NCBI GenBank assembly: GCA_945907045.1 | Contig: CAMDSH010000017.1 | Span: forward strand, 1-64,000 | DNA from: Rhizobium sp. Q54 | GTDB lineage: Bacteria > Pseudomonadota > Alphaproteobacteria > Rhizobiales > Xanthobacteraceae | Direction: 5' to 3' | Length of the DNA: 64,000 nucleotides | In this document: piece after piece, positions 1 through 64,000 of the stretch | Layout: every line of letters starts with the position of its first letter | How positions within the stretch are numbered: position 1 is the first letter of the stretch | Translations under genes and position numbers: made by a program | Notes under the pieces: generated by a model | What the model saw: only the letters and a program-made list of their open reading frames with translations | The model's database searches: none | Told to the model about the DNA's origin: nothing

Positions 1-287
1 AGGGCGGCTACTACATCCGCCTCAACGCGCTCGACCGGCCCGGCACCTTCGCGGCGATTTCCCGCCAGTTGGCGGGCCAGAAAATCTCGCTGGAGTCGAT
101 TGTGCAGCACAGGCGGGGCGAGCGGCCGCACGGGGGCGACGATCCGAAAAGCCCGGCCGCGCCCGCGCCCGTCATTCTGGTGACATACGCAACGACCGAA
201 GATGCGGTGCGGCGCGCGTTGAAAGCGATCCAGAAAACGGGCCTAATCGCCGGCAAGCCGCAATTGATCCGTATCGAGAAGAATTAA
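1..287 (+). CDS. hom: Homoserine dehydrogenase, C-terminal ACT domain (5' truncated by window edge)
   Basis: The reading frame is already open at base 3 and stops with TAA at 285-287. The visible residues form a typical ACT fold (start GGYYIRLNALDRPGTFA, then QISLESIVQH-like and VILVTYATTEDAVRRAL segments), as found at the C-terminus of homoserine dehydrogenase, where it mediates feedback control by threonine. Homoserine dehydrogenase makes homoserine from aspartate semialdehyde for threonine and methionine. The next gene is glpX, 24 bases on, and hom-glpX-recJ is a common alphaproteobacterial order, which supports the name. The catalytic domain lies outside the window, so another ACT protein cannot be fully excluded. 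Confidence 0.85.
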   Translation, partial: GGYYIRLNALDRPGTFAAISRQLAGQKISLESIVQHRRGERPHGGDDPKSPAAPAPVILVTYATTEDAVRRALKAIQKTGLIAGKPQLIRIEKN

Positions 288-311
288 AAGAATCCAAGGG
301 GAGTAGACGCG

Positions 312-1301
312 ATGTCCAACAATTCTAAGTCCACGACGTTGTTGGACCGCATTCTCTCGATTGAAATTGTGCGCGTGACCGAGCGCGCCGCGGTGGCTGC
401 CGCTTTGTTGCGCGGGCGCGGTAACGAGAAGGAAGCCGACCAGGCCGCGGTCGACGCCATGCGCCGTGAGTTGGGCAAATTGCCGATCGATGGCACGGTG
501 GTGATCGGCGAGGGCGAGCGCGACGAAGCGCCGATGCTGTTCATCGGCGAGAACGTCGGCACCAAGAAAGGCCCGAAGGTCGATATTGCGGTCGACCCGC
601 TGGAAGGCACCACGCTGTGCGCCAAGAATATGCCGGGCGCGATTGCCACCATGGCGATGGCGGCGGGCGGCACGCTGCTCAACGCGCCCGATGTCTATAT
701 GGAAAAGCTTGCTATCGGCCCCGGCTTTTCCAAGGGTCTTCTTGATCTAGATACCCCGCCGGGCGAATGCATCGTCAAGCTCGCCAAGGCCAAGAGCGTC
801 AAGCCGTCCGAAATCACCGCGCTGGTTCTCGACCGCCCGCGCCATGCCGACCTGATCGCAGCGGTGCGGAAAGCTGGTGCGGCGGTGCGTCTCATCACCG
901 ACGGCGATGTTGCCGGCGTCATCGACACCGCCGACCCGAAAACAGGAATCGACATCTACATGGGCATCGGCGGCGCACCCGAAGGCGTGCTGGCGGCGGC
1001 GGCGCTGAGCTGCATCGGCGGGCAGATGCAATGCCGGCTGGTGCTCGACTCCGAAGAGAAGCGCGAGCGCGCCAAGAAGATGGGCATCAAGGACCCGCGC
1101 AAGAAATACGGCATCGAGGATATGGTGCGCGGCGATGTGGTTTTCGCCGCCACGGGCGTTACCACCGGCAGCATGCTCAAGGGCGTGCTGTTCAGGGAAG
1201 GCTGCATCGAGACCGAAACGGTGGTGATGCGCTCCGCCACCGGCACCGTGCGCTGGATTCGCGCCCAGCACCGGCAACTGACGAAATTCGATCGCGATTG
1301 A
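312..1301 (+). CDS. glpX: Fructose-1,6-bisphosphatase class II (GlpX)
   Basis: A 329-residue cytoplasmic enzyme of the usual GlpX length that hydrolyses fructose-1,6-bisphosphate in gluconeogenesis; in autotrophs the family can also act on sedoheptulose bisphosphate. The metal/phosphate motif DPLEGTTLC lies near residue 98 and the early VIGEGERDEAPML segment is characteristic. The ATG is preceded by a strong GGGGAG site (about 299-304). It follows hom by 24 bases and precedes a GNAT gene by 15 bases, so the genes are probably cotranscribed. A role in carbon fixation beside the Sox island is possible but no Calvin-cycle gene is in the window. Confidence 0.95.
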   Translation: MSNNSKSTTLLDRILSIEIVRVTERAAVAAALLRGRGNEKEADQAAVDAMRRELGKLPIDGTVVIGEGERDEAPMLFIGENVGTKKGPKVDIAVDPLEGTTLCAKNMPGAIATMAMAAGGTLLNAPDVYMEKLAIGPGFSKGLLDLDTPPGECIVKLAKAKSVKPSEITALVLDRPRHADLIAAVRKAGAAVRLITDGDVAGVIDTADPKTGIDIYMGIGGAPEGVLAAAALSCIGGQMQCRLVLDSEEKRERAKKMGIKDPRKKYGIEDMVRGDVVFAATGVTTGSMLKGVLFREGCIETETVVMRSATGTVRWIRAQHRQLTKFDRD

Positions 1302-1316
1302 TCGCGGGGCGATGCC

Positions 1317-1769
1317 GTGACCGCGCCTCAAGTCCTCATTCGCGCGCTAGGTGCAGGCGAGCGCGCCGAATGGGAGCCGCTGTGGCGCGGTTATTTGCAT
1401 TTCTACAAAACCGACGTGCCGCGCGAGACCTATGACGCCACCTGGGCGCGGCTTAACGATTCCAAAGAGCCGATGTTTGCGCTCGGCGCTTACGCCGACG
1501 GCAAACTCACCGGCATCGTGCATTATCTGTTTCACCGCTCGTGCTGGACGGTCGGCGACTACTGTTATTTGCAAGACCTCTTTGTCGTCGAGGGCGCTCG
1601 CAAGCTCGGATTGGGCCGCGCGCTGATCAAGGCGGTGTACGAGAAGGCGAAAGCGGCGGGCGCAAGCCGCGTGCATTGGCTCACGCACGAGAGCAATTCC
1701 ACCGCGCGCGCACTATATGACACGCTGGCGGAGCGGCCCGGCTTCATCCAATATCGGAAAATCTTCTAA
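1317..1769 (+). CDS. GNAT-family N-acetyltransferase
   Basis: 150 residues, read from a GTG at 1317. The GNAT acetyl-CoA-binding motif A is visible as LQDLFVVEGARKLGLGRAL (R/QxxGxG/A pattern, around residues 84-102), followed by the motif B region SNSTARALYDTL. It transfers an acetyl group from acetyl-CoA to an amine, but the substrate cannot be told from sequence. It sits between glpX and recJ on the same strand with short gaps (15 and 21 bases), so it probably belongs to the same transcript. An overlapping ATG at 1312 is out of frame. Confidence 0.85.
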   Translation: MTAPQVLIRALGAGERAEWEPLWRGYLHFYKTDVPRETYDATWARLNDSKEPMFALGAYADGKLTGIVHYLFHRSCWTVGDYCYLQDLFVVEGARKLGLGRALIKAVYEKAKAAGASRVHWLTHESNSTARALYDTLAERPGFIQYRKIF

Positions 1770-1790
1770 ACCCGATTCCGCCGCAAGGTC

Positions 1791-3623
1791 ATGATGGCCG
1801 CTCCCGCAGCCGTGCTGAAATCGCAACCGCGCCTGTTTCTCGGCGTCGAGTCCTCAGTGAGCGAGCGCGCGTGGCGCGACCGGCTGGACGAGCGCGGACA
1901 GGCGCGTGCCCTCGCCATCGCGCAGCGGCAAAATCTTCCCGAACTGCTGGCGCGCATTCTCGCCGGCCGGGGTGTCGAACCGGAAAACGCCGAGGCGTTT
2001 CTCGATCCCACCATCAAGGGCCTGATGCCAGATCCGGATACGCTCACCGCGATGCCGGCTGCTGCGGCGCGCATTGCCGACGCTGTAACAAGCGGCGAGA
2101 GCGTCGCGATTTTCGGCGACTACGACGTGGACGGCGCGACGTCTTCCGCGCTACTCGCGCGTTATTTAAGATTTTGCGGCCTCGATCCGGCGGTTCACAT
2201 TCCCGACCGGATTTTCGAAGGTTATGGGCCGAACGTCGAAGCGATCCGGTCATTGGCCGAGCGCGGCGCAAAGCTGCTCATCACCGTCGATTGCGGCACC
2301 ACCAGCATCGAACCGCTGGAAGAAGCGCGCAAGCTTGGGATGGACACAGTTGTCATCGATCACCATCAGGCGGACGTGGCATTGCCGACTGCGGTGGCGG
2401 TGGTCAATCCAAACCGCGCCGACGATCTTTCCGGTTTGGGCCATCTCGCCGCCGTGGGCCTCGTGTTCGTCACGCTGGTCGCGCTTAATCGCGAATTGCG
2501 CAAACGGGGTTTCTGGAATGCCGCGCGCAGCGAACCCGATCTGCTCTCGCTGTTGCACATGGTGGCGCTCGGCACCGTCGCCGACGTGGTGCCGCTCAAG
2601 GGACTTAACCGCGCTTTCGTCGCCAAGGGACTGATCGCGCTGCGGCGGCGAGATCACGTCGGCCTCACGGCATTGATGGACGCCGCGCGTTTGAGCGGAC
2701 CGCCGGAGGCGTGGCATCTCGGTTTCATGCTCGGGCCGCGCATCAACGCGGGCGGGCGCATCGGGCGTGCTGATTTGGGCGTGCGGCTGCTGCTGGAGGA
2801 AGACGTGACGGAAGCGGGGCGCATCGCCGCCGAGCTGGATCGCCTCAACACCGAGCGCCGCGCCATCGAGCAGGCGACCGTCGCGCAGGCGGAAGCCGAG
2901 GCGATGGCGTCGATGGGACTGGAGGAAAAAGGCGCGGTTGTCGTTACGGCTGCGGAGGGATGGCATCCCGGCGTTGTCGGTTTGGTCGCCGCGCGCCTGA
3001 AAGAGCGCTATGGCCGTCCGGCATTTGCGATTGCACTTGAACCCGGCGGCATCGGCACTGGTTCGGGCCGCTCGATCACGGGAGCCGATTTGGGGCAGGC
3101 GGTGCGCCGTGCTGTCGCCGAAGGGTTGCTGATGAAGGGCGGTGGGCATGCGATGGCGGCGGGCGTCACGCTACGCAAAGACAAGATCGCGCTGTTCCGC
3201 GCTTTTCTCGAAGAGACACTCGGCGCCGCGGTGGAAGCCGCCCGGCGCGAGCGCGCGCTGCTAATCGACGGCGCTGTCACTGCGAATGCCGCAAACGTCG
3301 GCCTGATATCGACCATCGCGCGCGCGGGGCCGTTCGGCAGCGGCAATCCGGAGCCGGTGATCGCGTTGCCCTCACATACAGTCGCCTATGCCGACGTGGT
3401 CGGCGAGAAACATGTACGCGTGCGCTTTAAATCCGGCGACGGCACGATGCTCAATGCCATCGCGTTCCGCGCGGCGGGAGAAGATATCGGCAATGCACTG
3501 ATTCAAAATCGCGGACGCGCGGTGCACGCCGCCGGTTCGCTGGCGATTGACCGCTGGCAGGGTGAGGAGCGTGTGCAGTTGCGCCTGATCGACGTTGCGC
3601 TGCCGGAGACGGCGAAGATTTAG
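1791..3623 (+). CDS. recJ: Single-stranded-DNA-specific exonuclease RecJ
   Basis: A 610-residue DHH-family 5'-3' single-strand DNA exonuclease used in RecF-pathway recombination and mismatch repair. DHH phosphoesterase motifs are in order: IFGDYDVDGATSSALLARYL near residue 108, LITVDCGTTS near 163, the DHH signature itself in VIDHHQADVALP near 188, and the DHHA1 part with GGGHAMAAGVTL near 449. The C-terminal RecJ OB fold follows (HVRVRFKSGDG). Two ATGs are adjacent (1791 and 1794). Its TAG overlaps the stop codon of the convergent arsR-type gene, so the two 3' ends share bases 3620-3623. Confidence 0.96.
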   Translation: MMAAPAAVLKSQPRLFLGVESSVSERAWRDRLDERGQARALAIAQRQNLPELLARILAGRGVEPENAEAFLDPTIKGLMPDPDTLTAMPAAAARIADAVTSGESVAIFGDYDVDGATSSALLARYLRFCGLDPAVHIPDRIFEGYGPNVEAIRSLAERGAKLLITVDCGTTSIEPLEEARKLGMDTVVIDHHQADVALPTAVAVVNPNRADDLSGLGHLAAVGLVFVTLVALNRELRKRGFWNAARSEPDLLSLLHMVALGTVADVVPLKGLNRAFVAKGLIALRRRDHVGLTALMDAARLSGPPEAWHLGFMLGPRINAGGRIGRADLGVRLLLEEDVTEAGRIAAELDRLNTERRAIEQATVAQAEAEAMASMGLEEKGAVVVTAAEGWHPGVVGLVAARLKERYGRPAFAIALEPGGIGTGSGRSITGADLGQAVRRAVAEGLLMKGGGHAMAAGVTLRKDKIALFRAFLEETLGAAVEAARRERALLIDGAVTANAANVGLISTIARAGPFGSGNPEPVIALPSHTVAYADVVGEKHVRVRFKSGDGTMLNAIAFRAAGEDIGNALIQNRGRAVHAAGSLAIDRWQGEERVQLRLIDVALPETAKI

Positions 3624-3967
3624 CTTTTGCTTTTCTTCTTGCCGCAGAAGACTTCGTACACCGCGCCGATGATGATGCGGGCTTCGTCGCTGGCGAGGCT
3701 GTAATAGACGATCTTGCCTTCGCGCCGCGTGGTGACGAGGCCGTCCGCGCGCAGCCGCGCGAGCTGCTGCGAGACCGTCGGCTGGCGCAGCGTCAAAAGT
3801 TTTTCAAGTTCGGTGACCGACTTCTCGCCTTCGGCAAGAATGCACAGAATCATCAGCCGGCTTTCGTGCGCCAGCGCTTTCAGAAAATCCGCCGCACGCT
3901 TCGCCTTGTCGACCATGCGGTCGAGTTCGCCGGAACGCGCGTCGCTTTCGTGAGGATGCAATTCCAT
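3620..3967 (-). CDS. ArsR-family repressor of the SqrR/BigR/SoxR (persulfide-responsive) type
   Basis: A 115-residue winged-helix regulator with the ArsR recognition region RQPTVSQQLARLRADGLV and wing RREGKIVYYSL. It has exactly two cysteines, Cys42 (LMILCILAEG) and Cys108 (YEVFCGKKK). This matches the cysteine pair of SqrR and BigR, which form an intramolecular tetrasulfide when persulfide is present and then leave DNA. No ArsR-type metal-binding CxC motif is seen. It is the last gene of a minus-strand run beginning near 5.2 kb, beside the sox genes, and probably represses them; ATTC-N8-GAAT-type elements are listed separately. SqrR/BigR versus SoxR naming cannot be settled here. Confidence 0.88.
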   Translation of the reverse strand: MELHPHESDARSGELDRMVDKAKRAADFLKALAHESRLMILCILAEGEKSVTELEKLLTLRQPTVSQQLARLRADGLVTTRREGKIVYYSLASDEARIIIGAVYEVFCGKKKSKS

Positions 3968-4011
3968 TCGTGTACTAACAAATCCTGGCGTCGCGGCGCG
4001 CAGACTACAAA

Positions 4012-4446
4012 CTATCGCCCGCTCTCGCGCAACGGGCTGGCGTTAAATATTTCTTTGCGTTCCCCACTCGTTCCCGGTGAATCGAGTTGCTTGATCAAGG
4101 CGCCGAGCAAACCCCAGAAATGATCCTCGCCGGGATAACCGCGGATGCGCCCGATCTCGCGTCCCTGATCGACCAATACGAAAAGCGGCGTGAGCCGTTC
4201 GATTTTGATGAAGGCAAGATCCACGGGAAGCGGCTGCGTTATGTCGAGGCGGCGCAACAGCGCGCGTTTGCCTTCGTCGGTTTTCGGATAAATCGGCCCG
4301 ATCTTGCGGTTGAATTCCGCGCACCACGGGCAGCCGGCTTGTTCGAACATCACCAGTTCGGCGGCGTGTGCGCGCGCAAACGACAGGAACGTCGCGCCGG
4401 CGAGCAGGATCAAGAAAAATAATTTCCGGATATGAGCTTTGCGCAA
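4012..4446 (-). CDS. Periplasmic thioredoxin-like protein, SoxS type
   Basis: I place the start at a TTG (4446) because AGGA lies 8 bases upstream and the resulting 144-residue protein begins with a clean signal peptide (MRKAHIRKLFFLILLAGATF, cleavage near AHAAEL). Longer in-frame starts would bury this signal. The redox motif is CPWC in FEQAGCPWCAEFNRK. Proteins like this in sox clusters (SoxS) are thought to keep SoxYZ or other periplasmic thiols reduced. The residues around FVLVDQGREIGRIRGYPGE match the cis-Pro-less thioredoxin-like family. It follows an uncharacterised exported protein by 25 bases and precedes the ArsR gene by 44 bases. Confidence 0.75.
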   Translation of the reverse strand: MRKAHIRKLFFLILLAGATFLSFARAHAAELVMFEQAGCPWCAEFNRKIGPIYPKTDEGKRALLRRLDITQPLPVDLAFIKIERLTPLFVLVDQGREIGRIRGYPGEDHFWGLLGALIKQLDSPGTSGERKEIFNASPLRESGR

Positions 4447-4471
4447 ACGATTATTCCTGACGCTCGCGATT

Positions 4472-5197
4472 TCAGCCGAAGCGGAAGGCGAGCAGGTTAT
4501 CGAACGAGCGTAGCTCGATAATGATGCGATGCAGCAGGTCGCTGTCACGGGTCGCGATTGCTTTCGGGATCAGCACCAGCCCGGCATTGGCGCCGTCGAT
4601 CAGGCGGCGGAATTCCGGCGCGCTGTGAATTTGCTGCGAGGCCATGCGGTCGCAGCGCGCCAGTTCGTGGCCGTAGATGGTGGCCTTGGCGGCTATGCCG
4701 AAACGGGTTTCCAGTTTCGTCCAGTCGATCCCGCGGTCGTCATAGGCGGCGAGGGCATCCATCGCGGCATTGGCGTCGAGCACGCAATCTGCCAGCACGA
4801 AGATGCCGTTCGAGCGCCGCAGCTTGGAGAGCGCGTGGCGAATGCCGGCCAGCGATTCCCGCACATTCACCGGGCGTCCGCTTTGCAGAAACATCTCGGC
4901 GGCGACGATGCGCGTGCTCACATCCGTCAGCGTCGTGCCGTAGAGTTCTCCACCGGCAAAGGCATCTGGCCGCTTGCCGGAAAAGCGCTCGACCACCGCC
5001 GCCCAGGCGGTCCGCAGCCGGCCAAGCTCTACAGCGGCAAGCTCGCGATTTTCGGTACGCAGATAACCGAGCACAACGCGGTTATGCGCTGAGGCCTTCT
5101 CCACCGCGGCGTTGAAATCGGCGAGATCGCCGGCGCATGCCAGCCTTGCGGTAAATGCGAAGCTCAAAATCGCCGCGCGGGCGATGGTCTTCCACAT
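4472..5197 (-). CDS. Exported protein of unknown function in the sox locus
   Basis: I do not recognise this family. From the ATG at 5197 (GGTGAG four bases upstream) it is 241 residues with an N-terminal signal peptide (MWKTIARAAILSFAFTARLA, cleavage likely after ACA). Further GTG starts at 5206 and 5218 are possible. The mature part is mostly helical with few cysteines and no metal or heme motif. It is the first gene of the unit with the SoxS-type and ArsR genes, and a near-match to the ATTC-N8-GAAT operator lies about 40 bases upstream. A periplasmic accessory role in sulfur oxidation is inferred from position only. It is not a CcdA/SoxV membrane protein, as only the signal is hydrophobic. 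Confidence 0.7.
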   Translation of the reverse strand: MWKTIARAAILSFAFTARLACAGDLADFNAAVEKASAHNRVVLGYLRTENRELAAVELGRLRTAWAAVVERFSGKRPDAFAGGELYGTTLTDVSTRIVAAEMFLQSGRPVNVRESLAGIRHALSKLRRSNGIFVLADCVLDANAAMDALAAYDDRGIDWTKLETRFGIAAKATIYGHELARCDRMASQQIHSAPEFRRLIDGANAGLVLIPKAIATRDSDLLHRIIIELRSFDNLLAFRFG

Positions 5198-5237
5198 ATG
5201 GCTCACCGTGGCGCTCACCGAAGTGTGACGCGCATAT

Positions 5238-5253
5238 ATCCTCTGTTATGAAT
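5238..5253. promoter_or_regulatory. Candidate SqrR/BigR-type operator, one mismatch
   Basis: ATCC-N8-GAAT, one base off ATTC-N8-GAAT, within a wider near-palindrome (ATATCC ... GAATAT). It lies between the divergent unknown-protein/soxS/arsR unit (starts 5197) and the soxW-like gene (starts 5295), so it could control both. The consensus is recalled from Rhodobacter capsulatus SqrR; binding here is inference. Confidence 0.5.
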
Positions 5254-5294
5254 ATAAACACCGCGCGACAGGGCGGCGAGAGAAGAATCGGCAC

Positions 5295-5885
5295 GTGATT
5301 TACAAGGCGAACTTGACACGGCGGAAATGGCTCCTCGGGGCGGGCGCAGCGGCGCTTGCACCGCTCGGCGGCAAGACCGTGCGCGCGGACGAACCGATCC
5401 TCACCGAGGACGGGCTCTATAAGCAGCCCTGGTATCTGGAGAGCTTTCTCGATCTCGCCGAGGACCTGGAAGGCGCCCGCAAGCAGGGCAAGCGTTTTGT
5501 CGTGGTGTGGGAGCTGCGCGGCTGCCCATATTGCAAGGAAACGCACCTCGTCAATTTCGCGCAGCCGCGGATTTCCGACTACGTGCGCAACAATTTCGAG
5601 GTGTTGCAGCTCAACATTATTGGTTCGCGTAAAGTCACCGACTTTGACGGAACGGAGATGGCGGAAAAGGCGCTGGCGGCAAAATACGGCGTTCGTTTCA
5701 CGCCGACGTTTCAGTTTTTCCCCGACACCGCGGCCGGATTAAAAACCATTCCCGCCACGAAACGCGAAGTCGCGCGCATCCCCGGTTATCTGCGCCCCGA
5801 CGATTTCCTCGCCATGTTTCATTACGTGCGCGAGAACGCCTACGAGTCGAAAAGCTTTCTCGATTTCCTGAAAGCGAAAAGTTGA
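5295..5885 (+). CDS. soxW: Thioredoxin-like protein SoxW
   Basis: 196 residues from a GTG start. The N-terminus NLTRRKWLLGAGAAALAPL is a twin-arginine signal followed by a thioredoxin-like domain with CPYC at WELRGCPYCKETHLVNF. SoxW proteins are periplasmic thioredoxins that use electrons from the membrane protein SoxV to re-reduce oxidised SoxYZ. No soxV/ccdA gene is in this cluster. The gene stands alone on the plus strand; its TGA (5883-5885) directly abuts the TGA of the convergent dsrE-type gene, the two forming the palindrome TGATCA. A generic thioredoxin-fold annotation would also be defensible. Confidence 0.8.
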   Translation: MIYKANLTRRKWLLGAGAAALAPLGGKTVRADEPILTEDGLYKQPWYLESFLDLAEDLEGARKQGKRFVVVWELRGCPYCKETHLVNFAQPRISDYVRNNFEVLQLNIIGSRKVTDFDGTEMAEKALAAKYGVRFTPTFQFFPDTAAGLKTIPATKREVARIPGYLRPDDFLAMFHYVRENAYESKSFLDFLKAKS

Positions 5886-6401
5886 TCAGCCGCTCTTCAG
5901 ATACGCAAAGCCCTTGGTCTGCAATTCAGCCACGGTCGCGACGCCGGACGGCACGTATTTCAGGAATGCGTCCTTGCGTGTCTTGTTCATGTCGATGTTC
6001 TGGCGCTTGTAGGTGATCTGACACAGATACGTCTCGACGCCGAATTTGCTCAGGCCCACGACGCGCTTGTAGAGGTCCTCGTCGATCACGTCCTTTTCCC
6101 ACGCCGTGCCGGAGCGGTCCTCAAGGAAAAATTTAAGCCCCGCGCCATGCGCGACAATGACGATTTTCACCTTCATCGTGTCGAATTCGTAGACCGAAAG
6201 GTGGTTGTTGATATTGGTCAGCATCTGTCCGAAGCGCTGCGGATCGCCGAAATCGCAGTGATAGACGCAGGCGACGTCGGTGTCTTTTTTCAGCGCCGCA
6301 AGATCGAGATTGACCGGATTGGCTTCGAGCTTGGAGGCGGCGAGCGTCGCCCCCGAAATTGCAAGCCCGCCGAGAAAATTACGCCGGCTGGTTGTGGTCA
6401 T
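5886..6401 (-). CDS. Tat-exported DsrE-family protein of the sox cluster
   Basis: 171 residues starting with the twin-arginine signal TTSRRNFLGGLAISGATLAA. The rest resembles the DsrE/DsrF-like fold: a VACVYHCDFGDPQRF start, KIVIVAHGAGLKFF in the middle and a conserved single Cys in ETYLCQITYKRQNI. DsrE proteins bind or carry sulfane sulfur on a cysteine; exported members recur in sox operons but their role is not settled. It is the last gene of soxA-soxX-dsrE, 12 bases after soxX. Sulfur handover in the periplasm is inferred from family and position. Confidence 0.78.
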   Translation of the reverse strand: MTTTSRRNFLGGLAISGATLAASKLEANPVNLDLAALKKDTDVACVYHCDFGDPQRFGQMLTNINNHLSVYEFDTMKVKIVIVAHGAGLKFFLEDRSGTAWEKDVIDEDLYKRVVGLSKFGVETYLCQITYKRQNIDMNKTRKDAFLKYVPSGVATVAELQTKGFAYLKSG

Positions 6402-6413
6402 GATCGGCCTCCA

Positions 6414-7043
6414 TCACTTGTTCACGGGACTGTCCGGGCTCATGAGTAAAGCCACCAGATCCTGCATCTGTTCCATGCTCAGGATTTTATTGGTTCCGAA
6501 GCGCGGCATCAGCGAGCACGGAAATGTGGCGTGCGAGTCGTAGATTTTCTCGTAAGCAATCTTGGCTTCGGCCGGTTTGAAGTCGCGCAGCTTGCCGTAT
6601 CCGAGCAGCGGCGGGCCGATGGTGCCATAGCTCACTTCCGCCTTGTTCAGCTGATGGCAGGCGTAGCAGTTGCCGCCGTTCGGGCGTGTCGACGGATAAT
6701 CGGTGAAACGCAAGCCGTAGCCCGATTGCGCGATGGCTTCGCCTTTTTTCCAGTCGCCGAGGAATTTGCCGTCGGCGGGATATTGGATCGTCGCCATTTC
6801 GCGCTTCTCGATGGCGGCGAAGATCGCCTTCGGCGGGCTGTTGTTGCTCGCCGAGCACTGCTTCATCGTTTCGTCCGGAGTGAGACGCGGCTGCCAAACT
6901 TCCGGCGGCGCCGGGAACTCGGGAAACGCCGCCTTGATGGCGGCATCGACACGCGCCGGATCGACCTTCGGTTTTTGTTGCGCCATCGCGCTGGAAGCGA
7001 CCAGCAGCGAAAGCGCGGCGAGGGTGAGTGAAAGTTTTTTCAT
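6414..7043 (-). CDS. soxX: SoxX, c-type cytochrome subunit of SoxXA
   Basis: The true start is the ATG at 7043, with GGGGG just upstream; the longer open frame runs into soxA. The 209-residue protein has a Sec signal (MKKLSLTLAALSLLVASSAM-AQ) and one heme c site CYACH (residues 126-130), with a candidate distal Met in CSLMPRFGTN. SoxXA joins thiosulfate oxidatively to the SoxY cysteine at the start of the Sox cycle. SoxX is the small electron-accepting subunit. It begins 14 bases after soxA. Confidence 0.93.
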   Translation of the reverse strand: MKKLSLTLAALSLLVASSAMAQQKPKVDPARVDAAIKAAFPEFPAPPEVWQPRLTPDETMKQCSASNNSPPKAIFAAIEKREMATIQYPADGKFLGDWKKGEAIAQSGYGLRFTDYPSTRPNGGNCYACHQLNKAEVSYGTIGPPLLGYGKLRDFKPAEAKIAYEKIYDSHATFPCSLMPRFGTNKILSMEQMQDLVALLMSPDSPVNK

Positions 7044-7057
7044 GTTTGCCCCCGCCG

Positions 7058-7882
7058 TTAGCGCTTGAGGCCGGGGACGGAAATATCGCCGCCCTTGGCC
7101 TGGTTGGTGAGATAAGAAATCAGCGCGACGGTGACATCCGAGCCGAGTTCCGGTTCGGGCAGGCGCATCTGCCAATAGCAGTCGACCAGCCGGTGCTGCA
7201 TCGTCATGACGTGCGCGTTGGAGACGCGATAGGCGGGCCATTCGCCGACCACCTTGGCCGCAGCTTTCGGATCGGCGAGGTGCGCGAGACCTTGCAGGCG
7301 AATGCGCTTGCCGGATTCGGCATGGCAGGTTGTGCAGGCAAAATCGAACGGCCCGGAGCGCCGGTTGAACAGAGTCTCGCCGAGCGCGAGTACTTCTTTC
7401 TCTTTCGGATGCGCGAACTTGGCGGCGTATTTCATGCCGCTCGACTTGCTGGCGACATAGGTCGCGAGCGCGCCAGTGTCTTTCACCGGCGCTCCGCCGC
7501 CCGGATGCGGGCGCTTGATCAGATCGGCATGGCTAAAGCCCTGCAATTTTTCCTGGCACCACAACAGCCGCGATTCCAGGTCCATCACCTTGCCGGCGTC
7601 GGCAAAAAAGCGTGGCAGCTCTGCGAACGCGCCTTCAACCTTGCCGGGGCCTTTGCCGAGGTCGCACTTCTCAAGCGACACTTTGTTCGGGCCGCGCGCT
7701 GTTTTCCACAGGGCCTCGCCGCGATCTACGTCGAGAAATCCGGGGTTGCTCCAGGGGTCCGCCCTGAGCATTTGCCGGTATTTCTCGATGGCTTTCTCGG
7801 TGTCGGCATCCTGCGCCGCTGCGAAGGAGACCGCAGCCGTGGCGGCGCAAACCACCGCAAGCAGCGTTCGTTTGAGCGTCAC
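7058..7882 (-). CDS. soxA: SoxA, L-cysteine S-thiosulfotransferase subunit, monoheme form
   Basis: The start is set at a GTG (7882) because GGAGG lies 7 bases upstream and a signal peptide follows (TLKRTLLAVVCAATAAVSFA). The 274-residue protein has one heme site CTTCH (183-187) and the catalytic cysteine Cys235 in RLVDCYWQMR, the cysteine whose persulfide ligates heme. Cys73 and Cys109 stand where diheme SoxA proteins carry a second heme or, in monoheme ones, a disulfide, so this is the one-heme type. With SoxX it forms the periplasmic SoxXA complex. It is transcribed away from soxY. Confidence 0.94.
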   Translation of the reverse strand: MTLKRTLLAVVCAATAAVSFAAAQDADTEKAIEKYRQMLRADPWSNPGFLDVDRGEALWKTARGPNKVSLEKCDLGKGPGKVEGAFAELPRFFADAGKVMDLESRLLWCQEKLQGFSHADLIKRPHPGGGAPVKDTGALATYVASKSSGMKYAAKFAHPKEKEVLALGETLFNRRSGPFDFACTTCHAESGKRIRLQGLAHLADPKAAAKVVGEWPAYRVSNAHVMTMQHRLVDCYWQMRLPEPELGSDVTVALISYLTNQAKGGDISVPGLKR

Positions 7883-7964
7883 TTGTTGATCCTCCGTGCG
7901 ATTTTTTGTCTCAAGGTTCTTCTTTGGCTTCTTATTGGGGTTGTTGTGGGCCGGATAAGAATAC

Positions 7965-7980
7965 ATGCATTGTTTTGAAT
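7965..7980. promoter_or_regulatory. Candidate SqrR/BigR-type operator in the soxA/soxY divergent region, one mismatch
   Basis: ATGC-N8-GAAT, one base off ATTC-N8-GAAT. It lies in the 186-base divergent intergenic region that must hold the promoters of soxAX-dsrE (leftward) and soxYZB (rightward). A second inverted repeat, TTCCA-N5-TGGAA, is at 7997-8011. Both are read from sequence; their use by the ArsR regulator is inferred. Confidence 0.4.
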
Positions 7981-8068
7981 GGAAAGGGACGTTATCTTCC
8001 AGTCCTTGGAATTTGCGATGCACCGTCGACTCGGCACGAGCAGCACGGCTGCGAGCAGGAGACACCAA

Positions 8069-8521
8069 ATGACGTTGATCTTCAACCGCCGGCAGGTTTT
8101 GGCTTACAGCGCGGCAGCGGCCGCGGTGTTGAGCGGTACAATCAAACCTGCTGCCGCGGCGAACGACTCCGCTGAGCTGATCAAGAAATTCACCGGCGGC
8201 AAGACACCGCAACAGGGCCGCGTCAAACTCGACTTGCCGGAAATCGCCGAAAACGGAAATACCGTTCCGATGACGGTCGTGGTCGAAAGCCCGATGACCG
8301 AGCAATCCTACGTGAGCGATGTCATGGTCGTCGCAGACGGCAATCCGAACGGCGGCGTGGTCACCTTCCACTTCTCGCCCGCGAGCGGCGTGGCGGAAGC
8401 CAACACCCGCATCCGGCTCGCGACTTCGCAGGACATCATCGCGGTCGCAAAAATGAATGACGGATCGTTCTTCATGGCCAGCAAGCCGGTGAAGGTGACG
8501 ATCGGCGGCTGCGGCGGCTGA
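8069..8521 (+). CDS. soxY: SoxY, sulfur-carrier protein
   Basis: 150 residues from the ATG at 8069, which has AGGAG 8 bases upstream; an upstream in-frame ATG at 7979 would add a non-signal extension. A twin-arginine signal is present (FNRRQVLAYSAAAAAVLSG). The protein ends in GGCGG, with Cys148 on the flexible arm that carries thiosulfate, sulfane and sulfonate intermediates among SoxXA, SoxB and SoxCD. SoxZ, which has no signal, is exported with it as a complex. First gene of soxYZ-B. Confidence 0.96.
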   Translation: MTLIFNRRQVLAYSAAAAAVLSGTIKPAAAANDSAELIKKFTGGKTPQQGRVKLDLPEIAENGNTVPMTVVVESPMTEQSYVSDVMVVADGNPNGGVVTFHFSPASGVAEANTRIRLATSQDIIAVAKMNDGSFFMASKPVKVTIGGCGG

Positions 8522-8561
8522 TAAAGAGCCGGAAGCTAAGAAAAGTTTTCAGGAGGATTCG

Positions 8562-8885
8562 ATGGCGGTTCCGCGCATCAAGCTCGACAGAAAAGAAGCG
8601 AAGAAGGGCGAACTCGTCGAGGTCAAGGCCCTCGTGTCGCACGTCATGGAATCCGGCCAGCGCAAGGACAGCGCAGGCAAGACCATCCCGCGCAAGATTC
8701 TCAACAAGTTCACCTGCACCGTAAACGGCAAGGCCGTTTTCTCCGCCGATTTCGAACCGGCGGTCGCGGCCAATCCGTACATCCAGTTCAAGTTCAAGGC
8801 GCAGGAATCGGGCAAGGTGGAACTGACTTGGACCGACGACGACGGCTCCAAGATCGTCGGCGAAGAGACCATCACGGTAACCTGA
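8562..8885 (+). CDS. soxZ: SoxZ, sulfur-carrier scaffold protein
   Basis: 107 residues without signal peptide, the normal SoxZ size, starting MAVPRIKLDRKEAKKGELVE after an AGGAGG site. It has the immunoglobulin-like beta fold pattern and includes VSHVMESGQRKD and FKAQESGKVELTW, both typical of SoxZ. It forms a heterodimer with SoxY and travels through the Tat pathway on the SoxY signal. It begins 40 bases after soxY. Confidence 0.96.
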   Translation: MAVPRIKLDRKEAKKGELVEVKALVSHVMESGQRKDSAGKTIPRKILNKFTCTVNGKAVFSADFEPAVAANPYIQFKFKAQESGKVELTWTDDDGSKIVGEETITVT

Positions 8886-8975
8886 CGCGTCTTAATCCTT
8901 CCGGCGGCGGCGTATCGCCCGTGCGGAGACACGCAGCGGCGATATTTACGGGCTGCGAATCTGGCGGGCTGATCG

Positions 8976-10661
8976 ATGTTTTCCAGGCGCGACTTCCTGC
9001 AACTCGCGGCGGCCACCGCGGCGGTCTTGCCGCAAACCTCGGTGCGCGCCTTCGCGCAGCAGCGGCTGACGCAAGCCGACCTTCTTAAATTCAATGCGCT
9101 CGGCAATGTCACGCTGATGCACATCGCCGATGTGCACGGCACGCTGACGCCGGTTTATTTCCGCGAGCCGTCGGTCAATCTCGGCGTCGGCGACGTCAAG
9201 GGTTTGCCGCCGCACATCAACGGCAAGACGTTTTTAACCCGCTACGGTATTCCGGAGAAATCCGCCGCCGCTTACGCGCTTACGTTCGAGGATTTCGAGG
9301 CGCTGGCGAAAACCTATGGCCGCATCGGCGGGCTGGATCGCGCGGCGGCGGTGCTCAAGGCGGTGCGCTCGGAGCGCGGCGAGGACAAAGTGCTGTTCCT
9401 CGACGGCGGCGACACCTGGCAGGGCTCGCTCGGCGCCAACCGGAGCAAGGGCCAGGACATGGTCGATTGCTTCAAGCTGCTCAAGCCCGACGCCATGACG
9501 GGCCATTGGGAATTCACCTACGGCGAGAAACGGGTGAAGGAGATCATCGACGGTCTCGGTTTCCCGTTCCTCGCGTTGAACATTCGCGATACCGAGTGGC
9601 AGGAGCCGGTATTCGAGGCCTTCAAGCTGTTCGACAAAGGCGGCGTGAAGGTCGCCGTGCTGGGGCAGGCGTTTCCCTATACACCGGTCGCCAATCCGCG
9701 CTGGCTGATGCCGAAATGGTCTTTCGGAATTCGCGAGGATGAAGTGCGCGCCACGGTCGATAAGGCCCGAAAGGCCGGCGCGCAGCTTGTGGTGCTGCTT
9801 TCGCACAACGGCTTCGACGTGGACCGCAAGCTCGCCGCGCGCGTCGCCGGCATCGACGTGATCCTGACCAGCCACACCCACGATGCGCTCCCTGAAGCGG
9901 TCAAAGTCGGCAAGACGCTGCTGATCGCCAGCGGCAGCCAGGGAAAATTCATCTCTCGCCTCGATCTCGATGTGCGCGACGGCGCGGTGAAGGATTTCCG
10001 CTACAAATTGATCCCGCTGTTCGCCGATGTCATCCAGCCTGATCCCGAAATGAAAGCGGCCATCGAGAAAGCGCGCGCGCCTTACGCCACCGAACTCGCG
10101 CGCGTGGTCGGGCGCACGGATTCTCTGCTGTACCGGCGCGGCAATTTCAACGGTACCTTCGACGATCTCATTTGTTCGGCGCTGATCAAGGAGCGCGACG
10201 CCGAGATCGCGCTCTCGCCCGGTTTCCGCTGGGGTGCGAGCGTGCTCCCCAACAGCGCCATCACGGTCGAAGACATCCACAGCGCTACGGCGATCACCTA
10301 TCCGAACGCTTACCGGATGACGATGAGCGGCGAGCGGCTGAAGGAAATTCTCGAAGACGTCGCCGATAATCTGTTCAACCCCGATCCGTATTACCAGCAG
10401 GGCGGCGACATGGTCCGCTGCGGCGGGCTTGGTTACACGATCGACATCGCCAAGCCGCAGGGCCAGCGCATCTCGGGAATGACTTTTCTCAAAACCGGCA
10501 AGGCGATTGAGCCGAAGAGGGATTACACGGTCGCCGGCTGGGCGAGCGTCAATGAGGGAACCGAAGGCCCGCCGATCTGGGATGTGGTCGAGCGCTACAT
10601 CGCACGCGAAAAAGTCGTCATGGTTGCGCCCAACACCAGCGTGAAAATCGTCGGGGCATAA
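8976..10661 (+). CDS. soxB: SoxB, thiosulfohydrolase (dimanganese)
   Basis: 561 residues with a Tat signal (FSRRDFLQLAAATAAVLPQ). It belongs to the 5'-nucleotidase/metallophosphatase superfamily; metal-binding segments in order are LMHIADVHGTL (near residue 47), FLDGGDTWQGS (near 142), MTGHWEFTYG (near 175), VLLSHNGFDVDRKLA and LTSHTHDALPE. SoxB hydrolyses the SoxY-bound S-thiosulfonate to release sulfate, using two Mn ions. The second domain (from about 360) is the substrate-recognition 5'-nucleotidase C-terminal domain. A 90-base gap separates it from soxZ with no terminator visible. Confidence 0.96.
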   Translation: MFSRRDFLQLAAATAAVLPQTSVRAFAQQRLTQADLLKFNALGNVTLMHIADVHGTLTPVYFREPSVNLGVGDVKGLPPHINGKTFLTRYGIPEKSAAAYALTFEDFEALAKTYGRIGGLDRAAAVLKAVRSERGEDKVLFLDGGDTWQGSLGANRSKGQDMVDCFKLLKPDAMTGHWEFTYGEKRVKEIIDGLGFPFLALNIRDTEWQEPVFEAFKLFDKGGVKVAVLGQAFPYTPVANPRWLMPKWSFGIREDEVRATVDKARKAGAQLVVLLSHNGFDVDRKLAARVAGIDVILTSHTHDALPEAVKVGKTLLIASGSQGKFISRLDLDVRDGAVKDFRYKLIPLFADVIQPDPEMKAAIEKARAPYATELARVVGRTDSLLYRRGNFNGTFDDLICSALIKERDAEIALSPGFRWGASVLPNSAITVEDIHSATAITYPNAYRMTMSGERLKEILEDVADNLFNPDPYYQQGGDMVRCGGLGYTIDIAKPQGQRISGMTFLKTGKAIEPKRDYTVAGWASVNEGTEGPPIWDVVERYIAREKVVMVAPNTSVKIVGA

Positions 10662-10676
10662 CTGCGAATTTATTAT

Positions 10677-10692
10677 ATTCAATATACCGAAT
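10677..10692. promoter_or_regulatory. Perfect ATTC-N8-GAAT element before soxC
   Basis: ATTC (10677-10680), eight bases, GAAT (10689-10692), in an AT-rich patch within otherwise GC-rich DNA, 60 bases before the soxC ATG. This is exactly the motif recalled for the persulfide-sensing repressor SqrR. It suggests that soxCD (and perhaps soxEF) has its own promoter under the ArsR protein encoded at 3.6-4.0 kb. Confidence 0.65.
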
Positions 10693-10751
10693 GTGATATA
10701 GACGAGAAAACCAACAAGAAAAAGATTTCAGGGACGCTCGGGAAACGCCGG

Positions 10752-12029
10752 ATGAGCAAGAGCAAGGATCCCCAAGGCATCGAGAAGGGGACATCGCGCC
10801 GCCGCTTTCTCACCGGCGCGGCGGGCCTTGTTGCCGGCAGCGCCGCGCCGCGCGCGCTTGCCGACAACGCCAAGAACCAGCCGCCGAATGTCGCCGACTG
10901 GACACGCTCGCTCGGCGATGGCGTCGCGGTTCGCCCTTACGGCAATCCGTCGAAGTTCGAAAAGCACATCATTCGCCGCGATGTGCAGTGGCTCACCGCC
11001 AGCCGCGAGTCTTCGGTGAGCTTCACGCCGCTGCATGAACTCGACGGCATCATCACGCCGAGCGGTCTTTGTTTCGAGCGCCATCATTCCGGCATCGCGG
11101 AGATCGATCCCGCCGATTACCGGCTGATGTTGCACGGCCTCGTCGACAAGCCGCTGATGCTCACGCTCGACGATCTCAAGCGTTTTCCGCGCGTGAACAA
11201 AATCTATTTCCTCGAATGCGCCGCGAATTCCGGCATGGAGTGGCGCGGCGCGCAGCTCAACGGCTGCCAGTACACCCACGGCATGGTGCATTGCGTGGAA
11301 TATACCGGCGTGCCGCTGAAAGCTTTGCTGGCCGAAGCCGGGCTCAAGACAAACGCGAAATGGATCATGGCCGAAGGCGGCGACGCGGCGGCGATGAACC
11401 GGTCGATCCCGCTTTCAAAAGCGCTCGACGATTGCCTCGTCGCGTATCGGATGAACGGCGAGATGCTGCGCCCGGAGCAGGGCTATCCCGCGCGTCTCGT
11501 GGTGCCGGGCTGGGAGGGCAACATCTGGGTGAAATGGCTGCGCCGTCTGAAAATCGGCGACCAGCCATGGGAGACGCGCGAGGAGACGGCGAAATACACT
11601 GACCTTCTGGCGGATGGCAAAGCGCGCAAGCACACGTTCGTGATGGACGCAAAATCCGTCATCACCTCGCCGTCGCCGCAGGCGCCGGTCCGGCAAAAGG
11701 GCTTCACGGTCATCACCGGACTCGCATGGTCGGGGCGAGGCAAGATCAAGCGCGTCGATGTCTCGCTCGACGGCGGCAAGAACTGGCGCGCGGCGCGCAT
11801 CGATGGCCTCGTGCTCGACAAGGCCTGTGTGCGTTTCTATTACGAGCATGAGTGGAACGGCGAGGCGCTGCTACTGCAGTCGCGCGCCATCGATGAGAGC
11901 GGTTATGTGCAGCCGGGCAAGGACGCATTGCGAAAAATTCGCGGCGTGAATTCGATCTACCACAACAACGGCATTCAGACCTGGCATCTCAAGCCCGACG
12001 GCGAGGTTGAGAATGTCGAGGTCGGTTAG
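10752..12029 (+). CDS. soxC: SoxC, molybdopterin subunit of sulfane dehydrogenase SoxCD
   Basis: 425 residues with a twin-arginine signal (SRRRFLTGAAGLVAG). It is a sulfite-oxidase-family molybdoenzyme; the molybdenum-binding cysteine is in IYFLECAANSGMEW (near residue 157). A dimerisation (Mo-co dimer) domain fills the C-terminal third. SoxCD oxidises the outer sulfur still bound to SoxY, giving six electrons per turn; organisms with SoxCD usually oxidise thiosulfate fully to sulfate instead of storing sulfur. It overlaps soxD by 17 bases. Confidence 0.95.
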   Translation: MSKSKDPQGIEKGTSRRRFLTGAAGLVAGSAAPRALADNAKNQPPNVADWTRSLGDGVAVRPYGNPSKFEKHIIRRDVQWLTASRESSVSFTPLHELDGIITPSGLCFERHHSGIAEIDPADYRLMLHGLVDKPLMLTLDDLKRFPRVNKIYFLECAANSGMEWRGAQLNGCQYTHGMVHCVEYTGVPLKALLAEAGLKTNAKWIMAEGGDAAAMNRSIPLSKALDDCLVAYRMNGEMLRPEQGYPARLVVPGWEGNIWVKWLRRLKIGDQPWETREETAKYTDLLADGKARKHTFVMDAKSVITSPSPQAPVRQKGFTVITGLAWSGRGKIKRVDVSLDGGKNWRAARIDGLVLDKACVRFYYEHEWNGEALLLQSRAIDESGYVQPGKDALRKIRGVNSIYHNNGIQTWHLKPDGEVENVEVG

Positions 12030-12684
12030 CGCGCTCGTTGCGCTATTGATGCTGGCGCTCGCTGCGCCCGCGCCCGCGCAAACGAAAAATTCAAAACCCG
12101 GTCTCGGTATCGGCCGCGTGGCAACGCCCGCCGAGATCGCCGGTTGGGACATCGACGTGCGCCCCGACGGGCAGGGCGCGCCAACCGGCTCCGGCTCGGT
12201 CAAGGCGGGCGAGGAAATCTACATGAGCAAATGCGCCGCCTGCCACGGCGAGTTCGGCGAAAGCGCCGGGCGCTGGCCGCAAGTGGCGCAGGGCAAAGGC
12301 ACGCTCGCCTCGCACGATCCGGTTAAAACCGTCGGCTCGTATTATCCCTATCTCTCCAGCGTGTTCGATTATGTTCGCCGCGCGATGCCGTTCGGCGACG
12401 CTCAGTCGCTTTCCAACGATGAGCTTTACGCCGTTGTCGCGTACTTGCTGTTCCTCAACGATATCGTCGACGACAAATTCGTGCTCTCGAAGGAGACCTG
12501 GTCGAAGGTAAAGATGCCGAATGCGGGCGGCTTTTTCGAAGACGACCGCGCGACGTCGGAGCGCTCGTTCTGGGGCCGCAATCCGTGCATGAGCAATTGC
12601 CGCCCGGCGGTGAAGATTTTAAACCGCGCGCGCGTGCTCGACGTGACGCCGGACGAAAAGAAGCCGGGCCACGGCGTCGACTAG
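12013..12684 (+). CDS. soxD: SoxD, cytochrome c subunit of sulfane dehydrogenase, short monoheme form
   Basis: I choose the ATG at 12013 (GAGG seven bases upstream) over the TTG at 12007. The 223-residue protein has a Sec signal (MSRSVSALVALLMLALAA) and one heme site CAACH (74-78), plus a conserved C-terminal NPCMSNCRPA. SoxD of Paracoccus is a diheme protein of nearly 400 residues; this one has only the first heme domain and a normal stop, so it is the short type and not a broken gene. It is coupled to soxC by overlap. Confidence 0.9.
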   Translation: MSRSVSALVALLMLALAAPAPAQTKNSKPGLGIGRVATPAEIAGWDIDVRPDGQGAPTGSGSVKAGEEIYMSKCAACHGEFGESAGRWPQVAQGKGTLASHDPVKTVGSYYPYLSSVFDYVRRAMPFGDAQSLSNDELYAVVAYLLFLNDIVDDKFVLSKETWSKVKMPNAGGFFEDDRATSERSFWGRNPCMSNCRPAVKILNRARVLDVTPDEKKPGHGVD

Positions 12685-12847
12685 GGCGTTTTGCCGCACG
12701 AGAGCATTCGTTCTCCCGCCGCCGCCGCCACGCGCGCGATGTACTCTATGGGTAGAGAAAAAGAGAATACGTTCCGCGCCGGTTTGAAATCGATTTTTCA
12801 TTCCATAACGGGACGGGTCTAAGTTTCGGCGGAAAGCTTCGGGGGCG

Positions 12848-13186
12848 ATGGCTGACCGTGATTACAAAGGCCGCAGATGCGGCAAGTTCTTTCGCGCTGC
12901 GCTGGCGGGTGCGTTTCTCGCATTCGCCGCCAGCGCCGTTTACGCCGCCGACGCCGAACTCGGCCGCTATCTCGCCTCCGAATGCATGCCCTGTCACGGC
13001 GCCTCGACGGCGGCGAGCGCGATCCCGAACATTTTCGGCATCGCACCATCGGCTTTTATCGAAGTGATGAAAGGCTATCGCTCCAGGGAGCTTGCCAATC
13101 CCGTGATGCAGACCATCGCGAGCCGCCTCAAGGACGACGAAATCGAGGCGCTCGCCGCTTATTTCGCCATCGCTAAACGAGAGTAG
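12848..13186 (+). CDS. soxE: Small monoheme cytochrome c (SoxE / FccA-like)
   Basis: 112 residues with an N-terminal signal (FRAALAGAFLAFAASAVYA) and one heme motif CMPCH in LASECMPCHGAST. A late Met in LANPVMQTIA is a candidate axial ligand. It ends 12 bases before a flavoprotein, the arrangement of flavocytochrome c sulfide dehydrogenase, where this subunit takes electrons from FAD. A 163-base gap separates it from soxD, without a clear terminator. Confidence 0.87.
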   Translation: MADRDYKGRRCGKFFRAALAGAFLAFAASAVYAADAELGRYLASECMPCHGASTAASAIPNIFGIAPSAFIEVMKGYRSRELANPVMQTIASRLKDDEIEALAAYFAIAKRE

Positions 13187-13198
13187 GGGGAGACGAAC

Positions 13199-14476
13199 AT
13201 GACCAACCTCACACGCAGACATTTTACTTCGCTTGCCGGCGCTTCGCTGTTCTCGGCATCGCCGCTGTTCGCGCCGCGCGCCTTCGGCCAGGCCAAGCCG
13301 AAGCTTGTCGTCATCGGCGGAGGACCCGGCGGCGGCACCATCGCGCGCTACGTCGCCAAGGATTCCGCCGGCGCCATCGATGTGACGCTGATCGAGCCGC
13401 AGAAAATATTCACCACGTGTTTCTTCTCCAACATTTATGTCGGCGGCTTCCGCGATTTCAAATCGCTCACCCACACTTACGACAAGGTGCGAAAAGGCGG
13501 TGTGAAGGTGGTGCACGACATGGCCGCCGCCATCGACCGCGACAAGAAGCAGGTCGTGCTGGCGGGCGGACAGCGCATTCCTTATGACAAACTGGTCGTC
13601 GCGCCCGGCATCGACATCAAATTCGATTCCGTTCCCGGTTATTCGGAAGCGGCCGCCGAGATCATGCCGCACGCCTGGAAACCCGGCGGGCAGACACAGC
13701 TTCTGGTCAAGAGACTCAACGCGCTGAAAGACGGCGACACGATTGTCATGATCGCGCCGCCGAATCCGTATCGCTGCCCGCCCGGTCCCTACGAGCGCGT
13801 TTCCATGTTCGCGCACGTGCTCAAGAAGAAGGGCTACAAGAAATCGAAGATCATCGTTCTCGATCCGAAAACCACATTCTCCAAGCAGGCGTTGTTCCTC
13901 GAGGGTTGGGAAAAGCATTACCCCGGCATGGTGGAATGGCAGGACCCGAAGGTGCACGGCGGCATCAAGGGCGTCGATCCGAAAACCGGCGAAGTGAAAA
14001 CCGATCTCGCCACTTACAAGGGCGCTCTGGTCAATGTCATTCCGGCACAGATGGCGGGCAAGGTAGCGCGCTTCGCCGGACTGACGGACGCCTCCGGCTT
14101 CTGCCCGATCGACCCCGAGAATATGAAGTCGAAGGTCGATCCCAACATCTTCGTGGTCGGCGATGCCTGCATTCCCGGCGACATGCCGAAGTCGGCGTTC
14201 TCCGCCAACAGCCAGGCCAAGGTCGCGGCCATGATCATCCGCGCCGAACTCACGCAGGCGCGGGCGTTTCCGGCGCGCTATTCCAACACCTGCTGGAGCC
14301 TGATCGCACCCGACGACGACGTGAAGGTCGGCGGCGCCTATGAGCCGGACGACGGCAAGATCAAGGCGACGACCAGTTTCGTCAGCCAGAAGGGCGAGAC
14401 GGCGGATCTGCGCAAGCAGAACTACAAGGAGTCGATTGATTGGTATAACGGCATCGTCGCCGACATTTTCGGCTGA
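13199..14476 (+). CDS. soxF: Flavoprotein of flavocytochrome c sulfide dehydrogenase (SoxF / FccB)
   Basis: 425 residues with a Tat signal (NLTRRHFTSLAGASLF) followed by the FAD-binding VVIGGGPGGGTIARYV. Cys in KIFTTCFFSN and PYRCPPGPYERVSM occupy the places of the redox disulfide of FccB and of sulfide:quinone reductases. FVVGDACIPGDMPKSA is the second FAD-binding segment. The C-terminal part (CWSLIAPDDDVKVGG) fits the FccB-type domain. With SoxE it oxidises sulfide in the periplasm. GGGGGAG precedes the ATG. Confidence 0.92.
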   Translation: MTNLTRRHFTSLAGASLFSASPLFAPRAFGQAKPKLVVIGGGPGGGTIARYVAKDSAGAIDVTLIEPQKIFTTCFFSNIYVGGFRDFKSLTHTYDKVRKGGVKVVHDMAAAIDRDKKQVVLAGGQRIPYDKLVVAPGIDIKFDSVPGYSEAAAEIMPHAWKPGGQTQLLVKRLNALKDGDTIVMIAPPNPYRCPPGPYERVSMFAHVLKKKGYKKSKIIVLDPKTTFSKQALFLEGWEKHYPGMVEWQDPKVHGGIKGVDPKTGEVKTDLATYKGALVNVIPAQMAGKVARFAGLTDASGFCPIDPENMKSKVDPNIFVVGDACIPGDMPKSAFSANSQAKVAAMIIRAELTQARAFPARYSNTCWSLIAPDDDVKVGGAYEPDDGKIKATTSFVSQKGETADLRKQNYKESIDWYNGIVADIFG

Positions 14477-14502
14477 TCCGGCGGCGCTGTTAAGGCGAAA
14501 GT

Positions 14503-14535
14503 GGCGGTCCGCACGGGCCGCCGTTTTGCTTTTTG
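14503..14535 (+). terminator. Rho-independent terminator after soxF
   Basis: GGCGGTCC (14503-14510), loop GCAC, GGGCCGCC (14515-14522), one T-G wobble, followed by GTTTTGCTTTTT. It closes the sox transcript 26 bases after the soxF stop. Confidence 0.75.
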
Positions 14536-14598
14536 CGTCGAGCAGCCGTTTCGCTTATGACAGTCCGGCGCAAGCCCACGTAACGAGCCGGAAAATCC

Positions 14599-15585
14599 AT
14601 GTCCAAGCTGAGACTCTCCGTCGCGGTCGGCCCCTATGACCGTACCCGCGCGCTGATCGACGGATCGGTGCAGATCGACGGCGTCACGCCGGTGTGCATG
14701 ACGCTCTCGCCGGAGGAGATTTTCTTCCGCGCCTTCCGCAACGCCGAATTCGATATCTGCGAACTTTCGCTTTCTAGCTCGACGGTGAAAACCGCGCAGG
14801 GAAACTTTCCTTACGTCGGCGTTCCCGCATTCGTCTCGCGCGCATTCCGTCACACCTCGATTTACGTTCGCACCGACCGCATCAAGAAACCTGCCGATCT
14901 CAAGGGCAAGCGCGTCGGCCTGCCGGAATATCAACTCACCGCGAACGTGTGGGCGCGCTCGATTCTGGAAGACGACTTCGGCGTCAAGCCGTCGGACATC
15001 ACCTGGGTGCGCGGCGGCATCGAGGATGCCGACCGTCCTGAAAAAATCACCATCAAGCTGCCGCCGGACGTGAAGCTGGAAGCGGCGCCCGCGGGCAAGT
15101 CGATTTCCACGTTGCTTGCGGAAGGCGCCATCGATGGTTTCATCGCGCCGCGCCCGCCGACGATCCCCGGTGGCCACCCCCATGTCGGCTGGCTGTTTCC
15201 CGATCCGGTCGCGGCTGCGAAGGATTATTTTAAGCGCACCGGCATTTTCCCGATCATGCACATCGTCGGCGTACGCCGCGAACTCGTCGACAAGCATCCG
15301 TGGCTCCCCTGCGCGGTGCTCAAAGGTTTTGAGCAGGCGAAGGCAAAAGCGCTCGATTTGCTGAGCGATACTTCCGCAACAAAAGTGACGCTCCCCTTCG
15401 TCGAAGAGCGTCTGCATGAGGCGCGCGATCTGATGGGGGCGGATTTCTGGTCCTACGGCGTTGCGCCCAACCGCAAGACGCTGGAGACGTTCTTCCGTCA
15501 CCACCATTCGCAAGGGTTATCGTCGCGGCTGGTGACGCCGGAGAACCTGTTTCATCCCTCGACGCTGGAGGCGTTCAAGCTTTAG
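14599..15585 (+). CDS. Periplasmic-binding-fold protein annotated in relatives as 4,5-dihydroxyphthalate decarboxylase-like
   Basis: 328 residues, no signal peptide, beginning KLRLSVAVGPYDRTRALIDG. It has the two-lobe substrate-binding-protein pattern: FFRAFRNAEFDICELSLSS, SIYVRTDRIKKPADLKGKRV and TGIFPIMHIVGVRRELV. The family includes Pht5-type decarboxylases and relatives of unknown activity. A homologue with the same landmarks (EEIFFR, DLxGKxVGxPE, TGIxPIMH) is at 28222-29298. Lack of a signal suggests a cytoplasmic enzyme, not a transport protein. The substrate is unknown. Confidence 0.7.
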   Translation: MSKLRLSVAVGPYDRTRALIDGSVQIDGVTPVCMTLSPEEIFFRAFRNAEFDICELSLSSSTVKTAQGNFPYVGVPAFVSRAFRHTSIYVRTDRIKKPADLKGKRVGLPEYQLTANVWARSILEDDFGVKPSDITWVRGGIEDADRPEKITIKLPPDVKLEAAPAGKSISTLLAEGAIDGFIAPRPPTIPGGHPHVGWLFPDPVAAAKDYFKRTGIFPIMHIVGVRRELVDKHPWLPCAVLKGFEQAKAKALDLLSDTSATKVTLPFVEERLHEARDLMGADFWSYGVAPNRKTLETFFRHHHSQGLSSRLVTPENLFHPSTLEAFKL

Positions 15586-15622
15586 AGTGCCCTTGCGTTG
15601 CTCTCGATCCGGGAGGCGTTGC

Positions 15623-16372
15623 GTGAAAATTGGAACAGTCATCATGATGGTCGCACTGACAGCCGGAACGGCCCGCGCGGCGGATATTCGCGTGATGAGC
15701 GGCGGCGCGCCGAAAGAAGCTCTGGCCGTGCTCACGCCGCAGTTTGAAAAACAGACCGGCCACAAGGTCGTCTTTATTCACGCGGTTATCGGCGTCCTGC
15801 GGCAGAAACTGGAAGCGGGCGAGCAAGCGGACGCGGCACTCATGCCGATCGACGCCATCGACGCGATGGTCAAGGCGAACCGGCTGCGCGCGGAAGGGCG
15901 CGTTACGCTCGGGCGGCTCGGGGTCAGCCTCGTCGTGCGCGAGGGTGCGGCGAAGCCGGATATCTCGACGACGGAGAATTTTCGCAAGGTTCTGCTGGCC
16001 GCGCGCTCGATCGCGCATCCGGTCGGCACGCCGAGCGCGGCCAATTTCATCAAGGTGATCGAGCAACTCGGCATCGCGGAAGCTGTGCAGAAAAAGGCCA
16101 TCCATCGCACCGCGCTCGACGGCGGCGTCGAACTGGTGGCGACGGGCGAGGCGGAAATCGGCGTCTATCCGACCAGCGAAGTGGTGCACGTCAAGGGCGT
16201 GAGCGTTGTCGGCGCGCTCCCGGCGGCGGCCCAGCCGGACATCGTTTACGGCGGAGCTGTTTCGTCGAGCGCGGCGGCGCCGGATGCCGCGGCGGCGTTC
16301 GTGAAATTTCTGGGCGCGGCGGAAAATCGCAGGGTCTGGAAAGACGCGGGCTTCGATCCGTCCGCCGGCTGA
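15623..16372 (+). CDS. ModA-like extracellular substrate-binding protein
   Basis: Start set at a GTG (15623) with GGGAGG six bases upstream; a signal peptide follows (KIGTVIMMVALTAGTARA). The 249-residue mature-type protein resembles the molybdate-binding ModA family (IRVMSGGAPKEALAVLTPQFEKQTGH; VATGEAEIGVYPTSEVV). No modBC genes are nearby. Orphan proteins of this kind are common in Bradyrhizobium relatives and are often not molybdate transporters, although SoxC needs molybdenum cofactor. Confidence 0.75.
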   Translation: MKIGTVIMMVALTAGTARAADIRVMSGGAPKEALAVLTPQFEKQTGHKVVFIHAVIGVLRQKLEAGEQADAALMPIDAIDAMVKANRLRAEGRVTLGRLGVSLVVREGAAKPDISTTENFRKVLLAARSIAHPVGTPSAANFIKVIEQLGIAEAVQKKAIHRTALDGGVELVATGEAEIGVYPTSEVVHVKGVSVVGALPAAAQPDIVYGGAVSSSAAAPDAAAAFVKFLGAAENRRVWKDAGFDPSAG

Positions 16373-16375
16373 CGT

Positions 16376-17875
16376 TCAGCTCTTTGCGGGTTTCAGCTTC
16401 AGGTGGATGTTCTTCTCCTGCGTGAAGGAGAGCATCTCCTCGAAACATTCCTCGCGTCCCAGGCCCGACTGCTTGAAGCCACCGAACGGCGCGCCGAGGA
16501 AATGCTTTCCGACTTCATTGATCCAGATGTAACCGGCCTCAACCGCCATGGCGGTGCGGTGCGCGGTGTTGAGGTCATTCGTCCAGATCGAGGCGGTGAG
16601 GCCGTATTCGACGGAATTGACCTCGTCGAGCATCTTGGCTTCGTCGCTCCATTTGAGCACGCCGAGCACGGGCCCGAAGATTTCCTCGTGCGCGATCTTC
16701 ATCTTCATGTTCACGTCGGCGAATACGGTCGGCTCGATATAGAAACCCTTGGCGAGCGCGGGGTCAGACGGTGGGCCGCCGCCGGAGACGACGCGGGCGC
16801 CTTCCTTCTTTGCGGATTCGATGTAGCTCACCACGCGGTCGTACTGCGCCTTCGAGACGATCGCGCCCATGGTGGTCGCCGGGTCGGTCGGGATGCCGGG
16901 CTTGAAATGCGTGATGCGCGCCTTGATGCGCTCGATCACCGCGTCGTAAATCTTCTCATGGATGAAGGCGCGGCTGGTAGAGCCGCAGGATTGCCCGCAC
17001 CAGGTGAAATTCATGCCGCCGATGACGCCGGCCGCGACTTCATCGGGATCGGCGTCGCCATAGGCGATCAGCGCGTTCTTGCCGCCGAGCTCCAGCATCG
17101 TGCGCTTGACGGTGTCGGCGGCGGCTTTCATCACCGCGCGTCCCGTCGGTACGCTGCCGATCAGCGCGATCATCGCGACGTCGGGATGGCTCGCGAGCCG
17201 CTGCCCGGCCTCGCGCCCGCCGGGGACGACATTGAACGTGCCGGGAGGCAGCAGCCCGCCGATGAGTTCGGCAAGCCGCAGCGATGAAAGCGGCGACTGC
17301 TCCGGCGGTTTCACGATCACGGTGTTTCCGGCGGCCAACGGCGCTGCGGATTTTCCCGCGCAGAACATGAACGGGTGATTGAACGGGATGATGCGGCCGA
17401 CGACGCCCAAGGGTTCCCGCACCGAGAAGTTCACAACATCGGGCCCCATCGGGATCGACGAGCCTTTCATTTCGGTCACAAAGCCGGCGAAGAATTCCAT
17501 CTGCGTGGCAGCGATCATGGCGTCGCTCACCATCTCGCGCACCGGATTGCCGCAATCGGCGGCGTCGATCATCGCCAGCTCGTTGGCGTTCTGCCGCAAA
17601 ATGTTTGCGATCTGCCGAAGGATTTTCGCGCGCTCAAGCGGGAGCACGCGCCGCCATTCCTTGAACGCCGCTTTCGCGGAAGCCACCGCCGCGTCGATAT
17701 CTTCGGCGGACGCCTCCGCGACCTTGCCGAGCGACAAGCCGGTGCCCGGATTGATTGTCTCCACGTAACGGCCGGATTTCGGCTCGTGCCACGCGCCGCC
17801 GTAATAGGCGCCGCGGTTTTTGGGCAACACGACAGCCTGCGCGGAGGCGGCTTGCGGGGAAACGGCTGTGGTCAT
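16376..17875 (-). CDS. NAD(P)-dependent aldehyde dehydrogenase
   Basis: 499 residues of the ALDH superfamily. Visible motifs: RIIPFNHPFMFCAGKSAAPL (cofactor-binding), IALIGSVPTGRAVM, the glutamate in LELGGKNALIAYG, the catalytic cysteine in WCGQSCGSTSRAF, and IFGPVLGVLKW. It oxidises an aldehyde to an acid; betaine- or 2-hydroxymuconic-semialdehyde-like members are closest by eye, but substrate is not readable. It is the last gene of a minus-strand block with an ABC transporter and a ThDP-dependent decarboxylase; that order suggests uptake of a 2-oxo acid, decarboxylation to an aldehyde and oxidation here. Confidence 0.9.
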   Translation of the reverse strand: MTTAVSPQAASAQAVVLPKNRGAYYGGAWHEPKSGRYVETINPGTGLSLGKVAEASAEDIDAAVASAKAAFKEWRRVLPLERAKILRQIANILRQNANELAMIDAADCGNPVREMVSDAMIAATQMEFFAGFVTEMKGSSIPMGPDVVNFSVREPLGVVGRIIPFNHPFMFCAGKSAAPLAAGNTVIVKPPEQSPLSSLRLAELIGGLLPPGTFNVVPGGREAGQRLASHPDVAMIALIGSVPTGRAVMKAAADTVKRTMLELGGKNALIAYGDADPDEVAAGVIGGMNFTWCGQSCGSTSRAFIHEKIYDAVIERIKARITHFKPGIPTDPATTMGAIVSKAQYDRVVSYIESAKKEGARVVSGGGPPSDPALAKGFYIEPTVFADVNMKMKIAHEEIFGPVLGVLKWSDEAKMLDEVNSVEYGLTASIWTNDLNTAHRTAMAVEAGYIWINEVGKHFLGAPFGGFKQSGLGREECFEEMLSFTQEKNIHLKLKPAKS

Positions 17876-17891
17876 GACGGCGTCCTCGAAG

Positions 17892-18851
17892 TTACTTCTT
17901 GCGCGGGAAAATCTGGATCAGTTCCGCGATCTGTTCCTTGGTCAGCGGCGCGGGGATGAATTTCAGCGATACCGCTTCCGGAATCAGCGAGTCGAGACCT
18001 TCGATCGTGTCCGGATTGAGCAGGCTCTTGGGGAAGAATTCGTCGCGCACGCGCTTTGCCATCGGCTCGCCCACTTTCACGAACTCGGCATAGTCCTTGA
18101 GCACCTGCGGGTTCGCCGAATACATGTAATCGACGGTTTCACGATAGGCGACCATGAAGCGCTCCATCACCGCCTTGCGCTTTGCCAGCGCGTCCGCGTT
18201 TGCGACGATGACGCGGATGGTCTGCCCGCGCACCAGCTTGGCGTCGGTGGCTTTGGCGACGATGTGAATCTTGCCTTCCTCGATCTCTTTGAGGCCGAAC
18301 GGGGGCGAGGCCCAGCCGATATCGACCTGATCGGTCATCACGGCGGTAAGCGTCGCGGACGGATTGCCGGTGGCCTGCGGCTTGGCGGTCAGATTGAATT
18401 CGCTGATGAAGGCGCGGACTACGCTCTGCGTGGACGAGCCGTTGCTGGAAAAAGCGATGGTCTTGTCGGCTGAATCTTTCAGCGTCTTGATCTCGGGTTT
18501 TTTGGCGTACCAGTAGTCGGCAGCGCCCGTTGCTTGCGCGCCAATGATGCGGACCGGCGCGCCCTTGGAATAGGCGGCCATGGCGCCGAGCGTGCCGACC
18601 GCAAATCCCATATCGACGCTGCCGGAGACGACCGGCTGCAAGGTCTCGCCGCTGCCGGAGGTGTAGACGACTTCGAGTTCGAGATCGTACTTCTTGAAGA
18701 TGCCGGCCTTGGTGCCGAGTTCAAGCACGGCGGTGTCCCAGTTGCCGCGCTGGCCGACGGTCGCCTTGATCTGATCGGCGGAATAAGCGGGTGAGGCGGA
18801 GAGGGCGGCCGCTGTCGCCAGCATGCCGGCCAGATGTGTGATGTGTTTCAT
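17892..18851 (-). CDS. NitT/TauT-type ABC transporter substrate-binding protein
   Basis: The start is the ATG at 18851 with GAGGATC upstream; it gives a signal peptide (MKHITHLAGMLATAAALSAS). The 319-residue protein has the SsuA/THI5-like layout (LGTKAGIFKKYDLELEVVY; GSVDMGFAVGTLGAMAAYSKG; STQSVVRAFI). Members bind nitrate, sulfonates, pyrimidine precursors or aromatic acids. It is followed by the ALDH gene after 16 bases and preceded by two permeases. Confidence 0.85.
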   Translation of the reverse strand: MKHITHLAGMLATAAALSASPAYSADQIKATVGQRGNWDTAVLELGTKAGIFKKYDLELEVVYTSGSGETLQPVVSGSVDMGFAVGTLGAMAAYSKGAPVRIIGAQATGAADYWYAKKPEIKTLKDSADKTIAFSSNGSSTQSVVRAFISEFNLTAKPQATGNPSATLTAVMTDQVDIGWASPPFGLKEIEEGKIHIVAKATDAKLVRGQTIRVIVANADALAKRKAVMERFMVAYRETVDYMYSANPQVLKDYAEFVKVGEPMAKRVRDEFFPKSLLNPDTIEGLDSLIPEAVSLKFIPAPLTKEQIAELIQIFPRKK

Positions 18852-18871
18852 GCGATCCTCCTTTACGAATT

Positions 18872-19666
18872 TCAAGCGCGTTTGATGCTGTCGAGGCCGC
18901 CGAGGCGTCCAACCAGCGCATTCACCCCGATCGCGAGCACGAACAGCACGATCAGCATGGCGTACATGCGCGGCATGTCGAACAGGCTGTAAGCCTGGAT
19001 GATGAGGAAGCCGATGCCTTTGTTGGAGAGTTTGGTCTCGGCGAGCAGCGTGCCGATCAGCCCGACGCCGAGGCCGAGCCGGATGCCGTTGATGATCGGG
19101 TGGCGCATGGCGGGCAGATAAATCTTTTGCACCATCTGCCAGGTATTGGCGCGGAAACTGTTGCCGACGCGGATCAGCACCTTGTCGATCTGCCGCATGC
19201 CGGCGGCGACCGAGAGCACGATCGGGAAGAAGCATGACACCGCGCCCATAGCCACTTTCGAGCCGGGGCCCACGCCGAACCACATGATCATGATCGGGAA
19301 GAAGATGATCTTCGGCGTCGGTCCGAGATAATAGAGGTAAGACTCAAACGCTTTCGAGAGGAAACGATTAGCGCCGAGCGCAAGGCCAACCAGAACGCCG
19401 GCCGTGCCGCCGATGAGCAACGCGACGCCGATTTCCCCGGCGGTGACGCCAAGGTTAAAATAATATTCGCCATGCATCAGCAGATCGGCGACCGCGCTGC
19501 CGATTGCGACCAGCGACGGCACCACGTCTCGATACAGCCAGCCCGATGCGGCGAGCAACTCCCAGCCCGCCAGCAGCGTGACCACAATGGCGATGCGCAG
19601 CAGCGTTACGGGGCCGATTGCGGGAGCGGCCACAGCCGCTTTTTTCACTCGAACGGTCTCAGCCAT
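18872..19666 (-). CDS. NitT/TauT-type ABC transporter permease (second)
   Basis: 264 residues from the ATG at 19666 (MAETVRVKK). About six membrane segments with the SsuC/TauC-type EAA loop region (AVSCFFPIVLSVAAGMRQID...YLPAMRHPIINGIRLGLG). The start overlaps the end of the upstream permease by 22 bases, so translation is probably coupled. It makes the membrane channel with the permease at 19645-20415. Confidence 0.88.
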   Translation of the reverse strand: MAETVRVKKAAVAAPAIGPVTLLRIAIVVTLLAGWELLAASGWLYRDVVPSLVAIGSAVADLLMHGEYYFNLGVTAGEIGVALLIGGTAGVLVGLALGANRFLSKAFESYLYYLGPTPKIIFFPIMIMWFGVGPGSKVAMGAVSCFFPIVLSVAAGMRQIDKVLIRVGNSFRANTWQMVQKIYLPAMRHPIINGIRLGLGVGLIGTLLAETKLSNKGIGFLIIQAYSLFDMPRMYAMLIVLFVLAIGVNALVGRLGGLDSIKRA

Positions 19667-20415
19667 CGCTCGGCCTTTTCCAGACTCATGAAGAAGAGAA
19701 CACTGACCAGAATGACGAAGCATATCGAGGCGTAAGTTCCCGCAAGATCGTAGCGCTCGGCGAGTTCGTTGATCAGCGCGCCGAGTCCGCCGAAATTGAT
19801 CAGGAACTCGACGCCCACGATGTTGATGAGCGCGAAGATCAAACCGAGACGAATGCCGACGAAGATGGTCGGCATGGCGGCAGGGAACAGGATTTTCCAG
19901 AATTGCTGCGACGGCGTCAGGTTAAAGCTGCGCCCGACATTGATCAGAACGCGGCGCGTGCTCGACAATCCCTCCAGCGTTTTCAGGATCACGGGCGGCA
20001 GCGCTGCGACAAAACCCATCATGATGATGGTCCAGGCGCTGCGCCCGAAGATCACCAGAAACAGCGGGTACATCAGCACCGTCGGCGCCGACGCCATCGC
20101 CGCAACCCAAGTCTCGCACGCTTGTTGCAGCAGGCGGAAGCGGTGCATCAGCACGCCGCCCGCGACTCCGAAGATCGTGAGCATCACGCCGGCGGTGAGG
20201 CATTCAGTTGCGGTGAGCACGAAGCGATGGAGGATGTCTTCCTCCAGGATGACGCGGCTGAAGCTGGCGATGATCTCCGATGGGGGCGGCACGATGAAGC
20301 GATTGACCACGCCAATGCGGATCAGCAATTCAATCAGAACGAAAAAAATCACCAGCGACAGCAGGCCGACCAGCGGCGCGAGAGAATAGCGGCGGTTCAG
20401 TGCCATCGCCGTCAT
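19645..20415 (-). CDS. NitT/TauT-type ABC transporter permease (first)
   Basis: 256 residues, six predicted membrane segments, with MGFVAALPPVILKTLEGLSS and ILFPAAMPTIFVGIRLGL as the cytoplasmic coupling region. Its start overlaps the stop of the ATPase gene by four bases. The downstream permease is related but distinct, so the channel is probably a heterodimer; most TauC/SsuC systems have one permease gene. Confidence 0.88.
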   Translation of the reverse strand: MTAMALNRRYSLAPLVGLLSLVIFFVLIELLIRIGVVNRFIVPPPSEIIASFSRVILEEDILHRFVLTATECLTAGVMLTIFGVAGGVLMHRFRLLQQACETWVAAMASAPTVLMYPLFLVIFGRSAWTIIMMGFVAALPPVILKTLEGLSSTRRVLINVGRSFNLTPSQQFWKILFPAAMPTIFVGIRLGLIFALINIVGVEFLINFGGLGALINELAERYDLAGTYASICFVILVSVLFFMSLEKAERWLRPFE

Positions 20416-21248
20416 GAACGCGCCTCGTCGACACGCATTGTGCGGGTTTCATCGTCCTTCATGCCGCGGCTGGCTTCCTCGCGCAGATCAGCCCAGATTT
20501 GCGCGACATAGCGCCCGAACGCTTCCGAGCCGACGATTTCAGATGTGCGCGGGCGCGGCAGGTCGATATTGACGATGCGCTTCACCTTGCCGGGCCGGTA
20601 AGTCATCACCAGAATGCGGTCGGACATCTGTACAGCTTCGGTGATGTTGTGCGTGATGAGCAGCGTCGTCTGCTTGAGGTCCTGCTGGATTTGCAAAACC
20701 TTGTCGCCGAGCAGCAATCTTGTTTGCTCGTCGAGCGCGGCGAACGGCTCATCCATCAGCAGGATTTTAGGCTCCGATGCGAGCGTACGTGCGAGCGAGA
20801 CTCGCTGGCGCATGCCGCCGGAAAGTTCACCGGGATAGCGGTTCTCGAAGCCGTCGAGGCCCACGAGCTTGATGAAATGCCGCGCGCGCTCGATGCGCTT
20901 GTCTTTCGGCATGCCGATGAGTTCGAGCGGGAAGGCGACGTTGTCGGTGACGCTGCGCCACGGGAATGTCGACTCTTCCTGGAACACCATGCCGATCGAC
21001 GCGTGCGGGCCGGAAATCGTTTCGCCCGCGACCGAGACGCGGCCTTCATAGCCGCCGAGCAGCCCGCCCATGACGTTGAATAATGTGGACTTGCCGCAGC
21101 CGGACGGTCCGATCACCGAGAGGAATTCGCCCGGCGCGACGTCGAGCGAGACGTCGTCCACCGCGATCACCGGGCCATCGTCCGGCGTCTCGAAACGCAC
21201 ATTGATGTGCTCGACGACGAGGATCGGCTGGGATGTGTTTGTGGCCAT
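20412..21248 (-). CDS. NitT/TauT-type ABC transporter ATP-binding protein
   Basis: 278 residues from the ATG at 21248. Walker A GPSGCGKST, Q-loop MVFQEESTFPWRSV, signature LSGGMRQRVSLAR, Walker B ILLMDEPFAALDE and H-loop LLITHNITEA are all intact. It energises the transporter with two permeases and the binding protein downstream. It starts 8 bases after the ThDP enzyme, so the transporter and enzyme share an operon. The open frame extends upstream into that gene, but the ATG at 21248 gives the normal family N-terminus. Confidence 0.92.
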   Translation of the reverse strand: MATNTSQPILVVEHINVRFETPDDGPVIAVDDVSLDVAPGEFLSVIGPSGCGKSTLFNVMGGLLGGYEGRVSVAGETISGPHASIGMVFQEESTFPWRSVTDNVAFPLELIGMPKDKRIERARHFIKLVGLDGFENRYPGELSGGMRQRVSLARTLASEPKILLMDEPFAALDEQTRLLLGDKVLQIQQDLKQTTLLITHNITEAVQMSDRILVMTYRPGKVKRIVNIDLPRPRTSEIVGSEAFGRYVAQIWADLREEASRGMKDDETRTMRVDEARS

Positions 21249-21256
21249 CGGGGTTC

Positions 21257-23065
21257 TCAGTCGCTTTTGCGGGACATGGCCGCGGTCATGGCCTGGCTGT
21301 AACCCGGCTCGACGCGTACGTCGACCACCGCGACCGCGCCGTTCTCGACCGCCGCGATGGCTTCGGCAAACACCGCCGCGAGGTCGCCCGTCTTCGTCAC
21401 CGGGCCGAATGCAGCCGCGCCTTGCGCGCGCGCCAGCGCGGCGAGGTCGATATCGGGGTCGGAGATACGCTGGCCGATCCACCGGTTCTCGACCGGGCGG
21501 TTGCGCATGCGGGCGACGCGCTCCTGATGCAGTTCATCGTTGAAGAAGGATCGATTGTTGGCGATCACCATCAGCAAGGGAATGCGGTAATGCGCCGCTG
21601 TCCAGAGCGCCGTGACGCCCATCAGGAAATCGCCGTCGCCACATACGGCCACCGGCAGACGCCCCGTTCCCTTGAGCGCGAGCGCCGCGCCGACAGAGAT
21701 GCCGGGGCCGCCGCCAACGCCGCCGCCGCCGTCGCCGCCGAGAAAATCGAGCGGATGGCGGAACGGCCAGAGCGCTCCGTTCCAGCCCAGCGTGACGTGG
21801 GTGAGGGAGACTTCACGTTTGCCCAGCTCCTGACGCAAGCCCACGGCGAGATGATCGCCGGTCATCGCGCCATCGGGAAGTTTCGTTGCTGCGGCAGGTT
21901 TCGCGGCAGGAACCGCGTGAGGTTTGCCAGCGCCAATGGCTTCCAGCAACGCGGGCACGGCAATGTCCGTATCGCTGGCGAGAAACACATCGACTGCGGG
22001 CAGGCCCTGATAGTCCATGCTCCAGCCGTTGTGCAGGTGATGGTCGAGCGACACCTGGATGATCTTGGCGTTGACGCTGCCGGCATTTTTCAGCGTCCCG
22101 GCGACATCGACCCAATCGAGACTCAGGATCACGTCCGCCGCGCGTAGCGCCTCGGCTGCTTCCGGCACCGGCGCGATGGTGCCGGGCGCGCCCGCATGCA
22201 GCGGATGATCGGTGGGGAACGCCGCGCCGACTTTCAAATCGGTAACGACGCGCGCGCCGATGCGCTCGGCCAACGCGATGCGTGTGTTCCATGCGTCGAG
22301 ACTGCGCGAGACGCGGCCCGCGAGAATGACCGGCTGCTTTGCCGACTTGAGCAGCGCCGCAGCTTTTGAAATTGCATCGGCAGGCGCAGCGTTCGCGACA
22401 TCTGGCAGAAAGCGCACGGTGTCGATCGGCGCCACCGGCTCGGCGAGTTTCGATTCCTGCATCTCGGCGTCGAGCACAACGTAAACCGGACCCTTCGGCG
22501 CGGTATTCGCAATCCATCCGCCGCGCAAAATCGCTTCGCGCGCGGCGGCCGGCGAAGCCGGCTGGTCATCCCATTTTGTGTAGCCGCGCACCAGAGCGCC
22601 CTGATCGCGCGCGGTGTGGATCCAGTCGATCCACGGGCGGCGCTTGACGGCATCGACCGGGCCGGTCGCGCCCAGCACCACCATCGGCATGCGGTCGCAC
22701 CACGCATTGAACATCGCCATCGTCGCGTGCATCAGCCCGACATTGGAATGAACCGCGGCGGCCATCGCCTTGCCGGTCACCTTGGCGTAGCCGTGCGCGA
22801 TGGCGACGGCGCTTTCCTCGTGCAGGCAGAGCAGCATCTGCGGGCGCTCGTTGCCGAGATAATTCACCAGGCTGTCGTGCAGGCCGCGATAGCTCGCGCC
22901 GGGATTGAGCGCGATATAGGGAATGTCGAGCGCGCGCAGCGCATCCGCCGCGACATCACTACCAAACGCAGCCGCGTTGGCGCCGGAGGGAACGGGGCGT
23001 TCCATCGAGCCATCGCCCAGGCGTGCGGTCGCTGGTTGCCCGGCGGTTTGTTTGGAAAGCGGCAC
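21257..23065 (-). CDS. Thiamine-diphosphate-dependent decarboxylase/carboligase-family enzyme
   Basis: 602 residues from a GTG with GAGGAAACAAC upstream. Three-domain ThDP enzyme: N-terminal domain with the activating glutamate in LCLHEESAVAIAHGYAK, a central domain (KQPVILAGRVSRSL), and a C-terminal ThDP motif beginning GDGDFLMGVTAL and ending ANN. It belongs near acetolactate synthases and benzoylformate/sulfopyruvate-type decarboxylases, but the N-terminal ALNPGASYRGLHDSL is unusual. With the ALDH and ABC transporter it suggests a 2-oxo acid catabolic pathway. First gene of the block, divergent from the LysR gene. Confidence 0.85.
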   Translation of the reverse strand: MPLSKQTAGQPATARLGDGSMERPVPSGANAAAFGSDVAADALRALDIPYIALNPGASYRGLHDSLVNYLGNERPQMLLCLHEESAVAIAHGYAKVTGKAMAAAVHSNVGLMHATMAMFNAWCDRMPMVVLGATGPVDAVKRRPWIDWIHTARDQGALVRGYTKWDDQPASPAAAREAILRGGWIANTAPKGPVYVVLDAEMQESKLAEPVAPIDTVRFLPDVANAAPADAISKAAALLKSAKQPVILAGRVSRSLDAWNTRIALAERIGARVVTDLKVGAAFPTDHPLHAGAPGTIAPVPEAAEALRAADVILSLDWVDVAGTLKNAGSVNAKIIQVSLDHHLHNGWSMDYQGLPAVDVFLASDTDIAVPALLEAIGAGKPHAVPAAKPAAATKLPDGAMTGDHLAVGLRQELGKREVSLTHVTLGWNGALWPFRHPLDFLGGDGGGGVGGGPGISVGAALALKGTGRLPVAVCGDGDFLMGVTALWTAAHYRIPLLMVIANNRSFFNDELHQERVARMRNRPVENRWIGQRISDPDIDLAALARAQGAAAFGPVTKTGDLAAVFAEAIAAVENGAVAVVDVRVEPGYSQAMTAAMSRKSD

Positions 23066-23120
23066 GTTGTTTCCTCAAAAAGGGCGCTTCGGACAGCGCC
23101 ATTGGGGCGGACTATAGACT

Positions 23121-23149
23121 TTGACATTTGCTTACAGAAGCCGCTAGAT
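23121..23149 (+). promoter_or_regulatory. Possible promoter of the LysR gene
   Basis: A perfect TTGACA box (23121-23126) lies 72 bases before the LysR start. A weak -10 (CTAGAT or TAGATG near 23144-23150) follows at 17-18 bases. Only the -35 is convincing. Transcription from it would begin just before the inverted repeat at 23159. Confidence 0.3.
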
Positions 23150-23158
23150 GCGAACCAT

Positions 23159-23181
23159 ATTGTTGCAGATTATTCAACAAT
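23159..23181. promoter_or_regulatory. Inverted repeat, probable LysR operator
   Basis: ATTGTTG, nine bases, CAACAAT: a perfect 7-base inverted repeat that ends 11 bases before the LysR start codon. It sits between the LysR gene and the divergent ThDP-enzyme operon. LysR regulators bind short dyads of this kind and often repress themselves from such a place. Confidence 0.5.
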
Positions 23182-23192
23182 GGAGCGTTCGC

Positions 23193-24143
23193 ATGGACCG
23201 CTTTCGAACCATGGAAAGCTTTGTGCGCGTGGTGCGCTCCGGCAGCTTCACCATCGCCGCCAATCAGCTCGGACTCTCACGCGCGCTTGTGTCGCGCCAC
23301 GTCGGCAACCTCGAAGGCCGCCTCGGCGTGCGATTGCTCAACCGCTCGACGCGCTCGCTCAATCTCACGGAAGAGGGCAGGTCGTATCTTGAATTCTGCG
23401 AACAGGTTTTCCGCGAAATCGAGAGCAGCGAACGCGCAATTGTCAGCGCACGCACCGAGCCGGTTGGCACGCTCAAGCTGGTGGCGCCGAAATCCTTCGG
23501 CACGCTGCATCTTGCCGACGCGGTGATCGCCTTTGCGCAAGCGCAGCCGCGGTTGCGCGTTTCGCTCATTCTGGAAAACGTCTCGTTCCGCCGCTCGCAT
23601 GATTTTCTCGAACGCGGTCTCGATCTTGCGCTCAGCCTCACCGCGCAGGCGCATTCGTCTGTGATCGAAAATCAGATCGCCTCGCTCGACTGGGCGGTGT
23701 GCGCCGCGCCGGATTATCTTGCGCGCGAGGGCCGCCCCACCAAGCCCGCCGATCTCGCCGACCATTCTTGTCTGGTGCATGTCGATGTGACACCGAACGA
23801 TCGCATCTGGAAATTTCAGGGGCCGCAGGGGCCATTGTCAGTGAAAGTCACCGGATCGTTTTTCTCCAACAGCGCGCTGGCGCTGCGGAAGGCCGCGCTT
23901 GCGGGCCTCGGCATCACTTTGGTGCCGCGCTACAGCGTTGCAGACGATCTTGCCGCCGGCACGCTGGTGACGTTGTTGCCGCGCCATAAAATAGCGCCGC
24001 GTCCGCTGCTCGCGCTGTATCCGCGCGCAGCCAACATTCCGCAGAAGGTGCAGATCTTCGTGGATTTTCTCAAAAGCTGGATCGCGACGCAGGAAATCAA
24101 TTATCCGGCGGCACGCATTCCGCGCGCCGCTGCGCGGCACTGA
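23193..24143 (+). CDS. LysR-family transcriptional regulator
   Basis: I start at the ATG at 23193 (GGAGCG ahead; the upstream ATG at 23148 would include the inverted repeat). 316 residues: the helix-turn-helix is in GSFTIAANQLGLSRALVSRHVGNLEGRLG, and the effector domain begins PVGTLKLVAPKSFGTLHLAD. It is divergent from the ThDP-ALDH-ABC operon, so it probably controls those genes in response to the imported compound or a product. Confidence 0.92.
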   Translation: MDRFRTMESFVRVVRSGSFTIAANQLGLSRALVSRHVGNLEGRLGVRLLNRSTRSLNLTEEGRSYLEFCEQVFREIESSERAIVSARTEPVGTLKLVAPKSFGTLHLADAVIAFAQAQPRLRVSLILENVSFRRSHDFLERGLDLALSLTAQAHSSVIENQIASLDWAVCAAPDYLAREGRPTKPADLADHSCLVHVDVTPNDRIWKFQGPQGPLSVKVTGSFFSNSALALRKAALAGLGITLVPRYSVADDLAAGTLVTLLPRHKIAPRPLLALYPRAANIPQKVQIFVDFLKSWIATQEINYPAARIPRAAARH

Positions 24144-24155
24144 CGGCGAGCGGCC

Positions 24156-25385
24156 TTACAGGCCCTGCCGCAACCGGGCGAGAACCTTCAGCCCTGGATA
24201 ACCGTCCGCCGGCGTTATGCCGACTTTTTGCTGGAAGCCGCGGACGGCGACAAGCGTATCGGTGCCTACGCGTCCGTCGAGGCCATCGGTGCGGAAACCC
24301 TGCTCATTGAGACGGCGTTGAATTTCCTGCACTTCGGCCAGAGTCGGCGCGCGCTCGCCGCCGGGGAATTGCTGGCGGAAGTCCGGCTCGCCGCGAATGC
24401 GGTCACCGAGGTGAACGAGCGCGAGCGTGTAGCTGTCGGACGGATTGTAGGAACGCACGGCAAGATAATTCTGCCCAACAAGGAAAGCCGGGCCGCCCTG
24501 CACCGGCCGCCAGAGTTTCACATTATCGTTCGGGCGAGCGAACGCTTCGCCATCGGCGCGAACGACGCCAAGCTCGCGCCACTTGGCGTAAGTGCGCCAC
24601 GTACGGTTGTCGGCGTGCGCGCCGCCCGCTTTTACCTCGCAACCCCAGGTCTCGCCGCGTTTGTATTTGCCCCGCTCAACGAGATAACGCGCGGTGCCGG
24701 CGAAGGCGTCGGCGGGCGAGCCGAACGGATTGATGCGTCCGTCGTTGTCGTAATCGACGCCGACATTGAGCCAAACCTCCGGCATCCATTGCGTGTGACC
24801 CATCGCGCCGGCCCACGAGCCGATCATCTTGGCGGGCTCGGCCCAGCCGCGATCGACGATGACCAGCGCGTTGAGCAATTCGGCTTCCCAATATTTGCGC
24901 CTGCGCGGCTCGCCCCAGGCGAGCGCTGCAAGCGCGGGGATCACCGCGCGCATGTATTTCGGATTGTCGATGACATCGCCAAAGGAAGACTCCATTCCCC
25001 ACAGGGCGAGCATCAGGAAACGATCGACGCCGTAATCCTTCTCGATGCGCGTCAACAGCGCGGCGTGCTCGCGCGCGCGAGCCTTGCCGATGTTGAGGCG
25101 GTATTCCGAGCAGCGGCGATTGATGTATTGCCAAAGCTCTTCGGTGAACTCCGGCTGCTTGCGTTGCAATTCGTAGACGCTGGTGTCCGGCTTCACCGAA
25201 CCCATCACTCGGTCGTAGGTCTTTTCGGAAATGCCGCGCTTGAGCGCGCGCGGACGGAAATTCGCAACCCAATTGGTAAACGCCGATTGCGCGCTCGCCG
25301 TGCCGCCGAATGCCAGCGAGGCCGCGCTGGCGAGGGCGGAGGTAAGCCACTTCCGCCGGGTGAGAGCCAAGAGATTCGTTTGCAT
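24156..25385 (-). CDS. Lytic murein transglycosylase, MltB family, with peptidoglycan-binding domain
   Basis: 409 residues from the ATG at 25385; N-terminal signal with twin arginine-like TRRKWLTSALASAASLAFGG. The GH103 catalytic glutamate is in MLALWGMESSFGDVID and the typical MGHTQWMPEVWLNVGVDYD follows. A C-terminal PG_binding_1 domain covers about 345-409 (IQRRLNEQGFRTDGLDGRVG). It cleaves glycan strands to 1,6-anhydro-muropeptides. Convergent with the LysR gene. An ATG at 25418 would add residues without a signal. Confidence 0.92.
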   Translation of the reverse strand: MQTNLLALTRRKWLTSALASAASLAFGGTASAQSAFTNWVANFRPRALKRGISEKTYDRVMGSVKPDTSVYELQRKQPEFTEELWQYINRRCSEYRLNIGKARAREHAALLTRIEKDYGVDRFLMLALWGMESSFGDVIDNPKYMRAVIPALAALAWGEPRRRKYWEAELLNALVIVDRGWAEPAKMIGSWAGAMGHTQWMPEVWLNVGVDYDNDGRINPFGSPADAFAGTARYLVERGKYKRGETWGCEVKAGGAHADNRTWRTYAKWRELGVVRADGEAFARPNDNVKLWRPVQGGPAFLVGQNYLAVRSYNPSDSYTLALVHLGDRIRGEPDFRQQFPGGERAPTLAEVQEIQRRLNEQGFRTDGLDGRVGTDTLVAVRGFQQKVGITPADGYPGLKVLARLRQGL

Positions 25386-25455
25386 GGCGCATACTATTCG
25401 CTGCAGCCGGTCAAACAAACGGCGGAAAGCAGGCCATTGCGAGAATGGCTAACGC

Positions 25456-25489
25456 AAAAACCCCTCCGCGGTGTTGGCCGCGAAGGGGC
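25456..25489 (-). terminator. Rho-independent terminator of the small exported protein gene at 25509
   Basis: On the minus strand CCCCTTCGCGG, loop, CCGCGGAGGGG (25461-25488), then TTTTTGC. The other side has GCTTTT, so it could also stop plus-strand transcription. Its stem is nearly the same as that of the terminator at 25975-26010. Confidence 0.8.
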
Positions 25490-25508
25490 TTTTAACTAAC
25501 AAGCGCGC

Positions 25509-25808
25509 TTAATGAGTCTTGACCGCGCCGTCGATCGTGCTGCTGCCGGTGGTGCCGGCGGCGGCGCCGTTCTTCTTGACCTTGGCGGAAGTCTTGCTCG
25601 ATGCCTTCACATTGGCGCCGGCCTTGGTGCCTCCGGTATTGGCGTTCGCGCCGGTATTAGCGTTCGTGTTGGCCGAACCGGACACGCCAGTGCCAACCGA
25701 CGTGCCGCCGGACGTGCCGACGCCAGCGCCGACGCCAACCTGTGCCATCGCGACCGAAGCGCCGAGCGCGAGCGCACCGGCGAGAGCCATCGTCTTGAGA
25801 ACTTTCAT
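25509..25808 (-). CDS. Small exported low-complexity protein (paralogue 1)
   Basis: Unknown function. From the ATG at 25808 (GAGGATTCCCCG upstream) it is 99 residues: signal MKVLKTMALAGALALGASVA-MAQ, then Gly/Thr/Ser/Asn/Ala-rich repeats (GVGTSGGTSVGTGVSG, NTNANTGANANTGG) and a Lys-rich segment, ending STIDGAVKTH. No cysteine. It is related to the gene at 26029-26325, which has a matching signal, composition and ending (VQDGAIKSQQ), so the pair arose by tandem duplication. An exported or surface-associated role is all that can be inferred. Confidence 0.65.
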   Translation of the reverse strand: MKVLKTMALAGALALGASVAMAQVGVGAGVGTSGGTSVGTGVSGSANTNANTGANANTGGTKAGANVKASSKTSAKVKKNGAAAGTTGSSTIDGAVKTH

Positions 25809-25974
25809 CGGGGAATCCTCCATTGGATGCCTGTCGCCGCGCAAGCCATCTTGCGTTGGCGGCTGTGTTTTCACCCAGCCCAAGCATTCCTGCGAATAAC
25901 CCGGAGGTTGCGCGCTGGTTCCGCGGCATGGCGAAATGTTAATCGCTGCGCCATGGAACTTGCCGTGTCATTGA

Positions 25975-26012
25975 AAAAATAAATCCCTCCGCGGCGGAAC
26001 CGCGAAGGGATT
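25975..26012 (-). terminator. Rho-independent terminator of the second small exported protein gene
   Basis: On the minus strand TCCCTTCGCGG, loop, CCGCGGAGGGA (25984-26010), then TTTATTTTTTC. Stem sequence close to that of the terminator at 25461-25488, so gene and terminator were duplicated together. Confidence 0.8.
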
Positions 26013-26028
26013 GTTTTAGGCGCCGCGA

Positions 26029-26325
26029 TTACTGTTGCGACTTGATCGCGCCGTCCTGGACCTGGCCGGTGCCGGTGGTGTCACCGACGGCGTTCTTCTT
26101 GTTCGAAGAAGCCTGGCCGGAAGCCTGCGTACCGGCCTTCATCGCGCCGGCATTGGCGTTGGCCTTCGGGTTGGTCTTGGCATCAGCCGAACCGGTTTCG
26201 CCGGAGCCCGGGCCTGCCGCGGTGTTGGTGCCGCCAACGTTACCCTGGCCTGCGCTTTGCGCCATGGCGACGGTCGTGCCCAGCGCGAACGCACCGGCAA
26301 GAGCAATCATCTTCAACATTGTCAT
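26029..26325 (-). CDS. Small exported low-complexity protein (paralogue 2)
   Basis: Unknown function. 98 residues from the ATG at 26325, which has GGAGGA upstream. Signal MTMLKMIALAGAFALGTTVA-MAQ, then a Gly/Ala/Thr/Asn-rich tail (NTAAGPGSGETGSADAKTN), ending GTGQVQDGAIKSQQ. It is the tandem partner of 25509-25808; 220 bases separate them. Each gene has its own upstream region with matching text (GGATGC, TTTCCTCCATT) and its own terminator, so both are probably expressed separately. Confidence 0.65.
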   Translation of the reverse strand: MTMLKMIALAGAFALGTTVAMAQSAGQGNVGGTNTAAGPGSGETGSADAKTNPKANANAGAMKAGTQASGQASSNKKNAVGDTTGTGQVQDGAIKSQQ

Positions 26326-26421
26326 TGCATTTCCTCCATTGGATGCTTGCCACTTACGCAAGCATTCACGGAGTTAACTTGCGAGGTTTCGGCGTTGTTC
26401 CGATGGAACTCAAAGTTCCGT

Positions 26422-28119
26422 TCAATTCGTCTCGTCGTCGCTGCGGGATTTTTGCCGCCCGTAGCGGCGCACCGGTTTTGGTTTTACGGCGACGGTTTGC
26501 TGAACGGCGGGTGCCGTTGCGGCAGGTGGTGGCGGTAAGAGCGCGCCGACTTGCGGCGGTATTCCCGGAACGGCGGCGGGTTCCGGTTCGCCGTCCTTGA
26601 TCTCGGTGCCGCGCGCGCCGATCAACCGCTCGTAGGCGGACACCAGCGTCATGTAGGGATTGACCCAGACCCAGCCGTCGCGCGTCCACACCTGCACGTC
26701 GAAATGCAGATGATAGCTGGTGCCGTTTTCCTTCTTGTTGTAGTTGCCGACCTTGCCGATGATTTCGCCTTGCGCCACGCGCCGCCCGCTTTCGAGGCCG
26801 TCGGCGTCCATGCGCTTGGGATCGAGGTGCAAATAGCGAAACCGCACGCGGTCGTTCGCGGTGTTGATGACGAGGTAGACCGCCTCATAAACGAAATCCT
26901 GCACTGAATTTCGCCAGATCATGCCGTCGCGTACGGCGGCGATGTCGTGCTGGTAGGGCTGGCAGCGGTCGGCGCCCTCGTTGCGCAAAACGCAAGTCGA
27001 GGTACGGATGTCCTGGCCCTGATGGCCGATCCCCGCCGGGCATTGGCCGACACGCAGATCGCGCGTCTCGCAAAAATTATCGCGCCACGGATAGGAAAAG
27101 TTCTCCGGCGCGGATTCGTCGAACACCAGTTGCTTGTCGTTGAGCCGGCAGCGATAGGGAGCGCCCTTGTAGTTGGTTCGGCCGATCTTGCCCTTCATGT
27201 AGCAATCGCCCCACGGCATGAAGGATTGCGACTTGGCGTAAGCGGGTGCTTCCGCGAGCGGAAAACGGATGCGCGCATAGACATGATTGTCGGGGCGGCC
27301 CGACGCGAGCTTGTAGCCGGAATTCGGGATGAGGCTGCCGGAGCTGTGATAGGTGAACGACAGCGACACAACTTGCGGGCGCGTCAGATCGATGCTTGGC
27401 GGCTTGCGCGGAGGCTGCGGCGTTCCACCGGCAACCTGCAGCGTGCGCAGAAAACGAACCGCGACTTGATCGACATCCGCGCAGGCGAGCCGCCTGCCAG
27501 AGACGCGGCCATCGAAGCAGTCAATCGACACCACGTAAGGCACGCCGAAGCGGGTGAAGGCGTAACGCATGCGCCCTTCGCGCAAGATGCGCCGCATGCC
27601 CGGAAACTCAGTCTCGATCGCATGCGGCGTCTCTTTGCTCTCGACGACGCTGGGTGCTTCGAGTTCATAGAAAAATGCCGCGCCTGCGATTTCGACTTCA
27701 ATCGGGCGCGGGTAGCGGACACCGAGACCGGGCACTTCGCTCGACTTGATGAAGAACGTCGCGTCATACCCGGCGGGGCCGGGGAGAAAAAACTTCGACG
27801 CGCGGAAACCGCCGGCCAGCACCTCATTCGGCGCCTTGCCTGCGTCTTTATCTTTCAGCGTTGCGGCGATATCGAGCGGCAGCAACACAGGTACGGCGCT
27901 CTCCGCTATGCCGGGAAATTGACCTGTGGTTGCGGCGTTGAGGCGGGCGAACACCTCGCGCGCCGGTCCGTCAGGCTTGCCGGGCACCGACGCAGCCGCC
28001 GCATCCCAATCGACCTCGCTCATCGAGATCGTAGGACTTAGCATCTCATTTGGAGTGTCTTGTGCCGAGGCGGCGCTGGCGGCAACCAGAACCAGGCCGG
28101 CGAGCAACGCAAATTTCAA
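26422..28119 (-). CDS. Exported M23-family (LytM-like) metallopeptidase
   Basis: I place the start at a TTG (28119; GGGAG seven bases upstream), giving a signal peptide (KFALLAGLVLVAASAASAQ); a GTG at 28122 is the alternative. 565 residues. A long unassigned N-terminal part (about 1-380) is followed by an M23 domain whose zinc ligands are all visible: GIGHQGQDIRT (His, Asp) and SYHLHFDVQVW (HxH). The C-terminal tail is Pro/Ala-rich and basic. M23 enzymes cut peptidoglycan cross-bridges or activate those that do. Divergent from the gene at 28222. Confidence 0.82.
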   Translation of the reverse strand: MKFALLAGLVLVAASAASAQDTPNEMLSPTISMSEVDWDAAAASVPGKPDGPAREVFARLNAATTGQFPGIAESAVPVLLPLDIAATLKDKDAGKAPNEVLAGGFRASKFFLPGPAGYDATFFIKSSEVPGLGVRYPRPIEVEIAGAAFFYELEAPSVVESKETPHAIETEFPGMRRILREGRMRYAFTRFGVPYVVSIDCFDGRVSGRRLACADVDQVAVRFLRTLQVAGGTPQPPRKPPSIDLTRPQVVSLSFTYHSSGSLIPNSGYKLASGRPDNHVYARIRFPLAEAPAYAKSQSFMPWGDCYMKGKIGRTNYKGAPYRCRLNDKQLVFDESAPENFSYPWRDNFCETRDLRVGQCPAGIGHQGQDIRTSTCVLRNEGADRCQPYQHDIAAVRDGMIWRNSVQDFVYEAVYLVINTANDRVRFRYLHLDPKRMDADGLESGRRVAQGEIIGKVGNYNKKENGTSYHLHFDVQVWTRDGWVWVNPYMTLVSAYERLIGARGTEIKDGEPEPAAVPGIPPQVGALLPPPPAATAPAVQQTVAVKPKPVRRYGRQKSRSDDETN

Positions 28120-28221
28120 CACGACTCTCCCGGCAGTTTGCAACGGAACGCCCGAATTATCGTCGCCTCCGGCGCATGTGCCAATAGCGCAATCCTGGTG
28201 TAATGTCGCCAATAAGCGGGA

Positions 28222-29298
28222 ATGGGTAAGAAAATGCACGACGCTGAAACACACGCGGGCGGCCCCGCTGGAGCCGAACGAGAAGCGGAAGTCGTCGAGA
28301 GCGGCGGCGTCGCCAAGCTGCATCTGACGTTGGCCGCCGGTGATTACGATCACATGCGCGATCTTATCAGTGGCGCGGTCACCGCTGACGGCATCGTGCT
28401 CACGCCCTTCGTTCTGCCGATCGAGGAAATCTTTTTCCGCTTTATTAAAAATCGCGAATGGGACGTCTCCGAATTGTCGATGGGAAAATTCGTCGGCTTT
28501 GCCTCGCATGAAAAGTCGCCTTTCATCGGCATTCCGGTGTTTCCGTCCCGCGTGTTCCGGCATTCAGCTTTTTATGTGCGTAGCGATGCCAAGATTTCAA
28601 AACCGAAAGACCTTGAGGGCAAGACCGTTGGCATCCCGGAATGGGCACAGACCGCCGGCATTTATGCGCGCGGATTTCTGAGCGAAAGCTGCGGCGTCGA
28701 TCTCGCCAAAATTCACTGGGTGCAGGCGGGCATCAACGAAGCGGGGCGCGGCGAAAAAATCGAACTCAATCTGCCGAAGGGCGTCCACTACGAAAACCGC
28801 AAGGACAAAAGCGTGAGCGGGATGCTGCTCGCGGGCGAGATAGATGCCGCCATCTCGGCGCGGGTGCCGGACGCATTCTCAAAAGGCGGCGGCAAAGTGG
28901 TGCGGCTGTTTCCTGACTATCGCAGCGAGGAAGCGCAATATTACGAGAAGACCGGCATCTATCCGATCATGCACGTGATGGCGATCCGCCGCGCCGTGTT
29001 TGAGCGCTATCCGTGGGTGGCGATGAATTTGTTCAAGGCGTTCGACGAGGCCAAGCACCGCAGCCAGGAACGCATGAGCGATCTCACCGCCTCGCGCGTT
29101 CCGGTGCCGTGGGCCGCCACGATTGCCGATGAGCTGGGAAAAAATTTCGGCGCCGATGCGTTTCCCTACGGGCTGGAGGCCAACCGCAAGACGCTCGACG
29201 CCTTCTGCCGCTTCGCGCACGATCAGGGCGTGACCACGCGCCGCATGACGCCGGACGAGTTGTTCCCCCCGGAAGTGCGCGCGAGCGTAAAAGTGTAA
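28222..29298 (+). CDS. Periplasmic-binding-fold protein, 4,5-dihydroxyphthalate decarboxylase-like (second copy)
   Basis: 358 residues, no signal. Same family as 14599-15585: PIEEIFFRFIKNREWDVSEL, FYVRSDAKISKPKDLEGKTV, TGIYPIMHVMAIRRAVFERY and EANRKTLDAFCRFAHDQG are shared landmarks. It has a charged N-terminal extension of about 30 residues; ATG 28234 is another possible start. Function unknown; homologues occur near aromatic-acid and transporter genes. Confidence 0.7.
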   Translation: MGKKMHDAETHAGGPAGAEREAEVVESGGVAKLHLTLAAGDYDHMRDLISGAVTADGIVLTPFVLPIEEIFFRFIKNREWDVSELSMGKFVGFASHEKSPFIGIPVFPSRVFRHSAFYVRSDAKISKPKDLEGKTVGIPEWAQTAGIYARGFLSESCGVDLAKIHWVQAGINEAGRGEKIELNLPKGVHYENRKDKSVSGMLLAGEIDAAISARVPDAFSKGGGKVVRLFPDYRSEEAQYYEKTGIYPIMHVMAIRRAVFERYPWVAMNLFKAFDEAKHRSQERMSDLTASRVPVPWAATIADELGKNFGADAFPYGLEANRKTLDAFCRFAHDQGVTTRRMTPDELFPPEVRASVKV

Positions 29299-29865
29299 TC
29301 AGTCTTTGGCGCGTTCGACGTAGGAACCGTCGGCGGTCATCACCACCACGCGCGTGCCGGATGTAATGTGCGTCGGGACCATCACCCGCCCGCCGTTCGA
29401 CAGCTTTGCCGGCTTGAACGAACCCGAAGCGGTCTGCCCCTTCATGCTCGGTTCGGTTTCCACGATTTCGAGCGTCACGCGCGCGGGCAGTTCGATCGAC
29501 ACCGCGGTGCCTTCGTGGATGCTCAGGCGCACCTTCATGTTTTCCTGCAGGTAAACTTCCTGCTCGCCGACCACGTCGGGCGACACTGCCACCTGATCGA
29601 AGGTCTCGTTGTTCATGAAGTGGAAGCCGTCGCCGTCCTTGTAGAGGTAGTTGAATTCGTGATCTTCGACGTGCGCGCGCTCGACCTGATCGGTGGTCTT
29701 GTAGCGCTGTTGAGTCTTTACCCCGTCGCTGATCCGGCGCATGTCGACCTGGGTGGTCGGGGTGCCTTTGCCGGGATGGAAGTTTTCCGCGCTCATGACG
29801 ACATAGAGCTTGCTGTCGATATCGACGATATTGCCTTTGCGGAGCGAACTGGCGATGACTTTCAC
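29299..29865 (-). CDS. efp: Translation elongation factor P
   Basis: 188 residues from a GTG (29865; GAGGA seven bases upstream); the longer frame adds a non-EF-P stretch. The three-barrel EF-P sequence is clear ([22 protein letters not shown]). The tip loop is HPGKGTPTT with Lys33, the site beta-lysylated by EpmA in E. coli-type EF-P (Lys34 there). EF-P relieves ribosome stalling at polyproline. It faces away from epmA-epmB across a 113-base intergenic region, so modifier and target are probably expressed together. Confidence 0.96.
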
Positions 29866-29978
29866 GGGATATCCTCTGGTCAGCGGGCGTTTATATGCGG
29901 CACTGTCGGGCCGCAACATACTCATCCTGCGGCCCAATGCCAGTCTTTCCCGCAGCCTTTCGCCCCGGTGAGGTAAAC

Positions 29979-31025
29979 GTGCCGCAAGCGCCTTCGCCCT
30001 GGTGGGCGCCAGATGTTTATGTCGACCGCAGGCCTTTTTTGCTGGCGCGAGGGCTGATCTCGGCAGCCCTGCGGGGCTGGTTTGCGGCTCGCGATTTCAT
30101 CGAGGTCGAAACGCCGATATTGCAGGTCTCGCCCGGCAACGAGACGCATCTGCATGCGTTCGCGACCGCCCTCATCGCGCCGTCGGGTGAGCGTTCGTCT
30201 TTATATCTGCGCACCTCGCCGGAATTCGCCTGCAAAAAACTGCTGGCCGCCGGAGAGAAGCGAATCTTTGAGTTCGCGCGCGTGTTCCGTAATCGCGAGC
30301 GCGGGCCAACGCATCATCCGGAATTCACGATGCTGGAATGGTATCGCGCCGGGGCAGCGTATGAGGTGCTGATGGAGGATTGCGCGGCGCTGCTGGGCGA
30401 GGCCGCGCGCGCGGCGGGCGCCGAGACATTTACATGGCGCGGGCAGACGGCCGATCCATTCAAGGCGCCGGAGCGGCTATCCGTCGCCGAAGCATTCATG
30501 CGCTACGCCGGGATCGACATTCTGGCGACAGTGAACGCAGGGCAGGGCGACCGCGCCGCATTGGCGAAGACGGCCACCGCCGTCGGCATCCAGATCGCGG
30601 ACAATGACACCTGGGGCGATATCTTCAGCCGCGTGCTGGTCGAGCGCGTAGAGTCGAAACTTGGACTTGGCCGCGCGACAATTCTCTACGACTATCCGAT
30701 CCCGCATGCGGCGCTGGCGCGGCAGAAAAAAAGCGACCCGCGCGTTGCCGAGAGATTCGAGCTTTACGTTTGCGGGGTTGAACTCGCCAATGCGTTCGGC
30801 GAACTCACCGACGCCGCCGAGCAGCGCAAACGCTTTACCGCCGATATGGCGGAGAAGGAACGCATCTATGGCGAGCGCTATCCGCTCGATGAGGATTTTC
30901 TCGCAGCTCTGGCTAGAATGCCCGAGGCAAGCGGCATCGCGCTTGGTTTTGACCGGCTGGTGATGCTGGCAACCGGCGCGCAACGCATCGAACAAGTGTT
31001 ATGGACGCCGGTGAGCGAAGCGTGA
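29979..31025 (+). CDS. epmA: EF-P lysine--lysine ligase EpmA (GenX/PoxA)
   Basis: Start set at a GTG (29979) with GAGG upstream. 348 residues, a class II lysyl-tRNA-synthetase-like catalytic domain without the anticodon-binding domain, which is what marks EpmA. Motif 2 is seen in [20 protein letters not shown] and motif 3 in [18 protein letters not shown]. It attaches (R)-beta-lysine, made by EpmB, to the EF-P tip lysine. epmB follows after 31 bases. Confidence 0.95.
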
Positions 31026-31056
31026 ATAAAGCGGCATTCGAATTGATGAGGGTACT

Positions 31057-32124
31057 ATGAGACAAGCCACCTTACGCACAGCGGCCGACTTGCATGAACA
31101 CGGCTTCGTGTCGCACGATCGGCTTGCCGGTCTGGAAAAAGTTGCGGCGCGCTACGCCGTCGCGCTCCCCCCGGAGATGGCGGCGCTGATCGATGTGAGC
31201 GATCCGCACGATCCGATCGCTCGGCAGTTCATACCCGATGCGGTGGAACTGGAATCGCAGCCACAGGAATTGAACGATCCCATCGGCGATGACGCGCACC
31301 GCCCGGTTGAAGGCATCGTGCATCGTTATCCCGACCGCGTGCTGCTCAAGCTCGTGCACGTTTGCGCTGTTTACTGCCGCTTCTGCTTCCGGCGCGAGAT
31401 GGTCGGCCCGGGCAAGCCGAACGCGCTGTCAAAGGCCGCGCTCGAAGCCGCGCTCGATTACATCCGCGCGCACGAGGGCATCTGGGAAGTAATCCTGACC
31501 GGCGGCGATCCGCTCGTTCTCTCGCCGCGCCGCTTGCGGGCGGTGATGCGTTCGCTCTCCGCCATCGAGCACGTGAAGATCATCCGCATTCACACCCGCG
31601 TTCCCGTCGCCGATCCCACACGCGTGACGGCGGAGCTGGTGCGGGCTTTGAAGGTCAAGGGCAAGGCTGTCTATGTCATCATCCACGCCAATCACGCGCG
31701 CGAACTCACGGTGAATGTCCGCTCCGCCTGCGCGCGCATTGTCGATGCCGGAATTCCGATGCTGAGCCAGTCGGTGCTGCTGCGCGGTGTCAACGACGAG
31801 GCAAAGGCGCTTGGCGATCTGATGCGCGCTTTAGCCGAATGCCGGATCAAGCCGTATTATCTGCATCACGGCGATCTTGCGCCCGGCACCGCGCATTTGC
31901 GAACTGATATTGGGCAAGGGCAGGCGTTGATGCGCGAGTTGCGCGGCCGCATGTCCGGCTTGTGCCAGCCGAGCTATGTGCTCGATATTCCGGGCGGACA
32001 CGGCAAGTCGCCGGTCGGGCCGAATTATCTCGAAGATATTGAAGTGGGCGCGGATAGTGCGCGGCGCTATCGCGTCGAGGACTTCAACGGAGGGCGGCAC
32101 ATTTATCCGCCGTCCGCGATTTGA
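31057..32124 (+). CDS. epmB: EF-P (R)-beta-lysine-forming 2,3-aminomutase EpmB (radical SAM)
   Basis: 355 residues, KamA-like radical SAM protein. The Fe-S motif is CAVYCRFC (CxxxCxxC) near residue 107; LTGGDPLVLSPRRLRAVM is the SAM-binding region, and YYLHHGDLAPGTAHLRTD fits the PLP-binding part. EpmB converts lysine to (R)-beta-lysine for EpmA. A free lysine 2,3-aminomutase would look similar, but the place next to epmA and efp argues for EpmB. GAGGG precedes the ATG. Confidence 0.93.
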   Translation: MRQATLRTAADLHEHGFVSHDRLAGLEKVAARYAVALPPEMAALIDVSDPHDPIARQFIPDAVELESQPQELNDPIGDDAHRPVEGIVHRYPDRVLLKLVHVCAVYCRFCFRREMVGPGKPNALSKAALEAALDYIRAHEGIWEVILTGGDPLVLSPRRLRAVMRSLSAIEHVKIIRIHTRVPVADPTRVTAELVRALKVKGKAVYVIIHANHARELTVNVRSACARIVDAGIPMLSQSVLLRGVNDEAKALGDLMRALAECRIKPYYLHHGDLAPGTAHLRTDIGQGQALMRELRGRMSGLCQPSYVLDIPGGHGKSPVGPNYLEDIEVGADSARRYRVEDFNGGRHIYPPSAI

Positions 32125-32141
32125 TCGTGTGATGCGCGCGT

Positions 32142-32282
32142 TTAGTGGCGTAGCGCCATCAAGTCGAGCAAGGCTGCGCCTATCGCGAGACCGGCAAAGC
32201 CGATGAACACGACAGCGATGATCGCGTGCCAGACGAACGACACATCGCGCTTGAGAGTGGCAACCAGATTTCTGCTTCTCAT
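32142..32282 (-). CDS. Small single-pass membrane protein, 46 residues
   Basis: A short frame from ATG 32282 to TAA, with GGAG eight bases upstream. It begins MRSRNLVATLKRDVSFVWH, a basic stretch, followed by one hydrophobic span (AIIAVVFIGFAGLAIGAAL). The start signal and the membrane pattern make it likely to be real. It lies convergent to epmB. Function unknown. Confidence 0.5.
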   Translation of the reverse strand: MRSRNLVATLKRDVSFVWHAIIAVVFIGFAGLAIGAALLDLMALRH

Positions 32283-32462
32283 GTACCGCGCTCCATCGTT
32301 GGAACCGCCGGCCCCATTGCGCGAAACATACGCCGCGCCAAATCACACAGCGCGTATTTTTTACATAAAACCAATCACGAAACCGCGCGTATGACGCGCT
32401 GCATGGCTGCCATTCCAAAGACGCGTAGATTTTTATGAGGCGTTGAGGAGAATTTTATGTGG

Positions 32463-32535
32463 CGCGCCCTACGGGAATCGAACCCGTGTTTCCGCCGTGA
32501 AAGGGCGGCGTCCTGGACCGCTAGACGAAGGGCGC
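32463..32535 (-). tRNA. tRNA-Glu (anticodon TTC)
   Basis: Cloverleaf on the minus strand: acceptor GCGCCCT pairs with AGGGCGC, anticodon stem CCGCC/GGCGG with loop CTTTCAC (anticodon TTC), T arm with GTTCGATTC. CCA is encoded next to it (32460-32462 on the complement). Confidence 0.95.
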
Positions 32536-32617
32536 GGATCTGAAAGCTCGGCGAAGTGCCGGAAGCCGGGCGAGGTATAAAGAGCTAAACTGGGACCGGC
32601 AAGCTACCGTATGGCGC

Positions 32618-33076
32618 TCACCATTTCCCGGTATTAGGCATCGATTTCCACGGTTCCTTCGGCGGCAGCGCCTCGCCCTTTTGCAGCAATTCGATGGAGT
32701 GATTGTCGGGCGAGCGCACGAAGGCCATCACGCCGTCGCGCGGCGGGCGGTTGATGGTCACACCCGCCTTCATCAGCCGGTCGCATAGCGCATAAATATC
32801 GTCGGTCTCATACGCCAGGTGGCCGAAAAAGCGCGCCTCGCCGTAGTCCTCGCTGTCCCAGTTGTAGGTCAGCTCGATCACCGGGGCGTCGCGTTTTCCA
32901 GCTTTCAGCGCTGCCGTAGCGGATTCCGCATCGTCCGATCCCGCCAGGAACACCAGCGTGAAACGGTTTTTCTCGTCCACCCGACGGCGGACCTCCTTGA
33001 GGCCGAGCTTGGCGCAGTAGAAATCCATCGCGGCGTCGAGATTGCGAACACGCAGCATGGTGTGCAGAAATCGCAT
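32618..33076 (-). CDS. gloA: Lactoylglutathione lyase (glyoxalase I)
   Basis: 152 residues, VOC fold. All four metal ligands of glyoxalase I are in place: His5 (MRFLHTM), Glu68 (VIELTYNW), His86 (FFGHLAYE) and Glu129 (HSIELLQ). The ELTYNW motif is specific for this enzyme. It turns the methylglyoxal-glutathione hemithioacetal into S-lactoylglutathione. It is divergent from the sirtuin gene. Confidence 0.93.
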   Translation of the reverse strand: MRFLHTMLRVRNLDAAMDFYCAKLGLKEVRRRVDEKNRFTLVFLAGSDDAESATAALKAGKRDAPVIELTYNWDSEDYGEARFFGHLAYETDDIYALCDRLMKAGVTINRPPRDGVMAFVRSPDNHSIELLQKGEALPPKEPWKSMPNTGKW

Positions 33077-33136
33077 TGAAGACCTCGCTGTTATCCCCTT
33101 GGCGGGTTAGGGCTGCCTTTTGCAACCGGCATTATA

Positions 33137-33898
33137 ATGATTGCGCCCGATCTTGAGAGTGCCATCGATCGCCTGCGTGAGCTGGTCGAGGATGCCCGCG
33201 TCATCCTGCCTTTTACCGGGGCGGGGATATCGACCGAGTGCGGCATACCCGATTTCCGCTCGCCCGGCGGGTTATGGACCAAGAACAAGCCGATTCCGTT
33301 CGACGAATTCGTCTCCAGTCAGGAGATGCGCGACGAGGCATGGCGGCGGCGCTTCGTGCTGGAGGAAAGTTTTGCCAGGGCAAAGCCCGGCCGCGGCCAT
33401 CTCGCGCTCGCAAGCCTGCATCGCGCCGGTAAAGCGCCCGCGCTGGTGACCCAGAACATCGACAATTTGCATCAGAACTCCGGCTTTCCCGCCGAACACA
33501 TCGTCGAATTGCACGGCAACACCACTTACGCGACCTGTCTCGACTGCGCGACACGTTACGAGATGGGCTGGGTGCGGAAGAAATTCGATGCGCAACGACG
33601 CGCGCCCGATTGTCCGGCCTGCGGCGGCTACATCAAGTCGGCCACCATCTCGTTTGGGCAGTCGATGCCGGCCGAACCGATGCAGCGTGCCGAGAATTTG
33701 ACCAACGCGTGCGATTTGTTTCTCGCCATCGGCTCTTCCTTGGTGGTGTGGCCTGCCGCCGGCTTCCCGCTGATGGCGAAACAAAACGGCGCAGGCCTCG
33801 TCATCATCAATCGCGAGCCGACGGAATTCGACGGCATCGCCGATCTGGTGGTGCGGCAGGACATCGGCGACGTGCTCGCGCCATTCATAGCCCACTGA
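33137..33898 (+). CDS. cobB: NAD-dependent protein deacylase (sirtuin, CobB-like)
   Basis: 253 residues. Sirtuin motifs in order: GAGISTECGIPDFRSPGGLW, TQNIDNLHQNSG, catalytic His in VELHGNTTYA, zinc cysteines CLDC and CPAC, and ISFGQSMP, FLAIGSSLVVWPAAGFP. It removes acyl groups from lysines using NAD. The ATG has only a weak ribosome site. The divergent gloA gene may share the promoter region. Confidence 0.94.
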   Translation: MIAPDLESAIDRLRELVEDARVILPFTGAGISTECGIPDFRSPGGLWTKNKPIPFDEFVSSQEMRDEAWRRRFVLEESFARAKPGRGHLALASLHRAGKAPALVTQNIDNLHQNSGFPAEHIVELHGNTTYATCLDCATRYEMGWVRKKFDAQRRAPDCPACGGYIKSATISFGQSMPAEPMQRAENLTNACDLFLAIGSSLVVWPAAGFPLMAKQNGAGLVIINREPTEFDGIADLVVRQDIGDVLAPFIAH

Positions 33899-34021
33899 TT
33901 CGCAAGACTTTCACGCTGTGCACAGACCTGTGTGCAAGCCCATTTTGGTCTTTGCGCTTCGTACCCTGATGTTATCTTTCATTCAGAGATTCGGCGAAGC
34001 GCCCGGAAGAGGCGCCATAGA

Positions 34022-34648
34022 ATGGCAGCGTGCGGCGTCATGGCGTCGGACGGGATTGAAAACAAAGTGACTGGGGCAAACATCGGACTCGGACCGTCAA
34101 CGGTCACGGACATCGGCGACGATACCGCTGCGAGCATCATCGAGCTCGCCGGTGTCATCAAGTGGTTCGATGTCTCCAAAGGTTTCGGGTTCATCATCCC
34201 CGACAACGGACTTCCCGACATTCTTCTGCATGTGACGTGCTTGCGCCGCGATGGCTTCCAGACAGCCTACGAAGGCGCGCGCGTTGTTTGCGAAGTTCTG
34301 CAGCGGCCGAAGGGCCGGCAATGCTTCCGCGTCGTATCGATGGACGAGACCACCGCGGTTCATCCCGCGCAGATGCCGCCGCCGCGCACGCATGTGACGG
34401 TGACACCGACCAGCGGCCTCGAGCGGGCGCAGGTGAAGTGGTTCAACCGGCTGCGCGGCTTCGGCTTCCTCACGCGCGGCGAGGGTACGCCCGACATCTT
34501 CGTGCACATGGAGACGTTGCGGCGCTACGGTCTGGCCGAGTTGCGGCCCGGCCAGACGGTGCTGGTGCGCTTCGGGCCCGGGCCGAAAGGCCTGATGGCG
34601 GCGGAAGTGCGCCCTGACGGCGGTCCGCTGGGCTTGGCCTCTCACTAA
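34022..34648 (+). CDS. Double cold-shock-domain protein
   Basis: 208 residues from the ATG at 34022; earlier in-frame starts exist. Two cold-shock domains: the first has IKWFDVSKGFGFIIPD with DILLHVT, the second VKWFNRLRGFGFLTRG with DIFVHME. They are RNA/ssDNA-binding domains. Two-domain CSPs of about this size are usual in Rhizobiales. The linker is rich in Pro and Thr. Confidence 0.9.
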   Translation: MAACGVMASDGIENKVTGANIGLGPSTVTDIGDDTAASIIELAGVIKWFDVSKGFGFIIPDNGLPDILLHVTCLRRDGFQTAYEGARVVCEVLQRPKGRQCFRVVSMDETTAVHPAQMPPPRTHVTVTPTSGLERAQVKWFNRLRGFGFLTRGEGTPDIFVHMETLRRYGLAELRPGQTVLVRFGPGPKGLMAAEVRPDGGPLGLASH

Positions 34649-34701
34649 CTCCATCCGCTTCAATACCTTTTAGGCTCTTGTTGCCGGCGTGGCGCTCGCG
34701 T

Positions 34702-35160
34702 ATGTGCGAGCGCATGCGCGCGACCCTGACAGCCATTATCCTGTCGCTGTTTCTGGCAACCGGCCCTGTGCCGGCGGCAGAGCTTGGGGTTGTCGAAATC
34801 GCCAGCAAGACCGGCGTGCACGCTTTCGCGGTGGAACTGGCGGTCAACGACGACGAGCGGGCCAAGGGACTGATGTACCGCAAGGAGCTGCCCGAGGGCC
34901 GCGGCATGCTCTTCGACTTCCAGCGCGAGCAGGACATCTCGATGTGGATGCAGAACACATATATTTCGCTCGACATGCTGTTTATCCGCGGCGACGGCCG
35001 CATCCTGCGGATCGCCGAGAACACCCAGCCGCTGTCCGAGCGGATCATCTCGTCCGGCGGCCCCGTGCGCGGCGTGCTTGAAGTGATCGCCGGCACCGCC
35101 CGCAAACTCGGCATCGCGCCGGGCGATCGCGTCGCGCACCCCATTTTCAAGGCCCGCTGA
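34702..35160 (+). CDS. DUF192 exported protein
   Basis: About 152 residues from the ATG at 34702 (ATG 34714 is an alternative). Signal MRATLTAIILSLFLATGPVPA, then the DUF192 domain with VNDDERAKGLMYRKELPEGR, MLFDF, ISMWMQNTYISLDMLFI and ERIISSGGPVRGVLEV. DUF192 proteins are common and uncharacterised. It lies 51 bases downstream of the cold-shock gene and before tRNA-Pro. Confidence 0.85.
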   Translation: MCERMRATLTAIILSLFLATGPVPAAELGVVEIASKTGVHAFAVELAVNDDERAKGLMYRKELPEGRGMLFDFQREQDISMWMQNTYISLDMLFIRGDGRILRIAENTQPLSERIISSGGPVRGVLEVIAGTARKLGIAPGDRVAHPIFKAR

Positions 35161-35221
35161 GCGCGGCTTGTGGGGTTTCCGCGAACCGTGTATCGCATCC
35201 CCAATGGCTCAGGCGTTTTGG

Positions 35222-35298
35222 CGGAGCGTAGCGCAGTCTGGTAGCGCATCTGCTTTGGGAGCAGAGGGTCGCAGGTTCAAATCCTGCCGCTCCGACCA
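35222..35298 (+). tRNA. tRNA-Pro (anticodon TGG)
   Basis: Acceptor CGGAGCG pairs with CGCTCCG; anticodon stem TCTGC/GCAGA with loop TTTGGGA (anticodon TGG); T loop GTTCAAATC; CCA is encoded (35296-35298). Confidence 0.95.
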
Positions 35299-35339
35299 GC
35301 CTGCGGCTTAAGCCAAGACCGGTTTCGGGATCGAAATTT

Positions 35340-35645
35340 ATGGCCGCGCGCATCTACAAACCGGCCAAGACCGCGATGCAGTCCGGCGCCGCCAAGACCA
35401 AGGACTGGGTGCTCGACTTCGAGCCGGAAGAGCCGCGCACGGTCGAGCCGCTGATGGGCTGGACCTCGTCGGGCGACATGCGCCAGCAGGTGAAGTTGCG
35501 CTTCGATACCAAGGAAGAAGCGATCGCCTATTGCGAGCGCCACGGCATCGCCTATCAGGTATTTGAATCGGCGCGAACGGTGCGGCGCGGCCTGTCGTAT
35601 TCCGACAACTTCGCCTTCAAGCGCCGCGACGCCTGGACCCACTAG
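35340..35645 (+). CDS. ETC complex I subunit, NDUFS4-like
   Basis: 101 residues of the 18-kDa (NDUFS4/ETC_C1_NDUFA4) family found in alphaproteobacteria and mitochondria: RIYKPAKTAMQSG, WVLDFEPEEPRTVEPLMGW, and KEEAIAYCERHGIAYQV. It is an accessory subunit of NADH:ubiquinone oxidoreductase. The gene is alone, 41 bases after tRNA-Pro, which is where it often lies in this order. Confidence 0.92.
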   Translation: MAARIYKPAKTAMQSGAAKTKDWVLDFEPEEPRTVEPLMGWTSSGDMRQQVKLRFDTKEEAIAYCERHGIAYQVFESARTVRRGLSYSDNFAFKRRDAWTH

Positions 35646-35682
35646 CCAAAATCTAAATTGAACGAATGGCGATCTCGCCCGA

Positions 35683-36981
35683 TCAGGCGAGGCGCTTTTC
35701 CGGCATGCGCTGCGCGGGCGCGGCTGGCGCCGGCTTGCGCGTTTGCGTCGCCGCGCGCTGGCGCAGCAATGACGAGAAACGCTCCTCCGGCATCGGCTGA
35801 CCGAGCAGGAAGCCCTGGCCGAAATCGCAGCCCATGCTCACCAGAGCCACCGCGTCCGCGGCCTTTTCGATGCCGATGGCGACCGCGACGCTGCCGAATT
35901 GATGCGCAAGGTCGATCACGGTCTTGCACAGCGGCGCGTTGACCTTGTCGGTTCCGCAATCGGTCACGAAAGCGCGGTCGAGTTTGAGTTCGCCGAAGGG
36001 AAGCTCTTTCAGCTTGGCGAGCGAGGAAAAACCGCGCCCGAAATCGTCGATGGCGAGTTTGACGTTGAAGCGCCCGAATTTCTTGGTGAGGTCGTGGGCG
36101 AGCGCCAGATCCTTCAGGATCTGCTCCTCGGTGACATCGATGATGAGGCCCGCCCATTTGTCGATTTGCGGACGATGCGCGCGCACAAGCTCCTCAACGG
36201 GGAGCTTGACCAGCGCTTCGACGGGGATATTGACCGCGAGCCGCAGGTTCACGCCGATCTTGGCAAATTGCGCGCTCGCCTTAAGCGCGCTGACGATCGC
36301 CTGCTCTGACAGTTTGACGACGCTGGCTTCGCTTGCGCCCGGCATGAATGCGCCGGGAGAGAGAATGCCGTGCTGCGGATGGCGCGCGCGCGCGAAAGCC
36401 TCGGCGCCGGCGAGCTGTTTTTTGCGCAGGTCGATCTTCGGCTGATACCAGAATTCGATCCAGTTGTTTTCCAGCGCCTCGTCGAGGCCGATGCGCGCGG
36501 CCATCGCCGCTGGCGTGCCGAGCTTGAGTTCGCGGATGATCTTGACGATGGCGTCGGTTTCAAACGGCTTCTTGAGCGCGGGCAGCATGGTGAGCTTGTG
36601 CTGCAAGCCGATGTTCTTGACGTGATCGAGCACGGCCGCGCCGCGGTTGCTCATCAACTGCACGGCGCCCTTGAACCCGTGCTTGCCAAGCGTGACGACG
36701 GATTCGATGGCGTCGGAGGATTCGAGCGAGATGTTGTGGAAGACGAGATCCGGCACGCGCTTCTCGACCGCCTTGCGGAGCGCCGCGCCGTCGGGAAATT
36801 CCTCGGTATCGACGCCGGAGCCGTGCAGCACCAGCGAGAGAAAATGCCGGATGCTGGATTCCTCATCGACCACGAAGCACAGCGGCGCATGCGCCGGACC
36901 GTCCTGCGGTGCCGCCGCGCCGGTAGCGTCCGCGGGGGCTTCGTCGTCCGCTGCTGTTGTGCGGTCGAGTCCTTCGGTCAT
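35683..36981 (-). CDS. Pseudo-receiver plus degenerate EAL-domain protein
   Basis: 432 residues from the ATG at 36981; an upstream start at 37038 is possible. The N-terminal domain (about 33-150) looks like a response-regulator receiver (CFVVDEESSIRHFLS, KKPF at 137-140), but the phosphoacceptor Asp is Asn83 (PDLVFHNISL). The C-terminal EAL domain (about 165-410) keeps Glu194 (EAF for EAL), Asn251, Asp312-313 (AIDDFGRGFSS), Lys333 and Gln389. The metal-ligand Glu is Asp282 and the catalytic-base Glu is Ile369. So it probably neither accepts phosphate nor cuts c-di-GMP, and may be a binding or scaffold protein. The alignment was done by eye. Confidence 0.8.
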   Translation of the reverse strand: MTEGLDRTTAADDEAPADATGAAAPQDGPAHAPLCFVVDEESSIRHFLSLVLHGSGVDTEEFPDGAALRKAVEKRVPDLVFHNISLESSDAIESVVTLGKHGFKGAVQLMSNRGAAVLDHVKNIGLQHKLTMLPALKKPFETDAIVKIIRELKLGTPAAMAARIGLDEALENNWIEFWYQPKIDLRKKQLAGAEAFARARHPQHGILSPGAFMPGASEASVVKLSEQAIVSALKASAQFAKIGVNLRLAVNIPVEALVKLPVEELVRAHRPQIDKWAGLIIDVTEEQILKDLALAHDLTKKFGRFNVKLAIDDFGRGFSSLAKLKELPFGELKLDRAFVTDCGTDKVNAPLCKTVIDLAHQFGSVAVAIGIEKAADAVALVSMGCDFGQGFLLGQPMPEERFSSLLRQRAATQTRKPAPAAPAQRMPEKRLA

Positions 36982-37120
36982 GGCAACTAACGGCTTCCCA
37001 ACGAGAAACGCACTTCTTCCCCCTAATAACTGTTCCAAAACTATTAATTATGAGTTTCGGTGCGCCCGGCGCAGGCCCGCCTGCGGCCCCGCTAGTCCAT
37101 ACGCGCACTGGATTTTTTGG

Positions 37121-37194
37121 CGACCCCGGCTGGATTCGAACCAGCGACCCCCGGCTTAGAAGGCCGGTGCTCTATCCAGCTGAGCTACGGGGTC
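37121..37194 (-). tRNA. tRNA-Arg (anticodon TCT)
   Basis: On the minus strand the acceptor GACCCCG pairs with CGGGGTC; D arm GCTCAGCTGGATAGAGC; anticodon stem CCGGC/GCCGG with loop CTTCTAA (anticodon TCT); T arm GGTTCGAATCC. CCA is encoded next to it. Confidence 0.95.
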
Positions 37195-37511
37195 TTGATC
37201 CCTTCGTTTACCCGGCCCGCAGGCTTGTGGAAAGGCAGCGGACGTCAACGTCACCCGTGCTGTGGGCGGTTTTGCAGGTGTTGTTAGGCTGAAACGGGTG
37301 GCTGGAATTACACAGCTAAAGCAATGCATTAAATCAACAAGTTGAGCCGCTTCATCCAATTTATCAGCCGATTGGCGCAGCTGTTTGGGTGGCAACAGGC
37401 CGTGTGGGCGGCAGTCAAATTCTCATTTTCCCGACAACGCTCCGTCACGACCTCGACACGTTTGCCGCCAAACTCGATAGTGGCGTGTTCGCGCCGTTTG
37501 GGAGGTCTTCC
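37195..37511. other. Intergenic region between tRNA-Arg and the alpha-2-macroglobulin gene
   Basis: 317 bases without a supportable gene. It must hold promoters for tRNA-Arg (leftward) and the A2M operon (rightward); AT-rich sequence near 37305-37345 is the likeliest promoter area. Short frames here are open by chance. GGGAGG at its right end is the A2M ribosome site. Confidence 0.5.
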
Positions 37512-40500
37512 ATGTTGCCGTTCTTCCGCGCCGGCCTAGTCGCCGCGCTCATTGCCGTTGCTTGCGTTGCGTCAGCCGCCGACAAGCCGTTCCAGCGCAC
37601 TGATCTCGATGACGCGGCGATCCGTCTGGAAGACCAGATCAAGAAAGACTCCGGCGATGTGAACAAGACCGCCGCTGTGCTGCGCCGTGAGGCCGACACG
37701 GCGTTTCAGAAAAACGACTTCCGCAACGGCATGCTGATTTTGGGCCAGATCGTCACCGCAGCGCCCGACGATTCCGCGACCTGGCTGCGTCTTGCACGCT
37801 CTGTGCTGCAAATCCGTCCCGCCAACGACCGCGAACGCGCAACGCTGCTCGACCGCGCATCGACAACCGCCTACATCGCGTACCGGCGCGCACAAAACCG
37901 CAACGAGGAAGCTGACGCGCTGGTGCTGCTCAGCCGCACTTATTCCGATCGTAAAGTGTGGCGTCCTGCGCTCGACACCATGCGGCTTGCGCTGGAAGCG
38001 CGCGAGGCGGCCGACTTGCGCGAGCAATACGAGAAGCTACGCGCCGATTACGGATTCCGGCTGCTCGATTACACCGTCGATGCGGATGCAAGTTCGCCCC
38101 GCGCCTGCTTCCAGTTTTCCGAGCAGCTCGCGGGCAAGCGCACCGACTTCTCGCCCTTCGTCGCCATCGCTGGCCAGGACAAGCCGGCGGTTTCCGCGGA
38201 TGAGAAGCAACTCTGCGTCGAGGGCCTCAAGCACGGCGAGCGTTACGCGATTACGCTGCGCGCCGGGTTGCCGTCGATCGTGAAAGAGACGCTGACGAAG
38301 TCCGCCGAGTTCAATATTTATGTGCGCGACCGCAAGCCGTTCGTGCGCTTTTCCGGCAAGGCCTACGTGCTGCCGCGCGCCGGCCAGCGCGGAATTCCCG
38401 TCATCAGCGTCAACACCGAAGCGGTCTCGGCGGACATTTACCGCGTAGGCGACCGCAGTCTTGTCGACGTTCTGCTGGGCAGCGAATTCCAGCGCAACCT
38501 CGATACTTACGAAATTGAGCGGCTCATGAATACGCGCGGCGCCAAAGTATGGAGCGGCGAGCTGGCGGTTGAGACCAAGCTCAATGCCGAAATCGTCACG
38601 GCGTTTCCGGTCGATCAGGCGCTCGGAAATCTCGCGCCCGGCATCTATGTGATGACGGCGACGCCGAAAGAGCCGAAGAAAGACAGTTACGGGCAGGTTG
38701 CGAGCCAGTGGTTCATCGTTTCCGATTTGGGGCTGACCGCTTATTCCGGTCCCGACGGCGTCAATGTATTCGTGCATTCGCTGGCAACCGCCGAGCCGCG
38801 CGGCCTGATCGAAGTGCGTCTGATCGCGCGCAACAACGAAGTGCTCGCGACCAAACGTACCGACGGTTCCGGCTTCGTGCAGTTCGATGCTGCTTTGGCG
38901 CGCGGCGAGGGCGGCTCGTCGCCGGCCGCGATCGTCGCGTCGGAGAAAGCCGATTACGCGTTCCTCAATCTCAAGGGCCCGGCGTTCGATCTGTCCGACC
39001 GCGGCGTGGCGGGACGGCTGCCGCCCGATAATCTCGATGCCTTCATCTACACCGAGCGTGGCGTCTATCGCTCCGGCGAAACCGTGCATATCACGGCGCT
39101 GCTGCGCGATGCGCAGGGCAAAGCCGCGCTCAATGTGCCGCTCACGCTCGTCACCGAACGTCCCGACGGCGTCGAATACCGCCGCGCAGTCATAGCGGAC
39201 CAGGGCGTCGGCGGGCGCAATCAAAGCGTGCCGCTGGTGGCGTCAGCTTCGACCGGCACATGGCGCGTACGCGCTTATACCGATCCAAAACGCCCGCCGG
39301 TCGGCGAAATCACTTTCATGGTCGAGGATTATGTGCCCGACCGTGTGGAATTCGAACTCAAATCGCCGCAGGAGCGCATGGCGCGCAGCGCGCCGACGCC
39401 GCTCACTGTCGATGGACGTTTTCTCTACGGTGCTCCGGCGGCAAAGCTCGGTCTTGAAGGCGAGGTCGTTGTCTCCGCCGCGAATGAGCGCGCGGGATTT
39501 GCCGGTTATCAATTCGGCATGACTGATGAAGACGTATCGAGCACGCGGCAGACGCTTGACGATCTGCCGGATACCGATGCGTCGGGCAAGGCAACATTTA
39601 ATGTGAAGCTCGACAAGATTCCCGTCACAACGCGTCCGCTGCAAGCGCAGGTTTCGGTGCGAATGGCGGAATCCGGCGGCCGTGCGGTCGAGCGCAAGCT
39701 CACGCTGCCCGTCGCGCCCGACGTTGTCATGATCGGCGTCAAGCCGGCGTTCTCCGGCGGTTCGCTTGGCGATGGCGAGAACGCGAATTTCGACATCGTG
39801 CTGGCAGCGCCCGACGGCAAGACGCTGGCGCGCAAGGGAGTGCGCTACGAGCTGCTCAAGGTCGACAGCCGTTACCAGTGGTATCGCCAGAACGGCGTTT
39901 GGGAATACGAGCCGATCAAGAGCACCAAGCGTGTCGCCGATGGCACGCTCGATCTGACCGACGACAAGCCCGCACGGTTGTCGCTCCCCGTGCAGTGGGG
40001 CCGCTACCGGCTGGAAGTCTCGTCCGGGGATGCCGACGGCGCGCTCACGTCGCTTTCGTTCGACGCCGGATTCTATGCGGAGTCGAGCGCCGATACGCCC
40101 GACCTGTTGGAAGTCGCGCTCGACAAGCCGCAATATCGCAGCGGCGACACCATGAATGTCGCTGTGACGGCGCGCACGGCGGGGCGCGTCACGCTCAACG
40201 TGTTCACGAACAAGCTAGTCGCGAGCATGTCGCAGGAAGTGTCGGCTGGCGCCGCGAAACTGAAACTTTCGGTCGGCAAGGACTGGGGCAGCGGCGCGTA
40301 CCTCGTGGCGACATTGCGCCGTCCGCTCGATGCAAAGGCCGAGCGCATGCCGGGACGCGCCATCGGCGTGCAATGGTTCGGTATCGACCGCGCCGCGCGC
40401 ACGCTCGCGCTCGACATGAAGCTTCCCGCCAACATCCGTCCCAACACGACGCTGAAGGTTCCGGTGAAGATCGACGGCATCGCGTCCGGCGAAGAGGCGC

Positions 40501-42713
40501 GCATTGTTATCGCCGCGGTCGATGTCGGCATTCTCAATCTCACCAATTACAAGCCGCCCGCGCCCGACGACTATTATCTCGGTCAGCGCCGGCTGACGGC
40601 GGAAGTGCGCGATCTTTACGGGCAATTGATCGACGGCATGCAGGGAACGCGCGGGCAAATTCGCACCGGCGGCGATATCGCCGCGGCGGAAATGTCCGGC
40701 TCGCCGCCGGCGCAGGCGCCGCTCGCGTTGTATTCCGGGCTGGTCACGGTCGGCCCCGGAGGCGTCGCGGAAATTCCGTTCGAGATTCCGGATTTCGCCG
40801 GCACCGTTCGCGTGATGGCGGTGGCGTGGAGCAAGGACAAAGTCGGCAAGGCATCGGGCGACGTGATCGTGCGCGATCCGGTCGTGCTGAGCGCGACGCT
40901 GCCCCGCTTCTTGCGTACCGGCGATCGCGGCACCATCAATCTCGATCTCAACAACGTCGAAGGCGCTGCCGGCGATTACAAGATCTCCGTGAAAAGCGAA
41001 GGCGCCATCGATGTCGGCCAAAGCATGACGCAAGTGTTGCGGCTTGCCGCCAAGCAGCGCGATTACGTCGCGGTGCCGATTACCTCGAACGTTGCCGGCA
41101 CGACGAAGGTGCTGGTGAACATCAGCGGGCCGAACGGGCTGACACTTGATCGCGTTTATGCGCTGGAAACAAAACCCGCGACGCAAATCCTTACGCGCCG
41201 CACCATCAAGCCCATCGCCAAGGGCGAGAGCATGACGCTCTCCAGCGACATGTTTGCCGATCTGGTGCCGGGCACCGGCAGCGTGAACGTATCGGTGGGT
41301 CTCTCCACCGCGCTCGACGCCGCCGCGCTGTTGAATGCGCTCGACCGTTATCCGTTCGGCTGTTCGGAACAGATCACCAGCCGCGCGGTGGCGATGCTGT
41401 ACGTCAACGAGATCGCGAGCGAAGCGCATCTTGCGATTGACGGGGCCATCGACGGGCGCATTCGCGACGCCATCGATCGCCTGCTGTCGCGGCAGGGCTC
41501 GAACGGCTCGTTCGGCCTGTGGTCGGTCGGCGGCGACGATCCCTGGCTGGATTCCTATGTCGTCGATTTTCTCACGCGCGCGCGCGAGCGAAAATTCGAG
41601 GTGCCCGCGGGCGCATTCAAGCTCGCGCTTGACCGCCTGCGCAATTACGTCGCGGTTGCGCCGGAGCCGAGCAAGGACGGCGGACGAAACTTGAGCTACG
41701 CGCTTTACGTGCTGGCGCGTAACGGCGTCGCCCCGGTCGGCGATCTGCGTTACATCGCCGACACGAAACTTGCCGATGTGGCCACGCCCATCGCCAAGGC
41801 GCAAATCGCAGCTGCGCTTGGCATGCTCGGCGACAAATTGCGCGCCGAGCGCGTCTATGCCGCGGCGCTTGCCTCGCTGGTGCCGCAGCCGAAACTCGAA
41901 CTTGGCCGCACCGACTTCGGATCGGCGCTGCGCGATTCAGCGGCGCTGGTCACGCTTGCCTCCGAAAGCGGCGCGCCGCGTCCGACCATCGATGGCGCGG
42001 TGGCGCGCATCGAATCCGCGCGCGGCCTTTCGCCTTATACATCGACGCAGGAGCAGGCCTGGCTGGTGCTCGCCGCGCGTGCGCTCAATAAGGAGTCGGG
42101 CGGCGTCTCGCTCGATGTCGGCGGCGAAAAACGCACGGGCGCGCTCTATCGCAACATCCGCGCCAACGATCTCAAATCGCCGCTCAAGGTCACAAATACC
42201 GGCGAGGGTGATTTGCGTGCGGTGATTTCGGTCAACGGCGCGCCGATCACGCCGGAGCCCGCGGCGGAGAAGGGGTTCAAGATCGAGCGGCTTTATTTCA
42301 CGCTCGACGGCAAGCCCGCCGATCCGGCTACCGCAAAGCAGAACCAGCGCTTCGCCGTGGTGTTGCGGATCACCGAGCCGCAACCGCAATTCGGCCGTAT
42401 CGTCGCCGCCGATCATCTGCCCGCCGGATTTGAAATCGACAATCCACGTCTGGTCTCGTCCGGCGAGGCCGGCAAACTCGACTGGATAACGGACGCGGCT
42501 GAACCGGTGAATTCCGAATTCCGTGACGACCGTTTTGTCGCGGCGTTCAATCGCCGGAACGGCGATCCGGCGACGTTCACGGTGGCCTATGTGGTGCGCG
42601 CGGTGTCGCCCGGGAAATATGTGCTCCCTCAGGCTTATGTCGAGGACATGTACCGGCCCGACCGCTATGGCCGCACCGCGACCGGCATGATCGACATTGC
42701 GCCGGCGAAATGA
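37512..42713 (+). CDS. Bacterial alpha-2-macroglobulin (thioester protease-trap family)
   Basis: Start set at the ATG at 37512, with GGGAGG seven bases upstream and a signal peptide (LPFFRAGLVAALIAVACVAS); the frame is open further up. 1733 residues. The thioester motif Cys-Ser-Glu-Gln is in YPFGCSEQITS with Cys1284, near the middle of the complement-like TED domain. An MG7-type segment precedes it (PPDNLDAFIYTERGVYRSGE). Bacterial A2M traps attacking proteases in the periplasm, shielding the cell when the wall is breached. Like E. coli YfhM it is followed by pbpC (four-base overlap). No clear lipobox is seen, so anchoring differs from YfhM or is absent. Confidence 0.93.
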   Translation: MLPFFRAGLVAALIAVACVASAADKPFQRTDLDDAAIRLEDQIKKDSGDVNKTAAVLRREADTAFQKNDFRNGMLILGQIVTAAPDDSATWLRLARSVLQIRPANDRERATLLDRASTTAYIAYRRAQNRNEEADALVLLSRTYSDRKVWRPALDTMRLALEAREAADLREQYEKLRADYGFRLLDYTVDADASSPRACFQFSEQLAGKRTDFSPFVAIAGQDKPAVSADEKQLCVEGLKHGERYAITLRAGLPSIVKETLTKSAEFNIYVRDRKPFVRFSGKAYVLPRAGQRGIPVISVNTEAVSADIYRVGDRSLVDVLLGSEFQRNLDTYEIERLMNTRGAKVWSGELAVETKLNAEIVTAFPVDQALGNLAPGIYVMTATPKEPKKDSYGQVASQWFIVSDLGLTAYSGPDGVNVFVHSLATAEPRGLIEVRLIARNNEVLATKRTDGSGFVQFDAALARGEGGSSPAAIVASEKADYAFLNLKGPAFDLSDRGVAGRLPPDNLDAFIYTERGVYRSGETVHITALLRDAQGKAALNVPLTLVTERPDGVEYRRAVIADQGVGGRNQSVPLVASASTGTWRVRAYTDPKRPPVGEITFMVEDYVPDRVEFELKSPQERMARSAPTPLTVDGRFLYGAPAAKLGLEGEVVVSAANERAGFAGYQFGMTDEDVSSTRQTLDDLPDTDASGKATFNVKLDKIPVTTRPLQAQVSVRMAESGGRAVERKLTLPVAPDVVMIGVKPAFSGGSLGDGENANFDIVLAAPDGKTLARKGVRYELLKVDSRYQWYRQNGVWEYEPIKSTKRVADGTLDLTDDKPARLSLPVQWGRYRLEVSSGDADGALTSLSFDAGFYAESSADTPDLLEVALDKPQYRSGDTMNVAVTARTAGRVTLNVFTNKLVASMSQEVSAGAAKLKLSVGKDWGSGAYLVATLRRPLDAKAERMPGRAIGVQWFGIDRAARTLALDMKLPANIRPNTTLKVPVKIDGIASGEEARIVIAAVDVGILNLTNYKPPAPDDYYLGQRRLTAEVRDLYGQLIDGMQGTRGQIRTGGDIAAAEMSGSPPAQAPLALYSGLVTVGPGGVAEIPFEIPDFAGTVRVMAVAWSKDKVGKASGDVIVRDPVVLSATLPRFLRTGDRGTINLDLNNVEGAAGDYKISVKSEGAIDVGQSMTQVLRLAAKQRDYVAVPITSNVAGTTKVLVNISGPNGLTLDRVYALETKPATQILTRRTIKPIAKGESMTLSSDMFADLVPGTGSVNVSVGLSTALDAAALLNALDRYPFGCSEQITSRAVAMLYVNEIASEAHLAIDGAIDGRIRDAIDRLLSRQGSNGSFGLWSVGGDDPWLDSYVVDFLTRARERKFEVPAGAFKLALDRLRNYVAVAPEPSKDGGRNLSYALYVLARNGVAPVGDLRYIADTKLADVATPIAKAQIAAALGMLGDKLRAERVYAAALASLVPQPKLELGRTDFGSALRDSAALVTLASESGAPRPTIDGAVARIESARGLSPYTSTQEQAWLVLAARALNKESGGVSLDVGGEKRTGALYRNIRANDLKSPLKVTNTGEGDLRAVISVNGAPITPEPAAEKGFKIERLYFTLDGKPADPATAKQNQRFAVVLRITEPQPQFGRIVAADHLPAGFEIDNPRLVSSGEAGKLDWITDAAEPVNSEFRDDRFVAAFNRRNGDPATFTVAYVVRAVSPGKYVLPQAYVEDMYRPDRYGRTATGMIDIAPAK

Positions 42714-44761
42714 ACGTGAAGCGTACCATCATCGCAGGCGCGAGCACGGCGGCAACAATCGCCGTGCTTGCGGGCGCGTGGTGGATCGCATCGTTCGGCC
42801 CGGTGCCGCGCGGCAACGATATCGAATACTCCACCAGCGTCGTCGACCGGGAGGGCAGGCTGTTGCGGCCTTATGCCATTCCGGATGGCCGCTGGCGTTT
42901 GCCCGCGACAGCGGAGAATGTCGATCCGCGTTATCTCGATCTGCTATTCGCCTACGAAGATAAAAGATTCCGCCTCCATCCCGGTGTCGATCCGCTCGCG
43001 CTGGCGCGCGCCGCGCTGCAACTCGGCACAACAGGCCACGTCGTCTCCGGCGGCTCGACGCTGACGATGCAGGTGGCGCGGCTGCTGGAGCCGCGTCAGG
43101 AGCGCAGCATCGGCGCCAAGCTGCGGCAGATGTTGCGCGCGGTGCAGCTTGAATTCGCGCTGAGCAAGGACGAAATCCTCGCGCTCTATCTTTCGCTCGC
43201 GCCTTATGGCGGAAATCTTGAAGGCGTGCGCGCGGCGTCGCTCAGTTATTTCGGCAAGGAGCCGCGCCGCCTGACGCTGGGCGAGGCGGCGCTGCTGGTC
43301 GCGCTGCCGCAATCGCCGGAGATGCGCCGCCCCGACCGTTCGGTGGAAATAGCGCGTGCCGCGCGCGACCGCGTGCTCGATCGCGTCGCGCTCACCGGCA
43401 GCTTGCCGGCGGAAGACATTTTGCGCGCAAAGTTGGAAGTCGTGCCGGGCGCGCGCAAGGCGATGCCGATGCTGGCGCCGCACGCGGCGGACGCAGCTGT
43501 TGCAGCGGCCCCGGACGAGCTGCTCCATCGTCTCACCATCGACGCGCCGCTACAGAAAAATCTCGAAGAGCTAGCGCGCGAACGGGCGCGGGCGCTCGGG
43601 CCGGAAATTTCGGTTGCCATCGTCGCGGTCGATCACGCGACCGGCGAAGTGCTGGCGCGTGTTGCCTCCGCCGATTATTTCGACGCGCGCCGCGCGGGTC
43701 AGGTAGACATGACGCAGGCGCTACGCTCGCCCGGCTCGACACTGAAGCCATTCATCTACGGGCTCGCATTTGAGGATGGCTTCATCCATCCCGAAACACT
43801 GATCGACGACAAGCCGATACGTTACGGCAGCTACGCGCCGGAGAATTTCGATCTGACGTTTCAGGGCACGGTGACGGTGCGCCGCGCATTGCAATTGTCT
43901 CTCAACGTTCCCGCCATCGCTGTGCTGGAAAAAGTCGGCGCCAACCGCCTCTCGGCGCGTTTGTCGCAAGCGGGCGCTACGCTGGTGCTACCGAAAGGCG
44001 AGGTGCCAGGTCTCGCGATGGGCCTTGGTGGCGTCGGCGTGACGCTCTCCGATCTCACGATGCTCTATTCTGCCTTGGCGCGTGGCGGCGATGCGCTGCC
44101 GCTGATGGAGCGCGCAAGCAACACCGAAGCCGCGCCGCGGCGACTGATCGATCCCGCCGCCGCCTGGTACATCGGCAATGTCCTCATCGGCGCGCCGCCG
44201 CCGGAAAATGCGCCGCATGGGCGCATCGCTTTCAAAACGGGTACGTCTTACGGCTATCGCGATGCATGGGCCGTGGGCTTCGACGGGCGCATGACCATTG
44301 GCGTGTGGACCGGGCGGCCCGACGGCGCGCCGGTTCCCGGCCTGATCGGGCGCGCCGCGGCTGCTCCCATTCTGTTCGATGCATTCGCGCGCACCGGTAA
44401 AGCCGCTTCGCCGTTGCCGTCGGCGCCGAAGGGTGCGCTACTCGCCGCGACCGGAAAACTGCCGCCGCCGCTTCAGCGATTCCGCCCCGGCGGCCTGATG
44501 GGCGAGGGCGCCGAGCCGCCGCGCATCATGTTCCCGCCCGATGGAGCGCGCATCGAACTTGCTTCAAGTGCGCCCGATCCGGTGGCGCTGAAAATTTCCG
44601 GCGGGGTGCAGCCGCTCACCGTGCTGGTTAATGGCGTGCCGGTGTCCGCGAATGCCAACAAGCGCACCATGTTCTTCCAGCCCGAAGGCCCTGGCTTCGT
44701 GCGCCTGACTGTGATGGATGCCCGCGGCGCGGCCGACAGCGTGCTGGTGCGCCTGCAATAG
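42710..44761 (+). CDS. pbpC: Penicillin-binding protein 1C
   Basis: 683 residues. Membrane anchor near 5-25; glycosyltransferase (GT51) domain with LLFAYEDKRFRLHPGVDPLA and GGSTLTMQVARLL; transpeptidase with SPGSTLKPFIYG (SxxK), and KTGTSYGYRDAWAVG (KTG). A BiPBP_C domain is at the end. PBP1C pairs with A2M across bacteria, possibly repairing wall damage that A2M guards. ATGA overlap with the A2M gene shows translational coupling. Confidence 0.95.
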   Translation: MNVKRTIIAGASTAATIAVLAGAWWIASFGPVPRGNDIEYSTSVVDREGRLLRPYAIPDGRWRLPATAENVDPRYLDLLFAYEDKRFRLHPGVDPLALARAALQLGTTGHVVSGGSTLTMQVARLLEPRQERSIGAKLRQMLRAVQLEFALSKDEILALYLSLAPYGGNLEGVRAASLSYFGKEPRRLTLGEAALLVALPQSPEMRRPDRSVEIARAARDRVLDRVALTGSLPAEDILRAKLEVVPGARKAMPMLAPHAADAAVAAAPDELLHRLTIDAPLQKNLEELARERARALGPEISVAIVAVDHATGEVLARVASADYFDARRAGQVDMTQALRSPGSTLKPFIYGLAFEDGFIHPETLIDDKPIRYGSYAPENFDLTFQGTVTVRRALQLSLNVPAIAVLEKVGANRLSARLSQAGATLVLPKGEVPGLAMGLGGVGVTLSDLTMLYSALARGGDALPLMERASNTEAAPRRLIDPAAAWYIGNVLIGAPPPENAPHGRIAFKTGTSYGYRDAWAVGFDGRMTIGVWTGRPDGAPVPGLIGRAAAAPILFDAFARTGKAASPLPSAPKGALLAATGKLPPPLQRFRPGGLMGEGAEPPRIMFPPDGARIELASSAPDPVALKISGGVQPLTVLVNGVPVSANANKRTMFFQPEGPGFVRLTVMDARGAADSVLVRLQ

Positions 44762-44926
44762 CTGTTAATCTTCCATTATAAGTAGGGCTCCCGCCTCTGG
44801 AACGGGGCCGGATGCGCCGATATGGTGGCGGCTTACGGGCCGGGGCCTGCTCTGTTAGGGTACGGCACAATCCGAAAGCGCGATCTTTAAGTCACCCCGT
44901 CAATCTGGGCAAACGAGGCATCGGTC

Positions 44927-45730
44927 ATGAATAAATCGGTCAAGCGCGCCGCCAAGGGGTTCATCGTCCTCGCGCCGCTCACCTATTTTTTCCCGGAGGT
45001 CATGCTGTTCTATTTCGTTTGCGGAATTTACGACGTTGCGCGCAACAAGGACCTGAGCCTCTCCACGATCGAGCGCTATTTCCTCGGCAACGGGATTTTT
45101 ACCTGGCTGCTCTCGCCGCTCAACATCGTGCTCGACATCCTCTCGCTCCCCTACATCAACAAAGGCGTCTACAAGCTTGAAGATCTGCCGGTGCCGTATC
45201 AGACGGAAATCAAAAATCTCATCACCGCCACGCACCAGCAAAATTTGGTCGCCAAGCTGCAGGCGGCTGCCGAGGATGAGAAGCGCAGCATGTTCTTCTT
45301 CAAGTGGTACAGCGCCAACGTCGATACCATCGTGGACATTCCGGCGTTTCACGAGAAGTACAAGTACATCACCACGATCGGCGTTTCGGTATTCAACAAG
45401 CGGCAGTCGACCTCGAAGCATTTCGGGCCGCTGCGCGCGAGCCTGCGCGTGCTCTACAATATCAACGACATGGACGACGATTCGGCTTATATCGAGGTCG
45501 GCGACGTGAAGAGCTACTGGCGCAAGGACAAGCTGTTCATTTTCGACGACACGCTGCAGCATCAATCGTTCAATGAATCGGACAAGGCGCGCTACTGCCT
45601 GTTTGTCGATATCGTGCGGCCGTCATTGTTGCCGGTGGTGCTGTCCGGTTTCCTCGATGTCGTGCGGTACATTTTCGCCGCCGGAGCGAACTCGATGTTC
45701 TACAACAACTGGAAAGTCATCCGGAAATAA
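44927..45730 (+). CDS. LpxO-like aspartyl/asparaginyl beta-hydroxylase-family protein
   Basis: 267 residues with a hydrophobic N-terminal segment (FIVLAPLTYFFPEVMLFYFV). The dioxygenase domain shows Fe-binding histidines in STSKHFGPLRASL and FDDTLQHQSFNESDKARYC, with the distal arginine and FVDIVRP. LpxO in Salmonella uses Fe(II)/2-oxoglutarate to 2-hydroxylate a lipid A acyl chain. First gene of a five-gene unit with glycolipid-type enzymes, which supports an envelope-lipid substrate. Other family members act on proteins, so LpxO function is inferred. Confidence 0.78.
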   Translation: MNKSVKRAAKGFIVLAPLTYFFPEVMLFYFVCGIYDVARNKDLSLSTIERYFLGNGIFTWLLSPLNIVLDILSLPYINKGVYKLEDLPVPYQTEIKNLITATHQQNLVAKLQAAAEDEKRSMFFFKWYSANVDTIVDIPAFHEKYKYITTIGVSVFNKRQSTSKHFGPLRASLRVLYNINDMDDDSAYIEVGDVKSYWRKDKLFIFDDTLQHQSFNESDKARYCLFVDIVRPSLLPVVLSGFLDVVRYIFAAGANSMFYNNWKVIRK

Positions 45731-45760
45731 GTCCGGCGGCGAACCCGCGGCCCGGTGACG

Positions 45761-47482
45761 ATGAGCACGACAACCGAACACGAAAGAAAACCGATTGCAG
45801 CGGCCACCGGATTCGGCGCGCTGCTCGATGCCGTGGCGGGTTCGCATGCGCGCGCTTGCGCGGCGCTTGTCGCGCTTGCGCTGCTCGCGTTTCTGCCCGG
45901 ATTTTTTCAGGTGCCGCCGGTTGACCGCGACGAGGCGCGCTTCGCGCAAGCCACCAAGCAGATGGTGGAGAGCGGCGATTACGTCGACATCCGTTTCCAG
46001 GACGAGGTTCGCTACAAGAAGCCCGTCGGCATCTATTGGCTGCAAGCGGGCGTGGTGAACGCCGCCGTCAGGCTCGGCGTGCCGGAGGCGCAAACGACGA
46101 TCTGGCTCTATCGCATTCCTTCGCTGCTCGGCGCCATCGGCGCGGTGCTGCTCACCTATTGGACGGCGCTGGCGTTCGTGTCGCGGCGCGCGGCGCTGCT
46201 CGCGGCGGGAATGATGGCGTGCTCGATTTTGCTCGGTGTCGAGGCGCGTCTCGCCAAAACCGACGCCGTATTGTTGCTGACCGTGCTCGCCGCCATGGGG
46301 GCGATGGCGCGTGTGTATCTGAATGCGCATCGTGCGCTGGGGCTTGCACCCGGCTGGCTGCTGCCGGCGATTTTCTGGACCGCGCTCGCGGCCGGAATTT
46401 TGATCAAGGGTCCGCTGATCTTGCTGTTCACAGGACTCACCGCGGTGACGCTCATGATCGCCGACCGTTCCGCGCGCTGGCTGCTGGCGTTGCGTCCGCT
46501 GCCGGGGATCGTGTGGATGATCGCGCTGGTGCTGCCGTGGTTCATCGCCATCGTCAGCCGCGCCGGCGACAGCTTTTTTGCGGAATCTCTCGGCCACGAC
46601 ATGCTCTCGAAAGTCGCAAGCAGCCAGGAGGCGCACGGCGCGCCGCCCGGATATTATCTTCTGCTGTTCTGGATCACGTTCTGGCCGGGCGCGGTGCTGG
46701 CCGGACTGGCGGCGCCTAAAATATGGGAATCGCGGCGCGAGCCGGGTGCGCGCTTTCTGCTCGCATGGCTGATCCCGTCGTGGATCGTGTTTGAAGTGGT
46801 GGTGACCAAGCTGCCGCATTACGTGCTGCCGCTTTATCCCGCCATCGCGATTTTGTGCGCCGGCATTCTCGACCTCGGATTATTGAGCAAGACACGCTGG
46901 ATGGTGCGCGGCACCGTGGGCTGGTTCCTGTTTCCGCTGGCGGTCGGCATTGCGGGCATCGCCGGCCTCATCATGATCGGCCGCCAGCCGGGGTTGCTGG
47001 CCTGGCCGTTCGCCGCCGCGGCGGTTATTTTCGGGCTGTTCGCCTGGCGGCTTTATGATGTTGATGGCGCGGAACGCGCATTGCTGCGCGGCCTCGCCGC
47101 CTCGGTCTTTGTCTCCATAGCCGTTTACGCGGTGATCTTTCCCTCGCTGCCCGTGCTGTTTCCGAGCGCATTGATCGCCGAAGCGCTGCGCGATTCCAAT
47201 TGCCCGCGCCCGCTCGTCGCGTCGACGAGTTATCAGGAGCCGAGCCTCGTGTTCCTTGCAGGCACGCAGACGCGTTTTACCGACGGCGCGGGGGCTGCTG
47301 AATTCCTGCGGCAGGGGCTTTGCCGTTTTGCGCTGGTGGAAGCGCGCAGCGAGCGCAGCTTCGTGCAGCGCGCCGATGCAATTGGATTGCGCTATGCGTC
47401 CGGCCCGCGCATCGACGGCTATAACATCAGCAGCGGCCGCCCGGTGACCATCGCCATCTATCGTTCGGAAGGCGCGCTGTGA
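45761..47482 (+). CDS. ArnT/Rgt-like lipid-linked-sugar glycosyltransferase (GT83/PMT superfamily)
   Basis: 573 residues from the ATG at 45761; a GTG at 45755 is another option. Many membrane spans. The catalytic-loop acid is in PPVDRDEARFAQATKQM, followed by YKKPVGIYWLQ, both typical of ArnT-type enzymes. They take a sugar from an undecaprenyl- or dodecaprenyl-phosphate carrier and put it on lipid A or LPS core on the periplasmic side. In Rhizobium the Rgt enzymes add galacturonic acid; which sugar is used here is not readable. Confidence 0.87.
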   Translation: MSTTTEHERKPIAAATGFGALLDAVAGSHARACAALVALALLAFLPGFFQVPPVDRDEARFAQATKQMVESGDYVDIRFQDEVRYKKPVGIYWLQAGVVNAAVRLGVPEAQTTIWLYRIPSLLGAIGAVLLTYWTALAFVSRRAALLAAGMMACSILLGVEARLAKTDAVLLLTVLAAMGAMARVYLNAHRALGLAPGWLLPAIFWTALAAGILIKGPLILLFTGLTAVTLMIADRSARWLLALRPLPGIVWMIALVLPWFIAIVSRAGDSFFAESLGHDMLSKVASSQEAHGAPPGYYLLLFWITFWPGAVLAGLAAPKIWESRREPGARFLLAWLIPSWIVFEVVVTKLPHYVLPLYPAIAILCAGILDLGLLSKTRWMVRGTVGWFLFPLAVGIAGIAGLIMIGRQPGLLAWPFAAAAVIFGLFAWRLYDVDGAERALLRGLAASVFVSIAVYAVIFPSLPVLFPSALIAEALRDSNCPRPLVASTSYQEPSLVFLAGTQTRFTDGAGAAEFLRQGLCRFALVEARSERSFVQRADAIGLRYASGPRIDGYNISSGRPVTIAIYRSEGAL

Positions 47483-48297
47483 CAATGACGGTAAATCCTC
47501 GCGCGTCCGGAATTGCGCGCTCGAGCATCGTGGCATGGCTCGTGCGTCTGGTGCGTGCGCCGCGCCCGATGGCGAACCGCGCGCAGCACCGGACATTTCT
47601 GTATTTGACCGCGACGGCCGCGTTCGTCGTTGTGATGCTGGCTTTGGCGGCAATGCTGCCCGATGCGCTTGCCGCGACTCACGCACGCCAGTTGCCAGCG
47701 CGGCTGGTGAATTTCTTTAACTGGATCACCGACTTTGGAAAATCCGGCTGGCTGCTTTATCCGCTAGGCGTCTTTATTCTCATGATCGCGGCGGCATCCG
47801 CGTTTGTGCCGAGCCAGGCGGCGTTATGGCTTGGCGCAATCGCTGTGCGCTTTATGTTCATCTTCACCGCCATCGCGCTGCCTGGCCTGTTCACCAATTT
47901 GGTCAAAGGCCTGATCGGGCGCGCGCGGCCCTTTGTGCCGGGCATGGCCGATCCGTACGTGTTCAATTCGCTCGTCTGGCGGCCGGAATATGCGAGCCTT
48001 CCCTCGGGACATTCCACCACCGCCTTGAGCGTTGTCGTGGCGCTCGGCGCACTGTGGCCGCGCGCGCGGTTTATCTTGTGGGGTTATGCCGCGCTCATCT
48101 GTATAAGCCGGATTGTGATCACGGCGCATTTTCCGAGCGACGTAGTCGCGGGCGCGGTGGTTGGCGGCGTCGGCGCGCTGATGGTGCGTAATTTCTACGC
48201 CGCGCGCGGGCTGGGATTTTCTGTCGGGCTGGACGGAAAAGTGCGTCCGCTGCCGTGGCCGAACTGGCGCTACATTAAAAGAGCGGCTGCGAGATGA
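47479..48297 (+). CDS. PAP2-family membrane phosphatase (LpxE/LpxF/LpxT-like)
   Basis: 272 residues from a GTG overlapping the preceding stop (an ATG follows at 47485). The PAP2 signature is complete: KGLIGRARP, PSGHSTT and SRIVITAHFPSD. About five membrane segments. Family members remove a phosphate from lipid A (LpxE, LpxF), from undecaprenyl pyrophosphate, or transfer phosphate. Beside an ArnT-like and an LpxO-like gene, a lipid A phosphatase is a sensible guess. Confidence 0.87.
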   Translation: MTMTVNPRASGIARSSIVAWLVRLVRAPRPMANRAQHRTFLYLTATAAFVVVMLALAAMLPDALAATHARQLPARLVNFFNWITDFGKSGWLLYPLGVFILMIAAASAFVPSQAALWLGAIAVRFMFIFTAIALPGLFTNLVKGLIGRARPFVPGMADPYVFNSLVWRPEYASLPSGHSTTALSVVVALGALWPRARFILWGYAALICISRIVITAHFPSDVVAGAVVGGVGALMVRNFYAARGLGFSVGLDGKVRPLPWPNWRYIKRAAAR

Positions 48298-49028
48298 GCG
48301 TAAACGAAAGCCCCAAAGTTTCCATCGTCGTCCCGGTGCGCAACGAAACGGGCAACATTGCGCCGCTCGTTGCCGAGATTGCGGCTGCGCTCGATGGCAA
48401 ATGGCGCTTCGAGATCGTCTACATCAACGATGGTTCAACCGATGGCACCGATGCCGAACTCAAGCGGTTGATGGCAAAGCATCCTTGGCTGCGGCGCGTG
48501 CGGCACGCGCAATCCTGCGGTCAATCCGCGGCGGTGAGAACCGGAGTTTCCGCCGCATGCGCGCCGCTTGTCGTCACGCTCGACGGCGATGGACAAAACG
48601 ATCCGGCTTTCATTCCTGCGATGTTGCAGGCGCTGGAAGCGGGCGCGCCGCGCGTCGGGCTGATTGCCGGTCAGCGAGTTGGGCGGAAAGCGACGGGTTT
48701 CAAAAAAATACAATCCCGTATCGCCAACGGAGTGCGCGGCGCCGTGCTGCGCGACGGCACGCGCGATACCGGCTGCGGGCTGAAAGCGTTCCGCCGCGAT
48801 GTGTTCATGGCGTTGCCGTATTTCGACGGCCTGCATCGATTTTTACCGGCACTGGTGCGGCGCGATGGTTTTGACATCGGCTATGTCGATGTGATCGACC
48901 GGCCGCGCGGGCAGGGCGTGTCCAATTACGGATTATGGGACCGGCTCTGGGTCGGCATCCTCGATCTCATCGGCGTGTGGTGGCTGCTTCGCCGCAAGCG
49001 CCGCGTGCCGGAAATCTCTGAAGATTAA
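48294..49028 (+). CDS. Family 2 glycosyltransferase (polyprenyl-phosphate sugar synthase-like)
   Basis: 244 residues. GT2 motifs: KVSIVVPVRNETGNI, IVYINDGSTDGTDAEL, VVTLDGDGQNDPAF and DTGCGLKAFRRDV. It resembles dolichol-phosphate mannosyltransferase, ArnC and RgtE, which load a sugar on a polyprenyl phosphate. One hydrophobic stretch at the end may bind the membrane. It would supply the donor for the ArnT-like enzyme two genes upstream. Start overlaps the phosphatase stop by four bases. Confidence 0.88.
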   Translation: MSVNESPKVSIVVPVRNETGNIAPLVAEIAAALDGKWRFEIVYINDGSTDGTDAELKRLMAKHPWLRRVRHAQSCGQSAAVRTGVSAACAPLVVTLDGDGQNDPAFIPAMLQALEAGAPRVGLIAGQRVGRKATGFKKIQSRIANGVRGAVLRDGTRDTGCGLKAFRRDVFMALPYFDGLHRFLPALVRRDGFDIGYVDVIDRPRGQGVSNYGLWDRLWVGILDLIGVWWLLRRKRRVPEISED

Positions 49029-49040
49029 AGGAAGAATCTG

Positions 49041-49391
49041 ATGCTTATCGACATCGCGAGGGCCGTCGGCGGCTATCTGCACGACGTGTTTGTCTTCAAC
49101 TTCGACTGGTGGGTGGTGCTCGGCTTCATCGCGCAGGCGATGTTCACCATGCGCTTTCTGGTGCAATGGCTGGCGTCCGAGCGCGCCGGCAAAAGCGTGA
49201 TGCCGCTGGCGTTCTGGTTTTTCTCTATCGCGGGCGGTTTATTGCTGCTGGTGTATGCGCTCTACCGCAAGGACCCCGTCTTCATCATCGGGCAAGCGTT
49301 CGGCGTTTTCGTTTACCTGCGCAATCTGCAATTCATTATGCGAACCGCGCCTGCACCCGCGCGCCGCCGCGCCGTCAGGCGGAGGCGTTAA
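49041..49391 (+). CDS. Lipid-A-disaccharide synthase N-terminal-domain (LAB_N) protein
   Basis: 116 residues with three membrane segments: VVLGFIAQAMFTMRFLVQW, FWFFSIAGGLLLLVYALYR and PVFIIGQAFGVFVYLRNL. This is the LAB_N domain, found fused to or beside lipid-modifying glycosyltransferases and named after some LpxB proteins. It ends the five-gene unit and overlaps by 17 bases the convergent metC-like gene. Its role is unknown; position suggests flipping or handling of the lipid-linked sugar. Confidence 0.85.
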   Translation: MLIDIARAVGGYLHDVFVFNFDWWVVLGFIAQAMFTMRFLVQWLASERAGKSVMPLAFWFFSIAGGLLLLVYALYRKDPVFIIGQAFGVFVYLRNLQFIMRTAPAPARRRAVRRRR

Positions 49392-50565
49392 GCGCAGCGA
49401 AGCCTGCTTCGAGATCGGCGGTCAGGTCGCCGACATCTTCAAGTCCGATATGGAAACGCAATGTCGGTCCGCCCGGCGCCCATTTGGTCGCGCTGCGGTA
49501 TTCTGCGCAGTCGAACAAGATGACGAGGCTCTCGAAGCCGCCCCATGAGAAGCCCATGCCGAACAGGCTGAGCGTGTTCATGAAGGCGTAGACCGCGCGC
49601 TCAGGTGCCGGCTTGAGCACGATGCTGAACAGTCCGCTGGCGCCGGAAAAATCCCGCTTCCAGATGGCGTGACCGGGGTCGCTCTCCAGCGCGGGATGCA
49701 GCACGCGCAGCACTTCGGGGCGCTTCTCAAACCAGCGCGCGATCTGCAGTGCGGAATCCTGATGGCGCGCGAGCCGTACGCCGAGCGTGCGCAGGCCACG
49801 CAGCGCGAGATATATGTCGTCCGGCCCCGCGCACAGGCCCATGTTGCCGAAGGTGGTCTTGAGCGCAGGCAATGTCGCCGCGTTCGCCGATACCGTGCCG
49901 AACATGATGTCGGAATGGCCGCCGATGTACTTCGTTCCCGCCTGAATCGAAAGATCGACGCCTTTATCGAATGCGTTGAAATAAAGCGGGGTCGCCCAGG
50001 TATTGTCCATCAGAACGATCGCGCCTTTTTCGTGCGCGACCTGAGCGATGGCGGGGATGTCCTGCATCTCGAAGCTTTGCGAGCCGGGCGCCTCGACGAA
50101 AACCGCGCGCGTATTCGGCTTGAACAGTCCGGCGATCTTCGCGTTCAGCAGCGGATCGAAATAAGTAGTCTCGACGCCAAGGCGCTTGAGCACGCTGTCG
50201 CAGAACGTCCGTGTCGGCCGGTAGGCGCTGTCGCTGACCAGGATGTGGTCGCCGGCGGAAACCACTGATAGCAATGCAGTCGAGATTGCCGCCAGCCCCG
50301 ATGGCAGCAACGCGACACCGGCGCAGCCCGGCCCTTCGAGTTCGGCCAGCGCGTTTTCCAGTGCTTCCGAGGTGGGCGTGCCCCGGCGGCCATATTGATA
50401 GCGCGAGCGGTGGGCGACCTGATCCTCGGCGGTGGGATAAAGCACCGTCGAAGCGTGAAATACCGGCGGATTGACGAAGCCGTGATAGGCCTGCGAGTCC
50501 CGTCCCCCGGTGACGAGGCGTGTTGCCGGTTTGAGCGGGGTTTGCCGGTCGGTCTTCTTCGCCAT
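49375..50565 (-). CDS. metC: Cystathionine beta-lyase (Cys/Met-metabolism PLP enzyme)
   Basis: 396 residues from the ATG at 50565 with GAGGAAGAG upstream. Fold type I PLP enzyme; the PLP lysine is in SIQAGTKYIGGHSDIM, with RYQYGRRGTPTSEALENALA near the N-terminus and VFVEAPGSQSFEMQDI in the middle. It cleaves cystathionine to homocysteine, pyruvate and ammonia in methionine synthesis; gamma-lyase or sulfhydrylase relatives are close, but the EAPGS motif favours beta-lyase. Divergent from aapJ. Confidence 0.88.
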   Translation of the reverse strand: MAKKTDRQTPLKPATRLVTGGRDSQAYHGFVNPPVFHASTVLYPTAEDQVAHRSRYQYGRRGTPTSEALENALAELEGPGCAGVALLPSGLAAISTALLSVVSAGDHILVSDSAYRPTRTFCDSVLKRLGVETTYFDPLLNAKIAGLFKPNTRAVFVEAPGSQSFEMQDIPAIAQVAHEKGAIVLMDNTWATPLYFNAFDKGVDLSIQAGTKYIGGHSDIMFGTVSANAATLPALKTTFGNMGLCAGPDDIYLALRGLRTLGVRLARHQDSALQIARWFEKRPEVLRVLHPALESDPGHAIWKRDFSGASGLFSIVLKPAPERAVYAFMNTLSLFGMGFSWGGFESLVILFDCAEYRSATKWAPGGPTLRFHIGLEDVGDLTADLEAGFAALNASA

Positions 50566-50705
50566 CTCTTCCTCGCCGGGAACTTGATCCGCGCCGCAGG
50601 CATATACGGTGCTATTGCCTGCGACGGTCAACCCCTTGACCTTGCGATGCGATAGTTCTGAGATGCAAGGCAACCGAGTACCTTCGTACATAAAGGGCGT
50701 AACAA

Positions 50706-51722
50706 ATGAAACCCGTTGTCATCCGCTTGGCCCTCGCGGCTGCATTTGCATTCACCGCGCAGGCAGCATCCGCGCAGACCCTCAAGACTGTGAAAGATCG
50801 CGGCACCGTGGTCTGCGGCGTCAGTCAGGGCCTGCCGGGCTTTTCCAATCCGGACGACAAGGGCAACTGGACCGGCCTTGATGTGGATTTCTGCCGCGCG
50901 GTCGCTGCGGCGATCTTCAACGACGCCACCAAGGTGAAGTTCACGCCGCTCTCGGCGAAGGATCGTTTCACCGCGCTGCAATCGGGCGAGATCGACGTGC
51001 TCTCACGCAACTCGACCTGGACGAGTTCACGAGACACTTCTCTCGGGCTCAACTTCGCCGCCGTCAATTATTACGACGGGCAGGGCTTCATGGTGCGCAA
51101 GGCGCTGAAAGTTAACTCCGCGCTCGAGCTTAATGGCGCGTCGGTGTGCACGCAGACCGGCACCACCACCGAACTCAATCTCGCCGACTTCTTCCGCACC
51201 CATAAGATGAAATACGAAGTGATCGCGTTCGCCACCGCCGACGAGACCGTGAAGGCCTATGACGGCGGGCGCTGCGACGTGTTCACCACCGACGTCTCGC
51301 AGCTGTATGCAGAGAAGCTCAAGCTGACCAACGCCAACGATCACGTCATTCTGCCGGAGGTGATTTCGAAGGAGCCACTCGGCCCGGTCGTGCGCCACGG
51401 CGACGACCAGTGGTTCGATATCGTCAAGTGGACGCATTACGCCATGATCAACGCTGAGGAACTTGGCGTGTCGCAGAAGACGCTGGACGAAGCGCTGAAG
51501 TCCACCAAGCCCGACGTGAAACGTCTTGTCGGCACCGAAGGCAATTACGGCGAACAGCTCGGGCTGACCAAGGATTGGATCGTGCGCATCGTCAAGCTGG
51601 TCGGCAATTACGGCGAAACATTCGACCGTAACGTCGGCCCCGGCTCCAAGCTCGGCATCGCACGCGGCCTGAACAATCTTTGGAATAATGGCGGCATCCA
51701 GTACGCGCCGCCGGTTCGCTGA
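50706..51722 (+). CDS. aapJ: General L-amino-acid ABC transporter, substrate-binding protein AapJ
   Basis: 338 residues with a signal peptide (MKPVVIRLALAAAFAFTAQA). Begins TLKTVKDRGTVVCGVSQGLPGFS, typical of AapJ/BztA; landmarks VQTGTTTEL-like (CTQTGTTTELNL) and GPVVRHGDDQWFDIVKW follow. It delivers polar amino acids to the AapQM permease. First gene of aapJQMP. Confidence 0.95.
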   Translation: MKPVVIRLALAAAFAFTAQAASAQTLKTVKDRGTVVCGVSQGLPGFSNPDDKGNWTGLDVDFCRAVAAAIFNDATKVKFTPLSAKDRFTALQSGEIDVLSRNSTWTSSRDTSLGLNFAAVNYYDGQGFMVRKALKVNSALELNGASVCTQTGTTTELNLADFFRTHKMKYEVIAFATADETVKAYDGGRCDVFTTDVSQLYAEKLKLTNANDHVILPEVISKEPLGPVVRHGDDQWFDIVKWTHYAMINAEELGVSQKTLDEALKSTKPDVKRLVGTEGNYGEQLGLTKDWIVRIVKLVGNYGETFDRNVGPGSKLGIARGLNNLWNNGGIQYAPPVR

Positions 51723-51758
51723 TATTCGCGCACATCGCTGCGCCGCGCAGGGGAGACG

Positions 51759-52949
51759 ATGACCGGGGAACGGGAAGGCCCTGCCGCGCGGCCGCGTTTA
51801 GCGGTCCTGTATAACCCGAAGCTGCGCGGCATTTTCTATCAGCTCGTTCTGCTCGCCATCATGGTCTGGCTTGGCATCGAATTCGCGCTCAACGCCAAAA
51901 CCAATCTGCAGGCGCAGAAGATCGCGACCGGCTTCGGCTTTCTCGACAACACCGCGGGCTTTGGCGTCAACCAGTCGCTGATCGCGTATCAGGAGTCCGA
52001 CACCTACGGCCGAGTGTTCTTCGTCGGGCTGCTCAACACGCTGGTGGTGTCTGCATTTGGCATCGCGCTTGCCACCGCCATTGGATTTCTGGTCGGTGTT
52101 GCGCGGCTCTCGAACAACTGGCTGATCGCGCGGCTCGCCGGCGTTTATGTCGAAGTCATCCGCAACCTGCCGCTGCTGTTTCAGATTCTGTTCTGGTATC
52201 TCGCCGTGCTTGGCGCGCTGCCCGCGCCGCGTAACGCTATTTCGGTACTCGATGGAGTATTTCTGAGCAACCGGGGGATCGCTGTGCCGCGCCCATTGTT
52301 TGGCGAGGGCTCAGGCCTCGTGCTGGCGGCGTTTGCGGCCGGCATCGTTGTAACTTTGATGCTGCGATTTTGGGCGCAGGCCCGGCAGGAAAAAACCGGA
52401 CAGCAATTTCCACTTGGCTGTGCGGCTGCGGGATTGATCCTCGGCCTGCCGCTTCTCGTCATGATCGCGGCGGGTTTTCCGATCGGCTTTGAGTTGCCGC
52501 AACTGCGCGGGTTCAACTTCGTTGGCGGGGTCACGATGATTCCCGAATTCACCGCGCTGCTGATCGCGCTCTCGACCTACACCGCCGCCTTCATCGCCGA
52601 AATCGTGCGCTCCGGCATTCAGGCGGTCTCGCGCGGGCAAACGGAGGCGGCTTATTCGCTCGGGCTAAAACCCGGGCGCACGATGAGCATGGTGGTGATC
52701 CCGCAGGCGATGCGCGTGATCATTCCGCCGCTCACCAGCCAATATCTGAACCTGACAAAAAACTCCTCGCTCGCGGTCGGTATCGGCTATCCGGATTTGT
52801 TCGCTGTGTTCGCCGGAACGACGCTGAACCAGACCGGGCAGGCGATTGAAATTCTCGCCGTGACGATGGCCGTCTATCTCGTCATCTCGCTCATCACCAG
52901 CGCGTTGATGAACTGGTACAACTCGCGCTTGCAGCTGGTGGAACGATGA
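51759..52949 (+). CDS. aapQ: General L-amino-acid ABC transporter, permease AapQ
   Basis: 396 residues, about eight membrane spans, with a long inserted region between spans as usual for AapQ/BztB. The coupling helix is in GQTEAAYSLGLKPGRTMSM. Start 36 bases after aapJ. It overlaps aapM by four bases. Confidence 0.95.
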   Translation: MTGEREGPAARPRLAVLYNPKLRGIFYQLVLLAIMVWLGIEFALNAKTNLQAQKIATGFGFLDNTAGFGVNQSLIAYQESDTYGRVFFVGLLNTLVVSAFGIALATAIGFLVGVARLSNNWLIARLAGVYVEVIRNLPLLFQILFWYLAVLGALPAPRNAISVLDGVFLSNRGIAVPRPLFGEGSGLVLAAFAAGIVVTLMLRFWAQARQEKTGQQFPLGCAAAGLILGLPLLVMIAAGFPIGFELPQLRGFNFVGGVTMIPEFTALLIALSTYTAAFIAEIVRSGIQAVSRGQTEAAYSLGLKPGRTMSMVVIPQAMRVIIPPLTSQYLNLTKNSSLAVGIGYPDLFAVFAGTTLNQTGQAIEILAVTMAVYLVISLITSALMNWYNSRLQLVER

Positions 52950-54088
52950 CGGGCACGACGCAAACCGCCTATGTCGCCCCGGCGATCACCGCGCCGCTGC
53001 CGCCGCCGATTGCCGTTGGCGGTCCGGTCGGCTGGGTGCGCGGTAATTTGCTCAACAGCTGGTCCAACGCAATCGTCACGATTGTGAGCCTTTATCTGAT
53101 CTGGGCGGTGGCGGTGCCGCTGATCAATTTCCTGATCATCGACGCGGTGTGGGACGGAGCGGGGCGCGCCGATTGCCTGCCTGAAAAAGTCGGGCACAGT
53201 GTTGGCGCCTGCTGGCCGTTTATCGGCGCAAAATTCAGTCAGCTCGTTTACGGGTTTTACCCGTGGAATTTGCACTGGCGGGTCGATCTCACCTTCGCGC
53301 TCGGCGCGGTTCTGCTCGTGCCGCTGATGATCCCGCGCGCACCATTGAAAATGCTCAATTCGATCTTGTTCTTCGGCGTATTTCCCATCGTCGCGTTCTT
53401 CCTGCTGGTGGGCGGAAGTTTCGGACTCGAGCACGTGGAGACACGTTCGTGGGGCGGGTTGCTGGTCACGCTGGTTGTCGCCGTCACCGGCATCGTGGTC
53501 TCGCTTCCTCTCGGCATTCTCCTTGCGCTGGGGCGCCGTTCGCACATGCCGGCGGTGCAGGGAATGTGCGTGATCTTCATTGAATTCTGGCGCGGGGTGC
53601 CGCTGATCACCGTGCTGTTTTTCGCCACCTACATGCTGCCGCTGTTCTTGCCCAATACCTGGACCATCGATGCGCTGCTGCGCGTGCTGGTCGGTGTCGC
53701 GCTGTTCTCCGCCGCCTACATGGCCGAGGTCGTGCGTGGCGGGTTGCAGGCGATCCCGCGCGGCCAGTTCGAGGCGGCGTCCGCGCTCGGGCTTGGCTAC
53801 TGGAAAACGATGGGCCTGATCGTGCTGCCGCAGGCGCTGCGTTTGGTCATACCCGGCATCGTCAACAACTTCATCGGCCTCTTCAAGGACACGACACTGG
53901 TGCTGATCGTCTCGATCTTCGATTTTCTCGGGCAGATGCGCGCCGCTTTCGCCGATCCCAACTGGTCGACGCCGGTGACGCTCTATACCGGCTTTGCTTT
54001 CTGCGGCATCGTCTATTTCGTCTTCTGCTTCTCCATGTCGCGCTACTCGCTGTTCGTCGAGCGGCGCCTGAACACGTCGCATCGCTGA
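52946..54088 (+). CDS. aapM: General L-amino-acid ABC transporter, permease AapM
   Basis: 380 residues, several membrane spans, with the coupling region [19 protein letters not shown]. Partner of AapQ in the channel. N-terminal extension rich in Pro precedes the first span. Stop lies 8 bases before aapP. Confidence 0.95.
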
Positions 54089-54096
54089 GGCACATC

Positions 54097-54846
54097 ATGC
54101 ACACGACGAAAAACGAAACCGCCGTCGAGATCGTCGCCATGAATAAGTGGTACGGCCAGTTTCACGTGCTGCGCGACATCAACCTGAAAGTCGGGCGCGG
54201 CGAGCGCATCGTGATTTGCGGGCCATCCGGTTCCGGCAAATCGACGCTGATCCGCTGCATCAATCGGCTGGAAGAGCATCAAAAGGGCAAGATCATTGTC
54301 GATGGCACTGAGCTGACCAACGATTTGAAAAAAATAGACGAAATCCGCAGCGACGTCGGCATGGTGTTCCAGCATTTCAATTTGTTCCCGCACCTCACCG
54401 TTTTGGAAAATTGCACGCTGGCGCCGATCTGGGTGCGCAAGATGCCGAAGAAGGACGCCGAGGAAGTGGCGCGCAAATATCTCGAACGCGTGCGGATTCC
54501 CGAACAGGCAATGAAATACCCCGGCCAGCTTTCCGGCGGCCAGCAGCAGCGCGTGGCGATTGCGCGCGCGCTCTGCATGGAGCCGAAGATCATGCTGTTC
54601 GACGAGCCGACTTCCGCGCTCGATCCCGAGATGGTGAAGGAAGTGCTCGACACCATGGTCACGCTCGCGCTCGACGGCATGACCATGCTGTGCGTCACGC
54701 ATGAGATGGGTTTTGCCCGTCAGGTCGCCAATCGCGTGGTGTTCATGGATGTGGGGCAGATCGTGGAAGCGAACGAGCCGAAGGAATTTTTCGCACACCC
54801 TCAGCACGAGCGCACGAAATTATTTCTGTCGCAAATCCTGCACTAA
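54097..54846 (+). CDS. aapP: General L-amino-acid ABC transporter, ATP-binding protein AapP
   Basis: 249 residues with Walker [11 protein letters not shown]-loop [14 protein letters not shown], signature [15 protein letters not shown], Walker [15 protein letters not shown] and H-loop [12 protein letters not shown]. It powers AapJQM uptake. Last gene of the operon; the VOC gene after it faces the other way. Confidence 0.96.
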
Positions 54847-54855
54847 GCGCGCCGT

Positions 54856-55251
54856 TCAGCGCCCGAGCGACTCTTTCTTGGTGTCGTAATTGAGTTCGAC
54901 CATCACGCCGTTGGGATCGCGCACGAAAATCTGCCACTGATCGCCGCCCGGCACTTCGCGCGTGTCGAACCAGACGCCTTTTCCCTTCAGGCTCTGCTTC
55001 ATGGCGTTGAAGCCTTTGCTCACGAAGGCGACATGATGCACGACGCCGGAGTCGGGCTTCTGCTGCTCGCTGCCGGGGGAGATGTCGACGAGGTGCACGA
55101 CCGCGCGGCCCTCGCTGTAAATCCAGGCGCCGGGGAAATCGAAATTCGGCCGTTCGCCGCTCTTGAGGCCGAGCACGTTCTCGTAGAACTGCACGGTTTC
55201 CTTCAGCTTGCGCGTGCGAATGTTGAAGTGGTCGAGTACGCCGACGCTCAT
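54856..55251 (-). CDS. VOC-family (glyoxalase/dioxygenase-like) protein
   Basis: 131 residues, one VOC module pair: VGVLDHFNIRTRKLKETV, VHHVAFVSKGFNAMKQ, and NGVMVELNYD give a His-His-Glu metal site. Small VOC proteins include ring-cleavage and isomerising enzymes. The specific reaction is not known. It lies 45 bases downstream of the persulfide dioxygenase gene on the same strand and may be in its operon. Confidence 0.8.
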   Translation of the reverse strand: MSVGVLDHFNIRTRKLKETVQFYENVLGLKSGERPNFDFPGAWIYSEGRAVVHLVDISPGSEQQKPDSGVVHHVAFVSKGFNAMKQSLKGKGVWFDTREVPGGDQWQIFVRDPNGVMVELNYDTKKESLGR

Positions 55252-55296
55252 AACGCCCCCCGGTTCTCATTTTGAGCGAATAATATCCGCTTCCCG

Positions 55297-56334
55297 TCAG
55301 CGCGCCAGCGGTCCGTTCGCCTTCTTCCAGGCGTCGATGCCGCCTTCGATATGGCTGGCCGTATTGAGCCCCGCGTCCTGCGCCGCCTGCACGGCCATCG
55401 CCGAGCGCTCACCGAAGGCGCAATAGAACAGCAGGCGTTTGCCCGGCGTGACGCCGAGTTTTTTCAGCGCGCCGCCGGTTCTTAAGTTCTCCTGCAAATC
55501 GGGGTAGGGCGCGTGCACCGAGCCCGGAATGGTGCCGTGCTTGTCGCGCTCGCTCTGCTCGCGCAGGTCGATGAACGCGACGCTGTCTTTGCCGACCAGT
55601 TCCATCGCTTGCGGAACTTTGAGCGCCCAGCCGCGCTTGGCGATTTCCTGCTGCGCGAGGCCGACGCGCATGTTGGACGGCACCGCAACGTCCATCATCT
55701 TCGGATTTGGCAATTTAAGATTTTTCATCAGCTCGACATATTCGTCGATGGATTTCACCTGCAGGCGCGGATTGAAACGCTTTTCCTCGCCGATGGTGCT
55801 CACCGTCTCGCCTTTGTAATCGTGAGCGGGAAACAGCAGCGTCTCTTCCGGCAATTTCAGCAGCTTGCCGAAGATCGAGTCGTATTGCATGCGCGCATCG
55901 CCGTTCTGGAAATCCGTGCGTCCGGTGCCGCGGATCAGCAGCGTGTCGCCGGTGAACACGCGATCCTTCATCACGAAGCTGTAGGAGTCGTCGGTGTGGC
56001 CGGGCGTGTAAAGCACATCGAGGCTGACGCCCTCGACCGTGAGCTTGTCGCCTTCGCCAAGGCGCATGGAGACGACATCGGCTTTGGTGTTCTCGCCCAT
56101 CACTGTGATGCACTGGGTGCGGTCGCGCAGCGCACCTAATCCCGTGATGTGGTCGGCGTGCAGATGCGTATCGACCGCCTTGACGAGCTTGAGATCAAGC
56201 TCCTTCACCAGTTGCAGGTAGCGGTCCACTTTTTCCAGCACGGGGTCGATGATCAGCGCCTCGCCGCCCAGCCTGCTGGCGAGCAGATACGAGTAGGTGC
56301 CGGATACACTGTCGAACAACTGGCGGAAGATCAT
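55297..56334 (-). CDS. Persulfide dioxygenase (ETHE1/Blh-like) fused to a rhodanese domain
   Basis: I start at the ATG at 56334 (GAGG eight bases upstream; an earlier in-frame start at 56373 is less likely). 345 residues. Residues 1-230 form a metallo-beta-lactamase-fold persulfide dioxygenase with THLHADH (56-62), YTPGHTDDSYSF, FTGDTLLIRGTGRTDFQ and LFPAHDYKGE. A rhodanese domain follows (about 245-345) with its active Cys305 in FYCAFGERSAM. It oxidises glutathione persulfide to sulfite, which the rhodanese can join with persulfide to make thiosulfate, a Sox substrate. CstB of Staphylococcus is a fusion of this kind. Confidence 0.88.
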   Translation of the reverse strand: MIFRQLFDSVSGTYSYLLASRLGGEALIIDPVLEKVDRYLQLVKELDLKLVKAVDTHLHADHITGLGALRDRTQCITVMGENTKADVVSMRLGEGDKLTVEGVSLDVLYTPGHTDDSYSFVMKDRVFTGDTLLIRGTGRTDFQNGDARMQYDSIFGKLLKLPEETLLFPAHDYKGETVSTIGEEKRFNPRLQVKSIDEYVELMKNLKLPNPKMMDVAVPSNMRVGLAQQEIAKRGWALKVPQAMELVGKDSVAFIDLREQSERDKHGTIPGSVHAPYPDLQENLRTGGALKKLGVTPGKRLLFYCAFGERSAMAVQAAQDAGLNTASHIEGGIDAWKKANGPLAR

Positions 56335-56381
56335 CACCCAAGCCTCTGCCTGATTCACCCGCCAAGTTATCACAGTCTCTC

Positions 56382-56480
56382 GCCGCCCTCATCCTGAGGA
56401 GCCACGTAGTGGCGTCTCGAAGGGCGAGGGCGGCCCATGGTTCGAGACGCAACGCTTCGCGCTGCTCCTCACCATGAGGC
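56382..56480. repeat. Intergenic palindromic repeat of the Rhizobiales type, two inverted modules
   Basis: Two head-to-head modules of one pattern, CCTCAT-ss-TGAGGAGC, a variable loop, then GCGTCTCGAA. The first (56387-56421 region) reads forward and lies inside CCGCCCTC ... GAGGGCGG; the second (about 56436-56480) is its inverted copy. The whole can fold into hairpins. Copies like this are spread in Bradyrhizobium-group genomes. It lies between the sseA 3' end and the dioxygenase start. Confidence 0.7.
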
Positions 56481-56500
56481 GATTGAAACTTCCGGTAGTG

Positions 56501-57349
56501 CTAGCCCTTCTCGACGGGCAAATCGGGCCGCGAACCCCATTCCGCCCAGGAGCCGTCATAAAGGCTCTGCGGCTCCTTGCCGAGCGCATCGAGCGCGAGC
56601 CACAGGATCGCGGCGGTGACGCCGGAGCCGCAGCTTGCGATCACCGGCTTGTCGAGATCGACCTTGCCCTTGGCGAAGGCCTGCCGGATTTTTTCCGGCG
56701 AGGCGAGGGTGCCGTTTTCCACGACGCCGGCGAATGGCACATTGAGCGAACCGGGAATGTGACCCGAGCGCAATCCGGCGCGCGGCTCCGGCGCTTCGCC
56801 CTTGAAGCGGTCGGCGGCGCGCGCATCGACCACCTGAGCGCCGTGGTTGTTGAGCGCAATCTGCACGTCGCCGAGCATGGCGACTGCGCCGGTATTCATC
56901 TCGGCCTTGAAATTGCGCGGTTTGCGTTTCGTCTCGCCGGATTCAAGCGGACGCTTTTCCGTCTTCCATTTCGGCAGGCCGCCGTCGAGGATGAAGACGT
57001 TCTTGGCGCCGAAAATACGAAACGTCCACCACACCCGCGCCGACGAATAGAGTCCGACTCCGTCATAGACCACGATGGTGTCGCTGTCGCTAATACCGAG
57101 CGCGCCGACCATTTTGCCGAATTGATCCGGGCCCGGCAGCATGTGCGGCAGGTCGGTGGACGAATCCGCGATTCCGTTGATGTCGAAGAACAACGCGCCG
57201 GGAATGTGACCGGCGAGATATTCCGCCTTGGCGTCGCGGTTTTGCGTGGCGAGATAGTATGAGCCGTCGACAACGGCGACATTGTCCTTGCCGAGATTTC
57301 CGGCGAGCCACTCGGTCGATTTGAGCCAGCGGCTATTTGATGTGGTCAT
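56501..57349 (-). CDS. sseA: 3-mercaptopyruvate sulfurtransferase (two-domain rhodanese)
   Basis: 282 residues, two rhodanese domains; only the second has the active cysteine, Cys240 in [16 protein letters not shown]. The CGSGVTA loop is the 3-mercaptopyruvate sulfurtransferase form (thiosulfate enzymes have CRxGxR). It moves sulfur from mercaptopyruvate to thiols, making persulfide that the fused dioxygenase downstream could oxidise. 166 bases, holding the repeat, lie between them. Confidence 0.92.
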
Positions 57350-57448
57350 AAAATTCCATTTCTACTAAATCCCGTTTCTTGGATGTCGATGTTAACGCCG
57401 TTATCTAGTCACTCGTTCCTTGTCGCGGTAGCTGCGAACGGTGCTGCG

Positions 57449-58489
57449 TCAGACCTTCTCGAACGGCGGCTTGAGTGTCGATTTACGCGTGAGCCACGCA
57501 GGGACAGGTAGATTTTTCGAGCGCAGAAATTCTGGATTGAACAATTTCGACTGATAGCGCGTGCCGAAGTCGGCAAGCACCGTGACAATCGTGTGGCCGG
57601 GCCCGAGATCCTTCGCGAGACGTATTGCACCCGCGACATTGATGCCGGACGAGCCGCCAAGGCACAGCCCTTCGTGCTCCAGCAAATCGAAAATGATCGG
57701 CACGGCCTCCTCGTCAGGAATGAGATAGGGCTTCTCGACCTTGAGGTCCTTGATGACCGGCGTCATGCGCCCGAGGCCGATGCCTTCGGTGATCGAGCCG
57801 CCGTCGGACGCTTTGGCCTCGCCGTGAGCGTACAGATTATACATCGCCGCGCCGCGCGGGTCGGCGACGCCGATCACGATGTCTTTTTTCTTCTCGCGCA
57901 GAAAAGCGGAGATGCCGGAGATGGTGCCGCCGGTGCCGATGGAGCAAATGAAGCCGTCGATCTTGCCGTCGGTCTGCTGCCAGATTTCCGGCCCCGTCGA
58001 GACGTAATGCGCCTTGGCGTTGTCGAGGTTGTTCCACTGGTCGGCGAACAGAACGCCGTTGGGTTCGCCTTTGCGCAGTTGATCGGCGAGCCGCCGTCCG
58101 ACGTGCTGATAATTGTTCGGGCTGGAATAGGCGACCGCCGGCACCTCGACCAGTTCGGCCCCGCACAGCCGCAGCATGTCCTTCTTCTCTTGGCTTTGCG
58201 TATTGGGGATGATGATGATGGTGCGATAACCGCGCGCATTGGCGACCAGCGCAAGCCCGATGCCGGTGTTGCCCGCGGTGCTTTCGACCACCAGCCCGCC
58301 CGGCTTGATCTCGCCGCGCTTCTCAGCCTCCAAGATCATCTGCCGTCCGGCGCGGTCCTTCACCGAGCCGCCCGGATTCATGAACTCGGCCTTGCCGAGG
58401 ATCGTGCAGCCGGTCGCGGCGGAGGCGCGTTCTAGCTTGATGAGCGGGGTATTGCCGATGGCTTCAATGATGCCGGTGCGGATTTGCAT
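57449..58489 (-). CDS. cysK: Cysteine synthase (O-acetylserine sulfhydrylase)
   Basis: 346 residues, fold type II PLP enzyme. PLP lysine in NPGGSVKDRAGRQMIL; TAGNTGIGLALVA and the phosphate-binding GTGGTISG are intact; GLCLGGSSGINVAGA holds the C-terminal serine. It makes cysteine from O-acetylserine and sulfide. It runs into the sulfur genes on the same strand, 99 bases before sseA. Slightly longer than CysK of E. coli (323). Confidence 0.93.
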   Translation of the reverse strand: MQIRTGIIEAIGNTPLIKLERASAATGCTILGKAEFMNPGGSVKDRAGRQMILEAEKRGEIKPGGLVVESTAGNTGIGLALVANARGYRTIIIIPNTQSQEKKDMLRLCGAELVEVPAVAYSSPNNYQHVGRRLADQLRKGEPNGVLFADQWNNLDNAKAHYVSTGPEIWQQTDGKIDGFICSIGTGGTISGISAFLREKKKDIVIGVADPRGAAMYNLYAHGEAKASDGGSITEGIGLGRMTPVIKDLKVEKPYLIPDEEAVPIIFDLLEHEGLCLGGSSGINVAGAIRLAKDLGPGHTIVTVLADFGTRYQSKLFNPEFLRSKNLPVPAWLTRKSTLKPPFEKV

Positions 58490-58795
58490 TAAATAACCTG
58501 GATGGGATGCGAGTTACGAGGCTAGTGGACTGGTCCCGCCGCGACAAGTCCGTGAAAGCCGAATTTGTTTGTATTTACGGGCATTTGGCGATGAAGCGGT
58601 ACTCCACGGCCACCGGCGAGGAGAACGATTTTCTCAATCCCCGGTGGAGATGGAAAGAACCTCGAAACCATAATGGCGCATTAGGCAAACCGATTGCCTG
58701 CGATTCACCTATTTTTTCCTGACCACGCGCTAGTTTTAGACAAAGGGGACAGACAAAAAACAACGTCCCTGCAGGTTCAAACGGTGCCGTTCGCA
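58490..58795. other. Intergenic region between cysK and the GGDEF gene
   Basis: 306 bases with no supportable gene. It holds the divergent promoters of cysK (leftward) and the GGDEF gene (rightward). Short frames of 60-70 codons here have no ribosome site or recognisable product. Confidence 0.5.
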
Positions 58796-60031
58796 ATGAC
58801 CCTCGACGTCAATACCCTCTTCATGGTCACGATCTATGTGGAAGCAATCCTTGGATTGCTGCTGCTTTTCGCATGGGTCCAGAACACAGCGATCCGCGCC
58901 GTTGCCTGGTGGGGTTTTGCCCATCTGTTGCGCGCAGGTTCGGTCGTGCTGTTCGGCATGTACGGAACGGTCCCCGATCTAATTTCTATCGATCTCGCCA
59001 ACGCCGTGTTGTTCACCGCCTTCGCGGTGACGTGGACCGGCGCGCGCGTATTCGACGGCCGCCCGGCGGAGCCGGTCTATCTCGTCACCGGCGCCGTGTT
59101 GTGGCTGCTGGTGTGCCGCCTACCGGTAATTTCGGAATCGGTGGACATGCGCGTGTTGATCGCCTCCGGCATCATCACGGCCTACACCTGGCTCACGGCT
59201 TATGAATTCTGGCGCGCCCGCAACGAACCGCTGGTGTCGCGTTGGCCGGCGATCTTCATGCTGTTCGCGCACGGCTCGCTGTTCCTGCTGCGCACGCCGC
59301 TGATCGCCATCCTGCCGGTCTCGTCCACCAATCATGTGTTCGGCAGCGTGTGGCTCACGGTGCTCAGCTTCGAAGCGCTGCTGTTTACGATCTCGATCGC
59401 TTTCATTCTGCTGGCGATGGCGAAGGAGCGCACCGAGTTGCGCCACAAGACAGCGGCGATGGTCGATCCGCTCACCGGCATCGCCAACCGCCGCTCGTTC
59501 CTGCAGGACGGTGCGGCGCTCGCCAACAAGCATTTCAACAACCCGCGTCCGCTCGCGGTGCTGGTCATCGATCTCGATCACTTCAAGTCGATCAACGATC
59601 GTTTCGGCCATGCGATCGGCGACCGCGTGTTGCAGATTTTCACCGAAGTCGCGCGGCAGAACATGCGCGCAAGCGATCTCATCGGCCGCCTCGGCGGCGA
59701 GGAGTTCGCTGCGATCCTTTACGACACCAGCCGCGACAAGGCGCATGCCGTTGCCGAGCGCATCCGTTCGGCCTTTGCGGAAGCCACGCTGGAAGTCGAA
59801 AACCGTCCCGTCTGCTCGACGGTCAGCATCGGCATGGTGTTTAGCCAGGAGTCCGTGCTCGATGTCACGGAGCTGCTCGCCCAGGCCGACCAGGCGCTCT
59901 ATTACGCCAAGGAGAACGGGCGCAACCGCGTCGAGGTTGGCTCGCTCGATCTCTTCCGCGAGCGTTTGAGAGAAGAGCCGGCGGCCACCGCGGCTTCCGT
60001 CGCCGCGATTTCCGCAAAGAGCGCTGCTTAA
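58796..60031 (+). CDS. Membrane diguanylate cyclase (GGDEF)
   Basis: 411 residues from the ATG at 58796; the frame is open upstream. Six or seven membrane spans in the first 210 residues (LFMVTIYVEAILGLLLLFAW and others), then a GGDEF domain with GGEEF in IGRLGGEEFAAILYD. An RxxD inhibitory site (RASD) lies five residues before it, so product inhibition is expected. It makes c-di-GMP from two GTP. It is the only active-looking c-di-GMP enzyme in the window. Confidence 0.92.
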   Translation: MTLDVNTLFMVTIYVEAILGLLLLFAWVQNTAIRAVAWWGFAHLLRAGSVVLFGMYGTVPDLISIDLANAVLFTAFAVTWTGARVFDGRPAEPVYLVTGAVLWLLVCRLPVISESVDMRVLIASGIITAYTWLTAYEFWRARNEPLVSRWPAIFMLFAHGSLFLLRTPLIAILPVSSTNHVFGSVWLTVLSFEALLFTISIAFILLAMAKERTELRHKTAAMVDPLTGIANRRSFLQDGAALANKHFNNPRPLAVLVIDLDHFKSINDRFGHAIGDRVLQIFTEVARQNMRASDLIGRLGGEEFAAILYDTSRDKAHAVAERIRSAFAEATLEVENRPVCSTVSIGMVFSQESVLDVTELLAQADQALYYAKENGRNRVEVGSLDLFRERLREEPAATAASVAAISAKSAA

Positions 60032-60285
60032 AGCACGCGGCTGACGCGCCTGCGCGAGTTGCCCACGGAAAATCGTTGGCACTCAAACTAATTTCCGCTG
60101 GCACAATACGTTGTTTTCCCGGCCCTTTTCCCGCTAACGCCGTTTTTCGCGGCGCCTGCGACCTTCCCCGCGATTGACGGGCAGCCACCCTTTGTCCACT
60201 TTACGTCCCAGCGGGTGGGCCGGCATCAACGGCCCATCGGTCCCGTGGGATTCCTTTGAATCACAAAGGCGTAAGGGAGGATAAG

Positions 60286-61494
60286 ATGCGAACTGTGAAA
60301 TGGCTTGGGTGCGCTGCGCTCGGCCTCGTGCTTGCGACCGGCGCTCGCGCCGAAAACGTCAAGATCGGCATCATGCTGCCGTTCTCCGGCGTCAACGCCG
60401 ATCTCGGCGACGCCAACATCAAGGCGATGGACCTCTACATCAAGCTCCACGCCAAGGACATTGCTCCGCACACCATCGAAGTCGTGAAGCGTGACGAAGG
60501 CCCGCCGTCGGGCGCCAACGCCAAGACGGTCGCAACCGAACTGATCACCAACGACAAAGTGAAACTGATCGCCGGCGTGGTGTTCTCGCCGTCCGCCATC
60601 GCGATTGCGCCGGTGATCACGCAGGCGAAGATGCCGCTGCTGATCTCCAACGCCGGCACCGCCTGGATCACGACGCTGTCACCTTACATCGCGCGCTTCT
60701 CGTTCAGCATGTGGCACGATGCGTATCCGATGGGCACCTATGCCGCGAATACGCTCAAATGCAAGACGGCGGCGATGGGCTACACCGACTTCCCGCCGGG
60801 CAAGGACTCCACCGAAGCCTTCAAGACCGGCTTCGAGAAGGCTGGCGGCAAGATCGTCGATGCGATCCCGATGGGCAACCCGGCGCAGGTTCCTGACATG
60901 ACGCCGTTCTTCCAGCGCGTGAAGGATGCGAAGCCCGATTGCTTCTACGTGTTCATCCCGTCCGGCAACCATGCCTCGGCGGTGGTGAAGACCTACGGCG
61001 AACTTGGCATGCGCAAGGCCGGCGTCAAACTGATCGGACCGAAGGACGTCGTTCCTGACACCAAGCTGCAGGACATGGGCGACGCCGCGATCGGCACGAT
61101 CGTCATGAGCAACTACGCCGCCGATTTCGACAACGCTCAGAACAAGGCTTTCGTGAAAGCCTGGCACGAAACTTACGGCGCGAATTCCTATCCGGACTTC
61201 ATGTCGGCGGCGGCCTGGGACACGATGGCTGCCGTGTTCCACGTCGTCAAAACGCTTAACGGCAAGCTCGACGATCCGGACAAGGTGATGGCCACGCTCA
61301 AGGGCTGGACCACCAACGGGCCGCGCGGGAAGGTCTCCATCGATCCGGCAACCCGTGATGTCGTCAACGACGAGCGCGCGCTGGAAGTGATCCGGAAACC
61401 CGATGGCAAGCTCGGCACCAAGACGCTCGGCTCCATCTCGCAGGTGAAGGACCAGTGCAAAGAACTCAAGATCGGACGCTGCGGAACCCCATAA
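60286..61494 (+). CDS. Branched-chain-type ABC transporter substrate-binding protein
   Basis: 402 residues from the ATG at 60286, with GGGAGG five bases upstream. Signal RTVKWLGCAALGLVLATGARA; then NVKIGIMLPFSGVNADLGDA, the LivJ/HAAT family start. Binding-lobe segments VVFSPSAIAIAPVI and YTDFPPGKDSTEAFKTGF follow. The ligand could be a branched-chain amino acid, urea, amide or aromatic acid. First gene of a liv-type operon. Confidence 0.88.
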   Translation: MRTVKWLGCAALGLVLATGARAENVKIGIMLPFSGVNADLGDANIKAMDLYIKLHAKDIAPHTIEVVKRDEGPPSGANAKTVATELITNDKVKLIAGVVFSPSAIAIAPVITQAKMPLLISNAGTAWITTLSPYIARFSFSMWHDAYPMGTYAANTLKCKTAAMGYTDFPPGKDSTEAFKTGFEKAGGKIVDAIPMGNPAQVPDMTPFFQRVKDAKPDCFYVFIPSGNHASAVVKTYGELGMRKAGVKLIGPKDVVPDTKLQDMGDAAIGTIVMSNYAADFDNAQNKAFVKAWHETYGANSYPDFMSAAAWDTMAAVFHVVKTLNGKLDDPDKVMATLKGWTTNGPRGKVSIDPATRDVVNDERALEVIRKPDGKLGTKTLGSISQVKDQCKELKIGRCGTP

Positions 61495-61520
61495 ACCGCG
61501 TTCGAACGTGCTAAAGATAA

Positions 61521-61549
61521 ACGCCGCCGCGCCAAAATCGCGGCGGCGT
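61521..61549. promoter_or_regulatory. Perfect 11-bp hairpin between binding-protein and permease genes
   Basis: ACGCCGCCGCG, seven-base loop, CGCGGCGGCGT, with no T-run after it. Located 26 bases after the binding-protein stop and 25 before the permease start. A hairpin in this place usually shields the binding-protein mRNA 3' end or lowers readthrough, so that more binding protein than permease is made. Confidence 0.6.
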
Positions 61550-61574
61550 CTCTCCATCTGACAAGAGACCCGCT

Positions 61575-62447
61575 TTGCCGCAGTCCATCGTCATCCTCAT
61601 CAGTATCCTGTTCGACGGATTGGCCTATGCGATGGTGCTCTTCATCATCGCCGTCGGCCTGTCGATCACGATGGGGTTGATGGGTTTCGTCAACCTCGCG
61701 CATGGCGCCTTCGCTATGGCGGGCGGCTATCTGGTGGTGACGCTGACGAAAAGCTGGGGCGTTCCGTTTTTGCCGTCGCTCGTCATTGCGGCGGTGGTGA
61801 TCGGCATCGCGAGCATACCGTTCGAGCGGCTGTTGTATTCCAAGCTATATAAAGCCACCGAGCTCGATCAGGTGTTGCTCACCATCGGCTTGGCGTTCAT
61901 GACCATCGCCGGTTACACGTATTTCTACGGCCCAGCGCCACTCACGGTACCGCTGCCAGAATTTCTAACCGGACAAATCGACATCGGCGTTCGCACCGTT
62001 CCCTCGTATCGCGCTTTCATCATCGCGGTCGGCGCGGTGCTGATCGCAGTCCTTTGGTACGGTTTCGAGCGCACGAATCTGGGCGCGAAAATTCGCGCCG
62101 CCGTCGACAACCGCCGCATGGCGCAGTCTGTCGGCATCAACGTCGATCGGCTGTTCACGCTCACCTTCGCGGTGGGGAGCGGGCTTGCGGCGCTTGGAGG
62201 TGGTCTTGCGATTCAAACCTTCGGTCTGACGCCGAGCTTTGCCGTGCTCTATCTCGTTTTCTTTCTCATCATTGTCTCTGTCGGCGGTTTGGGAAGCCTG
62301 AAGGGAACGCTGATCGCTTCGATCATGCTGGGCGTCTTCGACATCGGCGGCAAATATCTTTACTCGGACGCCGGCGGCTTTTTCATCTACGCACTCACGG
62401 TCCTCGTCCTCCTGATCAAACCGGCGGGGCTCTATGGCCGCGAGTGA
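61575..62447 (+). CDS. Branched-chain-type ABC transporter permease (LivH family)
   Basis: 290 residues from a TTG start. About eight membrane spans; typical MGLMGFVNLAHGAFAMAGGY near residue 34 and GLGSLKGTLIASIMLGVFD near the end. Partner of the LivM-type permease, which starts 14 bases before this gene stops. Confidence 0.9.
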   Translation: MPQSIVILISILFDGLAYAMVLFIIAVGLSITMGLMGFVNLAHGAFAMAGGYLVVTLTKSWGVPFLPSLVIAAVVIGIASIPFERLLYSKLYKATELDQVLLTIGLAFMTIAGYTYFYGPAPLTVPLPEFLTGQIDIGVRTVPSYRAFIIAVGAVLIAVLWYGFERTNLGAKIRAAVDNRRMAQSVGINVDRLFTLTFAVGSGLAALGGGLAIQTFGLTPSFAVLYLVFFLIIVSVGGLGSLKGTLIASIMLGVFDIGGKYLYSDAGGFFIYALTVLVLLIKPAGLYGRE

Positions 62448-63459
62448 CGCAAACGCCGTGCCTGCGGTGACCATGCGCGCGCGGGCCATCGAATACATCG
62501 GCAAGCGGCATCGCTTTCACGTGTGGGAAGCACTGCCGTGGATTTTGATCGCTGCCGCGTATTTCGTATTTCCCGACCGCATGACTTTCGGCACGCAGGT
62601 GCTGATCGCGATCATGTTTGCGCTCTCGCTTGATTTGATCCTCGGATATGCGGGGATCGTCACACTCGGCCATGCGGCGTTCTTCGGGGTCGGCGCCTAC
62701 ACGGTAGCGCTGCTCACGGCGCGGCTGAACTGGGGCGAGCCGGTCACTTCGCTGATCATCGCGACGCTGATCTCCGCCGCTGCGGGGTTCATATCGGGCT
62801 GGTTCCTGCTGCGCTATCGCGGACTGACATTGCTGATGCTCACGCTTGCTACCGCCATTCTGTTGCAGGAGGCGGGCAATTACCGCTCCGACATCACCGG
62901 CGGCTACGATGGCGTGCCGGGCATGGAAATCTGGAAACTGTTCGGGGTTTTCGAAAACGATCTCTACGGCCGCACGTATTACATCTACATCGCAGTCCTG
63001 CTGTTCCTTGTTTTCCTCGTCGTGCGCCGGATCGTCTATTCGCCGTTCGGGGCCGCGCTCACCGGCATCCGCGAAAACGTGCGCCGCATGCACGCCATCG
63101 GCTCGCCGGTACACCGGCGTCTCGTCGCCGCTTACACCATTGCTGCTGGCATAGCCGGAATGGCGGGCGCGCTGTTCGCGCAATCGACGGCTTATACCAC
63201 GCTCGGCGTTTTCGATTTCGAGAGTTCCGCGAAGGTGATGGTGATGCTGATCCTCGGCGGCACCGGGCGGCTTTACGGCGCGTTCGCCGGGGCCACCATC
63301 TACATGCTGCTGGAAGATCATCTCGCAAAATTGAGCCCTGAATTCTGGCAATTCGGCATCGGGCTGCTGCTTGTGCTGGCAGTGTTGTTCGCGCGCCGGG
63401 GCCTGCTCGGGTTGATCGAGGACATCGGCATTTATTTCAAGACGGGGGGCAAGTCGTGA
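62434..63459 (+). CDS. Branched-chain-type ABC transporter permease (LivM family)
   Basis: 341 residues, several membrane spans, with DLILGYAGIVTLGHAAFFGVG, the LivM hallmark, and RENVRRMHAIGSPVHRRLVA as the coupling region. Overlaps the preceding permease by 14 bases and the ATPase gene by four. Confidence 0.9.
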   Translation: MAASDANAVPAVTMRARAIEYIGKRHRFHVWEALPWILIAAAYFVFPDRMTFGTQVLIAIMFALSLDLILGYAGIVTLGHAAFFGVGAYTVALLTARLNWGEPVTSLIIATLISAAAGFISGWFLLRYRGLTLLMLTLATAILLQEAGNYRSDITGGYDGVPGMEIWKLFGVFENDLYGRTYYIYIAVLLFLVFLVVRRIVYSPFGAALTGIRENVRRMHAIGSPVHRRLVAAYTIAAGIAGMAGALFAQSTAYTTLGVFDFESSAKVMVMLILGGTGRLYGAFAGATIYMLLEDHLAKLSPEFWQFGIGLLLVLAVLFARRGLLGLIEDIGIYFKTGGKS

Positions 63460-64000
63460 GCGCGCCCGCCCTCGAAGTGCGCGACTTGAACCGCAGTTTC
63501 GGCGCGCTGCGGGTGGCGCGCGACATCAATCTGACGCTGGAGCGCGGCGCGCGGCGCGCTCTGATTGGCCCTAACGGCGCGGGCAAGACCACGCTGGTCA
63601 ATCTCATCACCGGCGCGCTGGCGCCATCGTCGGGAAGCGTTGCGCTCAACGGCGAAGACATCACCAAGGTTTCGCAAGCCGAGCGTGCCCGCCGCGGCAT
63701 CGCGCGCACGTTCCAGATCAATCAGCTGTTCCGCGGGCTCACGGTTCTCGAAAACGTCGTGATGGCGATCGGCGAGCGCACCGGCGATTGCAACAATCTG
63801 TGGCGTCCTGCCGGCACCAAACGCATCATCATCGATGAAGCGCTCGATCATCTCGACTCGCTGCGGCTGGTGGAAGATTCACTCAAGTTAGTGCGTGAGC
63901 TTCCCTATGGCCGCCAGCGCCTCGTCGAAATCGCCATCGCGATGGCGCAAAAGCCGCGCGTGCTGTTGCTGGATGAACCGGCGGCGGGCGTGCCGTCATC
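63456..64000 (+). CDS. Branched-chain-type ABC transporter ATP-binding protein (LivG family), 3' truncated by window edge
   Basis: Starts at a GTG (63456) overlapping the permease stop, and is still open at the window end; about 181 codons are visible. Walker A is GPNGAGKTT, the Q-loop is in ARTFQINQLF, and Walker B is VLLLDEPAAGV; the signature region reads LPYGRQRLVEIAIAMA. The insertion between Q-loop and signature is usual for LivG. It should be followed by a LivF partner outside the window. Confidence 0.92.
   Translation, partial: MSAPALEVRDLNRSFGALRVARDINLTLERGARRALIGPNGAGKTTLVNLITGALAPSSGSVALNGEDITKVSQAERARRGIARTFQINQLFRGLTVLENVVMAIGERTGDCNNLWRPAGTKRIIIDEALDHLDSLRLVEDSLKLVRELPYGRQRLVEIAIAMAQKPRVLLLDEPAAGVPS

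Follow-up and report, generated by a model that had tools for sequence, protein, structure and literature searches.

SoxR repressors of the ArsR family have been described in Hyphomicrobium denitrificans, Paracoccus and Pseudaminobacter salicylatoxidans where, as in the locus presented here, the repressor is encoded together with sox genes and soxS and carries the same cysteine pair (PMC10451225). The H. denitrificans protein binds the gap between soxA and soxY, and polysulfide strongly lowers this binding by way of a sulfur bridge that links the two cysteines; plain oxidation also abolishes DNA binding, by formation of a direct disulfide (PMC10451225). A soxR mutant of Bradyrhizobium diazoefficiens showed raised expression of soxS, soxV, soxW and soxY1 without thiosulfate (PMC5748708, section 3.5). 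SqrR of Rhodobacter capsulatus serves genes of sulfide-dependent photosynthesis (PMC10451225), while BigR of Xylella and Agrobacterium governs a sulfur transferase/dioxygenase operon (PMC5823870). The SqrR site has been published as ATTC-N8-GAAT (PMC9774250), the motif that the original prediction for this locus had named; the same paper also describes one promoter that lacks this site and to which YgaV, the homologue from E. coli, binds. Repeats are referred to in PMC12423496, with a pointer to its Figure S6. In the SoxR papers, the relevant passages document binding and derepression without giving a SoxR consensus. Operator sequences may reportedly be given in Mandal 2007 and Rother 2005.

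The window analyzed here is a stretch of 64,000 nucleotides from the genome of Rhizobium sp. Q54 (74 contigs totalling 3.3 Mb, with a completeness of 91%). Family profile searches revealed a complete Sox system at 3620-12684 (Table 1), followed downstream by a small cytochrome gene and a gene for the flavoprotein of a flavocytochrome c sulfide dehydrogenase (FccB). The presence of SoxCD and of a separate candidate operator for soxC sets this locus apart from H. denitrificans, which has a truncated Sox system together with sHdr. H. denitrificans also has a second repressor, sHdrR, whereas no second strong SoxR-like gene was found in the present genome, where the three other matches were 33–39% identical (E 2.8e-7 or worse).

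Table 1. Genes and candidate operators of the sox island (positions in the window)
Feature	Position	Strand	Evidence or remark
soxR, ArsR-family repressor, 115 aa, Cys42/Cys108	3620..3967	-	Pfam HTH_5 E 1.3e-13; SqrR PDB sequences E 2.7e-32
soxS-like thioredoxin (ORF limits)	4012..4548	-	Pfam Thioredoxin_2 E 0.004, weak, below cut-off
Secreted-looking helical protein, no assigned family	4472..5197	-	ATG at 5197 read from the sequence
soxW-like thioredoxin, here named trxW	5295..5885	+	Pfam Thioredoxin_2 E 5.5e-19
DsrE/F-like protein with TAT signal	5886..6401	-	Pfam DsrE E 2.6e-8; TAT model 22.7 bits, cut-off 16.7
soxX	6414..7043	-	NCBIfam TIGR04485 89.9 bits, cut-off 61
soxA	7058..7882	-	TIGR04484 227.4 bits, cut-off 110; GTG start read from the translation
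soxY	8069..8521	+	TIGR04488 148.7 bits, cut-off 125
soxZ	8562..8885	+	TIGR04490 112.2 bits, cut-off 76
soxB	8976..10661	+	TIGR04486 843.9 bits, cut-off 550
soxC, molybdopterin subunit	10752..12029	+	Pfam Oxidored_molyb E 4.3e-53, Mo-co_dimer E 3.9e-20
soxD-like cytochrome c (ORF limits)	12007..12684	+	Pfam cytochrome c families; homologue adjoins soxC in relatives
Candidate operator 1, ATCC-N8-GAAT, one mismatch	5238..5253		In gap 5219-5294, between the divergent 4472..5197 gene and trxW
Candidate operator 2, ATGC-N8-GAAT, one mismatch	7965..7980		In gap 7889-8068, between divergent soxXA and soxYZB
Candidate operator 3, exact ATTC-N8-GAAT	10677..10692		Extended palindrome about 10670-10698; in soxB/soxC gap 10662-10751

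The soxR gene lies 44 bp past the soxS-like ORF, which itself follows the 4472..5197 gene. From reading of the sequence, the true start of the soxS-like gene is probably near 4447. From 254 genome loci with a gene for a SoxR relative, the best 80 were taken for comparison; in 70 of these 80, a soxS-like homologue shares the strand of soxR and lies no more than 1.1 kb away from it. The product of the 4472..5197 gene, which has a homologue in 49 of the 80 loci, gave no match in Pfam and NCBIfam searches, and its structural model (pLDDT 93.4) matched no fold in the PDB at E 0.001. It is probably the first gene of a soxS-soxR unit.

Cys42 and Cys108 are the only cysteines in the translation of the repressor gene, and both were kept in all 81 aligned sequences (the window protein included); 68 of these contain no further cysteine, and 13 contain one more. 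The cysteine pair of the original prediction, matched there to the SqrR/BigR sensing pair, is borne out. When the protein was compared to PDB sequences with phmmer, R. capsulatus SqrR was the top match (E 2.7e-32), followed by BigR (6.1e-22) and HlyU (1.3e-19), with the metalloregulators SmtB, CzrA and CadC farther off (E 6e-9 to 6e-6). An AlphaFold model (pLDDT 85.9) returned SqrR structures as all eight top Foldseek matches, including the disulfide and tetrasulfide states. SqrR is therefore the closest solved relative in both fold and sequence (56–62% identity), with the dithiol pair present: Cys42 and Cys108 align with the SqrR cysteines and are equivalent to C50 and C116 of H. denitrificans SoxR. 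The two proteins have the fold, the cysteine pair and the ATTC-N8-GAAT core in common (PMC9774250), but SqrR has an additional cysteine, Cys9, that is lacking here (PDB titles and alignment). BigR also has the same fold, at 41–45% identity, and shares the cysteine pair (PMC10451225). It was the top-scoring NCBIfam family (NF040642), but the score of 107.9 bits missed the cut-off of 155. Identity to the SoxR from a Bradyrhizobium locus (L087) is 70% along 97 aligned residues, and a SoxR homologue (E ≤ 1e-15) was found in 73 of 100 genomes of the family. As a winged-helix ArsR protein encoded inside a sox cluster, the protein is, judging by these comparisons, best named SoxR, a known type of sulfane-sulfur-responsive sox repressor. 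By analogy, Cys42 and Cys108 would sense sulfane sulfur (persulfide).

Operator-like palindromes that are conserved in relatives were found in three sox promoter gaps of the window, an exact core before soxC and one-mismatch forms in two divergent gaps, all at the positions originally given for them. The core by itself was uninformative: with up to one mismatch it occurred 19 times in the window compared to 25.2 expected, and so is not commoner than chance. A second exact core, at 33293, lies within a 253-aa ORF and has poor flanks. Shuffling of the three gaps, which were chosen by the finding itself, gave probabilities for an equally good match of 0.030 (5219-5294), 0.10 (7889-8068) and 0.0066 (10662-10751), and these values make the evidence from the window just moderate. 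A site had been predicted for each gap where the sox units would need a promoter. This is the case for the three gaps named, but none of the window's 20 top-scoring matrix positions falls in a further possible promoter gap, before the cytochrome/FccB pair (12685-12847). There is no operator-like site directly in front of soxR, and sigma-70 scans around the three operators revealed no convincing promoter.

A symmetric matrix was built from 46 distinct sites of relatives, leaving out those of the window, and had the consensus tAYATTC-N8-GAATRTa. Among 63,969 window positions, the matrix placed 10677 (31.0), 5238 (21.0) and 7965 (19.7) at ranks 1–3, with the next position scoring 14.0. The three sites also took ranks 1–3 when locus L038 was held out, when the matrix was trained on soxC sites only, and when it was trained on soxY sites only (the three loci with the window's layout being excluded). 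With trxW sites only, 7965 dropped to rank 17, and with Bradyrhizobium/Stappia-type sites only, 5238 dropped to rank 4. Since only sites whose core had no more than one mismatch had been chosen for training, the core is built into the matrix. Matrices made from random ATTC-N8-GAAT sites also ranked the three sites high: in 76 of 100 runs all three were among the top 10, and in 2 of 100 they made up the top 3. The ranking is therefore partly core-driven and to that extent circular, and flank-only and permutation tests were added for this reason. When the 19 cores of the window were scored by their flanks alone, the three sites again took ranks 1–3 (14.7, 9.7 and 9.0), followed by a score of 2.6. 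Out of 20,000 composition-keeping permutations, 125 reached the flank score of 5238, 156 that of 7965 and 366 that of 10677. Conservation in relatives and the flanking palindrome are what set the three sites above chance.

Sox genes were found in 57 of the 80 loci, some of which are short or cut. Many of them are closely related (20 were placed in a Bradyrhizobium group and 9 in a Stappia group), so that counts over them are not independent. The exact ATTC-N8-GAAT core preceded soxC in 13 of 45 loci (0.2 expected) and was also present upstream of trxW in 17 of 43 (0.2 expected), upstream of the 4472..5197-type gene on the other side of the trxW gap in 17 of 47 (0.5 expected), and upstream of soxY in 13 of 57 (0.4 expected). 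It occurred once among 59 soxS gaps, and there were no exact cores upstream of soxR (80 loci), soxA (50), soxB (49), soxZ (57), soxD (40), soxX (7), dsrE (3) or the small cytochrome gene (10). Over spacings of 4–13 in the soxC, trxW and soxY gaps, exact cores had a spacing of 8, with a single exception of 4 (soxY); with one mismatch allowed, other spacings occurred too, such as 6 in 9 of 43 trxW gaps and 13 in 9 of 57 soxY gaps.

The soxB-soxC gap, compared in a subset of at most 12 near relatives, has diverged except for a palindrome resembling TTACATTC-N8-GAATGTGATAA, which is imperfect in L064 and L067. The right half of operator 1, similar to GAATATA, was retained in the trxW gaps of several relatives. 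Operator 2 is conserved (ATACATnCATTG..TTGAATG) in L038, L064 and L067 and absent from that place in L051, L069 and L074. A matrix score of at least 17 was reached in the soxC gap by 7 of 9 loci of the Stappia group, 15 of 18 other loci and none of 18 Bradyrhizobium loci; in the trxW gap by 19 of 19 Bradyrhizobium loci and 5 of 24 others; and in the soxY gap by 18 of 29 other loci and by none in the Stappia (0/9) or Bradyrhizobium (0/19) groups. The Bradyrhizobium group, with a site before trxW and none at this level before soxC or soxY, is thus unlike the present locus. Over all groups, only 2 of 59 soxS gaps and 1 of 80 soxR gaps reached the same score. Operator placement appears to track, group by group, the division of the sox cluster into units. 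Over the 80 loci, the regions extending 250 bp upstream from sox-cluster genes (134,760 bp in all) had 73 sites scoring at least 17 and the remaining 1,138,831 bp had 49, corresponding to a density about 13 times higher with the training sites included. Promoter-like pairs straddling the core, 7 bases ahead of it, were seen in 12 of the 14 sites used for trxW training: TTGTCA-N16-TATCAT in 11 and a variant in the other. All come from the Bradyrhizobium group, and the pattern is only suggestive of a promoter there.

The original prediction had proposed a genome scan for the core as a check. Exact ATTC-N8-GAAT occurs at 40 places in the genome, compared to 2 for a reversed control, and the bare-core scan, of genome and window alike, was rejected as a discriminator. 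The 40 copies partly fulfil what the original prediction had named as refuting it, the bare motif at random places, and make the core alone poor evidence, so that the extended palindrome and its conservation are needed. With a model (R1) built from 35 sites of relatives, the best genome match was the soxC site (E 0.006, a single place matched on both strands). The sole other place reported, C52 (E 0.59), has no recognized sulfur gene alongside, and the 5238 and 7965 sites were not reported in this genome-wide search. When as many as two mismatches were tolerated, the extended pattern matched 50 places (5 for the reversed control). Six of these had zero or one mismatch, including the soxC and 5238 sites, and no sulfur neighbor was recognized by eye at the other four; 7965 has two mismatches. 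By matrix score, one site inside an ORF reaches 23.5, which makes 5238 and 7965 non-unique in this respect, and four others score 17–20. Across six non-sox sites inspected by eye, no sulfur target, sqr included, was recognized, and over this sample the SoxR regulon looks local to the sox island.

Among 199 genomes of the order, some of which may be species used in training, 55 had a model match at E ≤ 0.05. Twelve of 29 newly fetched loci had sox genes, including 10 of the 13 best-scoring, and 17 had no strong sox match. Eight of these 17 were viewed: a pyridine nucleotide-disulfide oxidoreductase gene (L158), a rhodanese gene (L153) and a gene for a TauE-type exporter (L154) were near the site in three, and no sulfur gene was recognized in the other five. 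In 61 genomes of the family, seven had a match at E ≤ 0.02, four of them at sox genes (the present genome included), one before an ArsR gene and two elsewhere.

The best reading of these data is that one SqrR/SoxR-type repressor acts on three conserved operators in the sox island, and we consider it very probable that SoxR is a local repressor of this kind. We also considered the possibility that sox control runs only through the strong soxC site, and that 5238 and 7965 are chance near-matches or decayed remnants. Both sites have imperfect left halves, both overlap other genome sites in score and lose rank in one hold-out each, and the shuffle probabilities for their gaps are 0.03 and 0.10, all of which would fit such a scenario. 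However, the flanks alone place all three sites ahead of the other 16 cores, relatives have kept the sequence of operator 2 and the GAATATA-like half of operator 1, and the soxY gap reaches 17 in most loci (18/29) outside the Bradyrhizobium and Stappia groups. Control through soxC alone therefore seems quite unlikely.

The remaining alternatives concern the repressor rather than its sites. That the linkage to sox is real while the protein responds to metal or plain redox would agree with the loss of DNA binding by H. denitrificans SoxR on plain oxidation (PMC10451225), and the case for sulfane sulfur as the signal consists of the cysteine pair and homology. We regard it as very unlikely, given that the nearest solved relative is SqrR, by a wide span of E values over SmtB, CzrA and CadC, and that the pair is invariant in the alignment. 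Finally, the protein might be a BigR/SqrR of sulfide detoxification whose position next to sox is incidental and whose main targets are elsewhere. The top-ranking NCBIfam family and the similar sites in other genomes, just before an ArsR gene (L164) or near rhodanese or disulfide-oxidoreductase genes, point in this direction. Set against the sub-threshold BigR score, the six other genome sites with no recognized sulfur target, and the frequency of a soxS-like neighbor (70/80 loci) and sox genes (57/80), this explanation appears highly improbable.

SoxR with its three operators is an ordinary, though well supported, example of a known control circuit, since the repressor family, its signal and its targets have already been described. 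Of most use among the results added here are the extended consensus and the assignment of a separate operator to soxC. They provide a SoxR operator consensus at the sequence level for Hyphomicrobiales, covering the soxC, soxXA/soxYZB and trxW/soxSR gaps in several groups, from which the sox regulon could be predicted from genomes and exact gel-shift probes designed.

In the proposed circuit, a SoxR dimer with Cys42 and Cys108 in the dithiol state would occupy tAYATTC-N8-GAATRTa at three places when thiosulfate is absent, repressing transcription. Operator 1 would control trxW in one direction and the 4472..5197 gene, soxS and soxR in the other; operator 2 would act on the divergent soxXA/soxYZB gap and operator 3 on the soxCD promoter. 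Upon oxidation of thiosulfate or sulfide, sulfane sulfur would reach the cytoplasm and form a sulfur bridge between Cys42 and Cys108, leading to release of SoxR and transcription of all three units. The repressor itself was originally predicted to belong to the same regulon. The three sites and their conservation in relatives favor a single regulon over the three sox promoters, but the lack of a site directly before soxR means that its autoregulation would have to pass through the 5238 site. Because soxR trails the soxS-like ORF and the 4472..5197 gene, that site would also govern soxR if the three genes are co-transcribed.

A more elaborate version, in which differences in strength among the three operators serve a purpose and the tightest one controls soxCD, is doubtful. 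SoxXA and SoxYZB, being less tightly repressed, would be made first and generate sulfane sulfur bound to SoxY, from which the signal for SoxR derives; full release would then produce SoxCD, which would oxidize that sulfane sulfur and terminate the signal. If true, complete Sox systems would have a delayed negative feedback built into their graded operators. In the window, the full matrix gave 31.0 for soxC, 21.0 for trxW and 19.7 for soxY/A, but the matrix trained on soxY sites gave 25.1 for soxC and 24.8 for soxY/A. Ten loci had both a soxC and a soxY site scoring at least 17, and the soxC site was the higher in 8 of them with the full matrix, in 10 of 10 after training on Bradyrhizobium trxW sites, and in 3 of 10 after training on soxY sites.

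The helical protein encoded beside the sox thioredoxin gene (soxW-like trxW) is a Sox companion that has had no name so far. Among the best 80 of the 254 genome loci encoding a relative of SoxR, the putative ArsR-family sox repressor, 49 carried a homologue, which in 43 of those 49 adjoined the thioredoxin gene divergently. Two of its cysteines are invariant, and the C-terminal ELRSFDNLLAFRFG is conserved. Pfam and NCBIfam searches assigned the protein to no family, and comparison of its predicted structure with PDB folds gave no match at E 0.001. The DsrE/F-like protein, found at only three of the same best 80 of 254 loci (L038, L064 and L067), is probably periplasmic, judging from the TAT signal in its sequence.

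Features of the window and of palindrome-associated loci in other genomes
Feature	Location	Strand	Remark
Secreted-looking all-helical protein	window 4472-5197	-	predicted fold, pLDDT 93.4
DsrE/F-like protein with TAT signal	window 5886-6401	-	adjoins soxX
Pyridine nucleotide-disulfide oxidoreductase	L158 1561-2976		near extended palindrome
Rhodanese	L153 1586-2131		near extended palindrome
ArsR gene	L164 1539-1820		near extended palindrome

Two arrangements of soxXA (window 6414-7882) were found across the relatives: divergent from soxYZB (the window, L038, L051, L064, L067, L069, L074 and L100), or as a soxA/soxX-like match, 23-31% identical, placed between soxZ and soxB (e.g., L039 and L042). 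This difference in layout suggests replacement or transfer.

None of the window's 20 best positions for the operator matrix, trained on relatives' sites only, fell in the gap (12685-12847) before the cytochrome/FccB pair, which may therefore lie outside the regulon or else be transcribed from upstream. In other genomes, the three tabulated neighbours of the extended palindrome (tAYATTC-N8-GAATRTa, the candidate SoxR operator) were those that would be expected of SqrR/BigR-type sites.
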